From Isoptericola halalbus (lineage in GTDB: Bacteria; Actinomycetota; Actinomycetes; Actinomycetales; Cellulomonadaceae): a stretch of DNA of 64,000 bases. Shown piece by piece: positions 1-64,000 of the stretch. The notes beneath the pieces were generated by a model. The model was given only the letters and a program-made list of their open reading frames with translations, searched no databases and was not told the DNA's origin. The translations under genes and the position numbers were made by a program. Within the stretch, counting starts at the first letter, position 1; each line of letters begins with the position of its first letter. Location of the stretch: assembly GCA_009663185.1 (NCBI GenBank), contig VJZX01000011.1, forward strand, positions 1 through 64,000, written 5' to 3'.

Positions 1-3000
1 GCGAGGCGGCAGCCGCGGGCGGCGGCACCTGGCCGAGCGACGCGAGGGGGACCTCCGCGACGGCCGGGGCGTCGAACGCGGAGATCCGGGCAGGCCCGAC
101 GGGCGCGGGCGGCGCCGGGGTGCCGGCGTCGGGCACGGACGGGCTCGCCGCCGAGCTCTCCGTCGACGCGGGCTGACCGTCGGCGGCCGGCTTGCGGCCG
201 AACAGACCGCGCTTGCGGTTCGCGTTGGCGGCCTCCCGCGTCGCGCGCCGCGTCGGCAGGTCCGACATCAGATCCTCGAACGCAGGCAGCGACTCGAACG
301 CCGAGCCCTCGGCCTGTACCGGAGCAGGCTCGGCCGAGTCCGCCGCGGTCGGCTCTCCCAGCGCGTGCTCGGCGGGCAGGGGCTGCAGGGACTGCTCCGG
401 CGCGAGCGGGGCTCCCGACGTGGGCGCCCAGGCCGACGGCGCCGGAGCGGAGGCCCGCTCCGGCGGGGCTGCCGGAGACCAGTCGGACTCCGCAGGCGTC
501 TGGTCCCAGGCGGACGCCGCCCGGGCTGGCTCCCAGGCGGACGCCGCGGGAGTGGGCTCCCATGACGATGCGGGAGTGGGCTCCCATGACGACGCGGCCG
601 GGGCGGGAGCCCAGGCCGGCTCGGCCGGGGCCGGCGTCGGGTCGGCGGCAGGCGTCCACGCGGACTCGCCGAGGCTGCCGGTGGCCACGCGCGGCTCGGC
701 CGCCGGCTCGAACGGCGCCACCGCCGGCTCCTCCCCAACGGGCGTCGGCTCCGCCCGAGCCTCGTGCGGCCGGCCGAGCGCGTCCGGCAGCGAGGCCGGG
801 TCCTCGGTCAGGGCGTCGAGCTGGAGCGTGGTCTCGTTGTCGGAGGTGTCGAGCGCATCCATCGACCGGAAGCTCGAGAACAGCGCCGTGCGCTGGTCGA
901 CGCCTACCGCGGGCGCGGAGACCGGCTCCGGCTCGACCGGCGCCAAAGGCATCTCGGAGAGCGCGCGGGCACGGCTCGGCAGGGACGAGCCGTGCCCGGC
1001 GACCTCGCTCGGCGGCGTCCATGCCTCGTCGGTCGCGTCCTCGGAGAAGTCGGGCAGCTCCGGCGCCTGGAGCGTGGGCAGCACGATCGACCCGGAGTCG
1101 GGCGCGGGCTCGTTGCGGCGACGGCGGGGCATGCCCGTCGACGTCGTGCCGTCGGTGAGGGCGTCAAGGTCGACGGGCACGGCCGCGGGCGCCTCGGGCT
1201 CGGTGGGCGCGGAGGAGAATCCGGACGCCGCCGACGCGGCGGGCGCGGTCGGGAGTGGCGCCGTCCTGGGCTCGGAGAAGCTGACGGGCTCGGGCGAGCG
1301 AGAAGGCTGCGGGACCGCAGGAGCGGCACCTGTCGCGGGCACGGTCGCCGGTGCCGGGCCGGCGATCACCGAGCTCCGCTCGGGCGCGCGCTGCGTCAGG
1401 CTCGCCGCGGCCGCCTGCGTCGAGGCCTCGAGCGGGTCGGTCGGCTGCGGGAGCGGCACGGCGTTGTCGGGCAGGAACAGCGCGGTGGGGAACAGGACCG
1501 TGGCGACCGTGCCCTCGCCGTTCTCGCCCGTCGCGAAGTGGACGGCCGCGCCGAGCCGGTCGGCGAGACGCCCGACGACGAAGAGGCCGAGGCGCTGGGC
1601 ACCGACCGCGTCGGAGGCCGCACGGCTTGCGACCTTCGTGTTGGCGTCGGCCAGCTCGTCGGACGTCATGCCCAGTCCGTGGTCGCGGACCACGACGACC
1701 ACGCCGCGCTCGTCCTGGCCGGTGCTGACCTCGACAGGCGTGTGCGGCTCGGAGAACATCGTCGCGTTCTCGAGAAGCTCAGCGAGCAGGTGCGCGGCGT
1801 TCAGGGCGTTGTGGCCGAGCATCAGCGGGTCGACGCGAAGGTCGAGGCGGACCCGGTCGTAGAGCTCGATCTCGGACGACGCGGTACGGATCACGTCGGA
1901 GACCGGCATCGGCTGGCGGACGCGGCGGCCGGAGTCGATCCCGGCGAGCACGAGGAGCGACTCCGCGTTGCGGCGCATACGGGTCGCCAGGTGGTCGAGC
2001 CGGAACAGGTTCGACAGCGTGCTCGGGTCCTCCTCCGAGCGCTCGAGCTCGTCGAGGAACGCCAGCTGGCGGTTGAGGAGGACCTGGTCGCGGCGGGCGA
2101 CGTTGACGAACATCTCCGCGATCGAGCCGCGCAGGGCGGCCTGCTCGCGCGCGACCTCCATGGTCGTCGCGTTGACGTCGTTGAACGCCGCGGCGAGGCG
2201 GCCGACCTCGTCACGCGACTCCACCGGGATCTGCACGAGCCCGACCGACGGCGCCTGGCCGGGGACCGCCATCTGCTCGACCATCTGCGGGAGCCGCTCG
2301 CGGACCTGCGCGGTCGCGTGCGTCAGGCGGCGAAGCGGCACCACGATCCGGCGAGCGATGATCAACGCGAGGACGAACGAGAGGACCACGACGCCGAAGG
2401 CGGCGCCGGCGGTGAGGGCCAGGCGCTCCCACGAGTCGTCGGCGAGGCCCCTCGCGTAGGTCTCGGTGGCGTCCCGGATCTCGTCGCGCACGGGCCGGGT
2501 CTTCTCGACCCACTCGTTCGAGAGGGTCGACCACTGCCGGGCGACGGCCGGCTCGACGAACTCGAAGTTGCTCGTCAGTACGGCCTCGCGGATGACGCCG
2601 AAGTCACCCGAGAACGACGGCACGAAGGCGTAGCCGGGGAGGCGATCGAGCGCGCGCTGCGCGCTCGACCGGAGGCTGTCGGACTCGCTGATGAGGGACA
2701 GCGTGCGCAGGAGCGTGTCGTTGTCGGCCTCCTGGCCGGCGACGAGCCTGCCGAGGACGTAGCCGACGTACGGGCGCTCCTCGGTGTTGCTCAGCAGCAC
2801 CTCGTCGATGGCGACGTAGGCGTTGATGCGCAGGGCGAGGTCACGGTCGCCCGTCGTCGCGGCGAGCACACGCGGCAGCTCGAGCGCGTTCTGGATCAGC
2901 TCGTTGTACCGGTCGGTGGCCTCGGCCACCGGGACCACGCCCTGGGCCACCTGGGCCTGCAGCCGGTCGACCGGGCCGCGGTCGTTGATCGTGCGCCGGA

Positions 3001-3343
3001 CGGACGCGCCCACCGTGGCGTCGAGCGCGTCCGTCTCCAGCGTCTGAAGGATCGCGTCGCGCGCGTCGAGGGCGGCGTCGGTCTCCGCCTGGGCCTCCTC
3101 GAGCTGACCCTTCGAGCCGGGGATCCCGAGCGAGACTGCGATGTTGAGCGCGCGCTCGGCGGCGAACGCCGTGCCCGCACGGTCTTGGGCCTCGAGGCTC
3201 GCGATGAGATCCGACGTCTGCTGCGCCTTGCGCATGTCCTGGTAGGAGGACCAGGAGATCCAGACCGCCACCATGGCAAGGACGAAGATCGGCACGGCGA
3301 GTGTCGCAAGGATCTTCCCGCGAACGCCCAACCTGCGGAGCAT
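1..3343 (-). CDS. Nitrate/nitrite-sensing-type histidine kinase, C-terminus cut by window edge
   Basis: This is a membrane sensor kinase read leftward; the frame is open to base 1, so at least 1114 residues are present and the C-terminus lies outside. An N-terminal membrane segment (about 8-30) is followed by a helical periplasmic region resembling the NIT domain, a second membrane segment (about 320-340), a HAMP linker, and a HATPase_c domain near 500-610 whose N-box reads LLENATMFSEP. From about 615 on, the protein is an Ala/Pro/Ser-rich tail of 500 or more residues. The start is ATG at 3343 with a GAGAGAGG Shine-Dalgarno just upstream. Kinases of this build usually head actinobacterial conservons (roadblock/LC7, DUF742 and Ras-like GTPase genes), so those are expected just outside the left edge; that is inference. 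I did not locate a convincing H-box, which fits the atypical kinases of these loci. Confidence 0.85.
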   Translation of the reverse strand, partial: MLRRLGVRGKILATLAVPIFVLAMVAVWISWSSYQDMRKAQQTSDLIASLEAQDRAGTAFAAERALNIAVSLGIPGSKGQLEEAQAETDAALDARDAILQTLETDALDATVGASVRRTINDRGPVDRLQAQVAQGVVPVAEATDRYNELIQNALELPRVLAATTGDRDLALRINAYVAIDEVLLSNTEERPYVGYVLGRLVAGQEADNDTLLRTLSLISESDSLRSSAQRALDRLPGYAFVPSFSGDFGVIREAVLTSNFEFVEPAVARQWSTLSNEWVEKTRPVRDEIRDATETYARGLADDSWERLALTAGAAFGVVVLSFVLALIIARRIVVPLRRLTHATAQVRERLPQMVEQMAVPGQAPSVGLVQIPVESRDEVGRLAAAFNDVNATTMEVAREQAALRGSIAEMFVNVARRDQVLLNRQLAFLDELERSEEDPSTLSNLFRLDHLATRMRRNAESLLVLAGIDSGRRVRQPMPVSDVIRTASSEIELYDRVRLDLRVDPLMLGHNALNAAHLLAELLENATMFSEPHTPVEVSTGQDERGVVVVVRDHGLGMTSDELADANTKVASRAASDAVGAQRLGLFVVGRLADRLGAAVHFATGENGEGTVATVLFPTALFLPDNAVPLPQPTDPLEASTQAAAASLTQRAPERSSVIAGPAPATVPATGAAPAVPQPSRSPEPVSFSEPRTAPLPTAPAASAASGFSSAPTEPEAPAAVPVDLDALTDGTTSTGMPRRRRNEPAPDSGSIVLPTLQAPELPDFSEDATDEAWTPPSEVAGHGSSLPSRARALSEMPLAPVEPEPVSAPAVGVDQRTALFSSFRSMDALDTSDNETTLQLDALTEDPASLPDALGRPHEARAEPTPVGEEPAVAPFEPAAEPRVATGSLGESAWTPAADPTPAPAEPAWAPAPAASSWEPTPASSWEPTPAASAWEPARAASAWDQTPAESDWSPAAPPERASAPAPSAWAPTSGAPLAPEQSLQPLPAEHALGEPTAADSAEPAPVQAEGSAFESLPAFEDLMSDLPTRRATREAANANRKRGLFGRKPAADGQPASTESSAASPSVPDAGTPAPPAPVGPARISAFDAPAVAEVPLASLGQVPPPAAAAS
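478..640 (-). repeat. Trp-centred peptide repeats in the kinase tail
   Basis: Within the kinase tail the encoded protein carries about six or seven imperfect repeats of 8-10 residues, each built around Trp with nearby Pro and Ala (forms such as SSWEPTPA and SAWEPARA). Two neighbouring units are nearly identical at DNA level (about 557-600), which suggests recent slippage. The limits given are approximate. Confidence 0.7.
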
Positions 3344-3488
3344 CGGTACCTCTCTCCATCACTGTTCGGTCAGAGGCTGCACCGAGCATCGCTCCAGCGC
3401 GGCCCCCGATGAGTGCCGGACACCCCGGGAGGCCTGCCTTCGCGCCGCTCGGAGTGCCGGGAGAGGCGCACGGGTAGGCTCCACCGGT

Positions 3489-4466
3489 GTGCGAGCGGTC
3501 ACGATATCGGCACCAGGCACTTCAAGGAAACTCGCCCTATCCCAGGTGAACCTGCGCGAACCGGGCGCAGGCGAGGTGACGATCGATGTCGTCGCGTCGG
3601 GCGTGAACCGCGCTGACCTGCTGCAACGTGCCGGTCAGTATCCGCCGCCGCCCGGCGCGCCCGACTGGCCGGGCCTCGAAGTCTCCGGTGTGGTATTGGC
3701 TGTCGGGCCCGGCGTGTCCTCCCGGCGTGTCGGCGAACCTGTGGTTGCGCTGCTCGAAGGAGGCGGCTATGCCGAGCAGGTCGTGGTCCGCGAGACCCAG
3801 GTGCTGCCGGCGCCGGACGGTGTCGACCTCGTCGATGCCGCAGCCCTCCCGGAGGCGGCGTGCACGGCATGGAGCAACCTCGTGGACACGGCGGGCCTGA
3901 GGGCCGGTGAGTGGGTCCTCGTCCACGGCGGCTCGGGCGGCGTGGGCACGATCGCGGTCCAGCTCGCCGCCGCGCTCGGGGCGCACGTCGTCGCGACCGC
4001 CGGCGGTGCGGAGCGGGCCGCCCGCTGCGTCGAGCTGGGCGCGGTAGCGGGCCTGGACCACCGTCACGACGACTTCGTCGCCGGCGTGAGGTCCGCGTCC
4101 GCGGGCCACGGCGCGGACGTCGTGCTCGACGTCGTCGGCGCCAAGTACCTTCCCGACAACGTGCGCGTGCTGGCGCCGGGCGGACGGCTCGTCGTCATCG
4201 GACTGCAGAAGGGGCGGCGGGGAGAGCTCGATCTCGGTGCGCTCATGGCAAAGCGTGCACTGGTCACGGGGACGACGCTGCGTTCGCGCACGCCCGAGGA
4301 GAAGGCCGCGATCGTCGCGGCCGTCGGCGAGAAGGTGTGGCCGCTCGTCGCCGACGGCAGCGTGCGACCGGTCGTCCACGCGCGCCTGCCCCTCGCCGAG
4401 GCGGAGGCCGCACACGACATGCTCTCGACGGGCGAGGCGTTCGGCAAGGTCCTGCTGCTGCCCTGA
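3489..4466 (+). CDS. NAD(P)H:quinone oxidoreductase, zinc-independent MDR family
   Basis: The product is 325 residues, the usual size for the QOR/PIG3 branch of medium-chain dehydrogenases, which reduce quinones with NADPH in the cytoplasm. The N-terminal GroES-like domain contains the family motif around GVNRADLLQRAGQYPPPPG (about 38-56). The Rossmann fold shows VHGGSGGVGTIAVQLA at 145-160. Catalytic-zinc ligands are absent, as in QOR. A longer frame begins at 3273, but it runs through the kinase promoter. GTG at 3489 is preferred because TAGGCT at 3475-3480 lies 8 nt before it and no Shine-Dalgarno is present, suggesting a leaderless message. It is divergent from the kinase. The substrate is unknown. 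Confidence 0.88.
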   Translation: MRAVTISAPGTSRKLALSQVNLREPGAGEVTIDVVASGVNRADLLQRAGQYPPPPGAPDWPGLEVSGVVLAVGPGVSSRRVGEPVVALLEGGGYAEQVVVRETQVLPAPDGVDLVDAAALPEAACTAWSNLVDTAGLRAGEWVLVHGGSGGVGTIAVQLAAALGAHVVATAGGAERAARCVELGAVAGLDHRHDDFVAGVRSASAGHGADVVLDVVGAKYLPDNVRVLAPGGRLVVIGLQKGRRGELDLGALMAKRALVTGTTLRSRTPEEKAAIVAAVGEKVWPLVADGSVRPVVHARLPLAEAEAAHDMLSTGEAFGKVLLLP

Positions 4467-4498
4467 CGCGGGGCGCCGGGCTACGACAGACTGATGCC

Positions 4499-5128
4499 AT
4501 GACGGACCCCGACGCGAGCACCCCCGACGAGACGATCCAGGCAGGCGAGCCCGGCGACGACGTGTCAGACGCATCCGTCGACCCGGCGACGGAACCCGAC
4601 CACGCCCGGGTGGTCCACCCCGACGGCACCGAGGTCCCTGTGGAGGCCGACGACGCGATCGAGGACGACGAGGACACCTCGCGCATCGAGGAGCCCGCCA
4701 AGGTCATGCGCATCGGCGGCATGATCAAGCGACTCTTGGACGAGGTGCGCGACGCCCCGCTCGACGAGGCCGCACGGACGCGCCTGGCCGAGATCCACGA
4801 GCGCTCGATCCGCGAGCTCGAGGACGGGCTCTCCGACGACCTCGTGGAGGAGCTGCACCGCATCACCCTGCCTTTCACCGACGACGTCGCTCCCTCCGAC
4901 GCCGAGCTCCGCGTCGCGCAGGCCCAGCTCGTGGGGTGGCTCGAGGGGCTCTTCCACGGCATCCAGACCGCGCTCGTCGCGCAGCAGATGGCCGCACAGG
5001 CCCAGCTGTCGCAGATGCGCCGGCAGCTGCCGCCGGGTACGCATCCCGCACCGTTCGGTCCCGGCCACGGCCACCCCCACGAGCACCGTCCCGAGGACGG
5101 GCGGCCCTCCCCCGGTCAGTACCTCTGA
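4499..5128 (+). CDS. bpa: Bacterial proteasome activator Bpa/PafE (DUF2587)
   Basis: This 209-residue protein matches the ATP-independent proteasome activator of Actinobacteria (Rv3780 family). The N-terminal 65 residues are acidic and probably disordered. The core at about 66-180 has the family signature, including EEPAKVMRIGGMIKRLL, LPFTDDVAPSDAELR and AQAQLVGWLEGLFHGIQ, all helical. The C-terminus ends in GQYL, the tetrapeptide by which Bpa docks into the 20S alpha-ring. Bpa rings feed unfolded proteins to the proteasome without ATP, so 20S core genes are expected elsewhere in this genome. A CAGACT element at 4487-4492 lies 6 nt before the ATG, suggesting leaderless expression. A Gly/His/Pro linker (about 180-205) precedes the docking tail. 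Confidence 0.93.
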   Translation: MTDPDASTPDETIQAGEPGDDVSDASVDPATEPDHARVVHPDGTEVPVEADDAIEDDEDTSRIEEPAKVMRIGGMIKRLLDEVRDAPLDEAARTRLAEIHERSIRELEDGLSDDLVEELHRITLPFTDDVAPSDAELRVAQAQLVGWLEGLFHGIQTALVAQQMAAQAQLSQMRRQLPPGTHPAPFGPGHGHPHEHRPEDGRPSPGQYL

Positions 5129-5167
5129 CGCCGGGACCGCGCGGTCAGCGAGCGCCTGGGCAGCCCG

Positions 5168-6067
5168 CTACTTCGCGGTCGCGGTCATCGCGATCGCCCC
5201 GGAGACCAGCGCGAGCCCGACGAGCTCGGGCCAGGTCGGGACCTGCGCCAGCACGACCGCGCCCACGACGACGGCGGTGGCCGGCAGCAGCGCGAGGAGC
5301 ACGGAGAACGTCGCCGTGCCGACGCGGCGCAGCACGACCTGGTCGAGCACGTAGGGGATGGCCGACGAGCACACCGCGACGACCAGCAGGAACGCGAGCA
5401 GGCCGGCGTCGGGCACGACCGTGACCACCGAGGCACCGAAGAACGGCGCGAACGCGACCGCGCCCGCGAGCATGCCGACGGCGAGCCCGTCGATCCCCGC
5501 ACCGGCACCCGCGACGCGCTTGCCGAGGAGGATGTAGCCCGCCCAGCAGGCCGCTGCGGCCAGGATCGCCGCGAGCCCCACCACGACGTCGCCGCGGTCG
5601 AGGTCCGACTGCAGCGTGATCCCCGCGAGCAGCACGACGCCGGCGGCCGCGACGACGATCGCGCCCCGCTCGCGCCAGCCGCGGCCCGTGACCGCCGCGA
5701 CGGCGACAGGCCCGCAGAACTCGATCGCCACCGCCACGCCGAGGGGCAGATGGTCGATGCCGATGTAGAAGGCGATGTTCATCGCCGCCAGCACGACGCC
5801 GAACAGTGCGGCCCAGGCGAGGTCGCGGCGCGTCCAGGTCCGGCGCCACGGGCGCCGCCACGCCAGGAGCACGACGGCGGCGAGCACGATGCGCCACCAG
5901 CTCACCGTGGGCGCACCGAGCCTCTCGAAGAGCCCGACGGCGACCGCGGCGCCCAGGTAGAGCGTCAGTCCCGAGACGACGAAGAGTGCCGGCGCGGGCA
6001 CGCGGTCGAGCGCCCCGGGAGCGACGGCGGGCGGGCTCGGAGGAGGCGTGGCGGGCGCGGATGACAC
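5168..6067 (-). CDS. rhtA: EamA/DMT-family exporter, RhtA-like
   Basis: A 299-residue integral membrane protein with about ten predicted helices and two EamA repeats. It resembles E. coli RhtA, the threonine/homoserine exporter: both have the stretch AMNIAFYIGIDHLPLGVAVAIEF-like (GMNYLFYLSIQTVPLG in RhtA) with a strongly conserved EFxGPxAVA. A Pro-rich cytoplasmic N-terminus of about 25 residues precedes helix 1. The start is GTG at 6067; on the coding strand TAGGCT (6079-6074) lies exactly 6 nt upstream, so the mRNA is probably leaderless. It converges on bpa with a 39-bp gap. The amino-acid substrate is inferred from similarity only. Confidence 0.82.
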   Translation of the reverse strand: MSSAPATPPPSPPAVAPGALDRVPAPALFVVSGLTLYLGAAVAVGLFERLGAPTVSWWRIVLAAVVLLAWRRPWRRTWTRRDLAWAALFGVVLAAMNIAFYIGIDHLPLGVAVAIEFCGPVAVAAVTGRGWRERGAIVVAAAGVVLLAGITLQSDLDRGDVVVGLAAILAAAACWAGYILLGKRVAGAGAGIDGLAVGMLAGAVAFAPFFGASVVTVVPDAGLLAFLLVVAVCSSAIPYVLDQVVLRRVGTATFSVLLALLPATAVVVGAVVLAQVPTWPELVGLALVSGAIAMTATAK

Positions 6068-6228
6068 GCGGGGAGCCTACGCCGCAGGCTCGTGAGGCGG
6101 CGGACGAACAGACCCGGCCCGAGCGATGTGAAGAAACGGTCGACAAATGCTGGACGCGGGGTGAGCGGTCCTCTACTGTCCGAGCGGCGGCCGGGTGTCT
6201 CCGGCCCGATCACACGACAAGCGAGGTC

Positions 6229-6654
6229 ATGATGAGTTTCACGGACGCGATCAAGTCCGTCTTCCGCCAGTACGTCACCTTCTCCGGCCGCGCACGCCGC
6301 TCGGAGTTCTGGTACTGGGTCCTGTTCAGCGTTCTCGTCGGCGTCGTCCTGAGCGCCTTCGCCGGCGCCACCGGCGGCTTCCAGGTCGACCCCGCCACCG
6401 GGCTTCCCACCTATGGCGCCACCGGCATCCTGGCCAACCTGGTCTCCCTGGCGCTCTTCCTTCCGAGCCTCGCCGTGACCGTGCGCCGCCTGCACGACAC
6501 CGACCGCAGCGGCTTCTGGTGGTTCATCGGTCTGGTGCCGTTCGTCGGCGGGATCATCCTGATCGTCTTCACCGCCCTCGCCGGCACTCCCGGGCCGAAC
6601 CGCTTCGGGCCCGACCCGAAGGGTGTCGACGCGGCAGCGCCCGTCGGCGTCTGA
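6229..6654 (+). CDS. DUF805 membrane protein
   Basis: A 141-residue protein of the DUF805 (YhaH-like) family, function unknown. The N-terminus carries the family motif FSGRARRSEFWYWVLF, followed by about four membrane helices and the VRRLHDTDRSGFWWF signature; the C-terminus is a Gly/Pro/Asn-rich cytoplasmic tail. Two consecutive ATG codons (6229, 6232) are possible starts; a GAGG sits just upstream. A possible -10, TACTGT, lies near 6174. The 160 bp between this gene and rhtA hold both promoters and nothing else visible. A strong hairpin follows the stop codon. Confidence 0.85.
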   Translation: MMSFTDAIKSVFRQYVTFSGRARRSEFWYWVLFSVLVGVVLSAFAGATGGFQVDPATGLPTYGATGILANLVSLALFLPSLAVTVRRLHDTDRSGFWWFIGLVPFVGGIILIVFTALAGTPGPNRFGPDPKGVDAAAPVGV

Positions 6655-6668
6655 CGACCTCGCCACCA

Positions 6669-6709
6669 CACGACGGCGGCCCGAGCATCTCGCCCGGGCC
6701 GCCGTCGTG
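6669..6709. terminator. Bidirectional hairpin between convergent genes
   Basis: A perfect 15-bp inverted repeat (CACGACGGCGGCCCG at 6669-6683, complement at 6695-6709) with an 11-nt loop. It lies 14 bp after the DUF805 stop and 13 bp before the aglG stop, so it can end both convergent transcripts. It lacks a U-tract, as is usual for actinobacterial terminators. Confidence 0.85.
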
Positions 6710-6722
6710 CTGTACGGACTTC

Positions 6723-7682
6723 TCAGCCCTTGACCGAGCCGGCCAGGAGGCCGCGCACGAAGTACCGCTGCAGTGCGATGAACACCACGAGCGGCACGGC
6801 GAACGAGATGAACGCGCCAGCCGTGAGGACGTGCCAGTCGCCGCCGCGCGAGCCGGCCATCTCGGCGATGGCGACGGTGATCGGGCGGTAGGCCGGGCCG
6901 GTGAAGGTCAGACCCACGAGCAGGTCGTTCCAGACCCACAGGAACTGGAAGATCCCGAACGCCGCGATCGCCGGGACGAGCAGCGGCAGGAGCACCTGGA
7001 AGAAGATCTTCACGTGCCCCGCGCCGTCGACCCGCGCCGCCTCGACGAGCGACGGCGGGATGTCCTTCATGAAGTTGTGCAGCAGGAAGATCGCCAGCGG
7101 CAGCCCGAAGATCGTGTGGGACAGCCACACGGTCCAGAAGCTGCCGGCGACGCCCGCGCGGACGTAGTCGCTCAGCAGCGGGATCAGCGCGACCTGGAGC
7201 GGGACGATCTGCAGCGCGAACATGGAGACGAACAGGACGTTGCGTCCCCGGAACTCGATCCACGCGAACGCGTACGCGGCGAACAACGCCAAGGTGATCG
7301 GCATGACCACCGCTGGGATCGTGATCGCGAACGTGTTGACGAACGCCGACGAGAGGTTGGTGCCGCTGCCGTAGAGCGCCTGGTCGTAGTTGTCGGCAGT
7401 GAACTCGGCCTCGCCGTTGAACAGACCCGGGATGAGGGTCCACCAGCCGGACCGGCGGATGTCGATCTCGGGCCGGAACGACGTGACGAGCAGGCCGACC
7501 GACGGGATCGTCCACAGGACCGCGATGATGATCGCGGTGAACGAGGCCCACGGCGAGCTGAGCTTGCCCTTCGCCGCGATCGCGCGCTTCTCGAGGCGCG
7601 TCAGCTTGCGGGGCTGGGCCGCTGCCCTGTCCTCGACCGGCGTGGTCGCCACCACACCGCCGGGCGTCGGGGTGCTGGTCAT
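6723..7682 (-). CDS. aglG: ABC transporter permease, AglG/MalG type (alpha-glucoside uptake)
   Basis: A 319-residue inner-membrane permease of the carbohydrate uptake type 1 family. About six helices follow a cytoplasmic N-terminus; the EAA loop that contacts the ATPase is at about 214-240 (EAARVDGAG...). The C-terminus (AGSRGGDWHVLTAGAFISF, then ALQRYFVRGLLAGSVKG) closely matches AglG of the rhizobial alpha-glucoside transporter. ATG at 7682 overlaps the aglF stop in a TCAT/ATGA junction, indicating translational coupling. No ATP-binding subunit is encoded nearby, so a shared MsiK-like ATPase elsewhere is likely. Alpha-glucoside specificity is an inference from similarity. Confidence 0.88.
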   Translation of the reverse strand: MTSTPTPGGVVATTPVEDRAAAQPRKLTRLEKRAIAAKGKLSSPWASFTAIIIAVLWTIPSVGLLVTSFRPEIDIRRSGWWTLIPGLFNGEAEFTADNYDQALYGSGTNLSSAFVNTFAITIPAVVMPITLALFAAYAFAWIEFRGRNVLFVSMFALQIVPLQVALIPLLSDYVRAGVAGSFWTVWLSHTIFGLPLAIFLLHNFMKDIPPSLVEAARVDGAGHVKIFFQVLLPLLVPAIAAFGIFQFLWVWNDLLVGLTFTGPAYRPITVAIAEMAGSRGGDWHVLTAGAFISFAVPLVVFIALQRYFVRGLLAGSVKG

Positions 7683-8668
7683 CGGATCTCCTCCGTCTTG
7701 CGCATCTGCCGCACGTTGTACGCGATGATCGGCACCACCAGGATGAACAGGACGACGGCGAGCGCCGACGCCAGACCCTGGTTGTTCTGACGGAACGCCT
7801 GCGTGTAGAACTCGTTCGCGACGACGTCGGTCCCGAACTGGCCTCCGGTCATCGTTCGCACGACGTCGAAGACCTTGAGCGTGCCGATGGCGATCGTGGT
7901 CAGCACCACGACGAGCGCCGGCCGGATGGAGGGGACGGTGATGTACCGGAACATCCCGGCTCCGTGCAGGCCGTCGAGCCGGGCGGCCTCGATGATGTCG
8001 TCCGGGATGGCCTTGATCGCCGCCGAGAGGACCGTCATCGCGAAACCGGTCTGGATCCAGACCATGACGACGATGAGGAACCCGGTGTTCCAGGGCTGGT
8101 TGATGAGGAACTGCTGCGGCTGCAGGCCCAGCCACACGAGAACCTGGTTGAGCAGGCCCGTCTGCCGGACCCCCGGCTGGTCGGGGCGGAACTCGTAGAC
8201 GAACTTCCAGATGATCGACGCGCCGACCATCGAGATGGCCAGCGGCACGAACACGAGCGACTTGGCGAGCCGCTCGTACCGTGTCCGGTCGACGAGCACC
8301 GCGTAAATCAGACCGATCATCGTGCTCGCGGCCGGCACCAGGATCACCCACACTGCGGTGATGATGAGCACCTGCTGGAACTGCGGCGTCGTGAAGGCCG
8401 TGACGTAGTTGTCGAGTGCCACGAACTCGTTCCCGCGCCGGTCGAAGAACGAGTTCTTGATCGTGATGATGCCAGGCCGGATCAGTCCGTAGGCGATGAG
8501 AAGGACCGCCGGGCCGGCGAACGCCAGTGCGACCACCCATGCCGGGATCCTCTTGGGGCGGTCCACCAGGAACAGCAGGGCGCCCATGATGACGGCGAAG
8601 AGAAGGACGCCCACCACCATGAGCATGAGCTTCTCGGCCGTGTTGTCAGGCTCGATCAACCAGGTCAC
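7679..8668 (-). CDS. aglF: ABC transporter permease, AglF/MalF type
   Basis: A 329-residue permease partner of aglG. It has an extra N-terminal helix pair (about 15-60), then the transport domain with the EAA loop at about 227-250 (EAARLDGLHGAGMF). Segments such as VFVPLAISMVGASIIWKFVYEFR and VWIQTGFAMTVLSAA are characteristic of AglF-type permeases. The start is GTG at 8668 with a full AAAGGAGG Shine-Dalgarno 6 nt upstream. It overlaps aglG by 4 bp and follows the binding-protein gene after an 84-bp gap that holds a strong hairpin. Confidence 0.88.
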   Translation of the reverse strand: MTWLIEPDNTAEKLMLMVVGVLLFAVIMGALLFLVDRPKRIPAWVVALAFAGPAVLLIAYGLIRPGIITIKNSFFDRRGNEFVALDNYVTAFTTPQFQQVLIITAVWVILVPAASTMIGLIYAVLVDRTRYERLAKSLVFVPLAISMVGASIIWKFVYEFRPDQPGVRQTGLLNQVLVWLGLQPQQFLINQPWNTGFLIVVMVWIQTGFAMTVLSAAIKAIPDDIIEAARLDGLHGAGMFRYITVPSIRPALVVVLTTIAIGTLKVFDVVRTMTGGQFGTDVVANEFYTQAFRQNNQGLASALAVVLFILVVPIIAYNVRQMRKTEEIR

Positions 8669-8701
8669 CGATGACCTCCTTTGGCAACGACGAAGACCGG
8701 A

Positions 8702-8739
8702 GCCGTCGGGTCCGCGGCGTCCGCCGCGGACCCGACGGC
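8702..8739 (-). terminator. Intercistronic hairpin between aglE and aglF
   Basis: A perfect 16-bp inverted repeat (GCCGTCGGGTCCGCGG at 8702-8717, complement at 8724-8739) with a 6-nt loop sits in the aglE-aglF gap, just upstream of the aglF ribosome binding site. In binding-protein transporter operons such a stem partly terminates or protects the upstream message so that more binding protein than permease is made. That role is inferred here. Confidence 0.75.
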
Positions 8740-8752
8740 CCGGCCATGGTGG

Positions 8753-10156
8753 CTACATCGGCCAGCGGTTCTCGATCCGGTCGACGACCTGCTGTGTCGA
8801 GTCGCCCGTGAGCCAGTCGACGATGCCGGTCCAGAATGTCCCCGAACCCACCTCACCGGGCATGAGGTCGGAGCCGTCGAAGCGGATGACCGCGTTGGGG
8901 TCGGCGAGGATCTCGAAGGACAACCTGTCGAAGTCGGTCGCGAGGTTCGCCGGGTCGAGGCCCGTGTTCGCGCTGACCCAGCCACCGCCCGGTGTCGCGA
9001 TCGCCTTCTGGTTGGCCCAGTCCGCGCTCGACAGGTACGTCTGGAATGCCTGGACCTGCGGCTCGTCGCTGAACGCGAGGGGGAACTCGCCGCCTGCGAG
9101 GACCGGCCTGACGTCGGTCTGGTCGGTCGGCAGGTAGAACGCGTAGACATCGCCGTCCTCACCCACCTCGGTGCCCTCGGGCCACTGGGTCTGGTAGAAG
9201 TTGGCCTGCCGGTGCATCCAGCACGAGCCCTCGAGGATCGGGTAGCCCGCATCGGTCCACGGCGTCGTCGCGATGGAGTCGACGCCGCCGAGCCCGCCGT
9301 TGACGTAGTCCGGGTTCTTGACGATCTCCCCGGCGGCCTCCCACGCCTCGATGATCTGCGGGTCGTTGAACGGGATCTCGTGGCTGATCCACTGGTCGTA
9401 GACTTCCGGGCCACCCGTGCGCAGCACCATGTCCTCGATGAAGTCCGTGAGCGGCCAGCCCGTCGCGTCACCCGACTCGACGCCCGCGCACCACGGGATC
9501 GCGCCCGAGTCGGCGATCGTCTGCGAGAGCTCCAACAGCTCGGTCCACGTCTGCGGGATCTCGTAACCGGCCTCCTCGAACATCGCCGGCGAGTACCAGA
9601 CGTACGACTTGACGTTCGAGCCGAGCGGGGCGGAGTAGAACGTGCCGTCGACCGTGCCGTACCCCTTCCAGTCCTCGGAGAAGAACTCGTCGACGTTCGC
9701 CTCGGTCTGCGGCGGGGCCGGGACGACCGCGTCCGGGAAGTCCGTGACGATCGTGTTGAGCAGACCGGGCTGAGGCATGTAGGCGATGTCCGGCGCGTTG
9801 CCGGCCTGGAGCCGCACGAGCAGCTGCGCCTCGAACTCACGCGAGCCCTCGTACACCACATCCACGCCGGTGCACTCCTCGAACGCCACGTAGGACGCCT
9901 CCTGCTGCTCGGCCTCTGGCTCGACGATCGAGGTGTAGATGGTGACTTCCGTGCCCTCGAGGTCGCCGAACTCCTCGTATGCGGCGCAGTCGATGTCCTC
10001 GGCGGTACCGCCGTCGCCACCGTCGCCACCGTCGCCGCCGTCGCCACCGCCACCGCCGTCGCCGCCTCCGCACGCGGCGAGGACGAGCGCGAGGCTCGCA
10101 CCTCCAGCCGCGAGCGCCAGGCTCCGGCGGCGCGCCGTCGTCGTTCGTCTGGTCAT
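8753..10156 (-). CDS. aglE: Sugar ABC transporter substrate-binding lipoprotein, AglE-like
   Basis: A 467-residue extracellular solute-binding protein, family 1. An Arg-rich N-terminus and hydrophobic core lead to the lipobox LAAC with lipidated Cys29, followed by a Gly/Asp linker (about 30-50) of GGD repeats that tethers the domain to the membrane. The mature part has the type-1 fold signatures: a TWTELLELSQTIADSG stretch, an APLGSNVKSYVWYSP stretch and a C-terminal Trp-rich lid. ATG at 10156 has GGAGGGG about 6 nt upstream; the longer frame beginning at 10312 adds residues without signal-peptide character. It is the first gene of the aglE-aglF-aglG operon. Homology to AglE is weaker evidence than for the permeases. 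Confidence 0.87.
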   Translation of the reverse strand: MTRRTTTARRRSLALAAGGASLALVLAACGGGDGGGGGDGGDGGDGGDGGTAEDIDCAAYEEFGDLEGTEVTIYTSIVEPEAEQQEASYVAFEECTGVDVVYEGSREFEAQLLVRLQAGNAPDIAYMPQPGLLNTIVTDFPDAVVPAPPQTEANVDEFFSEDWKGYGTVDGTFYSAPLGSNVKSYVWYSPAMFEEAGYEIPQTWTELLELSQTIADSGAIPWCAGVESGDATGWPLTDFIEDMVLRTGGPEVYDQWISHEIPFNDPQIIEAWEAAGEIVKNPDYVNGGLGGVDSIATTPWTDAGYPILEGSCWMHRQANFYQTQWPEGTEVGEDGDVYAFYLPTDQTDVRPVLAGGEFPLAFSDEPQVQAFQTYLSSADWANQKAIATPGGGWVSANTGLDPANLATDFDRLSFEILADPNAVIRFDGSDLMPGEVGSGTFWTGIVDWLTGDSTQQVVDRIENRWPM

Positions 10157-10368
10157 CGCTAACCCCTCCACTGCGTCGTGGTCCGACCGGCGATGCCACT
10201 GGTCGGTCCGGTGCGGGCACGGCATGCCGCTGACCTCGGCACACGTGCCTTTCCTGAGTCGACCGCAGGCCACCGGGTATGCGCAACCGGAAGACCCGGA
10301 TTCTTCGGTCACGACTCGGTGACGATCCGTGACACCCTTGTGCCATCCCCTGCACGGAAAGGACCACC
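10157..10368. promoter_or_regulatory. Divergent promoter region aglE / map
   Basis: This 212-bp region separates aglE (left) and map (right). It contains a cluster of GTCAC/GTGAC pentamers at about 10309-10333, two direct and one inverted, that could be a regulator site for the sugar operon or part of a promoter. No clear -35/-10 pair was recognised. The assignment is weak. Confidence 0.3.
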
Positions 10369-11151
10369 ATGATCGAGCTGAGGACCCCGCGCGAGATCGA
10401 GGAGATGCGCCCGGCCGGCCGCTTCGTCGGCGAGGTGCTGACCGCGGTGCGCGAGGCCGCGCGCGTGGGGACGAACCTGCTGGAGCTCGATGAGCTCGCG
10501 CACCGGATGATCAAGGAGCGCGGCGCGGAGTCCTGCTACATCGACTACCACCCGTCGTTCGGCGCCATGCCGTTCGGCAAGGTCATCTGCACCTCGGTGA
10601 ACGACGCCGTCCTGCACGGCCTGCCGCACGACTACGCGCTGCGCGACGGCGACCTGCTGAGCATCGACTTCGCCGTCGCCGTCGACGGCTGGGTAGCCGA
10701 CTCGGCCACGTCGTTCGTCGTGGGGACGTCGCCGACGCCCGAGCGCGCGGCGGCCGACGAGAAGCTCATCCGCACGACCGAGGTCGCGCTCGAGGCGGGC
10801 ATCGCCGCCGCGCGTCCCGGGAACAAGGTCGGCGACATCTCGGCCGCGATCGCCGAGGTCGCGCACGCCGCGGGCTACTCGATCAACACCGACTTCGGCG
10901 GGCACGGCGTCGGGCGCACGATGCACGGCGACCCGCACGTGCCGAACGACGGCCGCGCGGGGCGCGGCTTCCCGCTGCGGCCCGGTCTCGTCATCGCCAT
11001 CGAGCCGTGGTTCCTCGAGACGACGGACGAGATCTACACCGACCGCGACGGCTGGACCCTACGGTCCGCCGACGGCTCGCGCGGCGCGCACAGCGAGCAC
11101 ACCGTCGCCATCACCCAGGACGGCCCGATCGTCCTCACCGCCCGCGGCTGA
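10369..11151 (+). CDS. map: Methionine aminopeptidase, type I
   Basis: A 260-residue cytosolic metallopeptidase that removes the initiator Met from nascent proteins. Metal ligands expected for type I MetAP are visible: Asp100, Asp111, His179, Glu212 and Glu243, with substrate-contacting His83 and His186. The motif NTDFGGHGVGRTMHGDPHVPN is the family signature. Length is near the usual 250-285. The start codon ATG has GGAAAGG 7 nt upstream. The gene stands alone, ending at a hairpin shared with the convergent HAD gene. There is no N-terminal zinc-finger or SH3-binding extension. Confidence 0.95.
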   Translation: MIELRTPREIEEMRPAGRFVGEVLTAVREAARVGTNLLELDELAHRMIKERGAESCYIDYHPSFGAMPFGKVICTSVNDAVLHGLPHDYALRDGDLLSIDFAVAVDGWVADSATSFVVGTSPTPERAAADEKLIRTTEVALEAGIAAARPGNKVGDISAAIAEVAHAAGYSINTDFGGHGVGRTMHGDPHVPNDGRAGRGFPLRPGLVIAIEPWFLETTDEIYTDRDGWTLRSADGSRGAHSEHTVAITQDGPIVLTARG

Positions 11152-11175
11152 GCGCGACGTAGCGCGACGCACCGT

Positions 11176-11222
11176 GAGGTAGCGCCGCGAACGTGCTACC
11201 CCGGCGAATGCGGCGCTACCTC
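11176..11222. terminator. Bidirectional hairpin between map and HAD gene
   Basis: A perfect 13-bp inverted repeat (GAGGTAGCGCCGC at 11176-11188, complement at 11210-11222) with a 21-nt loop. The right arm includes the stop codon of the convergent HAD gene, so the terminator is partly inside coding sequence. The loop contains a partial extra copy (GTGCTACC) of one arm. Confidence 0.75.
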
Positions 11223-12028
11223 GCGAGGAGGGAGCGCAGGAGCTGGGCGGCGCCGTCGTCCTCGATGCTGCCGGTGACCTCGTCGGCCGCCTCCTTGACG
11301 ACGGCGTCAGCGTGGCCCATGGCCACGCCGTGCGAGGCCCAGCGCAGCATCTCGACGTCGTTGCGCCCGTCGCCGATCGCGACGGTCCGGTGCGGCTGCA
11401 CCTGCACGCGGCGCCGGACCTGCTCGAGCGCCGTCGCCTTGCTCACCCCGAGCGGCGCCAGGTCCATCCAGGCGGTCCACCCGACGGCGTAGGTGACGTC
11501 GTCGAGCCCGAGGCGCTCGACGAGCGCGTGGAAGTGCTCGCTCGTCGACTCGGGGCTGCGCACGATGACACGCGTGACCTCGCCGGACCACAGGTCCTCG
11601 AAGTCCACGACCCGGTGGTCGCCGTCGAGCTCGCCCTCGGGGAAGAGCGCGTTCATGCGGAACCCGACGCCGACGTCCTCGACGGCGTAGCGCGCGTCGG
11701 GCAGCTCCGTGCGCAGCAGGCGCAGCGCGGGCTCGGGGTCGAAGGTGACGACGTCCTCGAGCGCCCAGCCCTGCGGCCGGCCGGGGTCGAGGCGTACGGT
11801 CACGGCGCCGTTCGAGGCGACCATCCAGCCGGTCTCGATGCCGAGCTCGGCCGCGATCGACGTCATCGCGATGAGCGAGCGCCCGGAGGACAGGACGATC
11901 TCGTGCCCAGCGTCGCGCACCTCGCCCACGGCGCTGCGCACGGCGTCGGACATCGTGCCCTCGTAGTGCAGCAGCGTGCCGTCGATGTCGAGCGCGACGA
12001 GCAGCCGGTCCTCCGGCGTCGCAGGCAT
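11216..12028 (-). CDS. HAD superfamily hydrolase, Cof/IIB type
   Basis: A 270-residue HAD phosphatase. Motif I is DIDGT with nucleophile Asp14 and Asp16, motif II is SSGR (about 47-50), and motif IV is IGDGRNDVEML near 217-227. The cap between motifs II and III is of the C2/IIB type, typical of sugar-phosphate or nucleotide phosphatases such as Cof. The substrate cannot be read from sequence. The stop lies inside the shared terminator stem, and the gene begins 13 bp after the serS stop on the same strand, so it is probably co-transcribed with serS. Confidence 0.88.
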   Translation of the reverse strand: MPATPEDRLLVALDIDGTLLHYEGTMSDAVRSAVGEVRDAGHEIVLSSGRSLIAMTSIAAELGIETGWMVASNGAVTVRLDPGRPQGWALEDVVTFDPEPALRLLRTELPDARYAVEDVGVGFRMNALFPEGELDGDHRVVDFEDLWSGEVTRVIVRSPESTSEHFHALVERLGLDDVTYAVGWTAWMDLAPLGVSKATALEQVRRRVQVQPHRTVAIGDGRNDVEMLRWASHGVAMGHADAVVKEAADEVTGSIEDDGAAQLLRSLLAR

Positions 12029-12041
12029 GAGCGCGCCGGCC

Positions 12042-13310
12042 TCAGCGCACCGGCTCGAGCACCTCGAGCCCGCCCAGGTAGGGCCGCAGGCCCTCCGGGA
12101 CGCGGACCGAGCCGTCGGCCTGCTGGTGGTTCTCGAGGATCGTGACGATCCACCGCGTGGTGCCGAGCGTGCCGTTGAGCGTCGCCACGGTGCGGGTCCC
12201 GTCCTCCGTCCGCTCGCGGACGTTCATGCGCCGCGCCTGGAACGTGGTGCAGTTCGACGTCGAGGTCAGCTCGAGGTATCGCTCCTGCGTCGGCAGCCAG
12301 GCCTCGCAGTCGAACTTGCGGGCAGCGCTCGACCCGAGGTCGCCGGCCGCGGTGTCGATGACGCGGTACGGCACCTCGATCTTGGCGAGCATGGCCTCCT
12401 CCCAGGCGAGCATCCGCTCGTGCTCGGCCGCGGCGTCCTCGACCGTGCAGTAGCTGAACATCTCGACCTTGTGGAACTGGTGCACCCGAATGATGCCGCG
12501 CACGTCCTTGCCGTGGGACCCGGCCTCCCGCCGGTAGCAGGCGCTCCAGCCGGCGTACCGGCGCGGGCCGTCCGACAGGTCGATGATCTCGTCGCCGTGG
12601 TAGCCCGCGAGCGCCACCTCCGACGTGCCGACGAGGTACAGGTCGTCGCGCTCGAGGCGGTAGACCTCGTCCGCGTGCGCGCCGAGGAAGCCCGTGCCGC
12701 GCATCGTGCCCGGGGTGACGAGCGTGGGCGTGATCATGGGCGTGAAGCCCTCGGCCACGGCCTGGTCCATCGCCGCGTTGAGGATCGCGAGCTCGAGGCG
12801 CGCCCCGACGCCGGTGAGGAAGTAGAACCGCGAGCCGGCGACCTTGGCGCCCCGCGCGGTGTCGATCGCGCCGAGACCCTCGCCCAGCTCGAGGTGGTCG
12901 CGCGGCGTGAAGCCCTCGGCCGCGAAGTCGCGCGGCGCGCCGACCTCCTTGAGGACCACGTAGTCGTCCTCGCCGCCGGGCGGGGCACCCTCGATGACGT
13001 TGGGGATCCGGAAGAGCAGCTCGTCGAGCTCGGCCTCCGCGTCGTTGGCCTCGGCCTGCCGCGCCTTGACCTCCTCCGACAGGTGCTTGGTCTTGGCGAG
13101 CAGCGCGGCCTTCTCGTCGCCCGATGCCTTGGCCACCTGCTTGCCCAGCGCCTTCTGCTCGGCACGCAGCCGCTCGAACTCCGTCAGGGAGGAGCGCCGC
13201 CGCGCGTCGGCGTCGAGCGCCGCGTCGACGAGGTCGGGTTCGTCGCCGCGAGCCCGCTGGCTGGCGCGGACGACGTCGGGGTTGTCGCGCAGGAGGCGGA
13301 GGTCGATCAC
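12042..13310 (-). CDS. serS: Seryl-tRNA synthetase
   Basis: A 422-residue class IIa synthetase that charges tRNA(Ser). The N-terminal helical hairpin (about 1-105) that grips the tRNA long arm is followed by the catalytic core with motif 2 ([20 protein letters not shown]) and motif 3 ([19 protein letters not shown]). The C-terminus ([11 protein letters not shown]) is the normal family end. The start is GTG at 13310: on the coding strand TAGGCT (13323-13318) lies 7 nt upstream with no Shine-Dalgarno, so it is probably leaderless. The long frame running upstream to 15173 is not real, because it reads antisense through the next two genes. It is divergent from dagK. Confidence 0.96.
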
Positions 13311-13370
13311 GCGCGCAAGCCTAACGTTCGCCCGGCGGCGGGCAGATCCCGGCCATATTAGGTTTCGATC

Positions 13371-14555
13371 ATGCCGCCAGAGGTCGTGCTGGGGATCGTC
13401 GCGCTCCTGCTCGCCCTCGCCGCGCTCGGACTCGTCTTCGTGGTGTGGCGGATCGACACCCGCACGTCGCGCACCGTCGTCGAGCCCGAGGCAGGCGCCG
13501 AGCGTCCGGCCGCGCGTCGAGACGCGATGCGCCGGCCACAGCTTGCCGTCGTGATCAACCCCTCCAAGGAGGGCGCGGACACCCTCCGGGAGCTCGTGCT
13601 GCGGGTGTGCGCCGAGGCCGCGCTGCCCGAACCACGGTTCTTCGAGACCACCGTCGAGGACCCCGGCACGGGCCAGGCGCACGAGGCGCTCGACTGGGGC
13701 GCCGACGTCGTCGTGGCCGCCGGCGGCGACGGCACCGTGCGCGCGGTCGCGGAGGCGATGGTCGGCACGGGAAAGCCGATGGGCCTCATCCCCGCCGGGA
13801 CGGGCAACCTGCTCGCCCGCAACCTCGACATCCCGCTGACCTCGGTGCGGGAGGCGCTCGCGGTCGTGCTCGGCGGCGAGGACCGCCGGATCGACGTCGG
13901 CTGGGCACGCGTCCTCGAGTACGCCGACCGCCCCGAGGAGCGCCCCGACAGCATCCCCGACGTCCCGCCCCCGCCGCGCGACGCCGCCGGCGAGCCCGAG
14001 GTCGCGGGCGCCGCCCACATCTTCCTCGTCATCGCGGGGCTCGGGTTCGACGCCGCGATGGTCGCCGACGCCGACGACCAGCTCAAGGCCAGGGTCGGCT
14101 GGGTCGCCTACTTCCTCGCGGGCGTCCGGCACCTGCACTCGCGCCGCATGCGCGCTCAGATCACGCTCGACGACCAGCCGCCGGTCGAGGCGCGGCTGCG
14201 CACCCTCATGGCCGGCAACTGCGGCCGGCTGCCGGGCGGCATCACGCTGCTGCCCGACGCCGTGATCGACGACGGCGAGCTCGACATCGCCGCGGTCGAC
14301 ACGCGCGGCGGCCTCGCGGGCTGGGCGCAGCTGCTCGGCGAGGTCGTGATCCAGGGCGCGGGGATGCGCAACGACCTGCCCGGCAAGATCGGCCGCATCG
14401 ACCACGTGCGAGCCAAGCGTGTGCGCGTGGTCGTGCCGGGCGGCGAGCAGGCGCAGGTCGACGGCGACCCGCTCGGCCGGGCGGTCGAGCTCGAGATGTG
14501 GGTCGAGCAGCGCTCGCTCGTGGTGCGCACCGCGGGGTTGCCCGCGACGGCGTGA
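13371..14555 (+). CDS. Diacylglycerol kinase-family lipid kinase
   Basis: A 394-residue lipid kinase of the DagK/YegS family (DAGK catalytic domain). Residues 5-26 form a membrane anchor. The ATP site has VINPSKEG (about 61-68), GGDGT (118-122) and PAGTGN (141-146); the C-terminal beta domain ends with a VDGDPLG motif. It probably phosphorylates diacylglycerol to phosphatidate for phospholipid recycling. The family also contains ceramide and sphingosine kinases, so the substrate is inferred. TAGGTT at 13359-13364 lies 6 nt before the ATG, giving a leaderless start back-to-back with that of serS. A Pro-rich insert (about 180-210) interrupts the catalytic domain. Confidence 0.9.
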
Positions 14556-14658
14556 GGTGCGACGACGGCGCGACGGTCGTGTGAACGTCCGTCGCACCGC
14601 CTGCGCGAGCGAGCACGGGTGACTCGGTCCCCGCCCCGGACCCGCATAGGCTGGCGAC

Positions 14659-17600
14659 GTGAACTCGCTGGTCCGCATGCTCGCCGTCATGGTGGCGGCC
14701 TTCGCGACCCTGCTCGGGGCCGCCGGACCGGCGCTCGCGGTCGGCGACGCGCGCACGTCCACCGACGCGCAGACACCTGCCGTCCTGGTGGGCGTCGCGG
14801 GCCTGCAGTGGTCCGACGTCGACGCGGCGCGCACGCCGAACCTGTGGCGTCTCGTGGGCAGCGGGTCGGTCGCCTCCGTCTCGGTACGCACGCTGACGCC
14901 CACGTGCCCCGTGGACGCGTGGCTCACGCTCTCGGCGGGCGGGCGGGTCGTGGCAGACCTCGACGACCGCGACGAGCCCGACCCCGTCCCGGACGCCGAC
15001 GCCCCCTCGGCCGAACCCGCGCTCGGCTGCTCCGACCTGCCCACGCCGCGCGCGACGTCGGGCGTCGAGAGCGCCACGGTGCCCGGCTGGTCCGGCCTCG
15101 TCACCCAGGACCCGCTCGCCCCGCCCACGGCCGAGCCCGGGGCGCTCGGCGCCCTCACCGACGAGGCCCGCACGTGCGCGACGGCGGTCGGCCCCGGTGC
15201 GGCCGTCGCGCTCGCGGGGCCCGGCGGTCTCGTGCCGCGCTACCTGTCCGACGCGGCCGAGCTCACCAGCGTGGACATCGCGGAGTGCCCCGCGACCGTC
15301 GTCGACCTCGGCGCCCTGCCCGACGCCGCCGCCGAGCGCACGGAGGCGCTCGAGGTCCTCGACGCGCAGATCGGCTCGCTCGCCGACATCGTGCCCTCGG
15401 GTGGGCGCCTCGTCGTCGCCGGCATCTCGGACACGCCGCTCGGCCCGTCCGACCTGCAGGTGGTCGTCGACTGGTCCGCGCCGGGCGGCCAGCCGACGTG
15501 GCTCACCTCGACGTCGTCGCGGTGGCCCGGCGTCGTCGTCCTCGCCGACCTGAGCGCCACGGTGGCCGACGCCCTCGTGGCCGCGGGCGACCTCGAGGAG
15601 GGATCCGAGGCCACCTCGCCGTTCACCGGGTCGCCGCTCGAGCGTGGCGAGGTGCGCCGCCTCAGTGCCGCGCGGACCGTCGAGAACCGCCGCTATCTGG
15701 GCGTGCTCACCGAGACCGTGCCGCAGATGACGCCCGTGCTCGTGGGGACCCTCGCGCTTGCCGACGTGCTCGTGGTGGGCGGGCTGCTCCTGTCCCGGCG
15801 GCGTGCCGCCGCGCGGGGCGCGACAGAGCGGGGCGCGACAGACACGGCGCCCGGTGCGGGACGCCGGCACAGCCGCCGCCTGGCGCTCGCCGTGCTCGTC
15901 GTGGCGTCGGCGCTGCCCGTCGCGGCGACGCTCGCGACGATGTCCCGCTGGTGGGTGTGGCTCACGCCAGTGACGACGCTCGCGCTCGCGCTCACGTCGG
16001 CGGCGCTCGCCGTCGGGCTCGCAGCATGGTGGCTCGCACGCCTGCTGCCCGCGTCCCCGTGGCGCCTCCCGACGACGCTCGCCGGCCTGACCTGGCTCGT
16101 GCTCACGGTCGACGGGCTGACCGGAACGACGCTGCAGCAGGGCTCTCTCCTCGGGCCCGCGCCGGCGCTCGGCGCCCGGTTCTACGGGTTCAGCAACACC
16201 GTGTTCGCGGTCTACGCGGTGGCCGGGCTCGTGCTCGCCGCGGGCACCGCGGCGATGCTGCGCGGCCGGGGCCGCCCGGGTGCGGCGACGACGGTGGCGG
16301 GCGCCGTCGGGGTCGTGACCGTGGTGGTCGACGGGCTCCCGCCGTTCGGGGCGGACCTCGGCGGCATCCTCGCGCTCGTGCCCGGCTTCGCGGTGCTCGT
16401 GCTCGGCATCGCGGGCGTACGCGTCACGTGGGGCCGGCTGCTCGGCGTGGGCGCGGCGACCGTGGCGCTGGTCCTCGCGGTGGCCGTGGCCGACTTCGCC
16501 ACGGGACCCAAGACGCACCTCGGCGGATTCGTCCGGTCCGTGCTCGACGGGCACGCGTACGGCGTCGTCTCGGGCAAGGCCGCGGGCGCCTGGGCGACCG
16601 TCGCGAACCCCGCCGGTGCCATCGTGCTCCTGGGGTGCGCGGCGCTCGCGTGGGCGCTGCTCGACCCCGAGCGGTGGCGCCTCGACGGCGTGGCCGCCGC
16701 GTACGCCGGGCAGCCCCTGCTGCGCCGGCTCGTCGTCGCGCTGGTGACGACGGCGGTGATCGGGACCCTGCTCAACGACTCGGGCATCGCGGTCGCGATG
16801 TTCGTGGCGCTCGTGGCCACGCCCGTCGTGCTCAGCGGCCCGCTCGAGCACGCCGAGCGCCCCGGCAGACGCGCCCCCGAGGTGGGCCAAGGCCTGGCGG
16901 AGGGCGCCGTGCCGCCACGCTCCCCCGGCGTCATCGCGACGGGAGGCATGGTCGCCGGCGTGAGCGCGGCGGTCCTGGTCGCGCTGCTGCTCGGCGCGAC
17001 GGCGCTGCCGGCCCGCGGGCTCGCGAGCGCGGGCGACGTGACCGCCCCGGGCACGCCGGTGATCGGCGAGGGCGAGCCCGTGGTGCTGATCGGCACCGAG
17101 GGGCTCCGCTGGGACGACGTCACCCCGGTGCAGACGCCTGCCCTGTGGGAGCTGCTGCGCGACGGCGCGAGCGCGGCGGGCGTGACACCCGCGGTCACGG
17201 GAGCGTCGGGCGACTGCACGGCCGCGGGCTGGCTCGGACTCTCGTCCGGCCGCAGCCCCGTGACGGCCGAGTCCGTGGACGGCACGTGGTCGTGCCGGCC
17301 CTGGGCGGTCGAAGCGCGGGGCGAGGGCGCCGTCGTCGGCGGCTGGGACGACCTCGTCAGGCTGCAGTCCGGCTCGGAGTTCCGCCCCCGCCTGGGCGTG
17401 CTCGGCGCGGCCCTCGCCGACGGCGGCGTCTGCACCACCGCCGTCGGGCCGGGTGCGGCGCTCGCGCTCGCCGCGCCTGACGGATCGGTCGACCGCTACC
17501 GCGACCTCGACGCCGCGCTCGACGACCCGCGGGACACGTTCGGCTGCCCTCTGACCGTCGTCGACGCCGGCGCGGCTCCCTACCACCGCACGGGCACGGG

Positions 17601-19194
17601 CTCGACGTCGCGCCCCGTCCCGGCAGACGCGACGGCCGACGGCGACGAGCGCGCGAGCGCGGTGCGCGCCGTCGACACGACGGTGCGCCGCGTGCTCGCG
17701 GTGGTGCCCGACGACGCGACCGTGCTCGTGCTCGACGTCGGCAACCCGGCGCCGGCCCGCCCCGCACTCGGTGTCGGCGTCGCGGACGCGGACGCCGGCG
17801 ACGCGCCCGCCTACCTGACCTCGGCCGCGACGCGCTGGCTCGGCGTCGTGCGCCTGCTCGACGTACCGACGACGCTCGTGGAGGCGCACGGTCTGGCCCG
17901 ACCCGTCGACGTCAGCGGCGCACCCTTCACGCTCGCCCAGGAACGACCCTCGGACACGGCCGACGCCGTCGCCGAGCTCGCGGGGATCACGGACCGCGAC
18001 CACTCGCTGCGTGTCACGACCGGCGCCGTGACGACGGTGCCCACCTACCTCTCGCTCATCGCGTTCGGGCTGGTCGTGCTGCTCCTGCCGCGATGGCGGC
18101 GCGCCGGGAGAGCGCGGTCGGTCGCGGGGCTGTCGCACCTGCTCGACGGCGTGCTGCTCGTCTGCGCGTCGGTCCCGGCGGCGACCTTCCTCATGTCGGC
18201 GTGGGCGTGGTGGCGCGTCGAGAACCCGACGATCGGGCTGTGGAGCTCGCTGCTCGCGAGCACGGCCGTCGTCGCGCTCGTCGGGGCGCTCGCGCCCCGC
18301 CGGCCAGCGTGGGCCGGGCCGACCGTCGTCGCGACGCTCACGTTCGCGGTGCTCACGTTCGACGCGGTGCTCGGCACGCCGCTGCACCGCGGGAGCCCGC
18401 TCGGGTCGGCGCCGACGCTCGGCGGGCGCTACTACGGGTTCGGCAACCCGACGTACTCGGTGTACGCGGTCGTGGCGGTGTTCTGCGCCGCGGGGCTCGC
18501 GACGCTCGTGGCGCGCCGCTGGAACCGGGTCGCCGGAGCGGTCGTGGCAGGCCTCGTCGGGCTCGTGACGCTCGTCGCGACCGTCTGGCCCACGTTCGGC
18601 GTCGACGTCGGCGGCGGGCTGGTGCTGCTGCCGGTGTTCGTGGTCCTGGTGCTCGGCGTCCTGGGCGCGCGCCTCACGTGGCGGCGCCTGGCAGTCGCCA
18701 GCGGGACGGGCGTGCTGCTGGTCGCGGTCATCGGCGTCCTCGACTGGCTGCAGCCACCGGACGAGCGCTCCCACCTCGGGGCCTTCGTCCAGTCGGTGCT
18801 CGACGGCACCGCGCTCGAGACCGTGCTGCGCAAGGCGGGCTACGCGCTGCGCTCGTTCGGCGGCGGCCTGCCTGCCTGGCTCACGCTGGCGGTGCTGGTC
18901 GGCGTGGCCCTGGCGCTGTGGGGCCCGCGGCCGGTGCGGCGGTGGCTGCCCGCGAGGTGGCTGGCGCGCGTCGAGGCGTCCTCTCCGCTGCTGCGGTCCG
19001 TGCTCGTCGCGCTGCTGGTGGCGGGCGTGGGCGGTGCGCTCGTCAACGACTACGGCATCCGCGTGGTGACGATCATGCTGTTCGCCGCGGTGCCGCTCGT
19101 CGGGCTGCTCGTGCTGCGTACCGATGATGCGCGCGAGGTCGTCGCGCAGCCGCAGCCCGATCCGACCGAGCGCCAGGAGGCGCGGGCCGGCTAG
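14659..19194 (+). CDS. 1511-residue membrane protein with two tandem phosphatase-like + multi-TM modules
   Basis: I do not recognise a named function. A signal peptide (about 1-28) precedes an extracytoplasmic domain resembling the alkaline-phosphatase superfamily fold (from [13 protein letters not shown] near 42), then many membrane helices from about 365. The whole unit is repeated from about 800: [13 protein letters not shown] near 804, then membrane helices. Matching landmarks are [19 protein letters not shown] (about 494) and [19 protein letters not shown] (about 1243), FGADLGG and [20 protein letters not shown] and [20 protein letters not shown] and NDYGIRV. The RFYG...N, DxGG and NDxGI motifs also occur in single-copy bacterial membrane proteins of unknown function. 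GTG at 14659 has TAGGCT (14647-14652) 6 nt upstream, so it is leaderless. The phosphatase-like domains lack an obvious full metal site. Confidence 0.75.
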
Positions 19195-19208
19195 GTCGGT
19201 GGTGCACG

Positions 19209-20132
19209 TCAGCGGCGCACGTCCGCGGGGCCCGAGCCGCGCTGCTGGCCGATTCCGCGCACGGCGTCGAGGGTGCCCCGCAGACGGCGGGCGTTCACGG
19301 CGAGGACGACGTCGCGGTATTGCGCGGCACGGTGCAGCTGGCCCCTGAGGTCGTCCGACGAGGGGCGGTGGCGCAGGTCGCAGGGCACCTCGACGGCGAC
19401 GTAGCCATGGCGCAGCAGGTCGATCGTCATACCCGTCTCGACGCCCCAGCCGTGCGCGAGCGGCGTCGCGGCCTCGAACGCCTCGCGCGTGAGGCAGCGC
19501 ATCCCGGACAGTGGCTGCGTGGGGCTCCAGCCCGTGAGGTGCTGGATCGCGCGGCGGGCCGTCCCGACGACGATGCCGCGGCCGCCGGCGCCCTTCTGCG
19601 GCGGCAGGAGCGCTATCGACACGTCGGCGACGCCCTCGCGCACGGGCGCGACCAGCGGCGCGGTGTTGACCGCCGTGTCGCCGAGGTCGCCGTCGAGGAA
19701 CAGCAGGAGCCGCGGCGGGCGTCCGTCGGCGTCGCGCATGGCGACCACCGCGGCGCCGGTCTCCATCGCGGACGCCTTGCCCCGGTTGTGGGAGTGGCGC
19801 ACGACGACGGCACCGGCGTCCCGCGCGACGTGCTGCGTGTCGTCCTCAGAGCCGTCGTCGACCACGAGCACGAGGTCGACGTGCGGGATGGCCCGGGCCG
19901 AGCGGACGGTGGCCGCGATGCGCTCGGACTCGTCCTTGGCGGGGATGACGACCGCGACCCGCTGGACGTTGCGCCCTCCGCGTCCCGCCGTCGGGCGAGG
20001 CGTCTTGGCGACCGGCATGGTGCCCGCACGACGGCTGCCGGTCGCCCCGGCGTCGGCGTCCGGGCTGGCGGCGCTCGTGCCTCCCGATACCACGTCCGAT
20101 CGTGTGCCGCCCGCCCCGTGGTCCGTGTTCAC
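19209..20132 (-). CDS. Glycosyltransferase family 2
   Basis: A 307-residue GT-A fold enzyme. After a 50-residue disordered N-terminus, the core shows VAVVIPAKDESERI (about 59-72), VVDDGSEDDT (90-99), NRGKASAMETG (116-126) and the metal/nucleotide-binding DGD at 147-149. This arrangement is near dolichol-phosphate-sugar synthases and glucosyl-3-phosphoglycerate synthases. No membrane helix is present. The donor and acceptor are unknown. GTG at 20132 has AGGGAG close upstream. The 181 bp upstream hold a possible -10 TAGAGT near 20216 on the coding strand and a single TTCACCC box near 20270. It converges on the large duplicated membrane protein gene with a 14-bp gap. Confidence 0.82.
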   Translation of the reverse strand: MNTDHGAGGTRSDVVSGGTSAASPDADAGATGSRRAGTMPVAKTPRPTAGRGGRNVQRVAVVIPAKDESERIAATVRSARAIPHVDLVLVVDDGSEDDTQHVARDAGAVVVRHSHNRGKASAMETGAAVVAMRDADGRPPRLLLFLDGDLGDTAVNTAPLVAPVREGVADVSIALLPPQKGAGGRGIVVGTARRAIQHLTGWSPTQPLSGMRCLTREAFEAATPLAHGWGVETGMTIDLLRHGYVAVEVPCDLRHRPSSDDLRGQLHRAAQYRDVVLAVNARRLRGTLDAVRGIGQQRGSGPADVRR

Positions 20133-20313
20133 GACTCCCTGCCTGCTTGGTCGACGGAGATCCTTCGGCCGGAATGGCCGGGGATCGCTCGTGCAAAGAA
20201 TTCCCCCAGAACTCTACTCCGTCCGAGGCCGGGCCTTTGCGCAAGAACCGGGACCCGAGGGAACCGAACGGGTGAAGATCTCGTGACCGGACTCGTCGAC
20301 GGTGACGGGTGTC

Positions 20314-21141
20314 TCAGCGCAGCGTGACCTGACGGGAGACGATACCCGCTCGCGCCCGCCGCTGGTTCGCGTCGAGCGGCGCCGTCTCGGCGAGCGCGGC
20401 GTCGAGGCGCTCCGCCAGCTCCTGGATCGGCTCCTCGAGGTCCGCCGCCTCGGTACCGCGCGGCAGCTCCCAGACGGGCACGACGAGCCCGCACGCCCGG
20501 AACATGCCGAGGAACTTGCCCCCGGCCAGACCCGACTCCCGCGCCGCGTGCAGGCGGGCGATCGCGTCGACCACCTGGTCCTCGTCCTCGCTGCGCGCCC
20601 AGCGCAGGAACTCGCGCGACATGCGGCACCAGTACGCCGACGGCACCGCGGACACCTTGACGGTGGGGACCGTCGACTCGGCCGCCTGGTCGAGCGAGGC
20701 CCGGAGCTCGTCCGTCATCTCGGCCGCCGAGTCGAGCCAGTACTCGTAGCCCTCGTGGACCGTGACCTCGAACGGCACGGAGGTGTCGAGCACCTCCTGC
20801 AGTCGCGGGGCGCCGGCGGCGTCGAGCTGCTCGGGCACGATGCCCGTGCCCGGCTCGGCCTCGATCGCGGCGAGCAGGGCCGCGGCGAGGTCGCGGCTCA
20901 GGTCGTCCGCGCTCAGGACGCCCTGCAGGGCGAGCAGCACCGTGCCGTCCTCGCGGTGCAGCGCGCACCATCCGGCCGGCAGGACGGTGGTGATCACGAC
21001 GTCGCGGGCGCCGTGCTCGGCGGTGGTGCGGGCCGGCGCCGTGGCCGACGGCACGATCTCGCGCATGGCGACCCAGTCAGCCTCCCCGGGAAGACCCTCG
21101 AACGGACGCAGCACGAGCTCAGAGGCGGAGGACTTGGCCAT
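20314..21141 (-). CDS. DUF5926 family protein
   Basis: A 275-residue cytosolic protein of an actinobacterial family of unknown function. The N-terminus (ELVLRPFEGLPGEADWVAMREIVPSATAP) is the conserved signature; the rest is mixed alpha/beta without recognisable catalytic motifs. A TAGGAT -10 (21154-21149 on the coding strand) lies 7 nt before ATG 21141, so the gene is probably leaderless. Its -35 region would fall inside the hairpin that terminates the upstream surface-protein gene, which links termination of one transcript physically to initiation of the next. Confidence 0.82.
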   Translation of the reverse strand: MAKSSASELVLRPFEGLPGEADWVAMREIVPSATAPARTTAEHGARDVVITTVLPAGWCALHREDGTVLLALQGVLSADDLSRDLAAALLAAIEAEPGTGIVPEQLDAAGAPRLQEVLDTSVPFEVTVHEGYEYWLDSAAEMTDELRASLDQAAESTVPTVKVSAVPSAYWCRMSREFLRWARSEDEDQVVDAIARLHAARESGLAGGKFLGMFRACGLVVPVWELPRGTEAADLEEPIQELAERLDAALAETAPLDANQRRARAGIVSRQVTLR

Positions 21142-21169
21142 GCCCGCGATCCTAGCGGTGCACTCGCGA

Positions 21170-21215
21170 ACGCGATCTGTCCCGCCACGGCGAACCGTGA
21201 CGGGACAGATCGCGT
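21170..21215 (-). terminator. Hairpin downstream of LAXTG surface protein gene (copy 1)
   Basis: A 15-bp stem (ACGCGATCTGTCCCG with complement at 21201-21215), a C-A mismatch, then a 5-bp stem CACGG/CCGTG closed by the tetraloop CGAA. The same architecture with covarying pairs follows the paralogous gene at 23784-23823. It lies 18 bp after the stop codon of the 785-residue surface protein. Confidence 0.85.
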
Positions 21216-21232
21216 CATTCAACGGTGCGGCG

Positions 21233-23590
21233 TCAGCCCAGCAGGCCTCGACGTCGCGACACCCACAGGAGCAGGCCACCGGTCAGCAGTGCCAGGGCTG
21301 CGAGACCGACGTACGTGCCGATCGCCTCCGGACCGGTCACGACGAGCGGCGGCTGCGGCGGCTGCGGCTGCGGCGGCTGCGGCGGCGGCACCGGCCCCTT
21401 CGGGCACTCGGCGTCCGGGCCGAACGTGACGTCGAGCGTCGCCGTGACCGAGCTCACCGTCGTCCACGCGCCCGGCAGCGGGTGGTCCCAGGCGAAGCCG
21501 TCCTGCAGCGAAGCTGTCACGGTCACCGTGTCACCACCTGAGTACGGGCCGGCCGGGCTCACCGAGTAGGTGATCCCCGTCGTCGTCGCCAGGGTCAGCG
21601 TCGGACGCGTCACCGTCTTGCCGTCCGGGCACTGCGACTGCGTGACGGTCGGGGCGACAGGGCCGACGAAGACGCACGGGTCCTCGCCGAACTCGACCAC
21701 GAAGATCGCCGTCGACGCGTCGGACAGCTCCCAGCCCGCAGGCAGCGGGTCGACCCAGACGAAGCCCTCCGCCAGCGTGGCGACCACGTTGACGATGTCA
21801 CCCGGGTCGTACGGACCGGCCGGGACGGCGGTGTACGTGATCGCCTCGGTGTCGTCGGCCAGCTCGAGCGTCGGCGGCGTCGGCTCGCCCTCGGGGCAGA
21901 CCGACTCCGTCACGGTCGGGGCGACCGGCCCGACCTCCTTGGGGCAGTCGACCGTGTCGAACGTGACCGTGAAGGCCGCCGTGGTCGGAGACGTCTCGGC
22001 CCAGCCCTCAGGCAGCGGGTCGGCCCAGACGAAGCCCTCCGCCAGCGTGGGGGTCACGACGACCGTCTGGCCGCGCTCGTACGGCCCCTCGACGTCCACG
22101 CTGTACGTGATCGCCTCGGCGTCGTCGGCGAGCTCGAGCGTCGGCGCCGTCGGCTCCCCACCACCTGGCGGGCAGACCGCCTCGGTCACCTTCGGCGCGA
22201 CCGGCGCGACCTCCTTGGGGCAGTCGACCTTGTCGAACGTGACCGTGAAGGTCGCCGTGGTGGCCGATGTCTCGACCCAGCCTTCCGGCAGCGGGTCGAC
22301 CCAGACGAAGCCCGCGTCCAGGGTTGCGGTCACCGTGACCGTCTGACCCGGCTCGTACGGCCCCGCAGGATCGACCGTGTACGTGATGCCATCGGGCTCG
22401 GTCGGCAGCGTCAGGGTCGGCGCCGTCGGCTCACCACCCCCCGGCGGGCAGACCGCCTCGGTGACCGTCGGGTTGACCGGCGCGATCGCCACGAGCACGG
22501 CGTTGGCGAACAGCGGGACCGTCTGCGTGCCGGCGCCCGGCACGTTCTCTTCCGGCCCTGCCCCCGCGTTCTGCGAGATGGTCATGCCGCCGCTGCCGGC
22601 GTGCAGGTTGCCCGTGATGGTGCCGGGCGGGTTCCCGCAGGTCAGCGTCGCGTGGTACTCGACGACGATCGTCTCGCCCGCCTCGACGTCGGTGATCGCG
22701 CTGGTCAGCGAGATCTGGCCGTCCGACCAGGTGCCCGAGACGGACGTTCCCGAGATCGTCTCCTCCCCGTCGCTCACGTAGCCGGAGTCGCCGACGGCGA
22801 GGAACGCCGTCACCTCCGTGATACCGACCTGGTCCTGGTTGCCGAACCGCGTGTCGAAGTCGGTCGTGACCTCGAGCACCGACTCGCCTCCGGGCGCGTC
22901 GGCGGCGACCTCGACGATCTGGAAGTAGATGATCGTGTCGCCACACTCGAAGAACCGGTTCTGCGTGTTGCTCGTCAGCTGCGTCTGCACGTTCGACGAG
23001 TCCGCCGTCCCCGGGTTCGCCGTCGTGTACGTGTCCGGGTGCGCGGCCCGGAACATCACCTGCAGGTCGCCCGAGTCGGGTCCGGGGCCGGCCGTGTCGA
23101 CCAAGATGCCGACGTCGCCCTCGTTCTTCCCGGAGTCCTTCTTCTTGGCCGTGTCCGTGGCCTTGCTCTCGCCCGACGCGCCCGGCGACTCGGCGGGCCC
23201 TGCAGGCTCCTCGGCGGGAGCCTCCGCCTCGCCCTGGTCCGTCCCGGGCTCCTCGGCAGTCTCCTTCACCGGCTCCGCTGCCGGCTCCTTCACCGGCTCC
23301 TCGGCAGGCTCCTCGGGCGCCGGGGTCTCGGTCTCGACGGCGTCCTCGCCGCCGGAGTCCTCGACGACCGAGGCTGACTCCTCGGTCGTCGTCTCGACGG
23401 CGGTGGACGTGTCGTCTGCGGCCGTGTCGTCGGCGATCGCGGGTCCGACCCCCGCGAGGCCACCCGCGGTGGCCAGGACCGCGGCGACGGCAGCTCCGAG
23501 CAGCCTGGGCCCGGTCTGCTTCGCACGTCGGCGCCTGTGGCGCGGCGACGCCGCCGGTGGTTGAGGACTGCTGCTCCGAGTGTGTCCCAT
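21233..23590 (-). CDS. LAXTG-like cell-wall-anchored repeat protein (paralog 1)
   Basis: A 785-residue surface protein. The signal peptide ends near Ala53 (GPAIA-DD). A Glu/Pro/Thr-rich acidic region (about 54-165) leads to a conserved domain (about 166-365) shared with the 665-residue paralog. Four tandem repeats of about 85-95 residues follow (about 385-735), each with a VxPTVTxxxCP start, a GPYxxGxxVxVxATL core and a G(F)xWxxPLPxGW motif. A Pro/Gln linker leads to LVVTG (about 749), a 17-residue membrane helix and SRRRGLLG. This is a sortase anchor with the class E-like LxxTG. The start is ATG 23590, with GGAGG 6 nt upstream. Function is probably adhesion or matrix, which is inferred. Promoter and leader resemble those of the paralog. 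Confidence 0.88.
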   Translation of the reverse strand: MGHTRSSSPQPPAASPRHRRRRAKQTGPRLLGAAVAAVLATAGGLAGVGPAIADDTAADDTSTAVETTTEESASVVEDSGGEDAVETETPAPEEPAEEPVKEPAAEPVKETAEEPGTDQGEAEAPAEEPAGPAESPGASGESKATDTAKKKDSGKNEGDVGILVDTAGPGPDSGDLQVMFRAAHPDTYTTANPGTADSSNVQTQLTSNTQNRFFECGDTIIYFQIVEVAADAPGGESVLEVTTDFDTRFGNQDQVGITEVTAFLAVGDSGYVSDGEETISGTSVSGTWSDGQISLTSAITDVEAGETIVVEYHATLTCGNPPGTITGNLHAGSGGMTISQNAGAGPEENVPGAGTQTVPLFANAVLVAIAPVNPTVTEAVCPPGGGEPTAPTLTLPTEPDGITYTVDPAGPYEPGQTVTVTATLDAGFVWVDPLPEGWVETSATTATFTVTFDKVDCPKEVAPVAPKVTEAVCPPGGGEPTAPTLELADDAEAITYSVDVEGPYERGQTVVVTPTLAEGFVWADPLPEGWAETSPTTAAFTVTFDTVDCPKEVGPVAPTVTESVCPEGEPTPPTLELADDTEAITYTAVPAGPYDPGDIVNVVATLAEGFVWVDPLPAGWELSDASTAIFVVEFGEDPCVFVGPVAPTVTQSQCPDGKTVTRPTLTLATTTGITYSVSPAGPYSGGDTVTVTASLQDGFAWDHPLPGAWTTVSSVTATLDVTFGPDAECPKGPVPPPQPPQPQPPQPPLVVTGPEAIGTYVGLAALALLTGGLLLWVSRRRGLLG

Positions 23591-23708
23591 CGTTGCCTCC
23601 ATGACCCGAGGCCCCGACGGCCGTGCATCCTGCGCACACGGCTGGGGCCAGAAAGCCCCCTGTACAAGCAGCGTCATCCCGCACGTGGCCCCCCGTATCG
23701 GGCAGGTC

Positions 23709-23736
23709 GGGTGAAGTTCCCCCGTATGGGGGTGAA
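23709..23736 (-). promoter_or_regulatory. Paired TTCACCC boxes upstream of LAXTG paralog 1
   Basis: On the coding strand two TTCACCC heptamers lie at 23736-23730 and 23715-23709, 21 bp apart (two helical turns). The nearer one begins 119 bp before the start codon. The same pair at the same distance occurs upstream of two other transcription units (25959-25987 and 26828-26856). It is a candidate operator or activator site for a shared regulator. Confidence 0.6.
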
Positions 23737-23783
23737 AAGGCACAGACAATAGGTGCGAACGGCGCGAACCCGTCCCCTGAACG

Positions 23784-23823
23784 CGGTCCGTCCCGCCATG
23801 GCGAACCATGACGGGACGGACCG
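23784..23823 (-). terminator. Hairpin downstream of LAXTG surface protein gene (copy 2)
   Basis: A 12-bp stem (CGGTCCGTCCCG with complement at 23812-23823), a C-A mismatch, then CATGG/CCATG closed by CGAA. It is homologous to the 21170-21215 hairpin, and the sequence differences are paired substitutions that keep the stem. It lies 19 bp after the stop of the 665-residue surface protein. Confidence 0.85.
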
Positions 23824-23842
23824 ATCTGTCGCTGGAGCGGCG

Positions 23843-25840
23843 TCAGCCCAGCAGGTCCCGGCGTCGCGACAGGGCCAGCAGCAGCCCGCCGGCCAGGAGC
23901 ACCAGTGCCGCCAGACCGACGTAGGTCCCGATCGCACCCGCACCGGTCGCGGCCAGCGACGTCTGCGACGGCTGCGACGTGGGGTCCGAGTGCGACTGCG
24001 ACTTCGAGCCGGACTGCGGGCCGGACTGCGAGCCGGACTGGGAGCCGGACTGCGGCTGCTGCCCCGGCACCTCCGGGTCGGTCGGCACCGCCGGGTCGGC
24101 CGGCACCTCCGGGTCAGCCGGCACCTCCGGGTCGGCCGGCGCCTCCGGGTCGGCCGGCACCTCCGGGTCAGTCGGCACCTCCGGGTCAGTCGCCTGGCAC
24201 TCGACCGCGGCGAACGTGAGGGTGAAGATCGCCTCGGTCGCCGACCTCTCGAACCAGCCTGGCATCTCGCCCCAGGCGAAGTGCTCCGCGGCGAGCGTGG
24301 CGGTCACGATCACGGTCTGTCCGGCCGCATACGGACCCTCCGAGTCGACCGCGTACGTGATGACCTCGGAGTCCTGGGCCAGCACCAGCGACGGCGGCTC
24401 CAGCTCGCCGTCGTGGCAGACGGCCTGGGTGACCGTCGGCGCCTCCGGCTGCACCGGCCCGCACTCGACGCCGTCGAAGGTGACGGCGAAGGTCGCCGCG
24501 GTCGACGACGTCGGGACCCAGCCAGCAGGCAGGGTGCCCCAGGAGAAGTCCGGAGCCAGTGTCGCGGTCACCGTGACCGCCTGGCCCGGCGCGAACGGCG
24601 CGGCTGGGCTGACCGCGTACGTGATGCCTGCCGGCCCGGTCGGCAGCGTGAGCGTCGGCGGGTCCAGCTCGCCGACCTCGCACACCGCCTGCGTGACCGT
24701 CGGGTCGAGCGGCACGAGCGCCACGAGCACCGCGCCGGCGAACAGCGAGACCGTCTGCCTGCCGGCGCCGACGTCCTGCGGCTCGTCCGCGCCCGCGTTC
24801 TGCGCGACGGTCACACCGCCGCTGCCCGCCTGCAGGGTGCCCGAGACGGTGCCGGGCGAGGTTCCGCAGCTCAGCGTCGCGTGGTACTCGACGACGATCC
24901 GGTCGCCGGCTTCGACATCCGTGATCCTGCTGGTCAGCGAGATCACACCGTCGGACCACGTGCCGGGGGCGGAGGTCCCGCTGATCGCCTCCTCCTTGTC
25001 GCCCTGGTACCCGGAGTCGTCGAAGGCGAGGAACGCCGTCACCTGCGTGACGCCGACCTGGCTGTCGGTGCCGAACCGGGACTCGAAGTCGGACGTGACC
25101 GTGACGACGGACTCCCCGGTCGCGCTGCCCCCGACCGTGATGATCTGGTAGTAGACGATCGTGTCGTCGCACTGGAAGTACCGCTTCTGCGACTGGGACG
25201 TCAGCTGTGTCTTCACGTTCGCCGAGTCCGCCGTTGCCGGGTCGGCCGTGGAGTAGTCGTCCGGGTGCGCCGCCCGGAAGATGACCGAGATGTCACTCTT
25301 CCTCGGCCCCGAGCCGCCCGTGTCGGCCATGGTGGCGGCCGGCTCGGCGGACTCGCCAGCAGCGTCGTCCTTCGTCTTCTTCCCGCCCGACCTGCCAGGC
25401 GACTGGGCGGCAGGCTCCTCGCCCTGCGCCGGGGCCTGAGCCTCGTCCTCGTCTGTGACGGGTTCCTCGACCGGCTCCTCGGCAGCCTGCTGCTCGGCCG
25501 GCTCCTGCTCCTCGGCCGGCTCCTGCTCCTCGGCCGGCTCCTGCTGCTCGGCCGGCTCCTCGGGCTGCGGGGCTTCGGTCTCGACGGCGCCCTCGGCGCC
25601 GGTCTCCCCCACGACCGCCGTCTGCTGCGTCTCGGTCGTCTCCTCGGCGGACTGCACGACGGCGTCGTCACCGCCGCCGTCGTCAGCAATAGCTGGCCCG
25701 GCGGCGACGAGGCCGCCGGTCATGGCCAGCGCACCGGTCAACGTCGCGCCGACGACGATCCTCACGGCACGCCCGACTCGAGCCGGCGTGCGGCGGAAGG
25801 TCGCCGCACAGTGTCCTGCACTTCTCAGAGCGTGTCGCAT
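23843..25840 (-). CDS. LAXTG cell-wall-anchored repeat protein (paralog 2)
   Basis: A 665-residue paralog of the neighbouring surface protein. The signal peptide ends near GPAIA-DD (about 54). An acidic region has (PAEEQE) repeats. The conserved domain (about 160-350) is followed by two GPY/AP-FxxGQxVxVTATL repeats, a DPEVPAD repeat tract (about eight units), a Ser/Gln-rich linker, and the anchor LAATG at about 629, a membrane helix and SRRRDLLG. LAATG fits the class E sortase signal exactly. ATG 25840 is preceded by GGGGGG; it aligns with the start of paralog 1 relative to the paired TTCACCC boxes. No sortase gene lies in the window, so anchoring relies on a distant one. Confidence 0.88.
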   Translation of the reverse strand: MRHALRSAGHCAATFRRTPARVGRAVRIVVGATLTGALAMTGGLVAAGPAIADDGGGDDAVVQSAEETTETQQTAVVGETGAEGAVETEAPQPEEPAEQQEPAEEQEPAEEQEPAEQQAAEEPVEEPVTDEDEAQAPAQGEEPAAQSPGRSGGKKTKDDAAGESAEPAATMADTGGSGPRKSDISVIFRAAHPDDYSTADPATADSANVKTQLTSQSQKRYFQCDDTIVYYQIITVGGSATGESVVTVTSDFESRFGTDSQVGVTQVTAFLAFDDSGYQGDKEEAISGTSAPGTWSDGVISLTSRITDVEAGDRIVVEYHATLSCGTSPGTVSGTLQAGSGGVTVAQNAGADEPQDVGAGRQTVSLFAGAVLVALVPLDPTVTQAVCEVGELDPPTLTLPTGPAGITYAVSPAAPFAPGQAVTVTATLAPDFSWGTLPAGWVPTSSTAATFAVTFDGVECGPVQPEAPTVTQAVCHDGELEPPSLVLAQDSEVITYAVDSEGPYAAGQTVIVTATLAAEHFAWGEMPGWFERSATEAIFTLTFAAVECQATDPEVPTDPEVPADPEAPADPEVPADPEVPADPAVPTDPEVPGQQPQSGSQSGSQSGPQSGSKSQSHSDPTSQPSQTSLAATGAGAIGTYVGLAALVLLAGGLLLALSRRRDLLG

Positions 25841-25958
25841 GTCGCCCCCCTGCAATCAGTGGGGCGAGTCGCTGCGCACCTTGTGCGCGCAGAGTGGTCG
25901 ATCGAGCCCCAGCACTTGCAGAGATGCAGCGCAGACCCGATGCATGACTCGGGAAACC

Positions 25959-25987
25959 GGGTGAAGCCCGCCGACGGCGAGGGTGAA
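25959..25987 (-). promoter_or_regulatory. Paired TTCACCC boxes upstream of LAXTG paralog 2
   Basis: TTCACCC at 25987-25981 and 25965-25959 on the coding strand, 22 bp apart; the nearer box starts 119 bp before ATG 25840. Homology with the other two copies extends through the leader, including a hairpin about 45-70 nt before the start codon. The boxes directly abut the truncated end of a pseudogene. Confidence 0.6.
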
Positions 25988-26088
25988 GTCAGGACCGGCG
26001 CCTCGCGACGGCGGACACGCGCGACGCCCCCGGCAGCGCCGACGACGAAGGCATCGATGGGGTGACAGGAGGATCGGGTCTCAGCCAT
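25988..26088 (-). pseudogene. Truncated remnant of a SipW-exported protein gene
   Basis: The frame from ATG 26088 reads MAETRSS..., then FVVGAAGG..., then REAPVL. It aligns with the start of the intact exported protein at 36704 (MAEIRRSS, LVAGATAA, DESPVL), but the hydrophobic core is shortened and all sequence after residue about 33 is missing. It ends where the paired-box promoter of the LAXTG gene begins. The upstream 110 bp match the promoter-leader of the intact locus. This is a dead fragment left by duplication and recombination. Confidence 0.7.
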
Positions 26089-26199
26089 GGTGGGGGCCTT
26101 TCGCGAGCGTCGGGGTGGCTGTACCCACACTCGCTCTCGGACCTCAGCGCCCTGCCGAAGATCCTCAAGGGCTGCCCAGGATCGGTCACGAGTTCTTGA
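26089..26199 (-). promoter_or_regulatory. SipW-locus promoter-leader, copy C (in front of pseudogene)
   Basis: On the coding strand this copy reads TCAAGAAC (26199-26192), then a CCTGGG-cagcc-CTTGAG core, GGATCTTCGG, GCGCTGAGGTC and CTCGCGAAAGG before ATG 26088. It matches copies A (36583-36703) and B (46948-47060). The conserved Shine-Dalgarno GAAAGG is retained although the gene behind it is broken. Confidence 0.75.
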
Positions 26200-26232
26200 G
26201 GTTGCTGAGGTTTCGTCCCCGCTCGTTGCCCG

Positions 26233-26628
26233 TCACTGCGCCCCCAGCAGACGCGCCGTGATCTCGTCGAGCACAGCCGCGACGCCGTCGCGACCCTTGG
26301 CGGCGGCGGAGTCGCGGAACGTGCCGACGAGCTTGACGGCACTGTCGATGCCGATGCGGACGCCGTCCGCCTCGGCGCGGTCCCACTCGGCCACGACGCG
26401 CCCGGTGCCGTCGCCGATCGGCTCCAGCCACCGCTTCGGGACGGTCCAGTCGCCGTCGCCGTTGAACCGGACGTCGGCCGAGGTGGTGTCGAGCGTCGTC
26501 ACGGTACCGGTGCGGCCCTGGTGCGCGCCGCCGGTGACGCGGACCGTGTCGCCGACATGGATGCGGCGGTGCACGACCTGCGGCTGGAAGCCGTCGGTGT
26601 CACGCTCCGGGCTGCGGTGGGCGCTCAT
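26233..26628 (-). CDS. Small KOW-motif protein, function unknown
   Basis: A 131-residue cytosolic protein. Residues about 20-70 form a KOW/NusG-like SH3 segment (HVGDTVRVTGGAHQGRTGTV), a fold used by RNA- or ribosome-binding proteins; the rest is helical. ATG 26628 overlaps the stop of a 27-codon ORF in an ATGA junction, favouring coupled translation. An alternative in-frame ATG at 26637 sits 3 nt after GGAGG, which is too close. The pair is led by the same paired-box promoter as the two surface proteins. No known gene name fits. Confidence 0.65.
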   Translation of the reverse strand: MSAHRSPERDTDGFQPQVVHRRIHVGDTVRVTGGAHQGRTGTVTTLDTTSADVRFNGDGDWTVPKRWLEPIGDGTGRVVAEWDRAEADGVRIGIDSAVKLVGTFRDSAAAKGRDGVAAVLDEITARLLGAQ

Positions 26629-26708
26629 GGTCCCCATCCCCCTCCGACGTCGTCGGTCTCGTCGATCAGCGCGACCAGGGCCCCTGTGCTGCTCCGAACG
26701 TGTCGCAT
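26625..26708 (-). CDS. 27-codon upstream ORF coupled to the KOW protein
   Basis: A short ORF whose first codons (MRHVRSS) resemble the start of LAXTG paralog 2 (MRHALRS). It lies at the same 120-bp distance from its TTCACCC boxes as the surface-protein starts do from theirs. It then diverges to LIDETDDVGGGWGP and stops at TGA overlapping the ATG of the KOW gene. It could be a translational leader, a small peptide gene, or the remnant N-terminus of a third surface-protein paralog. The start is supported by alignment of the leaders, not by a protein family. Confidence 0.5.
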   Translation of the reverse strand: MRHVRSSTGALVALIDETDDVGGGWGP

Positions 26709-26827
26709 GTCGCACCTCAGCTCAAGGGGGCGCGATGCTGCGCGCCCGCTGCGCGCAGGGTGTTGCGGTCGGGCCCCCGCACACTCTGTGAGAGGCGGCG
26801 CGGGGCCGGCGTGTGACTCGGCCATGG

Positions 26828-26856
26828 GGGTGAAGTGCCCCGGGGCACAGGGTGAT
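26828..26856 (-). promoter_or_regulatory. Paired TTCACCC boxes upstream of the small ORF/KOW pair
   Basis: ATCACCC at 26856-26850 and TTCACCC at 26834-26828 on the coding strand, 22 bp apart; the nearer box begins 120 bp before ATG 26708. The leader shares CCGAGTCA, a GTGC-GGGGC block and an 8-bp hairpin (CTGCGCGC/GCGCGCAG) with the leader of LAXTG paralog 2. Confidence 0.6.
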
Positions 26857-26902
26857 ATTCGGGCCGGATCGCGTGGCGAGAGAGCCTCCCGCGCTGCCCC
26901 GG

Positions 26903-27829
26903 CTACAGGCGGTCGAGGTGCTGCAGGATCGCGCCCTCGCGCAGCGCCCAGGGGCAGATCTCGACCTCGTCGACGCCGAGCGCGCGCATCGCCTCCTCGG
27001 CGACGACGGCGCCCGCCACGATCTGCAGGGCGCGGCCCGGCCCGATGCCGGGCAGCACCGTCCGGTCGACGGACGACAGCCGCGCGAGCCGGGGCTCCCA
27101 GTCCTCCAGGTGCACCCGGAGCATGCGCCAGCGATGGTCCGGCCCGAGCACGTCCCGGGGCATGCCCGCGAGCCGGGCGAGCGAGCGGAAGGTCTTCGAC
27201 GTCGCGACGGCGTGGTCCGGCGTCGGCGCGTCACGCACCGGCCCGACGGCGGACGCGAGCACGTTGCGGGCGTGGACCCGAAGGCGCTCGACGTCGGCCT
27301 GCTTGGGCGGGTCGTCGTCGAACAGGAACTCGCGCGTCATCCGGCCCGCCCCGAGCGGCACGGAGAGCGCGACGTCGGGCTCCTCGTCCACGCCCGTGGC
27401 GATCTCGAGCGAGCCGCCGCCGATGTCGAGCAGCAGCAGACGGCCGGCGCCCCAGCCGTACCAGCGGCGCGCGGCCAGGAACGTCAGACGGGCCTCGTCG
27501 TTGCCCGACAGCACCTCGATGGGAACGCCCGCCCGCTCCGCGAGCGCCGCGAGCACCTCCGGGCCGTTCGTCGCCTCGCGCAGGGCCGACGTCGCGAGCG
27601 CCAAGGTGCTCTCGGTCCCGTGCTCGCGCCCGACGCGGGCCGCGCTGTCGACGGCGTCGGTCAGCGCGGCGACGCCCTCGGGCGAGATCGAGCCGTCAGG
27701 CTCCAGGTAGCGCATGAGGCGCACCGTCGTCTTCGCGGAGGCCTGCGGTACGGGTCGCGCCCCGTGGCGCGCGTCCATGACGAGCAGGTGCACCGTGTTG
27801 GAGCCGATGTCGATCACGCCGAGCCGCAC
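26903..27829 (-). CDS. Ppx/GppA family phosphatase
   Basis: A 308-residue member of the exopolyphosphatase / pppGpp phosphatase family with the ASKHA fold. The phosphate-1 loop is VIDIGSNTVHLL (about 5-16), phosphate-2 is LLLDIGGGSLEIATG (about 137-151), and catalytic Glu lies in the ATSALREA region (about 97-104). It would hydrolyse terminal phosphates of polyphosphate or guanosine pentaphosphate. Actinobacteria often encode two such short enzymes, and the sequence does not tell which this is. GTG 27829 has TACCGT (27841-27836) 6 nt upstream, so it is leaderless. It follows hemA by 59 bp on the same strand. Confidence 0.88.
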   Translation of the reverse strand: MRLGVIDIGSNTVHLLVMDARHGARPVPQASAKTTVRLMRYLEPDGSISPEGVAALTDAVDSAARVGREHGTESTLALATSALREATNGPEVLAALAERAGVPIEVLSGNDEARLTFLAARRWYGWGAGRLLLLDIGGGSLEIATGVDEEPDVALSVPLGAGRMTREFLFDDDPPKQADVERLRVHARNVLASAVGPVRDAPTPDHAVATSKTFRSLARLAGMPRDVLGPDHRWRMLRVHLEDWEPRLARLSSVDRTVLPGIGPGRALQIVAGAVVAEEAMRALGVDEVEICPWALREGAILQHLDRL

Positions 27830-27888
27830 GGGGCCACGGTAGCTCTGCAGGGCCGCGACCCGGGCCGTGCCCGACCGGTGAGACGCCG

Positions 27889-29325
27889 TCAGCAGGGCGA
27901 GGCGCTGTGCGCGTCGACGAGCTGCTCGGCCCCCGCCACGACGCCGGCCTCTGCCGCGCGGGCACGGGCGAGCGCGTCGGCGCGCACAGCCACGATCTTG
28001 TCGTGCAGCCGGGCGTGCAGGCGCGCACGCACCTCGCGCGCGATGGCCTCGACGTCGGACTCGTCGGGCACAGCGCCTCGTGCGGCGAGCTCGGCCGTCA
28101 GTCGCTCGACCGCCGCGGCGACCTGGCGGCGCACCTCGGTCTCGGCCTCGTCGAGCAGCGCGACGACGGCCGCGTCGGCAGCACGCCCCAGACGCGTCTC
28201 CTCGAACCGGCGGGCGGCGTCGTCCACGATCTGCCGGGCGTGCCCGACGACGTCGCGCGCCATCGCGGGCGCGTGCGCCTTGAGCGTCGCGAGGTCGAAC
28301 AGCAGCACACCCTCGACGTCGGCGACACGCGGGTCGACGTCGCGGTGCAGCGCGAGGTCGAGGATGACGAGCGGGGCGGGCTCCGGCTCGTCGCCGGCGC
28401 GCGCGGCCGCACGCTCGCGCGCCCGGACCACCGCCGCGGCGTCGAGCACGTACTCGAGAGATGCCTCGGGACGCAGGCCGCCCGCCGTCGCGCCGATCGT
28501 GACCGAGCCGCCGCTCAGCAGCTCGCCGGCCGGGCCCGACGCCGAGGCCGACAGGCGCCGGCCGCGAGCGCCCGAGCACGACACCACGAGGTCGGCGTCC
28601 TCGAGCGTCGCGACCAGGTCGGCGACCGGCTCGATGCCGTGCGACTCGGCGAACACCCGGGCGCGCCCGGACTGGGAGTAGACGCGGACGTCGCCGCAGC
28701 CGCGCGCTCGCAGGGCCGCGACCGACGCGCCCGCGTACGAGCCGGTGCCGATGAGCACGGCACGCACCCGGCGGTAGGGCGGCAGCTGCTCGCCCGCGAG
28801 ATCGAGGCCGAGGGCGACGACGGACCGGCCGGCCGAGCCGAGCTCGGTCTGGTGGCCGACCTTCTTCGACGTGCGCGACGCCGTCTGGAACAGCAGCTCG
28901 AGCGTCTTGGACGTGGTCTCGTCCTCGCGGGCGACCTCGAGCGCGCGCTTGACCTGGCCCGCGATCTCCCGCTCGCCCACGACCATCGAGTCGAGGCCGG
29001 CGGCGACGGAGAACAGGTGCTCGGTGACCTCGGGGCCGGTGCGGACCGTGAACGACTCGGCCGCGACGTCGGGCGTGATGCCCGAGCTCTCGGCGACGAG
29101 CTCGGCGACGTGCCGTGTCGCGTGGCGCACCGAGTCGCCGTCGAGCGGCGCCTCGACGTCGAGGTAGAGCTCGAAGCGGTTGCAGGTGGAGATCACCACG
29201 GCCCCCTGCACCGGACGGCACGTACCCACGACCGTGCGGCCCACGGACTCCGAGCCGGTCGACAGCCGTTCGAGGGCGTCGAGGTCCAGCTCGCGGTGGG
29301 AGGCGGTGAGGGAGAGGAGAACCAC
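27889..29325 (-). CDS. hemA: Glutamyl-tRNA reductase
   Basis: A 478-residue enzyme that reduces glutamyl-tRNA to glutamate-1-semialdehyde, the committed step of heme synthesis. The catalytic domain has the nucleophile Cys48 in ISTCNRFELY and the GEREIAGQVKRA motif. The NADPH domain has LIGTGSYAG, and a long C-terminal helix forms the V-shaped dimer. Start GTG 29325 (VVLLSLTASHREL) matches family N-termini; the longer frame to 29382 would cross the hemE start. TAAAGT (29341-29336 on the coding strand) is a likely -10, giving a leader of only a few nucleotides. It is divergent from hemE, so both halves of the pathway share a 50-bp promoter region. Confidence 0.95.
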   Translation of the reverse strand: MVLLSLTASHRELDLDALERLSTGSESVGRTVVGTCRPVQGAVVISTCNRFELYLDVEAPLDGDSVRHATRHVAELVAESSGITPDVAAESFTVRTGPEVTEHLFSVAAGLDSMVVGEREIAGQVKRALEVAREDETTSKTLELLFQTASRTSKKVGHQTELGSAGRSVVALGLDLAGEQLPPYRRVRAVLIGTGSYAGASVAALRARGCGDVRVYSQSGRARVFAESHGIEPVADLVATLEDADLVVSCSGARGRRLSASASGPAGELLSGGSVTIGATAGGLRPEASLEYVLDAAAVVRARERAAARAGDEPEPAPLVILDLALHRDVDPRVADVEGVLLFDLATLKAHAPAMARDVVGHARQIVDDAARRFEETRLGRAADAAVVALLDEAETEVRRQVAAAVERLTAELAARGAVPDESDVEAIAREVRARLHARLHDKIVAVRADALARARAAEAGVVAGAEQLVDAHSASPC

Positions 29326-29375
29326 AGTGGGTCCAACTTTATGAGGCTCAGCGGCTGGGGGCAGAATCGTGGACC

Positions 29376-30545
29376 GTGACATCCCCCACGCCTGGTCCTG
29401 CCCACCCGTTGCCGGCCGACCACCCGCTCGTCGACGGCCGGACGGCCCGCTCGCCGCTCGTGCGGGCGCTGCGGGGTGATCGTCCGGAGACGACGCCGGT
29501 GTGGTTCATGCGGCAGGCGGGCCGGTCGCTGCCCGAGTACCGCGAGGTCCGCCGGGGTGTCGGGATGCTCGAGTCGTGCCTGCGGCCGGCGCTCGCGGCG
29601 GAGATCACGCTGCAGCCCGTGCGCCGCCACGGCGTGGACGCGGCGATCTTCTTCAGCGACATCGTCGTGCCGCTGCGCCTCGCCGGAGTCGGCGTCGACA
29701 TCAAGGCCGGCGTCGGGCCGGTCATGGACCAGCCGTACCGGACCGCGGACGACGTCGCGCGGCTGGTCGAGCGCGAGCTCGACGACGCGGCGCTCTCACC
29801 GATCCGCGAGGCGGTCGCGCTCACGGTCGCCGGCCTCGACGAGTTGTCAGCAGGCCGTGACCCTCACGGTTCACCGGGTTCTGACAACTCGGTAGGGGTG
29901 GGCGCCGTGCCGCTCATCGGGTTCGGCGGGGCGCCGTTCACGCTCGCCGCGTACCTGGTCGAGGGCCGCCCGTCGAGGGACCACCTCGCCGCGCGCACGC
30001 TCATGCACGCCGACCCGGACACGTGGCGCCGGCTGACCGAGTGGACTGCCGAGCTCACGGGCCGCTTCCTGTGCGCGCAGGTGCTCGCGGGCGCCTCGGC
30101 CGTCCAGCTCTTCGACTCCTGGGCCGGCTCGCTCTCGCTCGCGGACTACCAGGCGCACGTCGCGCCGTCGTCGGCCCGCGCGCTCACGCACGTCGCGGAC
30201 CTGCCCGTGCCCGGCATCCACTTCGGCACGGGCACCGGCCACCTGCTCGCCGCGATGCGCGACGTCCCGCGCGCCGCCGGTCTGGTGCACAGCGCCGTCG
30301 GCGTCGACTACCGCACGCCGCTCGACGAGGCCGCCGCCGCGCTCGGCGCCGACGTGCCGGTGCAGGGCAACGTCGACCCGGCGCTGCTCGCGGCCCCGTG
30401 GGAGGTGCTCGAGGCGCACGTGCGCGACGTCGTCGCGCGCGGCAGGGCCGCACCCGGGCACGTGCTCAACCTGGGCCACGGCGTCCCTCCCGACACGGAC
30501 CCAGCCGTGCTCACCCGCGTCGCCCGGCTGGTGCACTCGCTGTGA
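29376..30545 (+). CDS. hemE: Uroporphyrinogen decarboxylase with inserted palindromic element
   Basis: A 389-residue enzyme that converts uroporphyrinogen III to coproporphyrinogen III. The family signature PVWFMRQAGRSLPEYRE is at about 41-57, with active-site Asp in FFSDIVVP and the GFGGAPFTLAAYLVEG loop. Residues 156-172 are encoded by a 50-bp palindromic insert and have no counterpart in the family; they fall in a surface loop just before PLIGFGGAPFT. GTG 29376 lies 8 nt after a CAGAAT element with no Shine-Dalgarno. It is the first gene of hemE-hemY-hemC-hemD-hemB-hemL. The hemY start overlaps the stop in GTGA. Confidence 0.95.
   Translation: MTSPTPGPAHPLPADHPLVDGRTARSPLVRALRGDRPETTPVWFMRQAGRSLPEYREVRRGVGMLESCLRPALAAEITLQPVRRHGVDAAIFFSDIVVPLRLAGVGVDIKAGVGPVMDQPYRTADDVARLVERELDDAALSPIREAVALTVAGLDELSAGRDPHGSPGSDNSVGVGAVPLIGFGGAPFTLAAYLVEGRPSRDHLAARTLMHADPDTWRRLTEWTAELTGRFLCAQVLAGASAVQLFDSWAGSLSLADYQAHVAPSSARALTHVADLPVPGIHFGTGTGHLLAAMRDVPRAAGLVHSAVGVDYRTPLDEAAAALGADVPVQGNVDPALLAAPWEVLEAHVRDVVARGRAAPGHVLNLGHGVPPDTDPAVLTRVARLVHSL
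29841..29890 (+). repeat. In-frame palindromic element, copy in hemE
   Basis: Exactly 50 bp with perfect 10-bp ends GAGTTGTCAG and CTGACAACTC and an inner CGTGA/TCACG stem. It is read as ELSAGRDPHGSPGSDNS, beginning on a codon boundary (codon 156). Compared with the copies in hemD and copA, the fourth base is T instead of C and the paired base in the right arm is A instead of G, a compensatory pair. Confidence 0.9.
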
Positions 30546-32026
30546 CCTTTCCCGGCCCGACGGGCGCCGCGGGCGAGGCCGCGGTCGACAGACCCGAGGA
30601 GGACGTGGACGCGGTCGTCGTCGGCGGCGGTATCGGCGGGCTGGTCGCCGCGTACACGCTGGTCGGCCGAGGGCTGCGCGTGGTGCTGCTCGAGGCCTCC
30701 GGCCGCGTCGGCGGGCCGGTGCGGGGCGGTTCGTTCGCCACGCTCCCCCGCGTCCCGCTCGACCTCGGCGCCGAGTCTTTCGCCGCGCGCGGGACCGCCG
30801 TCGCCGACCTCGCCGCCCAGCTCGGCCTGCGCGTCGTCGAGCCCGCGAACCGCCCCGCGTGGGGCTTCGCCGCGGGGCGTGCGTTCCCGCTGCCGGCCGC
30901 GGGCGTGCTCGGCATCCCCTCCGTCCCGTGGGCGCGCGACGTGCGCCGTGCGATCGGTTGGCCCGGCGTAGTGCGCGCCTCGCTCGACCGCGTGCTGCCG
31001 CGGTTCGTCGCCGACACCTCCGACCTGGGCGCGTTCGCCCGCTCCCGCCTGGGCCGCCGCGTGGCCGACCGGCTCGTGGCACCGGTCGCCGCGGGCGTGC
31101 ACTCGGCGCCGCTCGACCGGCTCGACGTCGGGACGGTCGCACCCGGTCTCCTCGAGGCGTTCCGGCTCGAGGCATCCCTGTCCAAGGCGGTGGCGTCGCT
31201 CCGCGCGGCCGCACCCGCGGGCTCGGCCGTGCGCGGGATCGACGGCGGCATGCACGCGCTCGTCGAGGCGCTCGCGGGCGAGATCGCCGCGAGCGCCGAG
31301 GAGTGGGTCGACTCCCCGCGCGTCGACCAGACGGGCCCGATCCACGCGGCCGTGCGGCTCGGTCAGGCGGTCGTGGGAGTCGACCGCGCCGACGGCGGCG
31401 GCGGGTGGGCAGTGCGCACCGCCGACGGCGGGCGGGTCCGGGCGTCGCGGCTGGTCGTCACGACGCCCGCCGTGGCGCCGCTGGTCGCGCCGTGGGTCGG
31501 CGACGGGAGCCTCGCCGTGCCGCGGCCCGAGCGCGGCGCCGACGTCTGGCTCGCGACGCTCCTCCTCGAGGCCCCCGAGCTCGACGCCGCGCCCCGCGGC
31601 TCCGGGGTGCTCGTCGCGCCCGACGACGACGGGCCGGCCGTGCGGGCCAAGGCGCTGACGCACGCGACGGCGAAGTGGCCGTGGCTCGCCGAGCGCGTGC
31701 ACGACGCCGCGGGCCCGGGCTTCCACGTCGTGCGGCTCTCGTACGGGCGCCTCGGCACCGAGACCGTGCCACCCACGGCCGACGAGGCGGCGCGCGACGC
31801 GGCGACGCTGCTCGGCGTCGACCTCGCCGGCTGCGTGCGCGACCACCTGCTGCAGCGGTGGAACGGCGCGCTGCCCCCGCCGACCCCCGCCTACCGGGCC
31901 GACGTCGCGGCCTTCGCCGCCGCCGTCGGGCACACACCCGGGCTCGCGGTGACCGGGGGCTGGGTCGCCGGGACCGGGCTCGCGGCGATCGTGGCGCACG
32001 CGCAGGCCGCTGTCGTGGCGCTCTGA
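30542..32026 (+). CDS. hemY: Coproporphyrinogen III / protoporphyrinogen oxidase (HemY/CgoX)
   Basis: A 494-residue FAD-dependent oxidase. After an acidic N-terminal stretch (about 1-22) the dinucleotide-binding motif VVVGGGIGGLVAAYTLVGRG is near 24-43; the C-terminal FAD motif is LAVTGGWVAGTGLAAIVAHA. In Actinobacteria this family usually oxidises coproporphyrinogen III to coproporphyrin III, ahead of ferrochelatase and ChdC. GTG 30542 overlaps the hemE stop (GTGA). Actinobacterial clusters often carry hemQ (chdC) next to this gene; it is missing here, and hemH is also absent. Confidence 0.92.
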   Translation: MTFPGPTGAAGEAAVDRPEEDVDAVVVGGGIGGLVAAYTLVGRGLRVVLLEASGRVGGPVRGGSFATLPRVPLDLGAESFAARGTAVADLAAQLGLRVVEPANRPAWGFAAGRAFPLPAAGVLGIPSVPWARDVRRAIGWPGVVRASLDRVLPRFVADTSDLGAFARSRLGRRVADRLVAPVAAGVHSAPLDRLDVGTVAPGLLEAFRLEASLSKAVASLRAAAPAGSAVRGIDGGMHALVEALAGEIAASAEEWVDSPRVDQTGPIHAAVRLGQAVVGVDRADGGGGWAVRTADGGRVRASRLVVTTPAVAPLVAPWVGDGSLAVPRPERGADVWLATLLLEAPELDAAPRGSGVLVAPDDDGPAVRAKALTHATAKWPWLAERVHDAAGPGFHVVRLSYGRLGTETVPPTADEAARDAATLLGVDLAGCVRDHLLQRWNGALPPPTPAYRADVAAFAAAVGHTPGLAVTGGWVAGTGLAAIVAHAQAAVVAL

Positions 32027-32105
32027 CGGCTCGCCCGCTGTGACGTCGACCTCGACCCCCTCCCCCGGTTGTGGACGCCCCGGGCTCCTGGGGGAGACTG
32101 GAGGG

Positions 32106-33203
32106 GTGAGCATCCCCGTACAGCCCGGTACCGCACCGCTGCGCCTCGGCACCCGGGGCAGCGCGCTGGCCCTGACCCAGTCGGGCCTGATCGCGCGCCG
32201 GCTCGAGGAGCTGCTGGGCCGGCCGGTCGAGCTCGTCCGCATCCGCACCGAGGGTGACGTCAAGACCGGATCGCTCGCGTCGCTCGGCGGGACGGGCGTG
32301 TTCGTCACGGCGCTGCGCGAGGCGCTCCTCGACGGGCGCTGCGACGTGGCGGTGCACTCGCTCAAGGACCTGCCCACGACCCAGCCGCCCGAGCTCACCG
32401 TCGTCACGCCCGAGCGCGAGGACCCGCGCGACGTCCTGTGCGCGCGGGACAGGCTGACGCTCGACACCCTGCCGCGCGGAGCGCGTGTCGGGACCGGGTC
32501 GCCGCGCCGGGCCGCGCAGCTCCAGGCCGCACGCCCCGACATCGAGATCGTCGACATCCGCGGCAACGTCGACACCCGCATCGCGCGGGCGCTCGGGCCC
32601 GACGCCGACCTCGACGCCGTGGTGCTCGCGCACGCCGGGCTCATCCGGCTGGGCCGCACCGACGTCGTCACCGAGGTCCTCGCGCCGAGCGTGGTGGCAC
32701 CAGCGCCCGGGCAGGGGGCGCTCGCGGTCGAGGCGCGCACTGCCGATCTCGGGCCCGACGCCGCCGACGGCGGAGTGCTCGCAGACGCGTTCGCGGCGCT
32801 CGACCACCGGCCGACGCGCCTCGCCGTGGTCGCGGAACGCGCCGTGCTGGCCCGGCTCGAGGCCGGCTGCGCCGCCCCCGTGGGAGCGCACGCGCGCGTC
32901 GAGGACGACGCGCTGCTCCTGGGCGCCGTCGTCTCGCGCGTCGACGGGACCGAGCAGCTGATGCACCGCGCGAGCACCGAGCTCGGCGCCGACCTGCCCG
33001 TCGCCGACCTGGACGCGGTCGCGACCGAGCTGGGCGAGCGGGTGGCCGCGGCGCTGCTGGCGGACGGCGCGGCCCGGCTGGCGCCGCTGGGCGGCGCCGG
33101 CGCATCAGCGGTGAGCCCTGACGTGCCGGCGCACGAGGCGCCGCGCGTCGACGCCGCACCGCTGCACACCCCGACCGGCACCGACGACCCGGAGGGCGCG
33201 TGA
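32106..33203 (+). CDS. hemC: Hydroxymethylbilane synthase (porphobilinogen deaminase)
   Basis: A 365-residue enzyme that polymerises four porphobilinogens into hydroxymethylbilane. LRLGTRGSALALTQS (about 11-25) starts the catalytic fold. Arg and Lys residues of the active site lie in VHSLKDLPT, and the dipyrromethane cofactor Cys is in LEAGCAAPVGAHA. The C-terminal 35 residues are a Pro/Ala-rich extension. GTG 32106 is chosen because the preceding frame (from 32040) is unconserved; GAGACT lies 6 nt upstream, resembling the other leaderless starts, so an internal promoter is possible. It ends in a GTGA overlap with hemD. Confidence 0.94.
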   Translation: MSIPVQPGTAPLRLGTRGSALALTQSGLIARRLEELLGRPVELVRIRTEGDVKTGSLASLGGTGVFVTALREALLDGRCDVAVHSLKDLPTTQPPELTVVTPEREDPRDVLCARDRLTLDTLPRGARVGTGSPRRAAQLQAARPDIEIVDIRGNVDTRIARALGPDADLDAVVLAHAGLIRLGRTDVVTEVLAPSVVAPAPGQGALAVEARTADLGPDAADGGVLADAFAALDHRPTRLAVVAERAVLARLEAGCAAPVGAHARVEDDALLLGAVVSRVDGTEQLMHRASTELGADLPVADLDAVATELGERVAAALLADGAARLAPLGGAGASAVSPDVPAHEAPRVDAAPLHTPTGTDDPEGA

Positions 33204-34030
33204 GCGTGCCTGTCGTGCTGGTGCCGCGCGCGCCCGCGCGCGCCGCAGACCTCGCCGCGCTCCTGCGCGACGCCGGTGCCGAGGTCGTCGTCGCAGCCGT
33301 GATCGAGCGGGCGCCGGCTGAGCAGACGGCGGTGGTCGACGAGGCGGTGCGCGACCTGGCGGCCGGGGCCTACGCGTGGGTCGTGGTGACGAGCGTCAAC
33401 GCGGTCGACGCCCTCGTGGCGGCTGCCGCCCGGGCCGGGGTGCCGCTCGACGCGAGCGCCCGTGCGGCCCGGTGGGCCGCCGTCGGGCAGGCGACGCGGC
33501 GGGCGCTCGAGGCCGCGGGCGTCGGGGTCGAGCTCGTGCCCGACGGCGAGGCGTCCGCGGCTGGTCTGGTCGCCGCCTTCTCGGAGCTGTCAGACGCCGG
33601 TGACCCTCCAGGGTCACGAGCTGCTGACAGCTCGGCGAAGGAAGGGCGTGGCCGCGTGCTGCTGCCGCTCGGCGACCTCGCGAGCCCGACGCTCACCGAC
33701 GGGCTCACCGCGCTCGGCTGGTCGCCCGACGTCGTGACCGTCTACCGGACCGTCCACCGCGACCTGCCGCCCGACGTCGTCGAGCGCGGGCGTGCGGGCG
33801 GGTTCGACGTCGTCGTGGTCACCTCGGGGTCGGTGGCCCGCGAGGTCGCGCGACAGCTCGGGACGCGCGCGCCCGTCGTCGCGATCGGGCAGCCGTCGGC
33901 CGAGGCCGCGCGCGAGGCCGGGCTGCGCGTCGCGGCCGTCGCCGAGCGCCCGACCGACGACGCGCTCGCCGCCGCCGTCACCGCCGTCCTGTCCTCGCAC
34001 CTGAAGCCGTCGCGCAAGGAGAACGCATGA
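33200..34030 (+). CDS. hemD: Uroporphyrinogen-III synthase with inserted palindromic element
   Basis: A 276-residue HemD, the poorly conserved enzyme that closes and inverts ring D of hydroxymethylbilane. The two-domain pattern is visible: [16 protein letters not shown] at the start, [12 protein letters not shown] in domain 2, and [12 protein letters not shown] near the end. Codons 129-145 are the 50-bp palindromic element; the added residues ([17 protein letters not shown] and a few after) separate GLVAAF from [14 protein letters not shown], which are adjacent in relatives. Overlaps hemC by 4 bp and hemB by 4 bp, so it is translationally coupled. Confidence 0.92.
33584..33633 (+). repeat. 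In-frame palindromic element, copy in hemD
   Basis: Exactly 50 bp with perfect 10-bp ends GAGCTGTCAG and CTGACAGCTC and a perfect inner 8-bp hairpin GTGACCCT/AGGGTCAC. It encodes [17 protein letters not shown] from codon 129. The first 23 bases are identical to the copA copy. Confidence 0.92.
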
Positions 34031-35052
34031 GCACCTCGGGGATCGTCTACCGCCCGCGCCGGCTGCGCACGACGCCGCGCATGCGCCGCCTCGTCGCGGA
34101 GCACCGGCTGCACGCGGCGGACCTCGTGCTGCCGCTGTTCGTCAAGGAAGGGCTCGACGAGCCCGCCCCGATCAGCTCGATGCCCGGCCAGGTGCAGCAC
34201 ACCGAGTCCACGCTGCGCGACGCCGTCGCCGCGACCGCGCGCGCCGGGCTGGGCGGGGTCATGCTCTTCGGCATCCCGGCGCTGCGCGACGCGACGGGCT
34301 CGCAGGCCGAGGCGCCCGACGGGATCCTGCAGCGCGGCATCCGCATCGCGCGCGAGGCGATCGCCGCCGTCGAGCTCCAGACGGGGCGGCCGGGGCCTGT
34401 GGTCATGGCGGACACGTGCCTCGACGAGTTCACCGACCACGGGCACTGCGGCGTGCTGACGGACGGTCCCGACGGCGAGACCGTCGTCGACAACGACGCG
34501 ACGCTCGAGCGGTACGCCGCGATGGCCGTGGCGCAGGCGCGTGCGGGCGCGGAGGTGGTCTCGCCGTCGGGCATGATGGACGGCCAGGTCGCGGTCATCC
34601 GCGACGCGCTCGACGACGCGGGCTTCGAGCACGTGGCGATCCTCGCCTACAGCGCCAAGTACGCGAGCCCGTTCTACGGCCCGTTCCGCGAGGCCGTCGA
34701 CTCGGCCTTGACCGGCGACCGGCGCACCTACCAGATGGACGCCGCCAACGGCCGCGAGGGCCTGCGCGAGGCGGACCTGGACCTCGCCGAGGGCGCGGAC
34801 ATGGTCATGGTCAAGCCCGCCGGCTCGTACCTCGACGTGCTGCGCGGCGTCGCGGACCGCTCCGACGTGCCGGTCGCGGCGTACCAGGTCTCCGGCGAGT
34901 ACGCGATGATCGAGGCCGCGTCGGCCAACGGCTGGATCGACCGCCGGGCCTCGATCCTCGAGTCCGTGCTGAGCATCAGGCGCGCGGGCGCGGACGTCAT
35001 CCTCACCTACTGGGCGCTCGAGGTCGCCGAGTGGTTGCGGACGAGCGCTTGA
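34027..35052 (+). CDS. hemB: Delta-aminolevulinic acid dehydratase (porphobilinogen synthase)
   Basis: A 341-residue TIM-barrel enzyme joining two ALA molecules. Schiff-base lysines lie in [14 protein letters not shown] and MVKPAGSY. The metal-site segment reads [14 protein letters not shown]: two of the three zinc cysteines of the human/E. coli type are present and the middle one is Asp, a mixed form also seen in other Actinobacteria. ATG 34027 overlaps the hemD stop (ATGA). A 43-bp gap precedes hemL. Confidence 0.95.
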
Positions 35053-35061
35053 GGACCCACC

Positions 35062-35071
35062 GAGCTGTCAG
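35062..35071 (+). repeat. Possible half palindromic element before hemL
   Basis: GAGCTGTCAG, identical to the left arm of the hemD and copA elements, lies between hemB and hemL and is followed by GACCCCC. No right arm is present. A 10-base match by chance in this window is not very unlikely, so this may be a remnant or coincidence. Confidence 0.35.
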
Positions 35072-35095
35072 GACCCCCACGCTGGAAGGAAAATG

Positions 35096-36484
35096 ATGAC
35101 GGACACCGCAGGCCTCGGGCCCGTGGCGAGCGCGACGGCGGGCAGCGCCGCCCTGACCGACAACCACGCGGCGTTCCTGCGTGCGCAGGCCGTGATCCCT
35201 GGTGGCGTGAACTCGCCCGTGCGCGCGTACGGCTCGGTGGGCGGCGACCCGCGCTTCCTCGCGAGCGCGCGCGGTGCGTACGTGACGGACGTGACGGGGC
35301 GCGAGTACGTGGACCTCGTCGGCTCGTGGGGGCCCGCGCTGCTGGGCCACGCGCACCCCGACGTCGTCGCCGCGGTCCAGGAGGCCGCGGCGCGCGGGCT
35401 GTCGTTCGGCGCCCCGACCGTCGCCGAGGTCGAGCTCGCGGAGGAGGTCCGACGACGCGTGCCGCCGGCCGAGCGCGTGCGCCTGGTGTCCACAGGCACC
35501 GAGGCGACGATGACCGCCATCCGGCTCGCCCGCGGCGCGACCGGCCGGCCGCTCGTCGTGAAGTTCGCCGGCTGCTACCACGGGCACGTGGATGCGCTGC
35601 TCGCCGAGGCCGGGTCCGGCGTCGCGACGCTCGGGATGCCCGGGACGTCGGGCGTGACCGAGGCGTCCGCCGCCGAGACGCTCGTGCTCCCGTACAACGA
35701 CCTCGCCGCGGTCGAGGCGGCGTTCGCGCAGCACGGCTCGCACATCGCCGCCGTGATCACCGAGGCGTCGCCGGCCAACATGGGCGTGGTACCGCCGGCC
35801 GAGGGGTTCAACGAGGGCCTGCGCCGGATCACTGCCGCCCACGGGGCGCTCCTGATCCTGGACGAGGTGCTCACCGGCTTCCGCGTGGGCCCGTCGGGCT
35901 GGTGGGGCCTGGAGAACGCAGTGCTCCGCGAGCAGGGCGGCTACGGCTGGACGCCGGACCTGTTCACGTTCGGCAAGGTCATCGGGGGCGGCATGCCCGT
36001 CGCGGCCCTCGGCGGGCCGGCGTCGATCATGGACGAGCTCGCGCCGACCGGGCCCGTGTACCAGGCGGGCACGTTGTCGGGGAACCCGGTCGCGGTGGCC
36101 GCGGGCCTCGCGACCCTGCGGCTGGCCGGCGAGTCGGTGTACGCGCGGGTCGACCACGTCGCCGGGGTTCTCGCCGACGCGCTCTCCGAGGCGCTGACCG
36201 CCCAGGGCGTGCCGCACCGCGTGCAGCGGGCCGGCTCGCTGTTCTCCGCGTTCTTCGGGACTTTCGCGGCCGAGCACGGGGTCCGCGACTACGCGCAGGC
36301 CCAGGCGCAGGAGGTCCTCCGGTACCGCGCGCTGTTCCACGCGATGCTCGACGCGGGGGTCAACCTGCCGCCGTCGGTGTTCGAGGCGTGGTTCGTGTCC
36401 GCGGCGCACGACGACGACGCGGTGAACCGCATCCTCGACGCGCTGCCCGCCGGGGCGAGGGCTGCGGCAGGCGCTGCCGCCTGA
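35096..36484 (+). CDS. hemL: Glutamate-1-semialdehyde 2,1-aminomutase
   Basis: A 462-residue PLP enzyme that makes 5-aminolevulinate from the HemA product. The PLP lysine is in [14 protein letters not shown]; other signatures are [13 protein letters not shown] near the N-terminus, [10 protein letters not shown] and [10 protein letters not shown]. Two adjacent ATGs occur; the second (35096) has the better spacing from GGAAGGA. It is the last gene of the hem cluster and is followed by a 17-bp GC-rich terminator. The 43-bp gap before it has no clear promoter. Confidence 0.95.
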
Positions 36485-36496
36485 GCATGTGAGGAG

Positions 36497-36537
36497 GGGC
36501 CCGGGTGCCCCGGCTTCAGGCCGGGGCGCCCGGGCCC
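36497..36537 (+). terminator. Terminator after the hem cluster
   Basis: A 17-bp stem with one G-U pair (left arm 36497-36513, right arm 36521-36537) and the loop CTTCAGG. It lies 13 bp after hemL. Confidence 0.88.
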
Positions 36538-36582
36538 TCTGACGTGCGGACGGGATGCCAAGCCGCGCACCGGCGCGAACCG

Positions 36583-36703
36583 TCAAGAACCTCAAGAACG
36601 TCAAGAACGATCTTGAGCAGCCCTCGAGGATGTTCGGCCGAGCGTTGAGGTCTGGGCCACAGGCTTGGTGCAGCCACCCAGACGCTCGACGAAAGGCACC
36701 ACG
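36583..36703 (+). promoter_or_regulatory. SipW-locus promoter-leader, copy A (intact operon)
   Basis: Three TCAAGAAC direct repeats at 9-bp spacing (36583, 36592, 36601) are followed by an inverted TCTTGAG, forming CTTGAG-cagcc-CTCGAG. GGATGTTCGG, GCGTTGAGGTC and the Shine-Dalgarno GAAAGG (36691-36696) follow. The block is repeated, with one TCAAGAAC each, at 46948-47060 and, reversed, at 26089-26199. Tandem octamers suggest binding by a regulator, perhaps the OmpR-type protein encoded at the other end of this locus (inference). Confidence 0.75.
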
Positions 36704-37267
36704 ATGGCTGAGATCCGACGCTCGTCCCGCACTACCAAGGCGCTCGTCGCCGGCGCTACCGCCGCGCTGCTCCTCGGGGCCGGTGGCGGCACGTTCGCCC
36801 GCTGGCAGGACGAGTCACCCGTCCTCGAGGCGAACCGCACGTTCACCTCGGGCACCCTGACCATCGACGCTGCCGCGGGCACGTGGACCGACGCGAGCGG
36901 CGCCGCCGTCCTCGACCCGACCGCCTACCTCATGATCCCGGGCACGAAGCTCATCTACACGACCACGGTCGACGTCGGGCTCACGGGCGCGGGCATCAAG
37001 GGCCTCGTCGAGACCGACTTCAAGGGCATCGTCGGCACCACCGAGCTCGCCCAGGCGCTGAAGGTGGGGATCACGTTCGACGGCGAGGACATGACCGTCG
37101 AGGCGACGGAAGCGACAAGCCGGACGCTCACCCAGTCGGGCACGCACCAGCTCGTCATGACCGTCACGTTCCCCGCGACACGCGCCGACGGGACAAGCTG
37201 GGGCACCTTCGCCCAGGGCAAGACGGCCGACCTGACGGCGATCTCGATCGAGCTCGTGCAGATCTGA
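36704..37267 (+). CDS. SipW-dependent exported protein, 187 residues
   Basis: A small exported protein with an alternate-type signal peptide: MAEIRRSSRT, a hydrophobic stretch (about 12-29) and the GGTFARWQDES motif, which marks substrates of SipW-type peptidases, then TFTSGTLTID. The mature domain (about 45-187) is beta-rich and resembles TasA/CalY-like fibre subunits in size and layout; that likeness is inferred. GAAAGG lies 7 nt before the ATG. It is followed by a second substrate and the peptidase itself, forming one operon. Confidence 0.85.
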   Translation: MAEIRRSSRTTKALVAGATAALLLGAGGGTFARWQDESPVLEANRTFTSGTLTIDAAAGTWTDASGAAVLDPTAYLMIPGTKLIYTTTVDVGLTGAGIKGLVETDFKGIVGTTELAQALKVGITFDGEDMTVEATEATSRTLTQSGTHQLVMTVTFPATRADGTSWGTFAQGKTADLTAISIELVQI

Positions 37268-37276
37268 GGCACCGAC

Positions 37277-38725
37277 ATGGCCACGGTTCGAGGAGCGGGC
37301 GCGCTGGCGGCGGTCGCCGTCGCCCTGCTGCTGCTCACCGGCACCGGGGCCACCTACGCGGGGTGGATCGACACCACCCAGGTACACCCGGACACCACCG
37401 TCACCAGCGGCGTGCTGCGCACCGAGCTGGTGGGAAGCGCGGTGTCCGTCGATCGGGGCGGGGCGACGATGTCGGCATCGGCGCCCCTCCTGCCAGGCGA
37501 CGTCGTCGTGATCACGACGTCGGTCCGCCTGGCCGTCCGCGGCGTCGCCGGCGAGCTGACGCTCGACGCGACACACGCCGCGGACGCCTTCGCGGCCCGG
37601 GGCGTCACCCTCGGGACGCCGAGCATCGTGGTCGCGGGCCTTGCCCCCGGGCCCGCGACCGCGGATGCTCCGACCTGGCGAGGCGGCGTGACCGAGGCCG
37701 ACGACGGCGCCCTGGTCACCGCGACCGTGCGTCTGCCTGTCCACACGGATCTGGCCTCCACAGCGCAGGGGCAACTCGTCGACCTCGCCGCCGCACCCGT
37801 CAGCTGGGAGCTCGTGCAGGACAGCACCCTCACGGGGTGGCACGACGGCGAACAGGTCGCGCTCGAGGCCGTGACGACCGACCGGGTCGGGCTGACGGTG
37901 ACCCGCACGGGTGCTGCCACCGCGAGCGTGACCAACACCTCCGGATCCGCATCGGTCACATGGGCACCGACCGAGGTGTCCGCGGCACCCGTCGACGGGA
38001 CCACCGACGCGGAGGCGACCGGGGTGCTGTCCGGCCTGACGATCGGCTACGGCACCGACTGCTCGTCCATCCCCCGCTGGCAGGCGGAGGCCGGCGGCGA
38101 GACCCGCCCCGTCACGGGCGCCGGGGCCGCGCTCGTGGCCGGCGCGAGCTCCGGGATGTGCGCCCAGGTCGCGCCGACCGACGCCGTCGCGCTGGTCCGC
38201 ATGTACGGGGCCCGCACCGTCACGCTCACGACGACAGTCACCGCGGCCGCCGACGTCGCCCCGGCCTGGACCGCGACGGGTGAGGCGCCCGCCACCTACC
38301 AGGTCGCGTTCCCGCAGCCGACGGGGCTGAGCTGCACCAGCGGCTCCTACCTCCTCCTCACCGAGACGCCTGCGAGGCTCGCTTGGACCTGGGCCGGCAG
38401 CACCACGTCCCAGCCCGCCGTGGCCCTGTGGGAGCTCGTGACCCAGCGCACCGACGGCTCGTGGCGGACGGTGGCCCAGTCGGTCACGAGCGCGCTGCGC
38501 GCGAACGTCTACCGCTCCGAGCTTGCCTCGAGCGGCACCGCGCAGGCCTTCAAGGTCCGCGCCTACCCCTTCTCCACCTCGGGCGGCGTCGACCGGTCGG
38601 TGTTCGTCGAGTCCGACACCGTCGCGCTGCTGCGACGGGACCTGCTCGACGCCGCCGTGTGCGACGGGTCCCCCCAGCCGAACACCGACCCCGCCGCCGC
38701 GCCCATCCCGGGAGGTCTGTCATGA
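37277..38725 (+). CDS. Larger SipW-type exported protein, 482 residues
   Basis: A secreted beta-rich protein with an alternate signal: hydrophobic segment (about 8-27) then TGATYAGWIDTTQ and TVTSGVL. The rest contains several Ig-like or fibronectin-like stretches and three or four Cys residues, without a known enzymatic motif. The 9-bp gap after the first substrate and an ATGA overlap with the peptidase gene show a single operon. A piece around residues 113-127 (GTPSIVVAGLAPGPAT) reappears in the deletion-fusion gene at 47061. Confidence 0.78.
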   Translation: MATVRGAGALAAVAVALLLLTGTGATYAGWIDTTQVHPDTTVTSGVLRTELVGSAVSVDRGGATMSASAPLLPGDVVVITTSVRLAVRGVAGELTLDATHAADAFAARGVTLGTPSIVVAGLAPGPATADAPTWRGGVTEADDGALVTATVRLPVHTDLASTAQGQLVDLAAAPVSWELVQDSTLTGWHDGEQVALEAVTTDRVGLTVTRTGAATASVTNTSGSASVTWAPTEVSAAPVDGTTDAEATGVLSGLTIGYGTDCSSIPRWQAEAGGETRPVTGAGAALVAGASSGMCAQVAPTDAVALVRMYGARTVTLTTTVTAAADVAPAWTATGEAPATYQVAFPQPTGLSCTSGSYLLLTETPARLAWTWAGSTTSQPAVALWELVTQRTDGSWRTVAQSVTSALRANVYRSELASSGTAQAFKVRAYPFSTSGGVDRSVFVESDTVALLRRDLLDAAVCDGSPQPNTDPAAAPIPGGLS

Positions 38726-39333
38726 CCCGCACCCTCGCGCCTCGTCGCGTGCTCGGGCACACCGCGCGCCTCCTCATGGCCGCCGCGACCCTGGCCGTCA
38801 TCGCTGCGGTCGTCGCGCTCGTCGCGGTGCCCTGGGTCATGGGCTGGATGCCGCTGACCATCCTCTCGGGCTCCATGGAGCCCACGATCCCCGTGGGCAG
38901 CCAGGTCGTGGTCGACCCGATCGAGGACGAAGCCGACGCGGCCCGCATCCAGGTCGGCGACGTGGTCACGTTCATGCCGTGGCCCGACGACCCGACGCTC
39001 GTGACCCACCGCGTCGTGACCCGCAGCGTCGGCACCGACGGCGCGGTCACCGTCACGACGCAGGGCGACGCCAACGACTCCGCCGACGGTCTCGACCTCA
39101 CCTCGCGCGAGCTGCGCGCCGTCGTGCAGTACCACGTGCCCTACGCGGGCTACGTCGCCCAGCTGCTCGACCGCGGCCAGAAGGTGCTCGGTGTCGTGGC
39201 AGTCGCCGGCGCGCTCGGCGTGTACGCCGTCGTCGAGCTCGTCCTGGCCGCGTGCGACCGCCGTCGCGAGGCGTCCCGCACCGGCAGGACCGTGACGGCG
39301 GGCGCTACGAGGACCGAGGAGTCGACGCGATGA
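38722..39333 (+). CDS. sipW: SipW-type signal peptidase I
   Basis: A 203-residue membrane peptidase. Helix 1 (about 20-42) is followed by the catalytic Ser51 in LSGSMEPTIP; the general base is His96 in LVTHRVV instead of Lys, which defines the archaeal/eukaryal and SipW type. A second helix is near 160-182. It should cleave the two proteins encoded upstream. It overlaps both neighbours by 4 bp (ATGA at each end), so the four genes are translationally coupled. Confidence 0.92.
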   Translation: MTRTLAPRRVLGHTARLLMAAATLAVIAAVVALVAVPWVMGWMPLTILSGSMEPTIPVGSQVVVDPIEDEADAARIQVGDVVTFMPWPDDPTLVTHRVVTRSVGTDGAVTVTTQGDANDSADGLDLTSRELRAVVQYHVPYAGYVAQLLDRGQKVLGVVAVAGALGVYAVVELVLAACDRRREASRTGRTVTAGATRTEESTR

Positions 39334-39710
39334 CAGGGATACTCGACCAGAGCGTGCTCGCGGAGCTCGCCAACGACATCGGCGACCAGGCCGCGCGGCA
39401 GTTCACCGACCTGTACCGCGCGGCCCTCGGGCGGCGGCTCGACGTTCTCGCCTTCTCCGCCGCCAGCGGCAACGCGTTCGCCACCTACGAGGCCGCGGCC
39501 GGACTGGCCTCGGCGAGCGCCATGGTGGGCGCGACGCCGCTGGCCCAGACGGCATGGGCCGTGGCACGCGACGCCATGCGAAACGGCACGGTGCCCCAGA
39601 CCGAGACGCTGCAAGAGCTCAAGCGGCTCGCACGCGACACCGAGACCGCGCTCGCCCGCCAACCCGGCGACGACGATCCCGACCCGCCTCAGGCGCCCTC
39701 GAGCCGGTAG
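39330..39710 (+). CDS. HPt-like helical protein lacking the phospho-histidine
   Basis: A 126-residue all-helical protein with HPt four-helix-bundle spacing (ILDQSVLAELANDIGDQAARQF at the start, LARDTETALARQ at the end). In the helix that normally reads A-H-x-L-K-G, this protein has A-A-G-L-A-S (about 56-61), so both the phosphorylated His and the conserved Lys are missing. A paralog with the same loss is encoded at 47061. It may be a docking protein for the adjacent response regulator. Its 3' end overlaps that convergent gene by 22 bp. Confidence 0.65.
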   Translation: MTGILDQSVLAELANDIGDQAARQFTDLYRAALGRRLDVLAFSAASGNAFATYEAAAGLASASAMVGATPLAQTAWAVARDAMRNGTVPQTETLQELKRLARDTETALARQPGDDDPDPPQAPSSR

Positions 39711-40435
39711 CCCAGCCCCCTGACCGTGTGGATGAACCGCGGACTCGTGGGGCTGTCCCCGAGCTTGCGCCGGACGTTGGCCATGTGGACCTCGACCGCC
39801 CGGCGGTCCGCATCGGTGACCCCGCCGCCGCGGGCGTACTGGTCCGGCCAGAGCACACCGGCCAGGTCGCCCTTGGGTACGATCCGGCCGCGTGCTGCGT
39901 GGAGAGCGGCGAGGAGGTCGAACTCCGTGCGTGTGAGAGGGACCAGCTCACCACCCAGGCGGACCGTGCGGCGGGCGGTGTCGACCTCGAGGTCATGATC
40001 GGCCGGAGGGGGCGCGGGCTCGGCGGGCTCCGCCACCCGAGCCGACGCCGGGGCGTGGCCGGCGCGGCGCAGGAGCGCCTCGACGCGGGCCCGCAGCTCG
40101 CGGGGCCGGAACGGCTTGGTCACGTACTCGTCGGCGCCGGACTCGAGGCCCAGGAGCGTGTCGGGCTCCTCTCCCCGGGCGGTCAGCATGACGACGACGG
40201 TGTCGGAGAACGTCCGCAGCCGGCGCACCACCTCGAACCCGTCGATGTCAGGAAGGGTGACGTCGACCGTCGTCACGACGGGCTCGTGCGCCTTGACCAG
40301 GGCTACGCCCTGCATGCCCGTCGTCGCGCCGTGCACGGTGAACCCGGCCTGCGCCAGCGTGATCTCGATGAGCTCGCGGATGTCCTCGTCGTCCTCGACG
40401 ACGACGACGACGCCCCGCCCCCAGGTGTCGTCCAT
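39689..40435 (-). CDS. OmpR-family response regulator
   Basis: A 248-residue regulator. The receiver has the acidic pair EDDED, phospho-acceptor Asp58 in VDVTLPDIDG, the Thr/Ser in MLTARG and Lys in VTKPF; a Pro/Ala linker (about 128-145) leads to a winged-helix DNA-binding domain ending FIHTVRGLGYRLEGA. No sensor kinase is adjacent. ATG 40435 has TACGTT (40447-40442) 6 nt upstream, so it is leaderless. It converges with the HPt-like gene, and the 22-bp 3' overlap could couple their expression. Confidence 0.92.
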   Translation of the reverse strand: MDDTWGRGVVVVVEDDEDIRELIEITLAQAGFTVHGATTGMQGVALVKAHEPVVTTVDVTLPDIDGFEVVRRLRTFSDTVVVMLTARGEEPDTLLGLESGADEYVTKPFRPRELRARVEALLRRAGHAPASARVAEPAEPAPPPADHDLEVDTARRTVRLGGELVPLTRTEFDLLAALHAARGRIVPKGDLAGVLWPDQYARGGGVTDADRRAVEVHMANVRRKLGDSPTSPRFIHTVRGLGYRLEGA

Positions 40436-40492
40436 CTGCCGAACGTAGCAACCACGGCGCCATGCCGCCTGCCCGCGTGGCGGGTGGTCAGC

Positions 40493-43435
40493 TCACCGGC
40501 AGGCGAGCGGGCCGTACGACGCCTCGTACGACGACGAGCGCTCTCCGACCGAGCCGGTCACCGTCACGGTCCCGGCCGGCGTCGCGCCCGACGGGACGGG
40601 GAACGGCTGCACCGTGTCCTGCCCCGCCCCGAGAGTGACCGTGCGCGCGGCGCGGTCCGAGCCGAACGTCACCCGGACCGGCTGAGTCTCTTCGTTGAGG
40701 ACCTGCACCTCGATGCTCCCGGTCCGTGCGATGCACCGAGACTCCGCGGAGACGGCCAGCCGCACCGCACCCGCCAGCCGATCGTTCGTCACGTCCGCGA
40801 CGAGCGGAGCGAGCGCGAGCCAGTCGATGTTCGGCGCCCACGCCGTGCCGTTGCCCAGCGTGAGGTCTCCGTCATCGGTGACCAGGTCGACCGGCACGGT
40901 GTGCGTCCAGAAACCCTTCCAGGAGTAGTTGTGCCGGAACGCTCCGCGGGTCGTGCCACCCCCGGCCTCCGTGACGTCGAGGAAGCGGGTGATGACGTCC
41001 GTGTTGTAGTCGTGCCCGGTGTTCTTCTCCGCGTTCGCATACCGGACGACGAGGTTGTACGGCCCTGCGCCGAGATCTGCCGGCCGGTCGAGCACCGCGA
41101 AGCTCGCCGCTCCGCCGCCGAGCCAGCCCAGGTGCTGACCGGAGGCGTTCGTCGGCTCGGAGACGCGCTCGAGCCGCGCGCCGCCGTGGAGCGTGACGGC
41201 ATCCGGGTTCTCGGCCTCGGTGCGGTACGCCAGCGCGTCGGAGCCGGCCGCCCGGACCGTCGTCAGCGACGACAGGTCCACGCCGTCGGGGGAGGTCACC
41301 ACGAGCTGGCTGACGCCGGCTGCGAGGTGGACGCGGGCCGTCGAGCTCCAGCTTCCGGCCCTCCCGGCCGCAAGGCCCGGCACCCGCCGACCGTTGAGCG
41401 ACAGGCCCACGGTCGCCTCGTCATCCGCCCGGTACGCGAGCTGGACGTCGTAGTAGCCGGTCTCCCGCACCGCGACGTAGAAGGTCGCCGATGCGTCGCC
41501 GGCCAGCCGGACGGAGCCGGCTTCCCGGCCGTCGACGTAGCGGATCTCCGCCCCGTCGAGCCGTGCCAGGTTCGCCGGGTAGGTGTCCGTCTCCGGACCG
41601 TCCACCCGCGTCAGGTCGAGCTTGTCGACCGAGATGTCGGAGCCGGGCAGCAGGGTCTGCCCGTCGGCGCTCATGCGCAGCGAGAGCTCACGCGTGCCCG
41701 CCTCGAGGTCCAGGAGGACCTCCGCGCGCCCGCGGTACGACCACCCGAAGCCCGCCTCGTACTCGACCGTCACGGCACGCTCGCCGTCGACGAACAGCGC
41801 GTGCTTCCCCGGACCGATCGCCGGCCCGTTCACGCCCGCGACGACCCCGAACCGGTACGTCCCCGTGGTCGGCACGTCGAGGGTCCAGGTGAGCGACGAC
41901 CCGACCTGGTTGGTGCTCCCGACGTCGCGCTGCCCGCTCGCGGCGAACGTCCAGGCGTCGCTCATCGACTGCGGGTACACGACGACGTCGGTCAGGCGGG
42001 TGTCCTCGGCCTCGATCTCCGCGCGCCACGTGGTGTCGACGACGGGCGGCACCGCGAGCGACGGGGTCACGACCACCTGGAACGCCGACAGGCGGTCGCC
42101 GCCCGGCACGGTGACGTCGAGAGCGCCGTCGGTCAGCGCCACCCGCTCGGCGAGGACGACGGGAGGAGCTGGTGCGGCACCCTCCTGACCGCTCCACCGT
42201 GCCTCGCGGACCTGGACGTCGACCGTGCTGCCGAAGACCGTCGGGTCGAGACCCGACAGGTCGAGCCGAACGTCCCGTGAGCCGCCGCCGTACAGCACGC
42301 TCGCCTGAGGCTTGGACTCGTCCAGGGTCGCGATGCCCTGCACCGTGTCCACGGTGTCGAGCGCGGGCGGGGTGAGGCTCACCGTCTCGCCGGTCAGGTC
42401 GCCGTACCACTTGAGCAGCCACCACGCGCCGTTGGCGCTGTTGGACTTGGCCATGTTGTCGTTGAGGTTGCCGGCGAACGTCCAGTAGGCGGTCTGCGCG
42501 TCGACCTTGGTGTCCTCGAACATCGCGAGCCACTGCACGAGCTGGCCGGGCACCGACATGTCGCGCCGCATCGCGTACTCCGTGATGTTCACCGGCAGCG
42601 AGTCGATGCCGAGCTCGCGCTCGAGCTGCCGGTACTCGCGGTGGTGCGTCCGGTAGGTCGCGAGGTTGGTGATGCCGAGCTCGTGCCACGTGACCATGTC
42701 GGGCATCACGTCGTGCTGCTTGGCGTACTCCAGCCAGTCACGCGTGCGGCCCGGCTGCCACCGCGTGTCACCCGTCCCGGCGATGCGCGCCTCGGGATAG
42801 ACGTCCTTGATCGTCTCGTAGACGGCCTTCCAGTCGGCGAGGAACGTGTCCTTCTGCACCGGCCAGTCGCGGTACCAGTTGCCGTCCGGCTCGTTGAACG
42901 GGGTGAACACGTACCGTTCGGGGTGGTCCGAGTCCTCGACGACGCTCGTGACGACGGTGCGCACGATGTCGAGGTACGTCTCGAAGTCCGCCGGGCGCCG
43001 ACCACCGTTGTAGGGCCAGTCCGGGTAGTAGTCCTGGATGTTCGTCATGAGGTACTCGCCGCCGTTGCGGAAGAACTGGTCCTCCACCTCGAGCGGGTCC
43101 CCGTTGGGGTGCTGTGCACCGCGCGGCGCCTTCTGCGTGACGTTCAGCGGCCGGGCGCCGGCCACGATCGCGTCCGTCGGGACGCCGTCGTCGCCGAGAC
43201 CGTAGAGCATGCCGGACGCACCACCGCGGAAGGCTCCCGTGGAGCTGGCGAAGTCGACCTCGATCAGGTCGACGTCCTCGGCGTGCGCCGGCAGCGCACC
43301 GGCGCCTGTGAGAGCGGCCACTGAGATCACCCCTACCGTCCCGGCGGAGCCTACGAGCCGCCGCCACCTGTCCCTGCTGCTCGCGGCACCGACCCTGGTG
43401 CCCCGCGCCCTGTGCGGGCGTGTGCCTGACTCCAT
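40493..43435 (-). CDS. Secreted clan GH-A-like glycoside hydrolase with carbohydrate-binding domains
   Basis: A 980-residue secreted enzyme. A signal peptide ends near ALPAHA-ED (about 47). The (beta/alpha)8-type catalytic domain (about 50-400) has FTPFNEPDGNWY, placing the acid/base Glu near 181, and VNITEYAM, placing the nucleophile Glu near 285, the arrangement of clan GH-A (for example GH39 or GH5). Two CBM6/35-like domains begin at EIEAEDTRL and RTEAENPDAV, each about 130-150 residues, then an Ig-like C-terminus. The family number is not certain. It follows the alpha-galactosidase by 55 bp on the same strand, so it probably acts on a galactose-containing glycan. Confidence 0.75.
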   Translation of the reverse strand: MESGTRPHRARGTRVGAASSRDRWRRLVGSAGTVGVISVAALTGAGALPAHAEDVDLIEVDFASSTGAFRGGASGMLYGLGDDGVPTDAIVAGARPLNVTQKAPRGAQHPNGDPLEVEDQFFRNGGEYLMTNIQDYYPDWPYNGGRRPADFETYLDIVRTVVTSVVEDSDHPERYVFTPFNEPDGNWYRDWPVQKDTFLADWKAVYETIKDVYPEARIAGTGDTRWQPGRTRDWLEYAKQHDVMPDMVTWHELGITNLATYRTHHREYRQLERELGIDSLPVNITEYAMRRDMSVPGQLVQWLAMFEDTKVDAQTAYWTFAGNLNDNMAKSNSANGAWWLLKWYGDLTGETVSLTPPALDTVDTVQGIATLDESKPQASVLYGGGSRDVRLDLSGLDPTVFGSTVDVQVREARWSGQEGAAPAPPVVLAERVALTDGALDVTVPGGDRLSAFQVVVTPSLAVPPVVDTTWRAEIEAEDTRLTDVVVYPQSMSDAWTFAASGQRDVGSTNQVGSSLTWTLDVPTTGTYRFGVVAGVNGPAIGPGKHALFVDGERAVTVEYEAGFGWSYRGRAEVLLDLEAGTRELSLRMSADGQTLLPGSDISVDKLDLTRVDGPETDTYPANLARLDGAEIRYVDGREAGSVRLAGDASATFYVAVRETGYYDVQLAYRADDEATVGLSLNGRRVPGLAAGRAGSWSSTARVHLAAGVSQLVVTSPDGVDLSSLTTVRAAGSDALAYRTEAENPDAVTLHGGARLERVSEPTNASGQHLGWLGGGAASFAVLDRPADLGAGPYNLVVRYANAEKNTGHDYNTDVITRFLDVTEAGGGTTRGAFRHNYSWKGFWTHTVPVDLVTDDGDLTLGNGTAWAPNIDWLALAPLVADVTNDRLAGAVRLAVSAESRCIARTGSIEVQVLNEETQPVRVTFGSDRAARTVTLGAGQDTVQPFPVPSGATPAGTVTVTGSVGERSSSYEASYGPLACR

Positions 43436-43490
43436 CGTCACGCTCCTCTCGTCACCGATCCCGCCCCGGACGGTCCCCCGCCGGTACCCG

Positions 43491-45692
43491 TCATCTGCAC
43501 ACCTCGACGTGGATGAGGGCGGCCTGGTCCGGGTGGAGTGCCGGAAGCTGGACACCGACGTCCCGCAGGACGGCACCGGTCAGGTGGACGCCGTCGCGCC
43601 ACCAGGCCGGGTGGACGCCGGGGTCGAACGGCTGGGCCAGCTCAGGGGGCCCGCTGGGCCGCACGTGGTAGGTGGAGGTCGGATCGAGACCGGGGAGGCG
43701 CGCCCGACCAGGTGGCCACGTGACGTGGCGCTCGCGCACCGTGACCGCGTAGAGCGCCTCGTCGGCGCCCGGACGCACCGCACCGTGCAGCCAGAGGTCG
43801 CCGCCCTCGAGGTCGCGCCGAACGACGCGGCCTGCGTGCACCAGGTCGCGGTGCTCCCGGTAGAAGGCCACCCATGCCGCGAGCTCGGCCCGCTCGGCAG
43901 GCGAGGCTTCCCTCAGGTCCCACTCGATACCGAAGTGGCCGAACAGCGCGGTCGCCGCGCGGAACGACAGATCCAGACGACGGCCCGTCGTGTGAGCACG
44001 GTCTGCGCCGACATGGCTGCCGACCAGCTCGGGCGGCAGGAGCTGCGCGGTCCAGCGCTGGATCTGCTGTCGCTCTCGGGCGTCGATGCAGTCGGACGCC
44101 CACACCCGGTCCGTGCGCTCGAGGATCCCGAGATCGACGCGCGCGCCGCCGGAGGAGCAGGACTCGATCTCGAGCTGCGGGCAGGCGGCCAGGATCTCGT
44201 CGATGAGCGCATAGGTGCGCAGGGTCTGCTCGTGAACCCCGGGGCGACCCGTTCGCGTGGAACCGGCGTCCACGAGGTCACGGTTGTGGTCCCACTTGAT
44301 GAAGTCGATCCCGTACTCACGCACCAGCCCGACGATGCTGTCGCGCACGTGCGCGTACGCACCAGGATGACTGAGGTCGAGCACCTGCTGGTGCCGTGCC
44401 TCGACCGGCATGCGACCAGGCACCTGAAGAACCCACTCAGGGTTTGCGCGCGCGACGGCGGAGTCCAGGTTGACCATCTCGGGCTCGAACCACAGGCCGA
44501 ACTGCATCCCGAGCTCACGAACCCGCGCGACGAGCTTGTGCAGCCTGCCGTCGCCCCACACGTCGTCGGAGACGTGCCAGTCCCCCAGTCCTGCCCGGTC
44601 GTTCCGGCGTCCGCCGAACCATCCGTCGTCGAGCACGAAGCGCTCGACCCCGACGTCGGCGGCCAGGGTCGCGAGGTCGCAGAGCGCGTCGAGCTCGTGA
44701 TCGAAGTAGACGGCCTCCCAGACGTTCATGACGACCGGGCGAGGTGACGTGGGATGCCCAGGCCGCGAACGCAGGTACTCGTGGAACCTGCCCGCCAGGG
44801 CGTCGAGCCCGGCTCCGTGCGCGGCGTACAGCCACGGTCCCTCATAGCGCTCGCCCTCGGCGAGGACGACCTCACCGGGCAGCAACAGCTCGCCACCGAG
44901 CAGCAGCCGCTCCCCGGAGTAGGCCCGCTCGGCGGACATGCGATGGTTGCCGCTGAACGCGACGTGCACACCCCATGCCTCGCCGCGGTCGAAGTCGAGC
45001 CCGCGCTCCCCCGCGACGAGCACGGTGGCGGCGTCAGCACCGGTGCGGCCGCGACGCCCCTCGCGCACGTGCCCGCCGACGACGAACGGCCGCGTCTGCG
45101 GAACCCGCTCCTTCGCCCACCGACCCGCCAGGTCAAGGAGCTCGTCGGCATACGTCGGAACAGGCAGGGCGAGCTGGAGCCACTCGAGGACGTAGCTCTC
45201 GGAACCCACGTTGGTCAGACCCGCGCGCATGCGCAGCAGGCCCGAAGGCAGAAGCTGCATGACGATGGTGAGCTCGAGCTCGGCGATGCGGTCCTCGGCG
45301 CGGACCACGACGGCCCCGCCGGCTCCGTCGACGGCGTTCACGTCGACCGACACGGGGACGAAGCGCGGTGACCATGCTGCCCCTTGCCGGTGACCGGACA
45401 GGCCCGGCGTGCCCGTCCAGCCGGTCCACGACTCGGGCAGTACGGACACCGCGACCCCGGCGTCGACTCCGTTGGTGGCCAGCGCCGGCCGCGACGAAAG
45501 CTCGAGGTCGAGCAGCACCGCCTCGCTCGAAGGCCCGGGATCGGCGCCCCAGTGCAGGACCCGCGGGAGCGAGTCAGCCGGGAGTGCGAGGACGAGCGCG
45601 ACGCCCGAGGCGGACAGCCGCGCAACCGAGGGCCAGGCGGCCAGTGCCTCGCGGCCGCTGGTCTCAGCCATCGCCATCGGTGTGCTCGCCAC
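43491..45692 (-). CDS. Alpha-galactosidase, GH36
   Basis: A 733-residue cytosolic (no signal peptide) alpha-galactosidase. It has an N-terminal beta-supersandwich (about 1-330), then a TIM barrel with MNVWEAVYFDH, RFVLDDGWFGGRRND and the nucleophile Asp in FIKWDHNRDL (about 467), acid/base Asp in WASDCIDARER (about 533), and a C-terminal beta domain. These are GH36 signatures. The start is GTG 45692; in-frame ATGs follow at about 45677 and 45671, and the choice is uncertain. Promoter and two LacI-type operators lie immediately upstream. Confidence 0.92.
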   Translation of the reverse strand: MASTPMAMAETSGREALAAWPSVARLSASGVALVLALPADSLPRVLHWGADPGPSSEAVLLDLELSSRPALATNGVDAGVAVSVLPESWTGWTGTPGLSGHRQGAAWSPRFVPVSVDVNAVDGAGGAVVVRAEDRIAELELTIVMQLLPSGLLRMRAGLTNVGSESYVLEWLQLALPVPTYADELLDLAGRWAKERVPQTRPFVVGGHVREGRRGRTGADAATVLVAGERGLDFDRGEAWGVHVAFSGNHRMSAERAYSGERLLLGGELLLPGEVVLAEGERYEGPWLYAAHGAGLDALAGRFHEYLRSRPGHPTSPRPVVMNVWEAVYFDHELDALCDLATLAADVGVERFVLDDGWFGGRRNDRAGLGDWHVSDDVWGDGRLHKLVARVRELGMQFGLWFEPEMVNLDSAVARANPEWVLQVPGRMPVEARHQQVLDLSHPGAYAHVRDSIVGLVREYGIDFIKWDHNRDLVDAGSTRTGRPGVHEQTLRTYALIDEILAACPQLEIESCSSGGARVDLGILERTDRVWASDCIDARERQQIQRWTAQLLPPELVGSHVGADRAHTTGRRLDLSFRAATALFGHFGIEWDLREASPAERAELAAWVAFYREHRDLVHAGRVVRRDLEGGDLWLHGAVRPGADEALYAVTVRERHVTWPPGRARLPGLDPTSTYHVRPSGPPELAQPFDPGVHPAWWRDGVHLTGAVLRDVGVQLPALHPDQAALIHVEVCR

Positions 45693-45730
45693 AGCTCGTT
45701 CCCATCCTCGGTCCCGCTCCGGCGCGGGTT

Positions 45731-45788
45731 CTGCAAACGTTGGTCAGAACGTACCGGCAGGGCGGCGCACTCTGCAAACGTTGGTCAG
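45731..45788 (-). promoter_or_regulatory. Twin LacI-type operators embedded in the galactosidase promoter
   Basis: The same 17-bp sequence CTGCAAACGTTGGTCAG occurs at 45731-45747 and 45772-45788, 41 bp apart. On the coding strand the distal copy supplies TTGCAG as a -35 (45777-45772), then an 18-bp spacer and TACGTT as -10 (45753-45748); the proximal copy covers the start site. CAAACGTTGG is a LacI-family half-palindrome pair around a central CG. The divergent or upstream LacI regulator is the obvious ligand. Confidence 0.85.
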
Positions 45789-45850
45789 GATCGTGCCGAG
45801 CAGCGCGTCTGGCGGCGCTGGACGGAGCGCGGGGCGAGCCGACGGGCCGG

Positions 45851-46864
45851 TCAGCCGCGTCTCGGCGACCCGGTGCTCGCGCGTCGCACCAGGGAAGGGA
45901 TCGCGGACGAGTCGGCCGGGCGCGCACCCGTCTCGATCCAGTCGACGAGCAGGCCGAAGGTCCGTCGGCCCAGGTCGGTGAAGTCCTGGGCGACCGTGCT
46001 CAGCGGCGGGAGCCACATCTCGGCGAAGGGCTGGTCGTCGAACCCCATCACGCTCACGTCCTGCGGGACTCGGCACCCTGCCTCGGCCAGGGCACGCATG
46101 ACGCCGATCGCCAGCTCGTCGTTTCCGCAGAGCACGGCGGTGACCTCGGGGTCCGCCGCGAGCAGCCGCCCGGCCTCGTAGCCGGAGGCCGGGTCGTACC
46201 CGGCCTGGACGACGCGCGGGACGGGGGCGCTCGCCTCGCGGAGCGCCTTCCGCCAGCCCCGGCTGCGTCCGCTGCGCATCCGGGTGGCCGGGATGGCCAC
46301 GTGATGCACCGTGCGGTGGCCCAGCGAGAGCAGGTACTCGGTGGCGGAACGCCCCCCGCTCTCGTCGTCGAGGAAGGCGTGGGGCCGCCGGCCCGTGCGC
46401 CGGGGGGCGCCCGCCGCCGCGACGACGGGAACGGTGTCGGGAAGCGCCTCGAGGGTGGCGACGCCCACGGTGTCGAACTCGATGACGACCGCGCCGGCGA
46501 GGGGCTGGGACAGCACCATGTCGACCGAACGAGCCACCTGGTCACCGGACTCGACCACCGTGATCGTCACGACATAGCCGGCCGACCGCGCGGCCTCCTC
46601 GATCCCCTGCAGGGTCGCCGCGTACCCGTACCGCAGCGTGTTGCGCGCAAGCACGGCCACCGTCGACCGACGGCCGCTGACCAAGGTCTGCGCCGCGGCG
46701 TTCGGCCGGTACCCCAGCTCCTCGACCGCCGTCATGACGCGGGCGCGAAGGCGCGGGCTGACGGGCGTCCTCCCCGTGAGAACCCGCGAGACGGTGGACA
46801 CGCTGACCCCGGCCTGTCGCGCGACGTCGCCGAGGACGGGCGGTTGGTGTCCCGGGTTCCTCAC
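45851..46864 (-). CDS. LacI-family transcriptional regulator
   Basis: A 337-residue repressor. The HTH (about 8-30) reads LGDVARQAGVSVSTVSRVLTG with the hinge helix YRPNAAAQTLVSG; the ligand domain is periplasmic-binding-protein-like. It lies upstream of the GH36 gene on the same strand with the operators between them, so it likely represses the galactosidase/GH operon in the absence of a galactoside. GTG 46864 has TACCCT (46876-46871) 6 nt upstream, so it is leaderless. Confidence 0.92.
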   Translation of the reverse strand: MRNPGHQPPVLGDVARQAGVSVSTVSRVLTGRTPVSPRLRARVMTAVEELGYRPNAAAQTLVSGRRSTVAVLARNTLRYGYAATLQGIEEAARSAGYVVTITVVESGDQVARSVDMVLSQPLAGAVVIEFDTVGVATLEALPDTVPVVAAAGAPRRTGRRPHAFLDDESGGRSATEYLLSLGHRTVHHVAIPATRMRSGRSRGWRKALREASAPVPRVVQAGYDPASGYEAGRLLAADPEVTAVLCGNDELAIGVMRALAEAGCRVPQDVSVMGFDDQPFAEMWLPPLSTVAQDFTDLGRRTFGLLVDWIETGARPADSSAIPSLVRRASTGSPRRG

Positions 46865-46947
46865 GGGGGCAGGGTAACCGCCTACCCGGGTGCACCGTCG
46901 CCGCCAGGCCCTTCGGCTCCTGGCCGGGCCGCGCCGCACGGCAAGCC

Positions 46948-47060
46948 TCAAGAACATCAGGGCGATCTTGAGCAGCCCTCAAGGTTCTTCGGCCGGGCGC
47001 TGAGGTCTGGGCCGCAGGCTCAGTACAAGCACTCCAGAAGCTCTCGAAAGGACCACCGCG
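46948..47060 (+). promoter_or_regulatory. SipW-locus promoter-leader, copy B (in front of fusion gene)
   Basis: One TCAAGAAC (46948-46955), then the perfect inverted CTTGAG-cagcc-CTCAAG, GGTTCTTCGG, GCGCTGAGGTCTGGGCC and GAAAGGA before ATG 47061. From the CTTGAG core through the Shine-Dalgarno it is clearly homologous to copy A. Confidence 0.78.
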
Positions 47061-47561
47061 ATGCACTCCATCCGAGCTTTCTGGATGCCTAGCCTCACGG
47101 TCGCGGGCCTCGCCCCCAGACCCGCGACCGTGGAACCCGAGCCGGGCTCCGGCGGCGACCGAAGGGCCGCTCCGGCCGGTGTCCTCGACGTGCGAGTGCT
47201 CGAGGAGCTCGCCGACGACCTCGGCCACCTCGCCGCCCGTCGGCTCGTCAGGGAGTTCAGCCATGCACTCGAGCAGCGGCTCGGGCGCCTCGCCGCCGCG
47301 GTCTCCGACCGCAGTGCGTGGGCCACGTACGACACGGCCGCAGAACTGGCCGCCGCGAGCGCCGTGATCGGCGCGGTGCCGCTGGCCCGGGCGGCCTGGG
47401 CCGTGACCACGGACGTCGTGCGCCATCGCACGCTGCCCTCGACCGAGACGCTGCGGCGTCTCGAGCGCCTGGCCCGGGACACCGAGGCCGCGCTCGCCCG
47501 TCAGGCACAGGGACGACGAAGCTCGCCGGCCTGGCACCGACCGGCGGCAGGCGACCGGTAG
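47061..47561 (+). CDS. Deletion-fusion gene: leader + fragment of exported protein + HPt-like domain
   Basis: A 166-residue ORF. Residues 9-23 (MPSLTVAGLAPRPAT) match an internal piece of the 482-residue exported protein at 37277, and residues about 41-155 match the HPt-like protein at 39330 over its length. The exported-protein signal and the SipW gene are missing between them, so this looks like an internally deleted copy of the 36.6-39.7 kb locus that kept an open frame. As in the paralog, the expected phospho-His (position 94) is Ala and the Lys is Ala. Whether it is expressed is unknown; promoter, Shine-Dalgarno and frame are intact. Confidence 0.65.
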   Translation: MHSIRAFWMPSLTVAGLAPRPATVEPEPGSGGDRRAAPAGVLDVRVLEELADDLGHLAARRLVREFSHALEQRLGRLAAAVSDRSAWATYDTAAELAAASAVIGAVPLARAAWAVTTDVVRHRTLPSTETLRRLERLARDTEAALARQAQGRRSSPAWHRPAAGDR

Positions 47562-47668
47562 CACAGTCCCACCCAGGCCGCTCCCAGTTACCGCCCGGCT
47601 GTACGCGCCGTGAGCTTCGTCGCTTCTTTGGTAGGTTGCGACCCGACGACGCTCGAGGGGGTTCGGCC

Positions 47669-48784
47669 GTGGGTGCTCTTGGTACTGCGAGAAGGATGCT
47701 CTCGGCCCTCGTGCCGGCCGTGGTCACGGCCATGGTGACGACCTGCGTCCCGGCTTCGGCGCTGGGGCCTACGCAGGGTGCCGCGGCCGACAGCACGCCC
47801 CCGACGTTCACCTCGGCGACCGTCCCGGCTGCGGCCATGAAGGCGATCGACGGACAGCGGACGGTGACGTTCACCTACCACGCGACCGACACAGACAGCG
47901 GCGTCGCCACCTACGACGTCCGTTACCGTCTGATCCCGCGCGACGGCGTCGCCGGCGAGTGGACGTCGCCCGCGTCGATGCGGTCGACGATCGCCGCGAG
48001 CCAGGGCGTCATCGTGCTCAAGAGCACCACCGTCTGCTTCCAGGCCCGTGCCCGCGACCACGCCGGGAACGTCAGCGCATGGACGACCTCACGCTGCACG
48101 TACGTGGACGGGACACGGCCGACGATCCGGTTCACGGATGTCCCCCAGCGGTTCCTGCCGCGCAAGCTCGCGACCGCGACCATCACCGAGACGGAGGTCC
48201 ACCGACGTCCGGCCGTGTCGTACGCCGGGTCCGACGACCGCCGCGTCGTGCGCTACGAGGTCCGGATGCGCGAGTACGTCGGGTACCGGCCCACGGCCGT
48301 GTACCGCACGGGATGGAGCACGAGCGAGGGGTCCACCCGACGCACGACGTTCCGCCCCTACCTGGGCGCCGGACGAACGGTCTGCACCCAGGTCCGCGCG
48401 GTCGACGCCGTCGGGCATCGCAGCACGTGGACGAAGCGGCCCTGCACATCTCTGCCGTTCGCCGGCTCCGCGCTGCTCGGCGACCAGTCGAAGGCCGCGG
48501 TCGAGCATCAGCGCACGTCGCTGTGGCCCGGGTCGAGCGCGAGGACGTTCGGCACCGTCCGAGGGGGCGCCGTACGCGTCGGGTACGTCGCTTCCCCGTC
48601 AGCCGGGTCCTTCGACGTGTTCGTAGGGGGCCGCAAGATCGGGCACGTCGACGCCCGGGCGCGTACGTGGCAGGTCAGGCACACGACCTTCCGCACGTCG
48701 ACGCCGTTCGCCGGCGTCCGCCTGAAGTTCCGCGGGACCTCCGGGTACAGCGAGATCCACGACTTCCTCATCCTGCGGGGCTGA
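47669..48784 (+). CDS. Secreted Ig/fibronectin-like protein of unknown function
   Basis: A 371-residue protein. A signal peptide ends near VPASA-LG (about 32). Two consecutive beta-sandwich units (about 45-140 and 145-255) have the pattern DTDSGVATYDVRYR and SDDRRVVRYEVRMR, CFQARARDHAGNVSAW and CTQVRAVDAVGHRSTW, typical of fibronectin III-like modules. The C-terminal 110 residues form another beta domain. There is no anchor, so it is probably released. The start is GTG 47669 with GAGGGG 8 nt upstream; TAGGTT near 47630 is a possible -10. The 107-bp gap before it shows nothing else. Confidence 0.75.
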   Translation: MGALGTARRMLSALVPAVVTAMVTTCVPASALGPTQGAAADSTPPTFTSATVPAAAMKAIDGQRTVTFTYHATDTDSGVATYDVRYRLIPRDGVAGEWTSPASMRSTIAASQGVIVLKSTTVCFQARARDHAGNVSAWTTSRCTYVDGTRPTIRFTDVPQRFLPRKLATATITETEVHRRPAVSYAGSDDRRVVRYEVRMREYVGYRPTAVYRTGWSTSEGSTRRTTFRPYLGAGRTVCTQVRAVDAVGHRSTWTKRPCTSLPFAGSALLGDQSKAAVEHQRTSLWPGSSARTFGTVRGGAVRVGYVASPSAGSFDVFVGGRKIGHVDARARTWQVRHTTFRTSTPFAGVRLKFRGTSGYSEIHDFLILRG

Positions 48785-48817
48785 AGCGACACACACCGGG
48801 CACGAGACCCCGTCGCC

Positions 48818-48845
48818 TTGACTTGGTACCCCTAGGGGGTATGGT
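48818..48845 (+). promoter_or_regulatory. csoR promoter with CsoR operator between -35 and -10
   Basis: TTGACT (48818-48823), a 16-bp spacer and TATGGT (48840-48845), 6 nt before the csoR ATG. The spacer is filled by the palindrome TACCCCTAGGGGGTA (48827-48841), which is a CsoR-type operator and runs into the -10. Bound repressor would block RNA polymerase directly, giving copper autoregulation of the operon. Confidence 0.88.
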
Positions 48846-48851
48846 GGACGC

Positions 48852-49184
48852 ATGAGCGAGACCACCGCACCCACCGCCGTCGAGCACGAGTCGCACGACG
48901 GCCCGCACGGCTACGCCTCCGACAAGGAGGGCTACCTCAAGCGGATGCGCCGCATCGAGGGCCAGGTGCGGGGCATCGCGCGCATGATCGACGAGGACGT
49001 GTACTGCATCGACGTCCTGACGCAGGTGTCCGCCGTCACCAAGGCGCTGCAGGCGGTCAGCCTCGCGCTCGTCGAGGACCACCTCGGGCACTGCGTCGTC
49101 GACGCCGCCCGGACGTCGCCCGACGAGGGCGCCGCGAAGGTCCGTGAGGCCGCCGACGCCATCGGCCGCCTCGTTCGCAGCTGA
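48852..49184 (+). CDS. csoR: Copper-sensing repressor CsoR
   Basis: A 110-residue all-helical repressor of the CsoR/DUF156 family. Cu(I) ligands Cys52, His77 and Cys81 have the same spacing as in the M. tuberculosis protein. A His/Glu-rich N-terminal extension (about 1-25) may add metal binding. It is the first gene of csoR-copZ-copA with a self-operator; Cu(I) binding releases DNA. Transcription is leaderless by promoter position. The stop codon falls in a short tandem repeat. Confidence 0.95.
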
Positions 49185-49232
49185 ACCCACTCCGCGCAAG
49201 CTGAACACACCCCGCGCAGGTGAACCCACTCC
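49181..49232 (+). repeat. 20-bp tandem repeat between csoR and copZ
   Basis: About 2.6 units of a 20-bp repeat (CTGAACCCACTCCGCGCAAG, then CTGAACACACCCCGCGCAGG, then TGAACCCACTCC). The first unit includes the csoR stop codon and the last leads into the copZ Shine-Dalgarno. It may be a slippage tract that sets intercistronic spacing. Confidence 0.7.
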
Positions 49233-49249
49233 AAGGGAGAGAACCACCC

Positions 49250-49558
49250 ATGACCACCGTCACCGCGCTGTCCGTCTCCGGCATGCACTGCAACCACTGC
49301 GCCTCCTCCGTCACGCGCGAGCTGAAGACCGTGAGCGGGGTCGAGGAAGTCATCGTCGAGCTGCACGCGAACGAGACGTCGTCCGTCCGGGTCGTGTCCG
49401 ACGAGCCGCTGCCCGAGGATGCTCTGCGCGAGGCGATCGACGAGGCCGGCTACGACGTCGTCGGCGTCGCGGTTCTCGAGGACGCCGTCGCGGCCGAGTA
49501 CGCCCAGCAGGCGCCCGCGCGCCAGGCGTCGCGCACGCTGCCGATCGTCTCCGGCTGA
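49250..49558 (+). CDS. copZ: Copper chaperone CopZ-like HMA protein
   Basis: A 102-residue protein with one heavy-metal-associated domain (about 1-70): the Cu(I) site GMHCNHC uses Cys14 and Cys17. A 30-residue C-terminal tail of no clear role follows, longer than the usual 70-residue chaperone. It would deliver Cu(I) to the ATPase encoded 8 bp downstream. AAGGGAGAG precedes the ATG. Confidence 0.92.
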
Positions 49559-49566
49559 CCTACCGG

Positions 49567-52095
49567 ATGTCCACGCACACCGATCACGCTCCCGGCACCG
49601 CGCCCGAGACGGCCCCTGCCGTCCCGCTGCGCGAGGTCGAGCTCGCCGTCACCGGGATGACCTGCGCGTCGTGCGTCGCGCGGGTCGAGCGCAAGCTGAC
49701 GAAGGTCCCGGGCGTCGACGCGACGGTCAACCTGCCGCTCGAGAGCGCGCACGTCGTGCTCACGCAGCAGGTGTCGGACGACGAGCTCGTCAAGGCGGTC
49801 GAGGCCGCGGGGTACGAGGCCCGGGTGACCGGCTCGCGCTCGGTGGCCCCGGACGCGGTGGACGAGCAGGACGGGCACGAAGCCGGCCACGAGGAGGCCG
49901 GGGAGCACGCCGGTCCCGTCGAGTACCGCGGCACCGACCTCCTGCGCCGCCTCCGCGTCTCGGCGGTGCTCACCGTCCCGGTGCTGGCCCTGTCGATGAT
50001 CCCCGCGCTGCAGCTCACCGGCTGGCAGTGGATCGTTGCGGCGCTCGCGCTCCCCGTCGTCACGTGGGGCGCCTGGCCGTTCCACGTCGCGGCGGTGCGC
50101 GCGGCGCGCCACGGGGCCTCGACCATGGACACCCTGGTGTCGGTAGGCGTGACGGCGGCGACCCTGTGGTCGCTGTGGGCGCTGCTCCTTGGCGGCGCCG
50201 GTGAGCTCGGCATGCGCATGGAGGCCACGCTGCTCCCGAGCCGGGAGCACACGGGCATGCCCGAGCTCTACTTCGAGGTTGCGGCCGTCGTCACCACGTT
50301 CCTGCTGGCCGGCCGCTATGCCGAGCACCGCTCCAAGCGGCGCGCGGGCGACGCCCTGCGCTCGCTGCTCGAGCTCGGGGCGAAGGATGCCGAGCGGGTC
50401 ACGCTCGGGTCGGACGGCCGCCCGGCGGTCGGGCCCGGCGGCGGGTGGGTCACCGAGCGTGTGCCCGTCGCGGTGCTGCACACGGGCGACGCGTTCACCG
50501 TCCGGCCGGGCGAGAAGGTCGCGACCGACGGCGTCGTGCTCTCCGGGACCTCCGCCGTCGACACTTCGCTGCTCACGGGTGAGCCCGTGCCCGTCGACGT
50601 GGGCCCGGGTGACGCCGTCACGGGCGCGACGGTCAACACCTCGGGCCACCTGCTCGTGCAGGCCACGCGCGTGGGCTCGAAGACGACGCTTGCTCAGATC
50701 AGCCGGCTCGTCGCGCAGGCGCAGACCGGCAAGGCGCCCGTGCAGCGCCTGGCGGACCGGATCTCGGCGGTGTTCGTGCCGGTCGCGTTCGGGATCGCGG
50801 TGCTGACGCTCGCCGGGTGGCTCCTGGCCGGGGCGAGCCCGCAGTTCGCCTTCACGGCCGCGGTCGCGGTCCTCATCATCGCCTGCCCGTGCGCGCTCGG
50901 GCTCGCGACGCCCACGGCTCTGCTGGTCGGCACGGGCCGCGGCGCGCAGCTCGGCGTGCTCATCAAGGGCCCCGAGATCCTCGAGTCGACGCGCCGCATC
51001 GACACCGTGGTGCTCGACAAGACCGGCACCGTCACCGAGGGCCGCATGCGGCTCGAGCGCGTGACGCCCGCCGACGGCATCGACCCCGACGAGGCGCTCC
51101 GCTACGCCGGCGCCGTCGAGGCGATGAGCGAGCACCCAGTCGCGCAGGCGATCGCGTCCGCGGCCCGCGAGCTGTCAGACGCCGGTGACCCCAGAGCGTC
51201 ATCCCCTTCTGACAGCTCCACGGAGGAGTCGGAGGAGTCGGAGCAGGAGCAGGAGCAGGAGCAGGAGCGGGGGGCGCTGGAGGTCACGGGGTTCGTCGCG
51301 ACGCCGGGCGGCGGCGTCGAGGGCCTCGTGCGCGCCGCGCACTCCGGCCTCGGCACGGGTGGTGCCGGCACGGGCACGACGGCGGCGCTCGCGCTCAACG
51401 CGCGCCGGGTCGTCGTGGGGCGGCTCACCTGGCTCGACGGGAGCGACGTGCGTGTCCCGGACGAGGTGCGTGCTGCCGTCGAGAGGGCCGAGGAGTCCGG
51501 GGCGACGACCGTCGTCGTCGCGTGGGACGGCACCGCGCGCGCGGTGCTCGAGCTGCGCGACCCGGTCAAGGCGACGTCCGCGCAGGCGGTCGCCGAGCTG
51601 ATCGAGCTCGGGCTGCGGCCCGTGCTGCTCACCGGCGACTCTCAGGGTGCGGCGCGCGAGGCGGCGCGGCAGGTCGGGATCGCGCAGTCCGACGTCGTCG
51701 CGCGCGTGCTGCCGCAGGACAAGACGCGCGCCGTGGCCCGGCTCCAGGCGGAGGGCCGCGTGGTGGCGATGGTCGGCGACGGCGTGAACGACGCAGCGGC
51801 GCTCGCCACGGCCGACCTCGGCCTGGCGATGGGCACGGGCACGGACGTCGCGATCGAGGCGAGCGACATCACGCTCGTGCGCGGCGACCTGCGTGCCGCG
51901 CCGACGGCCGTGCGGCTGTCCCGCGCGACGCTGCGGGTCATCAAGCAGAACCTGTTCTGGGCGTTCGCGTACAACACCGCGGCGATCCCGCTCGCGGCGG
52001 CCGGGCTGCTCAACCCGATGATCGCGGGCGCGGCCATGGCCGCGTCGTCGGTCCTCGTGGTGAGCAACTCGCTGCGCCTGCGCCACGCCGGCTGA
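49567..52095 (+). CDS. copA: Copper-exporting P1B-type ATPase with inserted palindromic element
   Basis: An 842-residue Cu(I) exporter. One N-terminal HMA domain has GMTCASC (Cys33, Cys36), followed by eight predicted helices with the CPC motif near 440-442, the phosphorylated Asp in DKTGT (about 484), the HP motif in SEHPVAQAI, and [10 protein letters not shown]. Codons 535-551 are a 50-bp palindromic element in the nucleotide-binding domain, followed by a Glu/Ser/Gln tract ([15 protein letters not shown]) before ALEVTGF. In relatives this segment is only a few residues, so about 30 extra residues lie on a surface loop. The enzyme should still function, since all motifs are intact. Confidence 0.94.
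51169..51218 (+). repeat. In-frame palindromic element, copy in copA
   Basis: Exactly 50 bp with perfect 10-bp ends GAGCTGTCAG and CTGACAGCTC. It encodes [17 protein letters not shown] from codon 535. The first 23 bases equal the hemD copy; the centre differs (GACGC/GCGTC pairing instead of the hemD inner hairpin). It is followed by GAGGAGTCG and GAGCAG microrepeats. Confidence 0.92.
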
Positions 52096-52098
52096 CGT

Positions 52099-52156
52099 TG
52101 TGAGCGGAGTCTTGGCCCGGTCGGCGACCCCCGACCGGGCCAAGACTCCGCTCACA
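52099..52156. terminator. 26-bp perfect palindrome after copA
   Basis: A perfect 26-bp inverted repeat (52099-52124 and 52131-52156) with a 6-nt loop begins 4 bp after the copA stop. It ends the copper operon before the CPBP gene, whose own -10 is 20 bp further on. It is unusually long and fully paired for a terminator. Confidence 0.85.
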
Positions 52157-52187
52157 GCACCCGGGCCCGGCGCCCTACGCTGGGCGC

Positions 52188-53000
52188 GTGTCCGCCGTCG
52201 TCCCCGACCCCTCCCCCATGACCGCCCGCACGCCGCGCGAACGCCGGCGCATCGGCGCCGAGATCTGGATCGTCCTGGGCCTGAGCCTGGGCCAGTCGGC
52301 CGTGTACGCCGTGGTCAACATCGTCGCGCGCCTGACCGCCACCACGCCGCTCGCCCAGCAGACGGCCACGCTCAACGCGAGCCAGTCCGAACGGCCGCTG
52401 CTCGACCTGACCTACCAGCTGCTCGGCATCGGGTTCGCCCTCGTCCCGGTCGCGCTCGCGCTCTTCCTGCTCAGCGCGCGGGGGACGAGCGGGCTCGCCG
52501 CGCTCGGTATCGACCGCGCGCGGCCCGGGCGCGACGTCGCGTGGGGCGTGGGCCTCGCCGCGGCGATCGGCATCCCCGGACTCGCGTTCTACGCGCTCGG
52601 CCGGCTGCTCGGGATCACCGTGTCGGTGCAGGCCAGCGCGCTGAACGAGCACTGGTGGACCGTGCCTGTCCTGATCCTGGCCGCGGGAAAGAACGCGCTG
52701 CTCGAGGAGGTCATCGCCGTCGGGTACCTCTTCGAGCGGACGCGCGACCTCGGGTGGGCCCGCGTCCAGCTCATCGCCGCGAGCTCGCTCCTGCGCGGGG
52801 CGTACCACCTGTACCAGGGCATCGGGCCGTTCCTCGGGAACGTCGTCATGGGCCTGCTGTTCTCGTGGTTCTACACCTCGCGCTGGGGTCGACGGCGCGT
52901 TCTGCCGCTCGTCGTCGCGCACCTGCTGCTCGACGTCGTCGCGTTCGTCGGGTACGCGCTCGTGCCGGCCGAGTGGCGCACGGCGCTCGGGATCACCTGA
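52188..53000 (+). CDS. CPBP family intramembrane protease-like protein
   Basis: A 270-residue protein with about seven or eight helices. Motif 1 is LLEEVIAVGYLFER, with the Glu pair present but Val where CPBP/Rce1 enzymes usually have Arg (EExxxR). Motif 2 includes RGAYHL and motif 3 AHLLLDVV with His and Asp. CPBP proteins process prenylated proteins or act in bacteriocin immunity; the substrate is unknown. GTG 52188 has TACGCT (52176-52181) exactly 6 nt upstream, so it is leaderless. Confidence 0.85.
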   Translation: MSAVVPDPSPMTARTPRERRRIGAEIWIVLGLSLGQSAVYAVVNIVARLTATTPLAQQTATLNASQSERPLLDLTYQLLGIGFALVPVALALFLLSARGTSGLAALGIDRARPGRDVAWGVGLAAAIGIPGLAFYALGRLLGITVSVQASALNEHWWTVPVLILAAGKNALLEEVIAVGYLFERTRDLGWARVQLIAASSLLRGAYHLYQGIGPFLGNVVMGLLFSWFYTSRWGRRRVLPLVVAHLLLDVVAFVGYALVPAEWRTALGIT

Positions 53001-53053
53001 CCCGCGTGCGAATACCCAGGCCTGATCCGCCCTCGCGACATAAACTCGCCGAC

Positions 53054-55759
53054 ATGTCCGGAGCGAGCGCCGCTGGCCCTGTGCGCGACCCCGCACACGA
53101 CCCGGCGCCCCCCACGGGGCCCCTGCAGGCCCTGCTCGGCGGCGACGTGACCGCGGGCGAGAAGTCGGCCGACCTCGTCCGTGTCGTCGACACGCCCGAG
53201 ACCAGGGTCCGGCATCCGTCAGACCTGCTCGGCATGGTCCTCAGCGCGCTGGGCGTCGCGCTCGTGCTCGTGCTGTCCGTCGTCGCGCACGCCACGACGG
53301 AGGGCGTCACCCAGGACGTGCAGGGGTTCAACACGCTGCTCGGTCGCATCCTGTTCATCCCCGTCGCGCTGCTCGAGGGCCTCGTCGTGCTGTTCGTCCC
53401 GGCCGCCGTCCTCATCGAGCTGGGCGTGCGCCGGCTCGGCCGGCAGGTCGTCGAGTCGATCTGCGCGGCCGCCGTGGGACTGATCCTCGGGATCGTCGCG
53501 GGCGTCCTCGTCGTGCGCCTGGGCAGCGACGAGCTCGTGCGCGGGCTGTCGGTGTGGCGGGACGGCCGGTGGACCCTGACGATCCCCGGCTACGTCTCCG
53601 CGATCGCGGGCCTCCTCACGACGGCGGGCCCGCGCACCCGCCGGCGCACGGTGCGCTGGTCGTGGAACGTGCTCTACCTCGCGCTGTTCATCGTCCTCAT
53701 CACAGGTCAGGTCTCGTTGCCGGGCATCCTGGTAGCGCTCCTGCTCGGGCGGTTCGCCGGCCAGGCCGTCCAGTACGTCTCGGGCGTGCGCAGCGAGCGC
53801 GCGTACGGCGCCGACCTCGTCGCGGCCGTGCGGCGCGCCGGCTTCCGGCCGACCGCGCTCGTGCGGGTGCGCGACGTCTCGACCGCCGCGAGTCCCGAGG
53901 TGCCCGACGACGTCACGTCCTACGACGCCGCGGGCGAGGTCGCGGCACGCAGCACGTTCGGCCGCCTCCGCGTGCCGGGCGTCCCGCCCGTGCTCGCGCC
54001 GCCCGCACCCGCGCCGCTCGACCTCGCCGACGACGCGCAGGCCGGGACACCGCCGTCGGACCCCGCGGCCGTGGCGCTCACCCGCGCGGGCGACAACCGC
54101 GTCTACGCGATGTTCGACGACGGCGGCGTGCGGCGTGACGTCGTCGTGCTCGACGGCGACCGGCAGGTCATGGGCGCCGTGCAGCGCCTGTGGCGCGCGC
54201 TGCGGCTGCGCGGGTTCGAGGGCCGCGCGTCGATCTCGCTCAAGGCCGCGGCCGAGCGCACGGCACTGCTCGCGTACGCGGCGGCGTCGGCGGGCGTGCG
54301 CACGCCGCGGCTGCTGGGGATCGGCGTCGCGGACGACTCGGTCGTGCTGGTCCAGGAGCACGCGCGCGGCGCGGTCTCCCTGCGCGACCTGCCCGACGAG
54401 GAGCTCGCCGGCGAGCGCGGCGACGCCGTCCTGGCCCGGGCGTGGGAGCAGCTCGGACGCGCGCACGCTGCCGGGGTGACGCACCACGCGCTGACGCCCG
54501 ACGTCGTCCTCGTGCACCGCGACGGCCGCGGCGACGCGCATGTCTGGCTCACGGGCTGGGAGCAGGGCGAGATCACCTCGGGCGCGCTCTCGCGCCGGAT
54601 GGACCTCACGCAGATGCTCGCGCTGCTCGCGCTGCGGGTCGGGGCGCGGCGGGCCATCGCCTCGGCCGTGCGGGCGCTGCCCGCCGAGGACATCGCCGCG
54701 ATCGGCCCGCTGCTGCAGTCGATCGCGCTGCCCCCTGCTACGCGGGTCGAGGTGCGGCGCGTCAAGGGTCTGCTCGACGAGCTGCGCGAGGAGCTCGTCG
54801 CTCGGCTGCCGCAGGCCGACGTGCAGCCGCAGAACATCACCCGGTTCGGCGCGCGCACCGTCGTCATGGTCACGCTGACGATCGTCGCGATCTCCGTGCT
54901 CGTCACGACGATGAACTTCGAGGAGATCGCCGCGGCGGTCCGCACCGCGAACCCGTGGTGGGTCGCCGTCGCGTTCGCGCTCGGTGCCGTGACGTGGTTG
55001 GGCGCCGCGCTGACGTTCGTCGCGTTCTCGCCCGGGCGGCTGCCCGTGTGGCGGACGACGCTCACCCAGATGGCCGGGTCGTTCGTCGCGCTGGCGGCGC
55101 CCGCCGGTATCGGCCCCGCCGCGCTCAACCTGCGGATGCTCACGCGCCGCGGCGTCTCGACGCCCATGGCCGTGGCGACGGTGGCGCTCGTGCAGGTCTC
55201 GCAGTTCGTCGTCACGGTGCTGCTGCTCGTGGTGCTGTCGATCTTCACTGGCTCGGGCGGCATCGTCGAGCTGCCGTCGACGACGGTCCTCCTCGCGATC
55301 GCCGGCGTCGGGATCGTCGTGGTCGCCGTGCTGCTCGTGCCGCCCGCCCGCCGCTGGGCGTGGGACCGCGCCCGGCCGACCCTCGAGCAGGTCTGGCCGC
55401 GTCTGTCCCAGATGCTGGGCCAGCCCACGCGCCTGGCGCTCGGCCTGGGCGGCAACGTCGTCATGACGCTCGGCTACGTGCTCGCGTTCGACGCCGCGCT
55501 GGCCGCCTTCGGGCGGTCGCTGTCGCTCGTCGACGTCGCGGTCATCTACCTCGTCGGCAACGCGCTCGGCGCGCTCCTCCCGACCCCGGGTGGCCTCGGC
55601 GGCGTCGAGGGTGCGCTGACGGCGGGGCTCACCGCAGCGGGCATCCCGGCGTCGATCGCGTTCTCGGTGACGATCCTCTACCGGCTGGTCACCTACTGGG
55701 GCCGCGTTCCGATCGGCTGGGTCGCCATGCGCCACCTCGAGCGCAAGGGCGCCCTGTAG
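53054..55759 (+). CDS. Membrane protein with kinase-like domain fused to LPG-synthase-type TM domain
   Basis: A 901-residue multidomain protein. An N-terminal membrane block (about 60-250) is followed by a protein-kinase-like region (about 340-600; LKAAAERTALLAYAAASAG, then a THHALTPDVVLVHRDGR segment in the place of a catalytic loop) and a C-terminal block (about 610-901) of eight helices matching the lysylphosphatidylglycerol synthase/UPF0104 flippase-like family, with PTPGGLGGVEGALTAGL. The kinase segment lacks a clear HRD/DFG set. TAAACT (53041-53046) lies 7 nt before ATG 53054 with no Shine-Dalgarno. It may act in lipid transport or modification; there is no enzymatic LPG-synthase head. 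Confidence 0.8.
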   Translation: MSGASAAGPVRDPAHDPAPPTGPLQALLGGDVTAGEKSADLVRVVDTPETRVRHPSDLLGMVLSALGVALVLVLSVVAHATTEGVTQDVQGFNTLLGRILFIPVALLEGLVVLFVPAAVLIELGVRRLGRQVVESICAAAVGLILGIVAGVLVVRLGSDELVRGLSVWRDGRWTLTIPGYVSAIAGLLTTAGPRTRRRTVRWSWNVLYLALFIVLITGQVSLPGILVALLLGRFAGQAVQYVSGVRSERAYGADLVAAVRRAGFRPTALVRVRDVSTAASPEVPDDVTSYDAAGEVAARSTFGRLRVPGVPPVLAPPAPAPLDLADDAQAGTPPSDPAAVALTRAGDNRVYAMFDDGGVRRDVVVLDGDRQVMGAVQRLWRALRLRGFEGRASISLKAAAERTALLAYAAASAGVRTPRLLGIGVADDSVVLVQEHARGAVSLRDLPDEELAGERGDAVLARAWEQLGRAHAAGVTHHALTPDVVLVHRDGRGDAHVWLTGWEQGEITSGALSRRMDLTQMLALLALRVGARRAIASAVRALPAEDIAAIGPLLQSIALPPATRVEVRRVKGLLDELREELVARLPQADVQPQNITRFGARTVVMVTLTIVAISVLVTTMNFEEIAAAVRTANPWWVAVAFALGAVTWLGAALTFVAFSPGRLPVWRTTLTQMAGSFVALAAPAGIGPAALNLRMLTRRGVSTPMAVATVALVQVSQFVVTVLLLVVLSIFTGSGGIVELPSTTVLLAIAGVGIVVVAVLLVPPARRWAWDRARPTLEQVWPRLSQMLGQPTRLALGLGGNVVMTLGYVLAFDAALAAFGRSLSLVDVAVIYLVGNALGALLPTPGGLGGVEGALTAGLTAAGIPASIAFSVTILYRLVTYWGRVPIGWVAMRHLERKGAL

Positions 55760-55778
55760 CCCTCCGCAACGTGCCTCC

Positions 55779-55843
55779 GCAACGTGCGTGCTGACTTTTC
55801 CCTCACAGGGGCGATATGAGGAAAGAGTCAGCACGCACGTTGC
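55779..55843. terminator. Long imperfect hairpin between LPG-type gene and HU gene
   Basis: Arms of 18 perfect base pairs (55779-55796 and 55826-55843) continue inward as TTTTCCCTCA-type pairing with one G-U pair and one mismatch. A 13-bp direct repeat CCTCCGCAACGTG (55761-55773 and 55774-55786) overlaps the left arm. It lies 20 bp after the stop of the 901-residue gene. Confidence 0.75.
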
Positions 55844-55857
55844 CTGACGGAAGACGC

Positions 55858-55899
55858 GGAAGGCCCGCCGCTCGCGGCAGAGCGAGCGGCGGGCCTTCC
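55858..55899 (-). terminator. Terminator of the HU gene
   Basis: A perfect 18-bp stem (55858-55875 and 55882-55899) with loop GGCAGA, 27 bp after the HU stop. The convergent gene's own hairpin is adjacent, so two terminators lie back to back. Confidence 0.88.
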
Positions 55900-55926
55900 A
55901 GGACGCTGACGAAGGTCAGCGGCAGG

Positions 55927-56208
55927 TCACTTGGCGACCGACTTCTTCAGCAGCGAGCCGGCGCTGATCTTCACGCCGTAGCCGGCGGGGATCGAGATCT
56001 CCTCGCCCGTGCGCGGGTTGCGGCCCGTACGGGCGGCACGCTCGACACGCTCGACGGACAGCAGGCCGGTGACCTTGACCGCCTCGCCCTTGCCGAGGGA
56101 CTCGATCAGGACCTCCTGGAACGCGTTGAGGGCGCTCTCCGTGTCCGCCTTGCTGAGGCCGGACTTGGCAGCGATGGCCGAGACGAGCTCGGACTTGTTC
56201 AGCGACAT
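55927..56208 (-). CDS. hup: Histone-like DNA-binding protein HU
   Basis: A 93-residue HU with the full beta-arm: GRNPRTGEEISIPAGYGVKISAGSLLKKSV. It lacks the long Lys/Ala C-terminal tail of mycobacterial HupB. It compacts and bends DNA as a homodimer. GAAGGGA lies 5 nt before ATG 56208. The 215 bp upstream are shared with idi on the other strand; a short AT-richer stretch near 56300-56330 probably holds its promoter. Confidence 0.95.
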   Translation of the reverse strand: MSLNKSELVSAIAAKSGLSKADTESALNAFQEVLIESLGKGEAVKVTGLLSVERVERAARTGRNPRTGEEISIPAGYGVKISAGSLLKKSVAK

Positions 56209-56423
56209 GCGAATCCCTTCTGACGGATCACGACGCACGGGACCCGAGCGTCGTCACGTTCTCCAGTCTGCCCGGCACGAGGCCGGAAGACCGGGAACAC
56301 ACTAAGGAACATCGGCGGTTTCATGCGACTTTTCGCGCGCGCGGCGTGGCAGATCCCCGCGCCGGCGCTCACCTGGCGTCGTCGCCGATAGGCTGGCGAG
56401 GTTCCCCACCGAGGAGGTCCGTG

Positions 56424-56972
56424 ATGGTTCGGCCCCCGGACGAGGTCGTGCTGCTGGCCGACGACGGCACGCCCGTCGGCACCGCGCCGCGCGCGACCGT
56501 GCACCATGAGGACACGCCGCTGCACCTGGCGTTCTCGTGCTACCTGCTCGACGACGGCGGCCGGGTCCTGCTCACCCGTCGCGCGCTGGTCAAGCGCACC
56601 TGGCCGGGCGTGTGGACGAACGCGTTCTGCGGCCACCCGCGCCCCGGCGAGGCCTTCGAGGACGCGGTCCACCGGTATGCGCGCCACGAGCTGGGGACGA
56701 CGGTGACCCGCGTGCGGCCCGTCCTGCCCGACTTCCGGTACCGCGCGGTCGACGCCGGCGGGGTCGTCGAGAACGAGGTGTGCCCCGTCTACGCCGCGCG
56801 TCTCGAGGGCCTGCTCGCGCCCAACCCGGACGAGGTCATGGACCACCGCTGGGTCGCGGTCGACGAGATGCTCGATGCCGTGGCGGCCGCGCCGTGGGCG
56901 CTGAGTCCGTGGATGGTCGAGCAGGTCGGGCGCTTCTCGGAGACCGGCCGGTTAACACTCCTGGCGGCGTGA
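56424..56972 (+). CDS. idi: Isopentenyl-diphosphate delta-isomerase (type I)
   Basis: A 182-residue Nudix-fold isomerase interconverting IPP and DMAPP. Catalytic Cys69 is in NAFCGHP; the Glu of the ENEVCPVY motif and metal-binding His near 27-34 are present. GAGGAGG lies 6 nt before the ATG, so unlike most neighbours this gene has a leader; its -10 is TAGGCT near 56391. The 3' end overlaps the convergent anti-sigma gene by 21 bp. Confidence 0.95.
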   Translation: MVRPPDEVVLLADDGTPVGTAPRATVHHEDTPLHLAFSCYLLDDGGRVLLTRRALVKRTWPGVWTNAFCGHPRPGEAFEDAVHRYARHELGTTVTRVRPVLPDFRYRAVDAGGVVENEVCPVYAARLEGLLAPNPDEVMDHRWVAVDEMLDAVAAAPWALSPWMVEQVGRFSETGRLTLLAA

Positions 56973-57377
56973 CCGCAGGCTGAGGCGCCACTCGTTGCGG
57001 TCGCCCCGGCGCGTGCGGCTCAGCTCGTCCACCGCCCGCCGGACGAGCAGCAGGCCCCGCCCGCCGGTGGCGAGAACCGGCGGGTCGGGCGGCTCGAGGT
57101 CGACCATGACATCGGTGGCGTCGTCGACGATCTCGGCGTCGAGCGTCGTGCCCCCCGCGCGCAGCGCGGCGGACACGTGCACCGGGCCGGGGCCGGTCGG
57201 GGTCGCGTGCCGCACGATGTTCGTCAGCACCTCGACGACAGCGGTCTCAAAGCGGATGCGCGCGGCGTCGGGCACGTCGGACGCCGCGCGCCACAGCTCC
57301 TCGAACGCCTCGTGCAGCTCCTCGAGCAGGCCCGGTTCGGCCGGCCCCTCGAACCGCACCGCGTGATCGTCAGGCAT
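56952..57377 (-). CDS. Anti-sigma-type serine kinase / ATP-binding protein (RsbW-like)
   Basis: A 141-residue GHKL ATPase. The N-box is FETAVVEVLTNIVRHA and the G-box region is ATGGRGLLLVRRAVDEL. Such proteins bind a sigma factor or phosphorylate a STAS antagonist. It starts with ATG 57377, 8 bp inside the STAS gene, so the pair is co-translated. No sigma factor is encoded nearby; the target could instead be the neighbouring glycosyltransferase pathway. Confidence 0.88.
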   Translation of the reverse strand: MPDDHAVRFEGPAEPGLLEELHEAFEELWRAASDVPDAARIRFETAVVEVLTNIVRHATPTGPGPVHVSAALRAGGTTLDAEIVDDATDVMVDLEPPDPPVLATGGRGLLLVRRAVDELSRTRRGDRNEWRLSLRSRRQEC

Positions 57378-57702
57378 CGAGCGCTTCCTCGACGCTGTCG
57401 AAAGGCCGCAGGACGCGGTCCATCGTCGTCAGCTCGAGCACCGTGGAAACCTGCTCGGTGGGCCGGGCGATCCGTAGGTCGCCGCCCGCCGTGCGGGCAC
57501 TGCGCAGGCCGCCGACGAGCGCGCCCAGCCCCGAGGAGTCCATGAACGCCGTCTCGCCGAGGTCCACGACCACGAGCGTCCGCCCGGAGCCCACGGCCCG
57601 CTCGACGAGCGCCTTGAGCTCGGGGGCCGACGCCATCGTCAGCCGCCCGCGCGGCACGATGACGGCGGCCGTGCCGTCGACCTCCTGAGTTTCGTACTCC
57701 AC
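57370..57702 (-). CDS. STAS-domain anti-sigma factor antagonist (RsbV-like)
   Basis: A 110-residue STAS protein. The phosphorylatable Ser lies in FMDSSGLGALVGG, as in RsbV/SpoIIAA. GTG 57702 lies 1 nt after the stop of the glycosyltransferase gene. Unphosphorylated antagonist would sequester the RsbW-like kinase; the SpoIIE phosphatase encoded divergently at 59822 is the likely enzyme that reactivates it. Confidence 0.9.
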   Translation of the reverse strand: MEYETQEVDGTAAVIVPRGRLTMASAPELKALVERAVGSGRTLVVVDLGETAFMDSSGLGALVGGLRSARTAGGDLRIARPTEQVSTVLELTTMDRVLRPFDSVEEALDA

Positions 57703-57703
57703 C

Positions 57704-59704
57704 TCAGCTCGCTCCTTCCCTGCCGGCCGGGTAGCCCCGGTAGCGCAGCGCCTGGACGATGACGCTCAGGACCAGCAGGTCGTAGACGACCCACATGAGG
57801 TTCACGCTCGTGTCCGCCCAGTCCGTATACCCGAGCGCGGCCCGGACCGCCCCGACCACGGAGGCCGTCACGAGCATGACGATGACCGCCAGCTGCGGCC
57901 AGACGACCCGCCAGGCGCCCGCCCCCTCGCCGCGGACCTTGGGTGTGACCTTGAACGTCAGCGGGCGCCCGCGCCAGACGTTGGCCGCGGCCGTGAGCGT
58001 GGCACGGATCCAGACCGGGAACAGCGCGAGGCTGTACTGCTGGCCGCGCCACGTCCGGACCCCACGCGCGGCGACCAGGAACAGCACCTGGCTCGCGGCC
58101 TGGAACGCGACGAAGCGGGCGAAGAAGTCGACCGACCACGCCGTGACGGGGAGCACGCCGAGGCAGAGGAAGAGCACGGGGCACAGGAGATACACGACCG
58201 CCGCGAAGCCGGACAGGTACGACCACATCGTCGAGAAGTACATGAGCCGCTGGCCCAGGCTCAGCCCCGGCACCCGCAGCGGATTCTCCTTGAGCATGAC
58301 CTGCAGCGTGCCCTGTGCCCACCGTAGACGCTGGGCGACCATGCTGGACAGGTCCTCGGGCGCGAGGCCGAGGGCGAGCACCTCGTGGTGGTACACGGTG
58401 CGCCAGCCCTGGGCGTGCAGCCGCATCGCCGTCGCCATGTCCTCGGTCACCGAGACGGTCGCGACCGGCATCAGCGGCTGTGCCTCGTCCACGCGGTCGA
58501 CGTCGACCGCCCGTACCAGCGCGCGGACGGACTCGACGGCGCCGAGCGGTGACCAGTCGCGCTCGGCGAGCCGGCTCAGCGCGTCGTCGTTCACGACCAC
58601 GGCACCGAGCTCGTCGTCGCGCTCCATCGCGAGCGCGCCGATCGCCCGCAGGTCGTCCTGGATCGTCGCCACGTCCCGTGCGACGACGGACGCCGACGCG
58701 TCGTCGACGGCCCGCTGGAAGTCGAAGGTGACCGCGCCGACCGCCTCGCCGACGCGGAGACGGGAGAGCGCGACGTCCGCCGCCGACATGACCTGGTCGA
58801 GCGCCGCGGCCTGGGTCGGGTTCGCCGCGCGGCGACGTGCCCGGCCGAGCATCCGTCGGGCCGTGCTCAGCGCCTGGCGGACCGACCGCTCGGTCTCCCG
58901 CACATATCCGACGATCCCGAGCTGCATGAGCGACTCGCGGCGCAGCACGGCGTTCGACCCGCAGAAGAACGCCGCGTTCCAGCCGTCCTTGCCCTGCTGG
59001 ATCGGGCCGTAGAACAGCGGCGCCTGACTGCCCAGCGGGTCGGCCTGGGTGACGTTCGTGAAGTGCTGCGGCGTCTGTACGAGCGCGACCTCCGGATCCC
59101 GGAAGTACCCGAGCGTCCGGTCCAGGATCGTGGGCTCGGGGATCTGGTCGGCGTCGAGGATGAGCAGGAACTCCCCCTCGGTCAGGAACAGGGCGTTGTT
59201 GAGATTGCCCGCCTTGGCGTGCCGCGGGCGCCCACGCCAGTCCTCGGTGCGCACCACGTACCCGACGCCGGCCTCGTGCGCGGCATCGCGCAGCGTGGGG
59301 CGAGCACCGTCGTCGAGCACCCACGTGCGGTGGGGGTACGTGATGTCCCGTGCCGCGACGGCGGTACGCAGCACGAGGTCGATCGGCTCGTCGTAGGTCG
59401 TGATGAGGACGTCCACCGTCGCGCCGTCGGGTGGCGGGGGCGGCTCGGGACGCTCCCGTGCACGCCACATCGTCATCGCGAAGAGGCTCACCTCCACGAG
59501 GCTGTACGTCTCGGCGACGACGAGCGGCACGGCGATCCACCAGGCGTTCCAGTTGACCGACTCGAGCCAGCGCCACACGACGTAGTTGAGCCCCAGCACC
59601 ACGGTCAGTACCGCGAGCACGCGCAGGACGTCGAGCCGCCGCGTCGCCGCTGCTGTCGCTGCTGCCGTCGTCGATGCCCCCGGGCGCGCAGGCAGTACCC
59701 CCAT
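57704..59704 (-). CDS. BcsA-like processive glycosyltransferase family 2 with large insert
   Basis: A 666-residue membrane polysaccharide synthase. Two helices precede the GT domain: VDVLITTYDEP (about 97-107), WVLDDGARPTLRD, LILDADQIPEP (DxD) and, after an insert, SVTEDMATAMRLHAQGW (TED) and QRLRWAQGTLQ (QxxRW). Five or six helices follow. Between GSNAVLRRESL and VTED there are about 145 extra helical residues absent from cellulose synthases. No PilZ domain is present, so control is not by c-di-GMP on this chain. ATG 59704 has TACCTT (59716-59711) 6 nt upstream. It is in one operon with STAS and the RsbW-like gene. Confidence 0.88.
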   Translation of the reverse strand: MGVLPARPGASTTAAATAAATRRLDVLRVLAVLTVVLGLNYVVWRWLESVNWNAWWIAVPLVVAETYSLVEVSLFAMTMWRARERPEPPPPPDGATVDVLITTYDEPIDLVLRTAVAARDITYPHRTWVLDDGARPTLRDAAHEAGVGYVVRTEDWRGRPRHAKAGNLNNALFLTEGEFLLILDADQIPEPTILDRTLGYFRDPEVALVQTPQHFTNVTQADPLGSQAPLFYGPIQQGKDGWNAAFFCGSNAVLRRESLMQLGIVGYVRETERSVRQALSTARRMLGRARRRAANPTQAAALDQVMSAADVALSRLRVGEAVGAVTFDFQRAVDDASASVVARDVATIQDDLRAIGALAMERDDELGAVVVNDDALSRLAERDWSPLGAVESVRALVRAVDVDRVDEAQPLMPVATVSVTEDMATAMRLHAQGWRTVYHHEVLALGLAPEDLSSMVAQRLRWAQGTLQVMLKENPLRVPGLSLGQRLMYFSTMWSYLSGFAAVVYLLCPVLFLCLGVLPVTAWSVDFFARFVAFQAASQVLFLVAARGVRTWRGQQYSLALFPVWIRATLTAAANVWRGRPLTFKVTPKVRGEGAGAWRVVWPQLAVIVMLVTASVVGAVRAALGYTDWADTSVNLMWVVYDLLVLSVIVQALRYRGYPAGREGAS

Positions 59705-59768
59705 GCACCGAAGGTATCCGGCATCGCGTCGGCCTGCCCGACACGTCGCAGGTCCGTCGAGGACGCCG

Positions 59769-59800
59769 TAGTCTGCTGAGACGGGCCCGGTGCCCGTCTC
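59769..59800 (+). promoter_or_regulatory. Promoter and 5' leader hairpin of the SpoIIE phosphatase gene
   Basis: TAGTCT (59769-59774) is a likely -10. A 9-bp hairpin (GAGACGGGC at 59778-59786, complement at 59792-59800) then begins within a few bases of the expected start site, so it would cap the 5' end of the mRNA. GGAGG follows at 59809-59813, 8 nt before GTG 59822. Confidence 0.6.
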
Positions 59801-59821
59801 CGGGGGGCGGAGGGTGCAGGG

Positions 59822-61888
59822 GTGAGTGCGGGAAAGGGCGTGGCGCCGAGCATGAGGCGCGGGTCGGCCCTGACCTCGCGCGACCTGCGCAAGATCCTCT
59901 GGTTCGCTGTCGCCTACGCGCTCGCGGTCTACCTCGGGCTCCTCACGACTCTCGACGAGGCGGGCTTGAGCATCGTCTGGCCGGCCGCCGCGGTCTCCGT
60001 GCTCTGGCTGGTCGCCCGGGCGGGCCGGCCTCGGCTGTGGTTCGACGCCGCCCTCATCGCCATCGTGACCACGGCGGTGGGCGTCGTGAGCGGCGCGCCG
60101 GTCGCAGCGGCCGTCTTCGGAGGTCTCCTTGCGTCGCTGCAGGCCGTGGTGTGCGCCGCCGTCATCGCCCGTCGGGCCCGCCGCGTGTGGCTCGCGAGCT
60201 GCGGCCGGGCGCCGCGGCTGAACGAGTTCCTCTGGTTCGTCACCGCGGCGGCCTGCGGCGCCCTCGCGTCGGTGCTGCTGATCGTGCTCGCAGTCGCGGC
60301 GTACAGCGGCACCGTGCCGTGGGACCACGTCCTGCTGTGGTGCTCGAGCAACGCCGTCAGCGTCCTCGTGCTCGGCTCGGCAGGATTCGTCATCGGCGAA
60401 GCCGTCCGACGCCGGCGCTGGAAGGGCGACGGCGCGTCGAGCACGACGGCAGGGACCGCGGAACGTGTCGCGTGCCTCCTGGCCGCCCCCGTCGTCTACA
60501 TCGCGTGGTTCAGCTGGCTCGACGAGCGTTCGATCTTCTTCCTGCTGCTGACCCTCACGGTCTGGGCCGGTGTCCGGCTGCCCTCGCGGCTGGTCGTCGT
60601 GCACGTGGTGCTGGTGAACGTCGTGATCGTGGCGCAGGCGATCCTCGAGACCGGGGTGTTCCTCCGGTTCGACACGTTGACGGAGTCCGTGGCCGTCGCG
60701 CAGCTCTACGTCGGCATCGTGTGCGTGCTCGGGCTCGGGCTGTCGCTCGCCGCGGAGGAGCGCTCGCGACTCATCGCCGCGCTGACCGTGGCATCCGACG
60801 GCGCGGCCGCGCAGGCCGGGTTGCTGACCGCGATCGTCGAGACGATGTCCGAGGGTGTGCAGGCCGTGGACGCCGACGGACAGGTCGTGGCACGCAACCC
60901 TGCGGCACGACGTCTGCTCACGGGCACGACCGACGCCACGCCAGGCGGCGGCCTCGGCCCGGAAGCTCGCCTCGCCGACATCGCCGGTCTGAGGACCCTC
61001 GACGGATCGCCCGTCCCGGACGACCGGCTCTTGTACCGCGGTGCCCTCGATGGCGAGGAGGTGGCCGAGGTCGACCTGCTCGTGCAGCCTCCCGGGAGCG
61101 CCGACTCGCGCATCGTCACGTTCACGACGGCGCGCATCGCTGACGCGTACGGAGGCGGGGCCGTCACCGTGATGCGGGACGTGACCGCCGAGCGGCAGGA
61201 GCTGCGTCGCGCGGCGCTCGTCCAGGCCAGCCTGCTGCCCACCCATGCGCCGGACCTGCCCGGGTACGACATCGCCGCCCAGGTCGTGCCCGCGGGCTCG
61301 GTCGGCGGGGACTTCTACGACTGGCAGGAGGTCGCGGGCGGGGTGGTCGTGACGCTCGCCGACGTCATGGGCAAGGGACCAGGGGCGGCGATCCTGGCGG
61401 CCACGACACGCTCGGTGCTGCACTCCGGCCAGGATGACGACGTCGCGGCCGCGATGAGCGCAGCCGAGCGAGCGATGGCCGACGACCTGGCCAAGACCGG
61501 GGCCTTCGTGACCGTGGTCCGCACCCGGCTGGACGCCGCGTCGGGCCGGCTGACGCATGCCGACGCCGGCCATGGCCTGAGCTTCGTCGTGCGCGCCGAC
61601 GGCTCGGCCGACCGGCTCGTCGCCACGGGCCTTCCGCTGGGCGTCGGCGTCGACGTGCCCCGCACGGCCAGGCAGACCGTGCTCACTCCCGGCGACGTGC
61701 TGCTCCTCCTGTCCGACGGCGTCATGGACGCGGCCGGCGGCTCGGTCGCCGACCTTCGCCGGCTCGAGCCCATCGTCCGCTCCGCCACGAGCGCCACTGA
61801 GGCCGTCGAGAGGGTGCTGAACGTCGTCTCCGCCGCGGGCACCCAGGACGACGACCTGACCGTCGTCGCGCTGCGCCGCGCGAGCTGA
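59822..61888 (+). CDS. Membrane SpoIIE/RsbU-type PP2C phosphatase with MASE1-like and PAS domains
   Basis: A 688-residue phosphatase. About eight helices (about 25-310) resemble the MASE1 sensor module; a PAS-like domain (about 325-440) follows; the PP2C-like SpoIIE domain (about 470-688) has metal residues in GGDFYDW, ADVMGKGPGA, DAGHGLSF, LSDGVMDA and QDDDLTVVAL, all intact. It should dephosphorylate the STAS antagonist encoded across the divergent promoter. The start is GTG 59822 with GGAGG. The signal sensed is unknown. Confidence 0.92.
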   Translation: MSAGKGVAPSMRRGSALTSRDLRKILWFAVAYALAVYLGLLTTLDEAGLSIVWPAAAVSVLWLVARAGRPRLWFDAALIAIVTTAVGVVSGAPVAAAVFGGLLASLQAVVCAAVIARRARRVWLASCGRAPRLNEFLWFVTAAACGALASVLLIVLAVAAYSGTVPWDHVLLWCSSNAVSVLVLGSAGFVIGEAVRRRRWKGDGASSTTAGTAERVACLLAAPVVYIAWFSWLDERSIFFLLLTLTVWAGVRLPSRLVVVHVVLVNVVIVAQAILETGVFLRFDTLTESVAVAQLYVGIVCVLGLGLSLAAEERSRLIAALTVASDGAAAQAGLLTAIVETMSEGVQAVDADGQVVARNPAARRLLTGTTDATPGGGLGPEARLADIAGLRTLDGSPVPDDRLLYRGALDGEEVAEVDLLVQPPGSADSRIVTFTTARIADAYGGGAVTVMRDVTAERQELRRAALVQASLLPTHAPDLPGYDIAAQVVPAGSVGGDFYDWQEVAGGVVVTLADVMGKGPGAAILAATTRSVLHSGQDDDVAAAMSAAERAMADDLAKTGAFVTVVRTRLDAASGRLTHADAGHGLSFVVRADGSADRLVATGLPLGVGVDVPRTARQTVLTPGDVLLLLSDGVMDAAGGSVADLRRLEPIVRSATSATEAVERVLNVVSAAGTQDDDLTVVALRRAS

Positions 61889-61924
61889 CGTCGACGGGCG
61901 TGGGCTCCGGCGCGAACGTGACGC

Positions 61925-62629
61925 TCAGTCCTGACCGGGGGGTCCGTAGCCCGCATGCAGCTGGCGACGGGTGCGCCAGATCGCGGCGGCCGCGATCGCG
62001 ACGAGCGCGGCGCCGAGCAGCCACGGCATGCCCGAGCCGTCGGACCCGGTCTCGTCCGCGGCGCCGGTCGCCTCGGGCGCGGGCTCGGCCGTCGGGTCGC
62101 CGGCCTCGGCGGCGGTGTCGGTCGCGGTGGGCTCGGACGCCTGGGTCGGTGTCGGGGAGGGCGTCGGCTGCTCGGCGACCTGGAAGCCGAACGTCCCTTG
62201 GATGGGATGTCCGTCGGAGGAGACGGCGCGCCACACGACCTCGTAGCGGCCGCCCGGCAGGTCCGACGGCAGGGTCGCCGTGACCTCGGGCCCGTCGACC
62301 GTGACTACGGCCTGCGCGTCGCCCAGCGGTGTCCTGACGACGACCTCCGTGCCCGCGTCGAGGATGTCGGCGCTGTAGGTGAGCACGATCTGGACGGGCG
62401 GCGCGGTGAGCTCGGCGCCGGCGGGCGGGTCGGAGGACTCGAGCCGGTCGTGGGCACCGGCCGGGCCGGCGGTCGCGACGGTCAGTGTCGCGGCGCCGAG
62501 CAGCGTGGCCGCCAGGGCGAGCAGCACCGCGAGCGCGGCGGTCACCCGCGGCCCGAGGACAGGCCGTCGCACGACGGCGGCACGGGCGGACACGGGGACG
62601 GTGCGGTTGCTCAGGGGGTTGTTCGGCAC
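61925..62629 (-). CDS. CopC-domain copper-resistance protein with membrane anchor
   Basis: A 234-residue exported protein. The signal peptide ends before AHDRLESSDPPAG (about 58-60), leaving an N-terminal-type His as copper ligand; the CopC domain (about 59-155) ends FGFQVAEQP and includes the second His in SSDGHPIQG. A Thr/Pro/Glu linker and a C-terminal helix (about 205-222) with Arg-rich tail follow, the usual actinobacterial form. GTG 62629 has TAGGGT (62641-62636) 6 nt upstream, so it is leaderless. CopD, often a neighbour, is absent. It is not in the csoR operon, and no CsoR site was seen upstream. Confidence 0.9.
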   Translation of the reverse strand: MPNNPLSNRTVPVSARAAVVRRPVLGPRVTAALAVLLALAATLLGAATLTVATAGPAGAHDRLESSDPPAGAELTAPPVQIVLTYSADILDAGTEVVVRTPLGDAQAVVTVDGPEVTATLPSDLPGGRYEVVWRAVSSDGHPIQGTFGFQVAEQPTPSPTPTQASEPTATDTAAEAGDPTAEPAPEATGAADETGSDGSGMPWLLGAALVAIAAAAIWRTRRQLHAGYGPPGQD

Positions 62630-62739
62630 GAGGCGACCCTAGTCCGAGCGTGCGCTGCTCCGGCAAGCCGGGCGACCGCCGTCGGGCAACGTCACACCTC
62701 CGGGCGGGCAGGCGGCGGAAGCGTTCCTAGACTCAGGGC

Positions 62740-64000
62740 GTGGACTTCTACTCCGCCTATGCCCAGGGCTTCGCGCGCGTCGCCGCCTGCACCGTCCCGG
62801 TCAGGGTCGCCGACCCCCGGGCCAACGCCTCGGCGATCCTCGCCGAGGCGCGCGCCTGCCACGACGACGGCGTGGCCGTCGCGGTCTTCCCCGAGCTGAG
62901 CGTGTCCGGCTACGCGCTCGACGACCTGCACCTGCAGGACACGCTGCTCGAGGCGGTCCACGCCGCGCTCGACGAGATCGTCGGCGCGAGCGCGACGCTG
63001 CGACCGATGCTCGTGGTGGGCGCGCCGGTCGAGCTCGGCAACCGCGTGCTCAGCTGCGCGGTCGTCGTGCAGGGCGGGCGCGTCCTCGGCGTCGCACCCA
63101 AGTCCTACCTGCCGAACTACCGCGAGTTCTACGAGAAGCGGTGGTTCGCGCCGGGCGACGACCAGCGCGGGCGGAGCGTGAGCCTGCCGTTCGGCGACGA
63201 CGAGGAGGTGCCGTTCGGCCCGGACCTCATCTTCGCGGCCGAGGACGTCGCGGGGCTGCGGGTGCACGTCGAGGTGTGCGAGGACATGTGGGTGCCCGTG
63301 CCGCCGTCGGCGGAGGCGGCGCTGGCCGGCGCGACAGTGCTGCTCAACCTGTCGGCGAGCCCCATCACCGTGGCGCGCGCTGAGGACCGGCGTCTCATGG
63401 TCCGCTCGGCGTCCTCGCGGTGCCTCGCCGCCTACGTGTACGCGGCCGCGGCGCAGGGCGAGTCGACGACGGACCTGTCGTGGGACGGGCAGACGCTGAT
63501 CTACGAGGCGGGCGACCTGCTCGCCGAGACCGAGCGCTTCCCGGACGGACCGCGGCGCGCGGTGGCCGACGTCGACCTCGACCGGCTGCGCCAGGAGCGG
63601 CTGCGCATGGGGTCGTTCGACGACAACCGCAGGACGCTCGCCGACCGGGTCTCCGCGTTCCGCACGGTGCGCTGGACGGTGCGGCCGCCGTCGGGCGACA
63701 TCGGGCTGGAGCGCAAGGTCGACCGCTTCCCGTTCGTGCCGGACGACCCGGCGCGCCTCGCCCTCGACTGCTACGAGGCGTACAACATCCAGGTCACGGG
63801 GCTCGAGCAGCGGCTCGCCGCGATCGGGCAGCCCACGCTCGTCGTCGGCGTCTCGGGCGGGCTCGACTCGACGCACGCGCTCATCGTCGCCGCCAAGGCG
63901 ATGGACCGGCTCGGACGGCCGCGCAGCGACATCCACGCCATCACGATGCCGGGGTTCGCGACGTCGCCTCAGACCAAGGACCGCGCGACGCGCCTGGCCC
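62740..64000 (+). CDS. nadE: Glutamine-dependent NAD+ synthetase, cut by window edge
   Basis: The first 420 codons of a two-domain NAD synthetase. The N-terminal nitrilase-like glutaminase has Glu52, Lys121 and Cys180; the ammonia travels to the synthetase domain, whose ATP pyrophosphatase loop VVGVSGGLDSTHAL starts near 367. The frame is open to base 64000; family members are about 650-690 residues, so about 250 lie outside. GTG 62740 has TAGACT (62728-62733) exactly 6 nt upstream and no Shine-Dalgarno, so it is leaderless. Confidence 0.95.
   Translation, partial: MDFYSAYAQGFARVAACTVPVRVADPRANASAILAEARACHDDGVAVAVFPELSVSGYALDDLHLQDTLLEAVHAALDEIVGASATLRPMLVVGAPVELGNRVLSCAVVVQGGRVLGVAPKSYLPNYREFYEKRWFAPGDDQRGRSVSLPFGDDEEVPFGPDLIFAAEDVAGLRVHVEVCEDMWVPVPPSAEAALAGATVLLNLSASPITVARAEDRRLMVRSASSRCLAAYVYAAAAQGESTTDLSWDGQTLIYEAGDLLAETERFPDGPRRAVADVDLDRLRQERLRMGSFDDNRRTLADRVSAFRTVRWTVRPPSGDIGLERKVDRFPFVPDDPARLALDCYEAYNIQVTGLEQRLAAIGQPTLVVGVSGGLDSTHALIVAAKAMDRLGRPRSDIHAITMPGFATSPQTKDRATRLA

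Follow-up and report, generated by a model that had tools for sequence, protein, structure and literature searches.

A 50-bp palindrome, probably a dispersed repeat, read in essentially one frame within genes of Isoptericola and other Actinomycetota

The window analyzed here is the whole stretch of 64,000 nucleotides from contig VJZX01000011.1 of Isoptericola halalbus. Within it, hemE, hemD and copA each contain a block of exactly 50 bp with perfect 10-bp inverted ends, and all three blocks begin at a codon boundary (phase 0). The host genes and blocks are as follows.

29376..30545, + strand: hemE, uroporphyrinogen decarboxylase, host gene (Pfam URO-D, 7.6e-104)
29841..29890, + strand: 50-bp palindromic element in hemE, phase 0, encoding ELSAGRDPHGSPGSDNS
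33200..34030, + strand: hemD, uroporphyrinogen-III synthase, host gene (Pfam HEM4, 1.6e-45)
33584..33633, + strand: 50-bp palindromic element in hemD, phase 0, encoding 17 residues
49144..52095, + strand: copA, copper-type P-type ATPase, host gene (Pfam E1-E2_ATPase, Hydrolase, HMA)
51169..51218, + strand: 50-bp palindromic element in copA (P-type ATPase), phase 0, encoding 17 residues

The pattern GAGYTGTCAG-N30-CTGACARCTC is present in all three genes. The more permissive pattern TGTCAG-N{20,40}-CTGACA matched three times in the window compared with 0.05 matches expected, and none of 100 shuffled sequences contained three or more, which rules out chance as the origin of the three blocks. The initial annotation had described three codon-aligned 50-bp palindromes that encode peptides of the ELS...D-S type, and this description can be read directly from the letters. 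Its remark that the blocks share the same orientation has little meaning, because the element is nearly symmetric and the same kind of peptide is obtained from either strand. A C/T–G/A pair in the hemE arms, which had been put forward as compensatory, does exist in the letters, but the two columns concerned (4 and 47) mix freely over 15 copies from the same genome (CG 6, UG 3, UA 2, other 4) and the pair therefore carries no weight as evidence. Across the whole element structure, no covariation above shuffles was found in these 15 copies, and a proof of RNA structure from them was consequently rejected. Rfam yielded no match for the three window elements at E values up to 1. The codon TCA occurs six times within the three elements and three times across the rest of the eight window genes, an excess indicating that the sequence is set by the DNA and not by codon usage.

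The blocks had also been assigned to surface loops. The hemE segment is unaligned or mostly gapped against two solved uroporphyrinogen decarboxylases and the loops of relatives vary in length, so that a surface-loop position is likely, as judged by alignment alone. Two further features of the window were recorded. A lone exact arm, GAGCTGTCAG, lies at 35062–35071 between hemB and the next gene, with no partner arm in the stretch read. Immediately 3' of copA, a near-perfect palindrome of ~57 bp (52099–52155) has a terminator-like appearance; its one Rfam match, to an unrelated miRNA model, was below threshold.

The genome of the window (G000; 4,103,245 bases, 110 contigs) was searched in full with a covariance model built from 15 of its own copies. 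This search for further copies, which the initial annotation had called for, identified 20 places with E < 1e-7 across the 4.1 Mb, many of them in frame, and three weaker places (E = 0.006, 0.25 and 0.32). The first of the weaker places, C45:45362 (L121 near 1567), is a palindrome with an interior resembling the type of a congeneric genome, G001; the interior of L042 near 884 (contig C78) is likewise similar to a G001 subfamily, and neither is of the G000 type. The element measures 50 bp at 18 of the 20 strong places and 47 and 51 bp at the other two. The arms of these 20 places contain 5 mismatches in 400 positions, and the TGTCAG positions 1 in 240, values biased toward intact ends since most of the copies were initially detected with a pattern requiring exact ends. 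Over the 18 copies of 50 bp, the mean pairwise identity of the inner 30 bases is 20.4/30 (68%). Intragenic copies sit in the middle of genes and exist alongside intergenic ones. According to Pfam, the additional host genes encode an H2TH/Fpg-type glycosylase, MoeA, a biotin carboxylase with an MCC-alpha domain, two 2-oxoacid dehydrogenase E2 proteins, an ABC transporter, a thioredoxin/NHL protein and a protein with HrpA-type helicase domains. Another host ORF is methyltransferase-like and had no Pfam match; we take it to be prmC-like. The E2 gene on contig C56 carries two elements 150 bp apart. A decayed copy (L019, 1497–1546; C37:12102) lies in an ABC transporter loop where G001 has two elements (L146, 3166 and 3229); it was left out of the covariance model and is among the copies that passed the frame test described below.

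Exact TGTCAG-N30-CTGACA cores were counted in 18 congeneric genomes. The highest numbers were found in G001 (98), Isoptericola luteus NEAU-Y5 (G005; 67) and Isoptericola sp. BMS4 (G014; 48), followed by I. sp. QY 916 (G006; 20), G000 (18), Krasilnikoviella flava (G004; 13), G003 (7) and G008 (7). No exact core was present in 10 of the 18 genomes, and the reversed control was absent from all 18. I. luteus belongs to the family Promicromonosporaceae in the order Micrococcales. The copies of G001 fall into two large subfamilies, one with the interior GGTATACC and GAGYTG ends, the other with the interior GGTGGGC and ends that differ outside TGTCAG (e.g. GTGTCAG..CTGACAC). Identical copies, which would point to present activity, are few among those seen and consist of tandem pairs and repeated flanks in G005. 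Among 396 genomes sampled across the phylum, 22 had a match (a single one in 18 of them) compared with 7 for the control. These phylum-wide matches are mostly at chance level, so that copies of the family cluster in certain lineages. Within this phylum, the genomes G252 and G114 contain repeats of other sequence which fit TGTCAG-N30-CTGACA (15 and 4 copies, respectively). A pattern specifying 20 bases was found in at least 114 stretches of named genomes (congeners included; hereafter named-genome loci), among the matches listed in Isoptericola, Krasilnikoviella, Cellulomonas, Oerskovia, Luteimicrobium, Cellulosimicrobium, Antribacter and Microlunatus. In metagenome-assembled genomes, the matches listed for this pattern included Propionibacteriaceae, Propionicimonas, Nocardioidaceae, Frankiaceae, Geodermatophilaceae and Nanopelagicales. 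The 50-bp element family thus occurs in several families of Actinomycetota. No copies were found in viral contigs or, with one 70-base query, in plasmids.

The reading frame of intragenic copies was assessed with a strict test that required an open frame through the element and 150 nt on each side, with both flanks coding-like according to codon scores trained on the eight window genes. Within the genus, 36 of the 100 copies with enough flank passed, and all 36 were in phase 0. Among the named-genome loci (at least 114 stretches), 14 of 136 copies passed, again all in phase 0. At least two copies are common to both sets, and the 50 passing copies are non-independent, as several of them come from one site shared between species. 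When the coding threshold was lowered, phase 0 outnumbered phase 2 by 44 to 1 in the genus and by 23 to 1 in the named-genome loci, so that two phase-2 copies (L049 and L294) stood against 67 in phase 0. Seven phase-1 or phase-2 copies that a looser test had called in frame were rejected: an in-frame stop precedes each of them by 3 to 84 nt, four also stop within the element, and none of the seven reads through. The frames that the element leaves open are more numerous than those used. In the 214 readings of 107 genus copies, phase 0 was open in 198, phase 1 in none and phase 2 in 203, and in the 320 readings of the named-genome loci phases 0 and 2 were open in 257 and 185, respectively. All 203 open phase-2 readings of the genus copies contain cysteine, and their mean hydropathy is −0.18 compared with −1.17 for phase 0. 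Inside genes, essentially one of the two open frames is used, namely the hydrophilic ELS...D-S frame of phase 0. Since a machine that inserts DNA is blind to frame, the bias would be most simply explained by selection against phase-2 peptides.

In orthologous genes of relatives, loops were found both with and without the element. Among the 18 congeneric genomes, the hemE element is present in G000 and G005 alone; in the other 16 the loop is different and in most of them shorter, those of G003 and G014 being about equal in length but different. At ten G000 host genes, G001 is filled at seven (hemD, copA, moeA, mccA, hrpA, prmC-like and nei-like) and G005 at four (hemE, copA, mccA and NHL, the latter with two copies). 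None of nine sites is filled in G007 or in G015, in neither of which mccA was found, and none of ten in G009. The hemD site lacks the 50-bp element in G015, G007, G005 and G009. The copA loop is also filled in K. flava and in strains BMS4 and QY 916, and an element is present at the mccA site of G000, G001, G003, G005, G008 and BMS4. In a wider comparison, the copA, mccA, E2-linker and hrpA positions are filled in several species, including G008, which belongs to another clade. MoeA shows a clean gain of 17 codons relative to G007 and G015, and over seven sites the net gain relative to G015, determined by hand, ranges from 7 to 17 codons (7 to 16 at the sites other than MoeA). Some relatives have loops that exceed the filled loop in length (hemD of G007, hrpA of G005 and G009). 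As loop lengths differ, the comparison does not fix the length of the insert, and the loops are too variable to fix an insertion junction or a target site duplication. The orthologue comparison suggested in the initial annotation thus revealed hemE, hemD and copA loops without the element, and in the genomes looked at we found neither the same residues in distant relatives nor a lack of further copies.

The element interiors are species-specific. Mean inner identity is 20.6/30 within 13 G000 copies and 23.3 within six G001 copies, compared with 9.4 between the two genomes; the moeA site of G001, which exceptionally holds a G000-type copy, was omitted from the G001 figure. At the seven sites shared by G000 and G001, orthologous pairs scored a total of 76 compared with a permuted mean of 77.0, and 68% of permutations were as high. 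Even at shared sites, the interiors belong to the genome and not to the site. A tree of hemE-hemG-hemC-hemB groups G001 with G007 and G015 (bootstrap 98) and not with G000; with midpoint rooting, the two family-rich clades come out as sisters.

Other palindromes were encountered in the same loops. The hemD loops of G010 (L184) and G013 (L185) hold an unrelated palindrome of 84–100 bp with perfect arms of 17 and 25 bp, the hrpA loop of G009 (L194) holds a 96-bp palindrome with 24-bp arms, and that of G005 a 99-bp palindrome. A query with the hemD-type palindrome gave 44 matches each in G010 and G013 (40 candidates scored per genome), and the hrpA-type query gave 34 and 36 matches in these genomes and none in G005. 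Most of the hemD-type copies retrieved lie outside genes: four of 53 analyzed loci passed the coding test, and these are the hemD genes of the two genomes, each counted twice. These observations outline a second palindrome family (L314–L336, L338–L377) of about 85–105 bp with long, near-perfect arms and a conserved inner part, which has many copies in a clade mostly without the 50-bp family and occurs in frame in hemD. Six of its loci gave no Rfam match at E values up to 0.5.

The surroundings of the 50-bp element are skewed in composition. In 107 genus copies and 161 copies from the named-genome loci (at least 114 stretches), the flanks are C-rich 5' and G-rich 3' of the element. After dropping rows with a neighboring core in the flank, the C and G fractions were 0.49 vs 0.26 in the 56 genus copies kept and 0.52 vs 0.21 in the 138 named-genome copies kept. 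The flank skew is positive at all ten tested intragenic sites of G000 (mean 0.46 vs about 0). Insertion into pre-existing hairpins was considered in this context; at 37 non-independent sites where the loop lacks the element, the skew is weak, with a mean of 0.11 against a null of −0.01 (sd 0.19). Relative to permuted flanks, pairing between the two flanks was absent in the 56 genus copies kept (z = −0.5) and present in the 138 kept from the named-genome loci (z = 6.6). The arms of G001 copies covary modestly (z = 3.9 and 3.3, 0/1000 shuffles each) in two types of 44 and 46 copies that were sorted by eye with the rest left out, and related copies inflate such tests.

The blocks are probably copies of a small (50 bp) dispersed palindrome without a gene of its own, which has spread in some actinobacterial genomes. 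This reading is based on the near-invariant ends, the variable and roughly palindromic interior, and the orthologous loops without the element, and copy numbers range from tens in some species to none in close relatives. Regarding movement, replacement and target choice, we infer that copies would be moved in trans by an enzyme that recognizes the palindrome, most likely its TGTCAG/CTGACA ends. Insertions that break genes would be lost, and those that lengthen a tolerant loop by a whole number of codons would survive. On either strand, the TGA in the ends shuts one frame, and a second frame always gives a less hydrophilic, cysteine-containing peptide. Phase 0 would provide a hydrophilic linker made largely of small and polar residues, and proteins would therefore retain phase-0 copies almost exclusively. 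On this view, the element would be a selfish repeat whose near harmlessness in genes stems from the peptide that the palindrome spells in one frame. ORFs shared across the named-genome loci (at least 114 stretches) were sought as a mobilizer and gave nothing consistent, ten ORFs between neighboring copies (one of them between chance matches) were ordinary or unassigned according to Pfam, and no parent transposon was found in the loci examined.

Conservation of the ends inside genes could also reflect selection on a DNA site. It is improbable, however, that the palindrome is a chromosomal binding site of a host protein (nucleoid, replication or repair) with copies kept by selection. The near invariance of the ends at an inner identity of 68%, the retention of rare TCA codons and the covarying arms of G001 would fit such a site, but 10 of the 18 congeneric genomes have no exact core, which would be odd if the site were needed; moreover, copies lie within enzyme genes, interiors vary by species, and the 15 own copies show no covariation. 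Similarly small is the probability that the copies are transcription terminators or mRNA hairpins kept for an RNA function, some of which were engulfed by genes. The C-rich and G-rich flanks, their pairing in the named-genome loci, as expected of longer stems, and the location of some copies a few bases past a stop codon point in this direction, whereas the genus flanks pair no better than permuted ones, the three window elements have no Rfam match, and the intragenic copies lie mid-gene. REP sequences moved by a Y1 (TnpA-REP) transposase resemble the element in size, palindromic form and the occurrence of pairs, mostly 10–11 bp apart, and in G005 the coding sequences on either side clearly converge on the element at 8 of 39 copies and clearly diverge at 3, a placement reminiscent of REPs. 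Yet the Y1/RAYT transposase domain (PF01797) was detected in none of the 18 congeneric genomes compared with 5 of 14 control genomes, and the conserved ends contain neither GTAG nor CGTC. This origin is highly improbable and, as far as Pfam PF01797 reaches, ruled out.

Where a loop is filled in more than one species, inheritance by descent and recurrent occupation of permissive loops are both plausible. The positions may be ancestral, with interiors later homogenized per genome by concerted evolution or gene conversion and copies lost in G007, G015 and others; we regard this as possible but somewhat doubtful. It concerns the origin of the shared sites and is compatible with a dispersed palindrome. 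The filling of seven of ten tested G000 sites in G001 and four of ten in G005, the six genomes filled at mccA, the G000-type copy retained in moeA of G001, the decayed L019 where G001 has two elements, the G001-like interior at C45:45362 and the sister position of the two family-rich clades all argue for ancestral positions. On the other hand, copies at orthologous sites resemble each other no more than copies at different sites do. In addition, G001 groups with G007 and G015, which are without the family, so that under descent every copy would have gone from these two genomes without visible scars. Furthermore, G008 with its mccA copy belongs to a clade otherwise without the family, and another palindrome family occupies the hemD loop in G010 and G013. 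Rather unlikely, although conceivable, is a scenario in which certain loops are standing docking sites for palindromes, whose occupant is replaced by the active family of the lineage through a palindrome-directed, non-Y1 exchange; the occupants would then be either the TGTCAG type with its lineage-specific interior or the unrelated family of ~100 bp.

Both filled and empty loops exist among sister species and named strains (e.g. Isoptericola luteus NEAU-Y5, Krasilnikoviella flava), which makes several questions testable in common laboratory strains, namely what moves the elements, why one frame is used, whether they carry a cost for the enzymes, and why the same loops are filled repeatedly. 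For annotators, extra loops of 17 residues in such proteins may be repeats.

The element had been likened to Rickettsia palindromic elements (RPE), which, as described in parts of PMC2229807 and PMC10969869, are short palindromes that lie between genes and also, in frame, within conserved genes unrelated to one another, where the protein tolerates them. Many in-frame copies in genes of unrelated function and orthologues without the insert support this likeness. The RPE are longer (about 105–150 bp; 105–146 in the relevant part of PMC2229807), and the element described here differs in its high-GC actinobacterial host, its TGTCAG...CTGACA core with a species-specific interior and the filling of the same loops in several species; it is set apart by size and description and not by sequence comparison. 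No report of this element in actinobacteria was found in the open-access literature searched. GTAG/CGTC-tagged REPs, according to the portion of PMC3733652 consulted, are likewise small palindromes that occur singly or as dimers, many between genes and some within ORFs; here, the ends are GAGYTGTCAG/CTGACARCTC without such a tag and the genus is without a Y1/RAYT gene. The word "actinobacteria" is absent from the main text of PMC3733652. MITEs (e.g. ERIC/RU, NEMIS, RUP) share terminal inverted repeats, many copies and the lack of an own gene, and are described in sections of PMC2229807 and PMC10969869 as inverted repeats that are non-autonomous and in some cases form in-frame fusions with genes, with a size of ~100–200 bp (PMC2229807) compared with 50 bp here. 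Protein-coding palindromes of Wolbachia, which appear in PMC2229807 as a cited title, also lie within coding sequence, in another host. In the mitochondria of Nematomorpha, another host again, both arms of coding palindromes are said to encode the gene's own protein (PMC6649704, in part), whereas the block described here is an extra loop. In these excerpts, coding palindromes are described from Rickettsia, Wolbachia and a few other bacteria, and the element appears to follow the same way of life in high-GC actinobacteria. By analogy, it would work like an RPE without being classed as one, and its place would be among the protein-coding palindromic elements.
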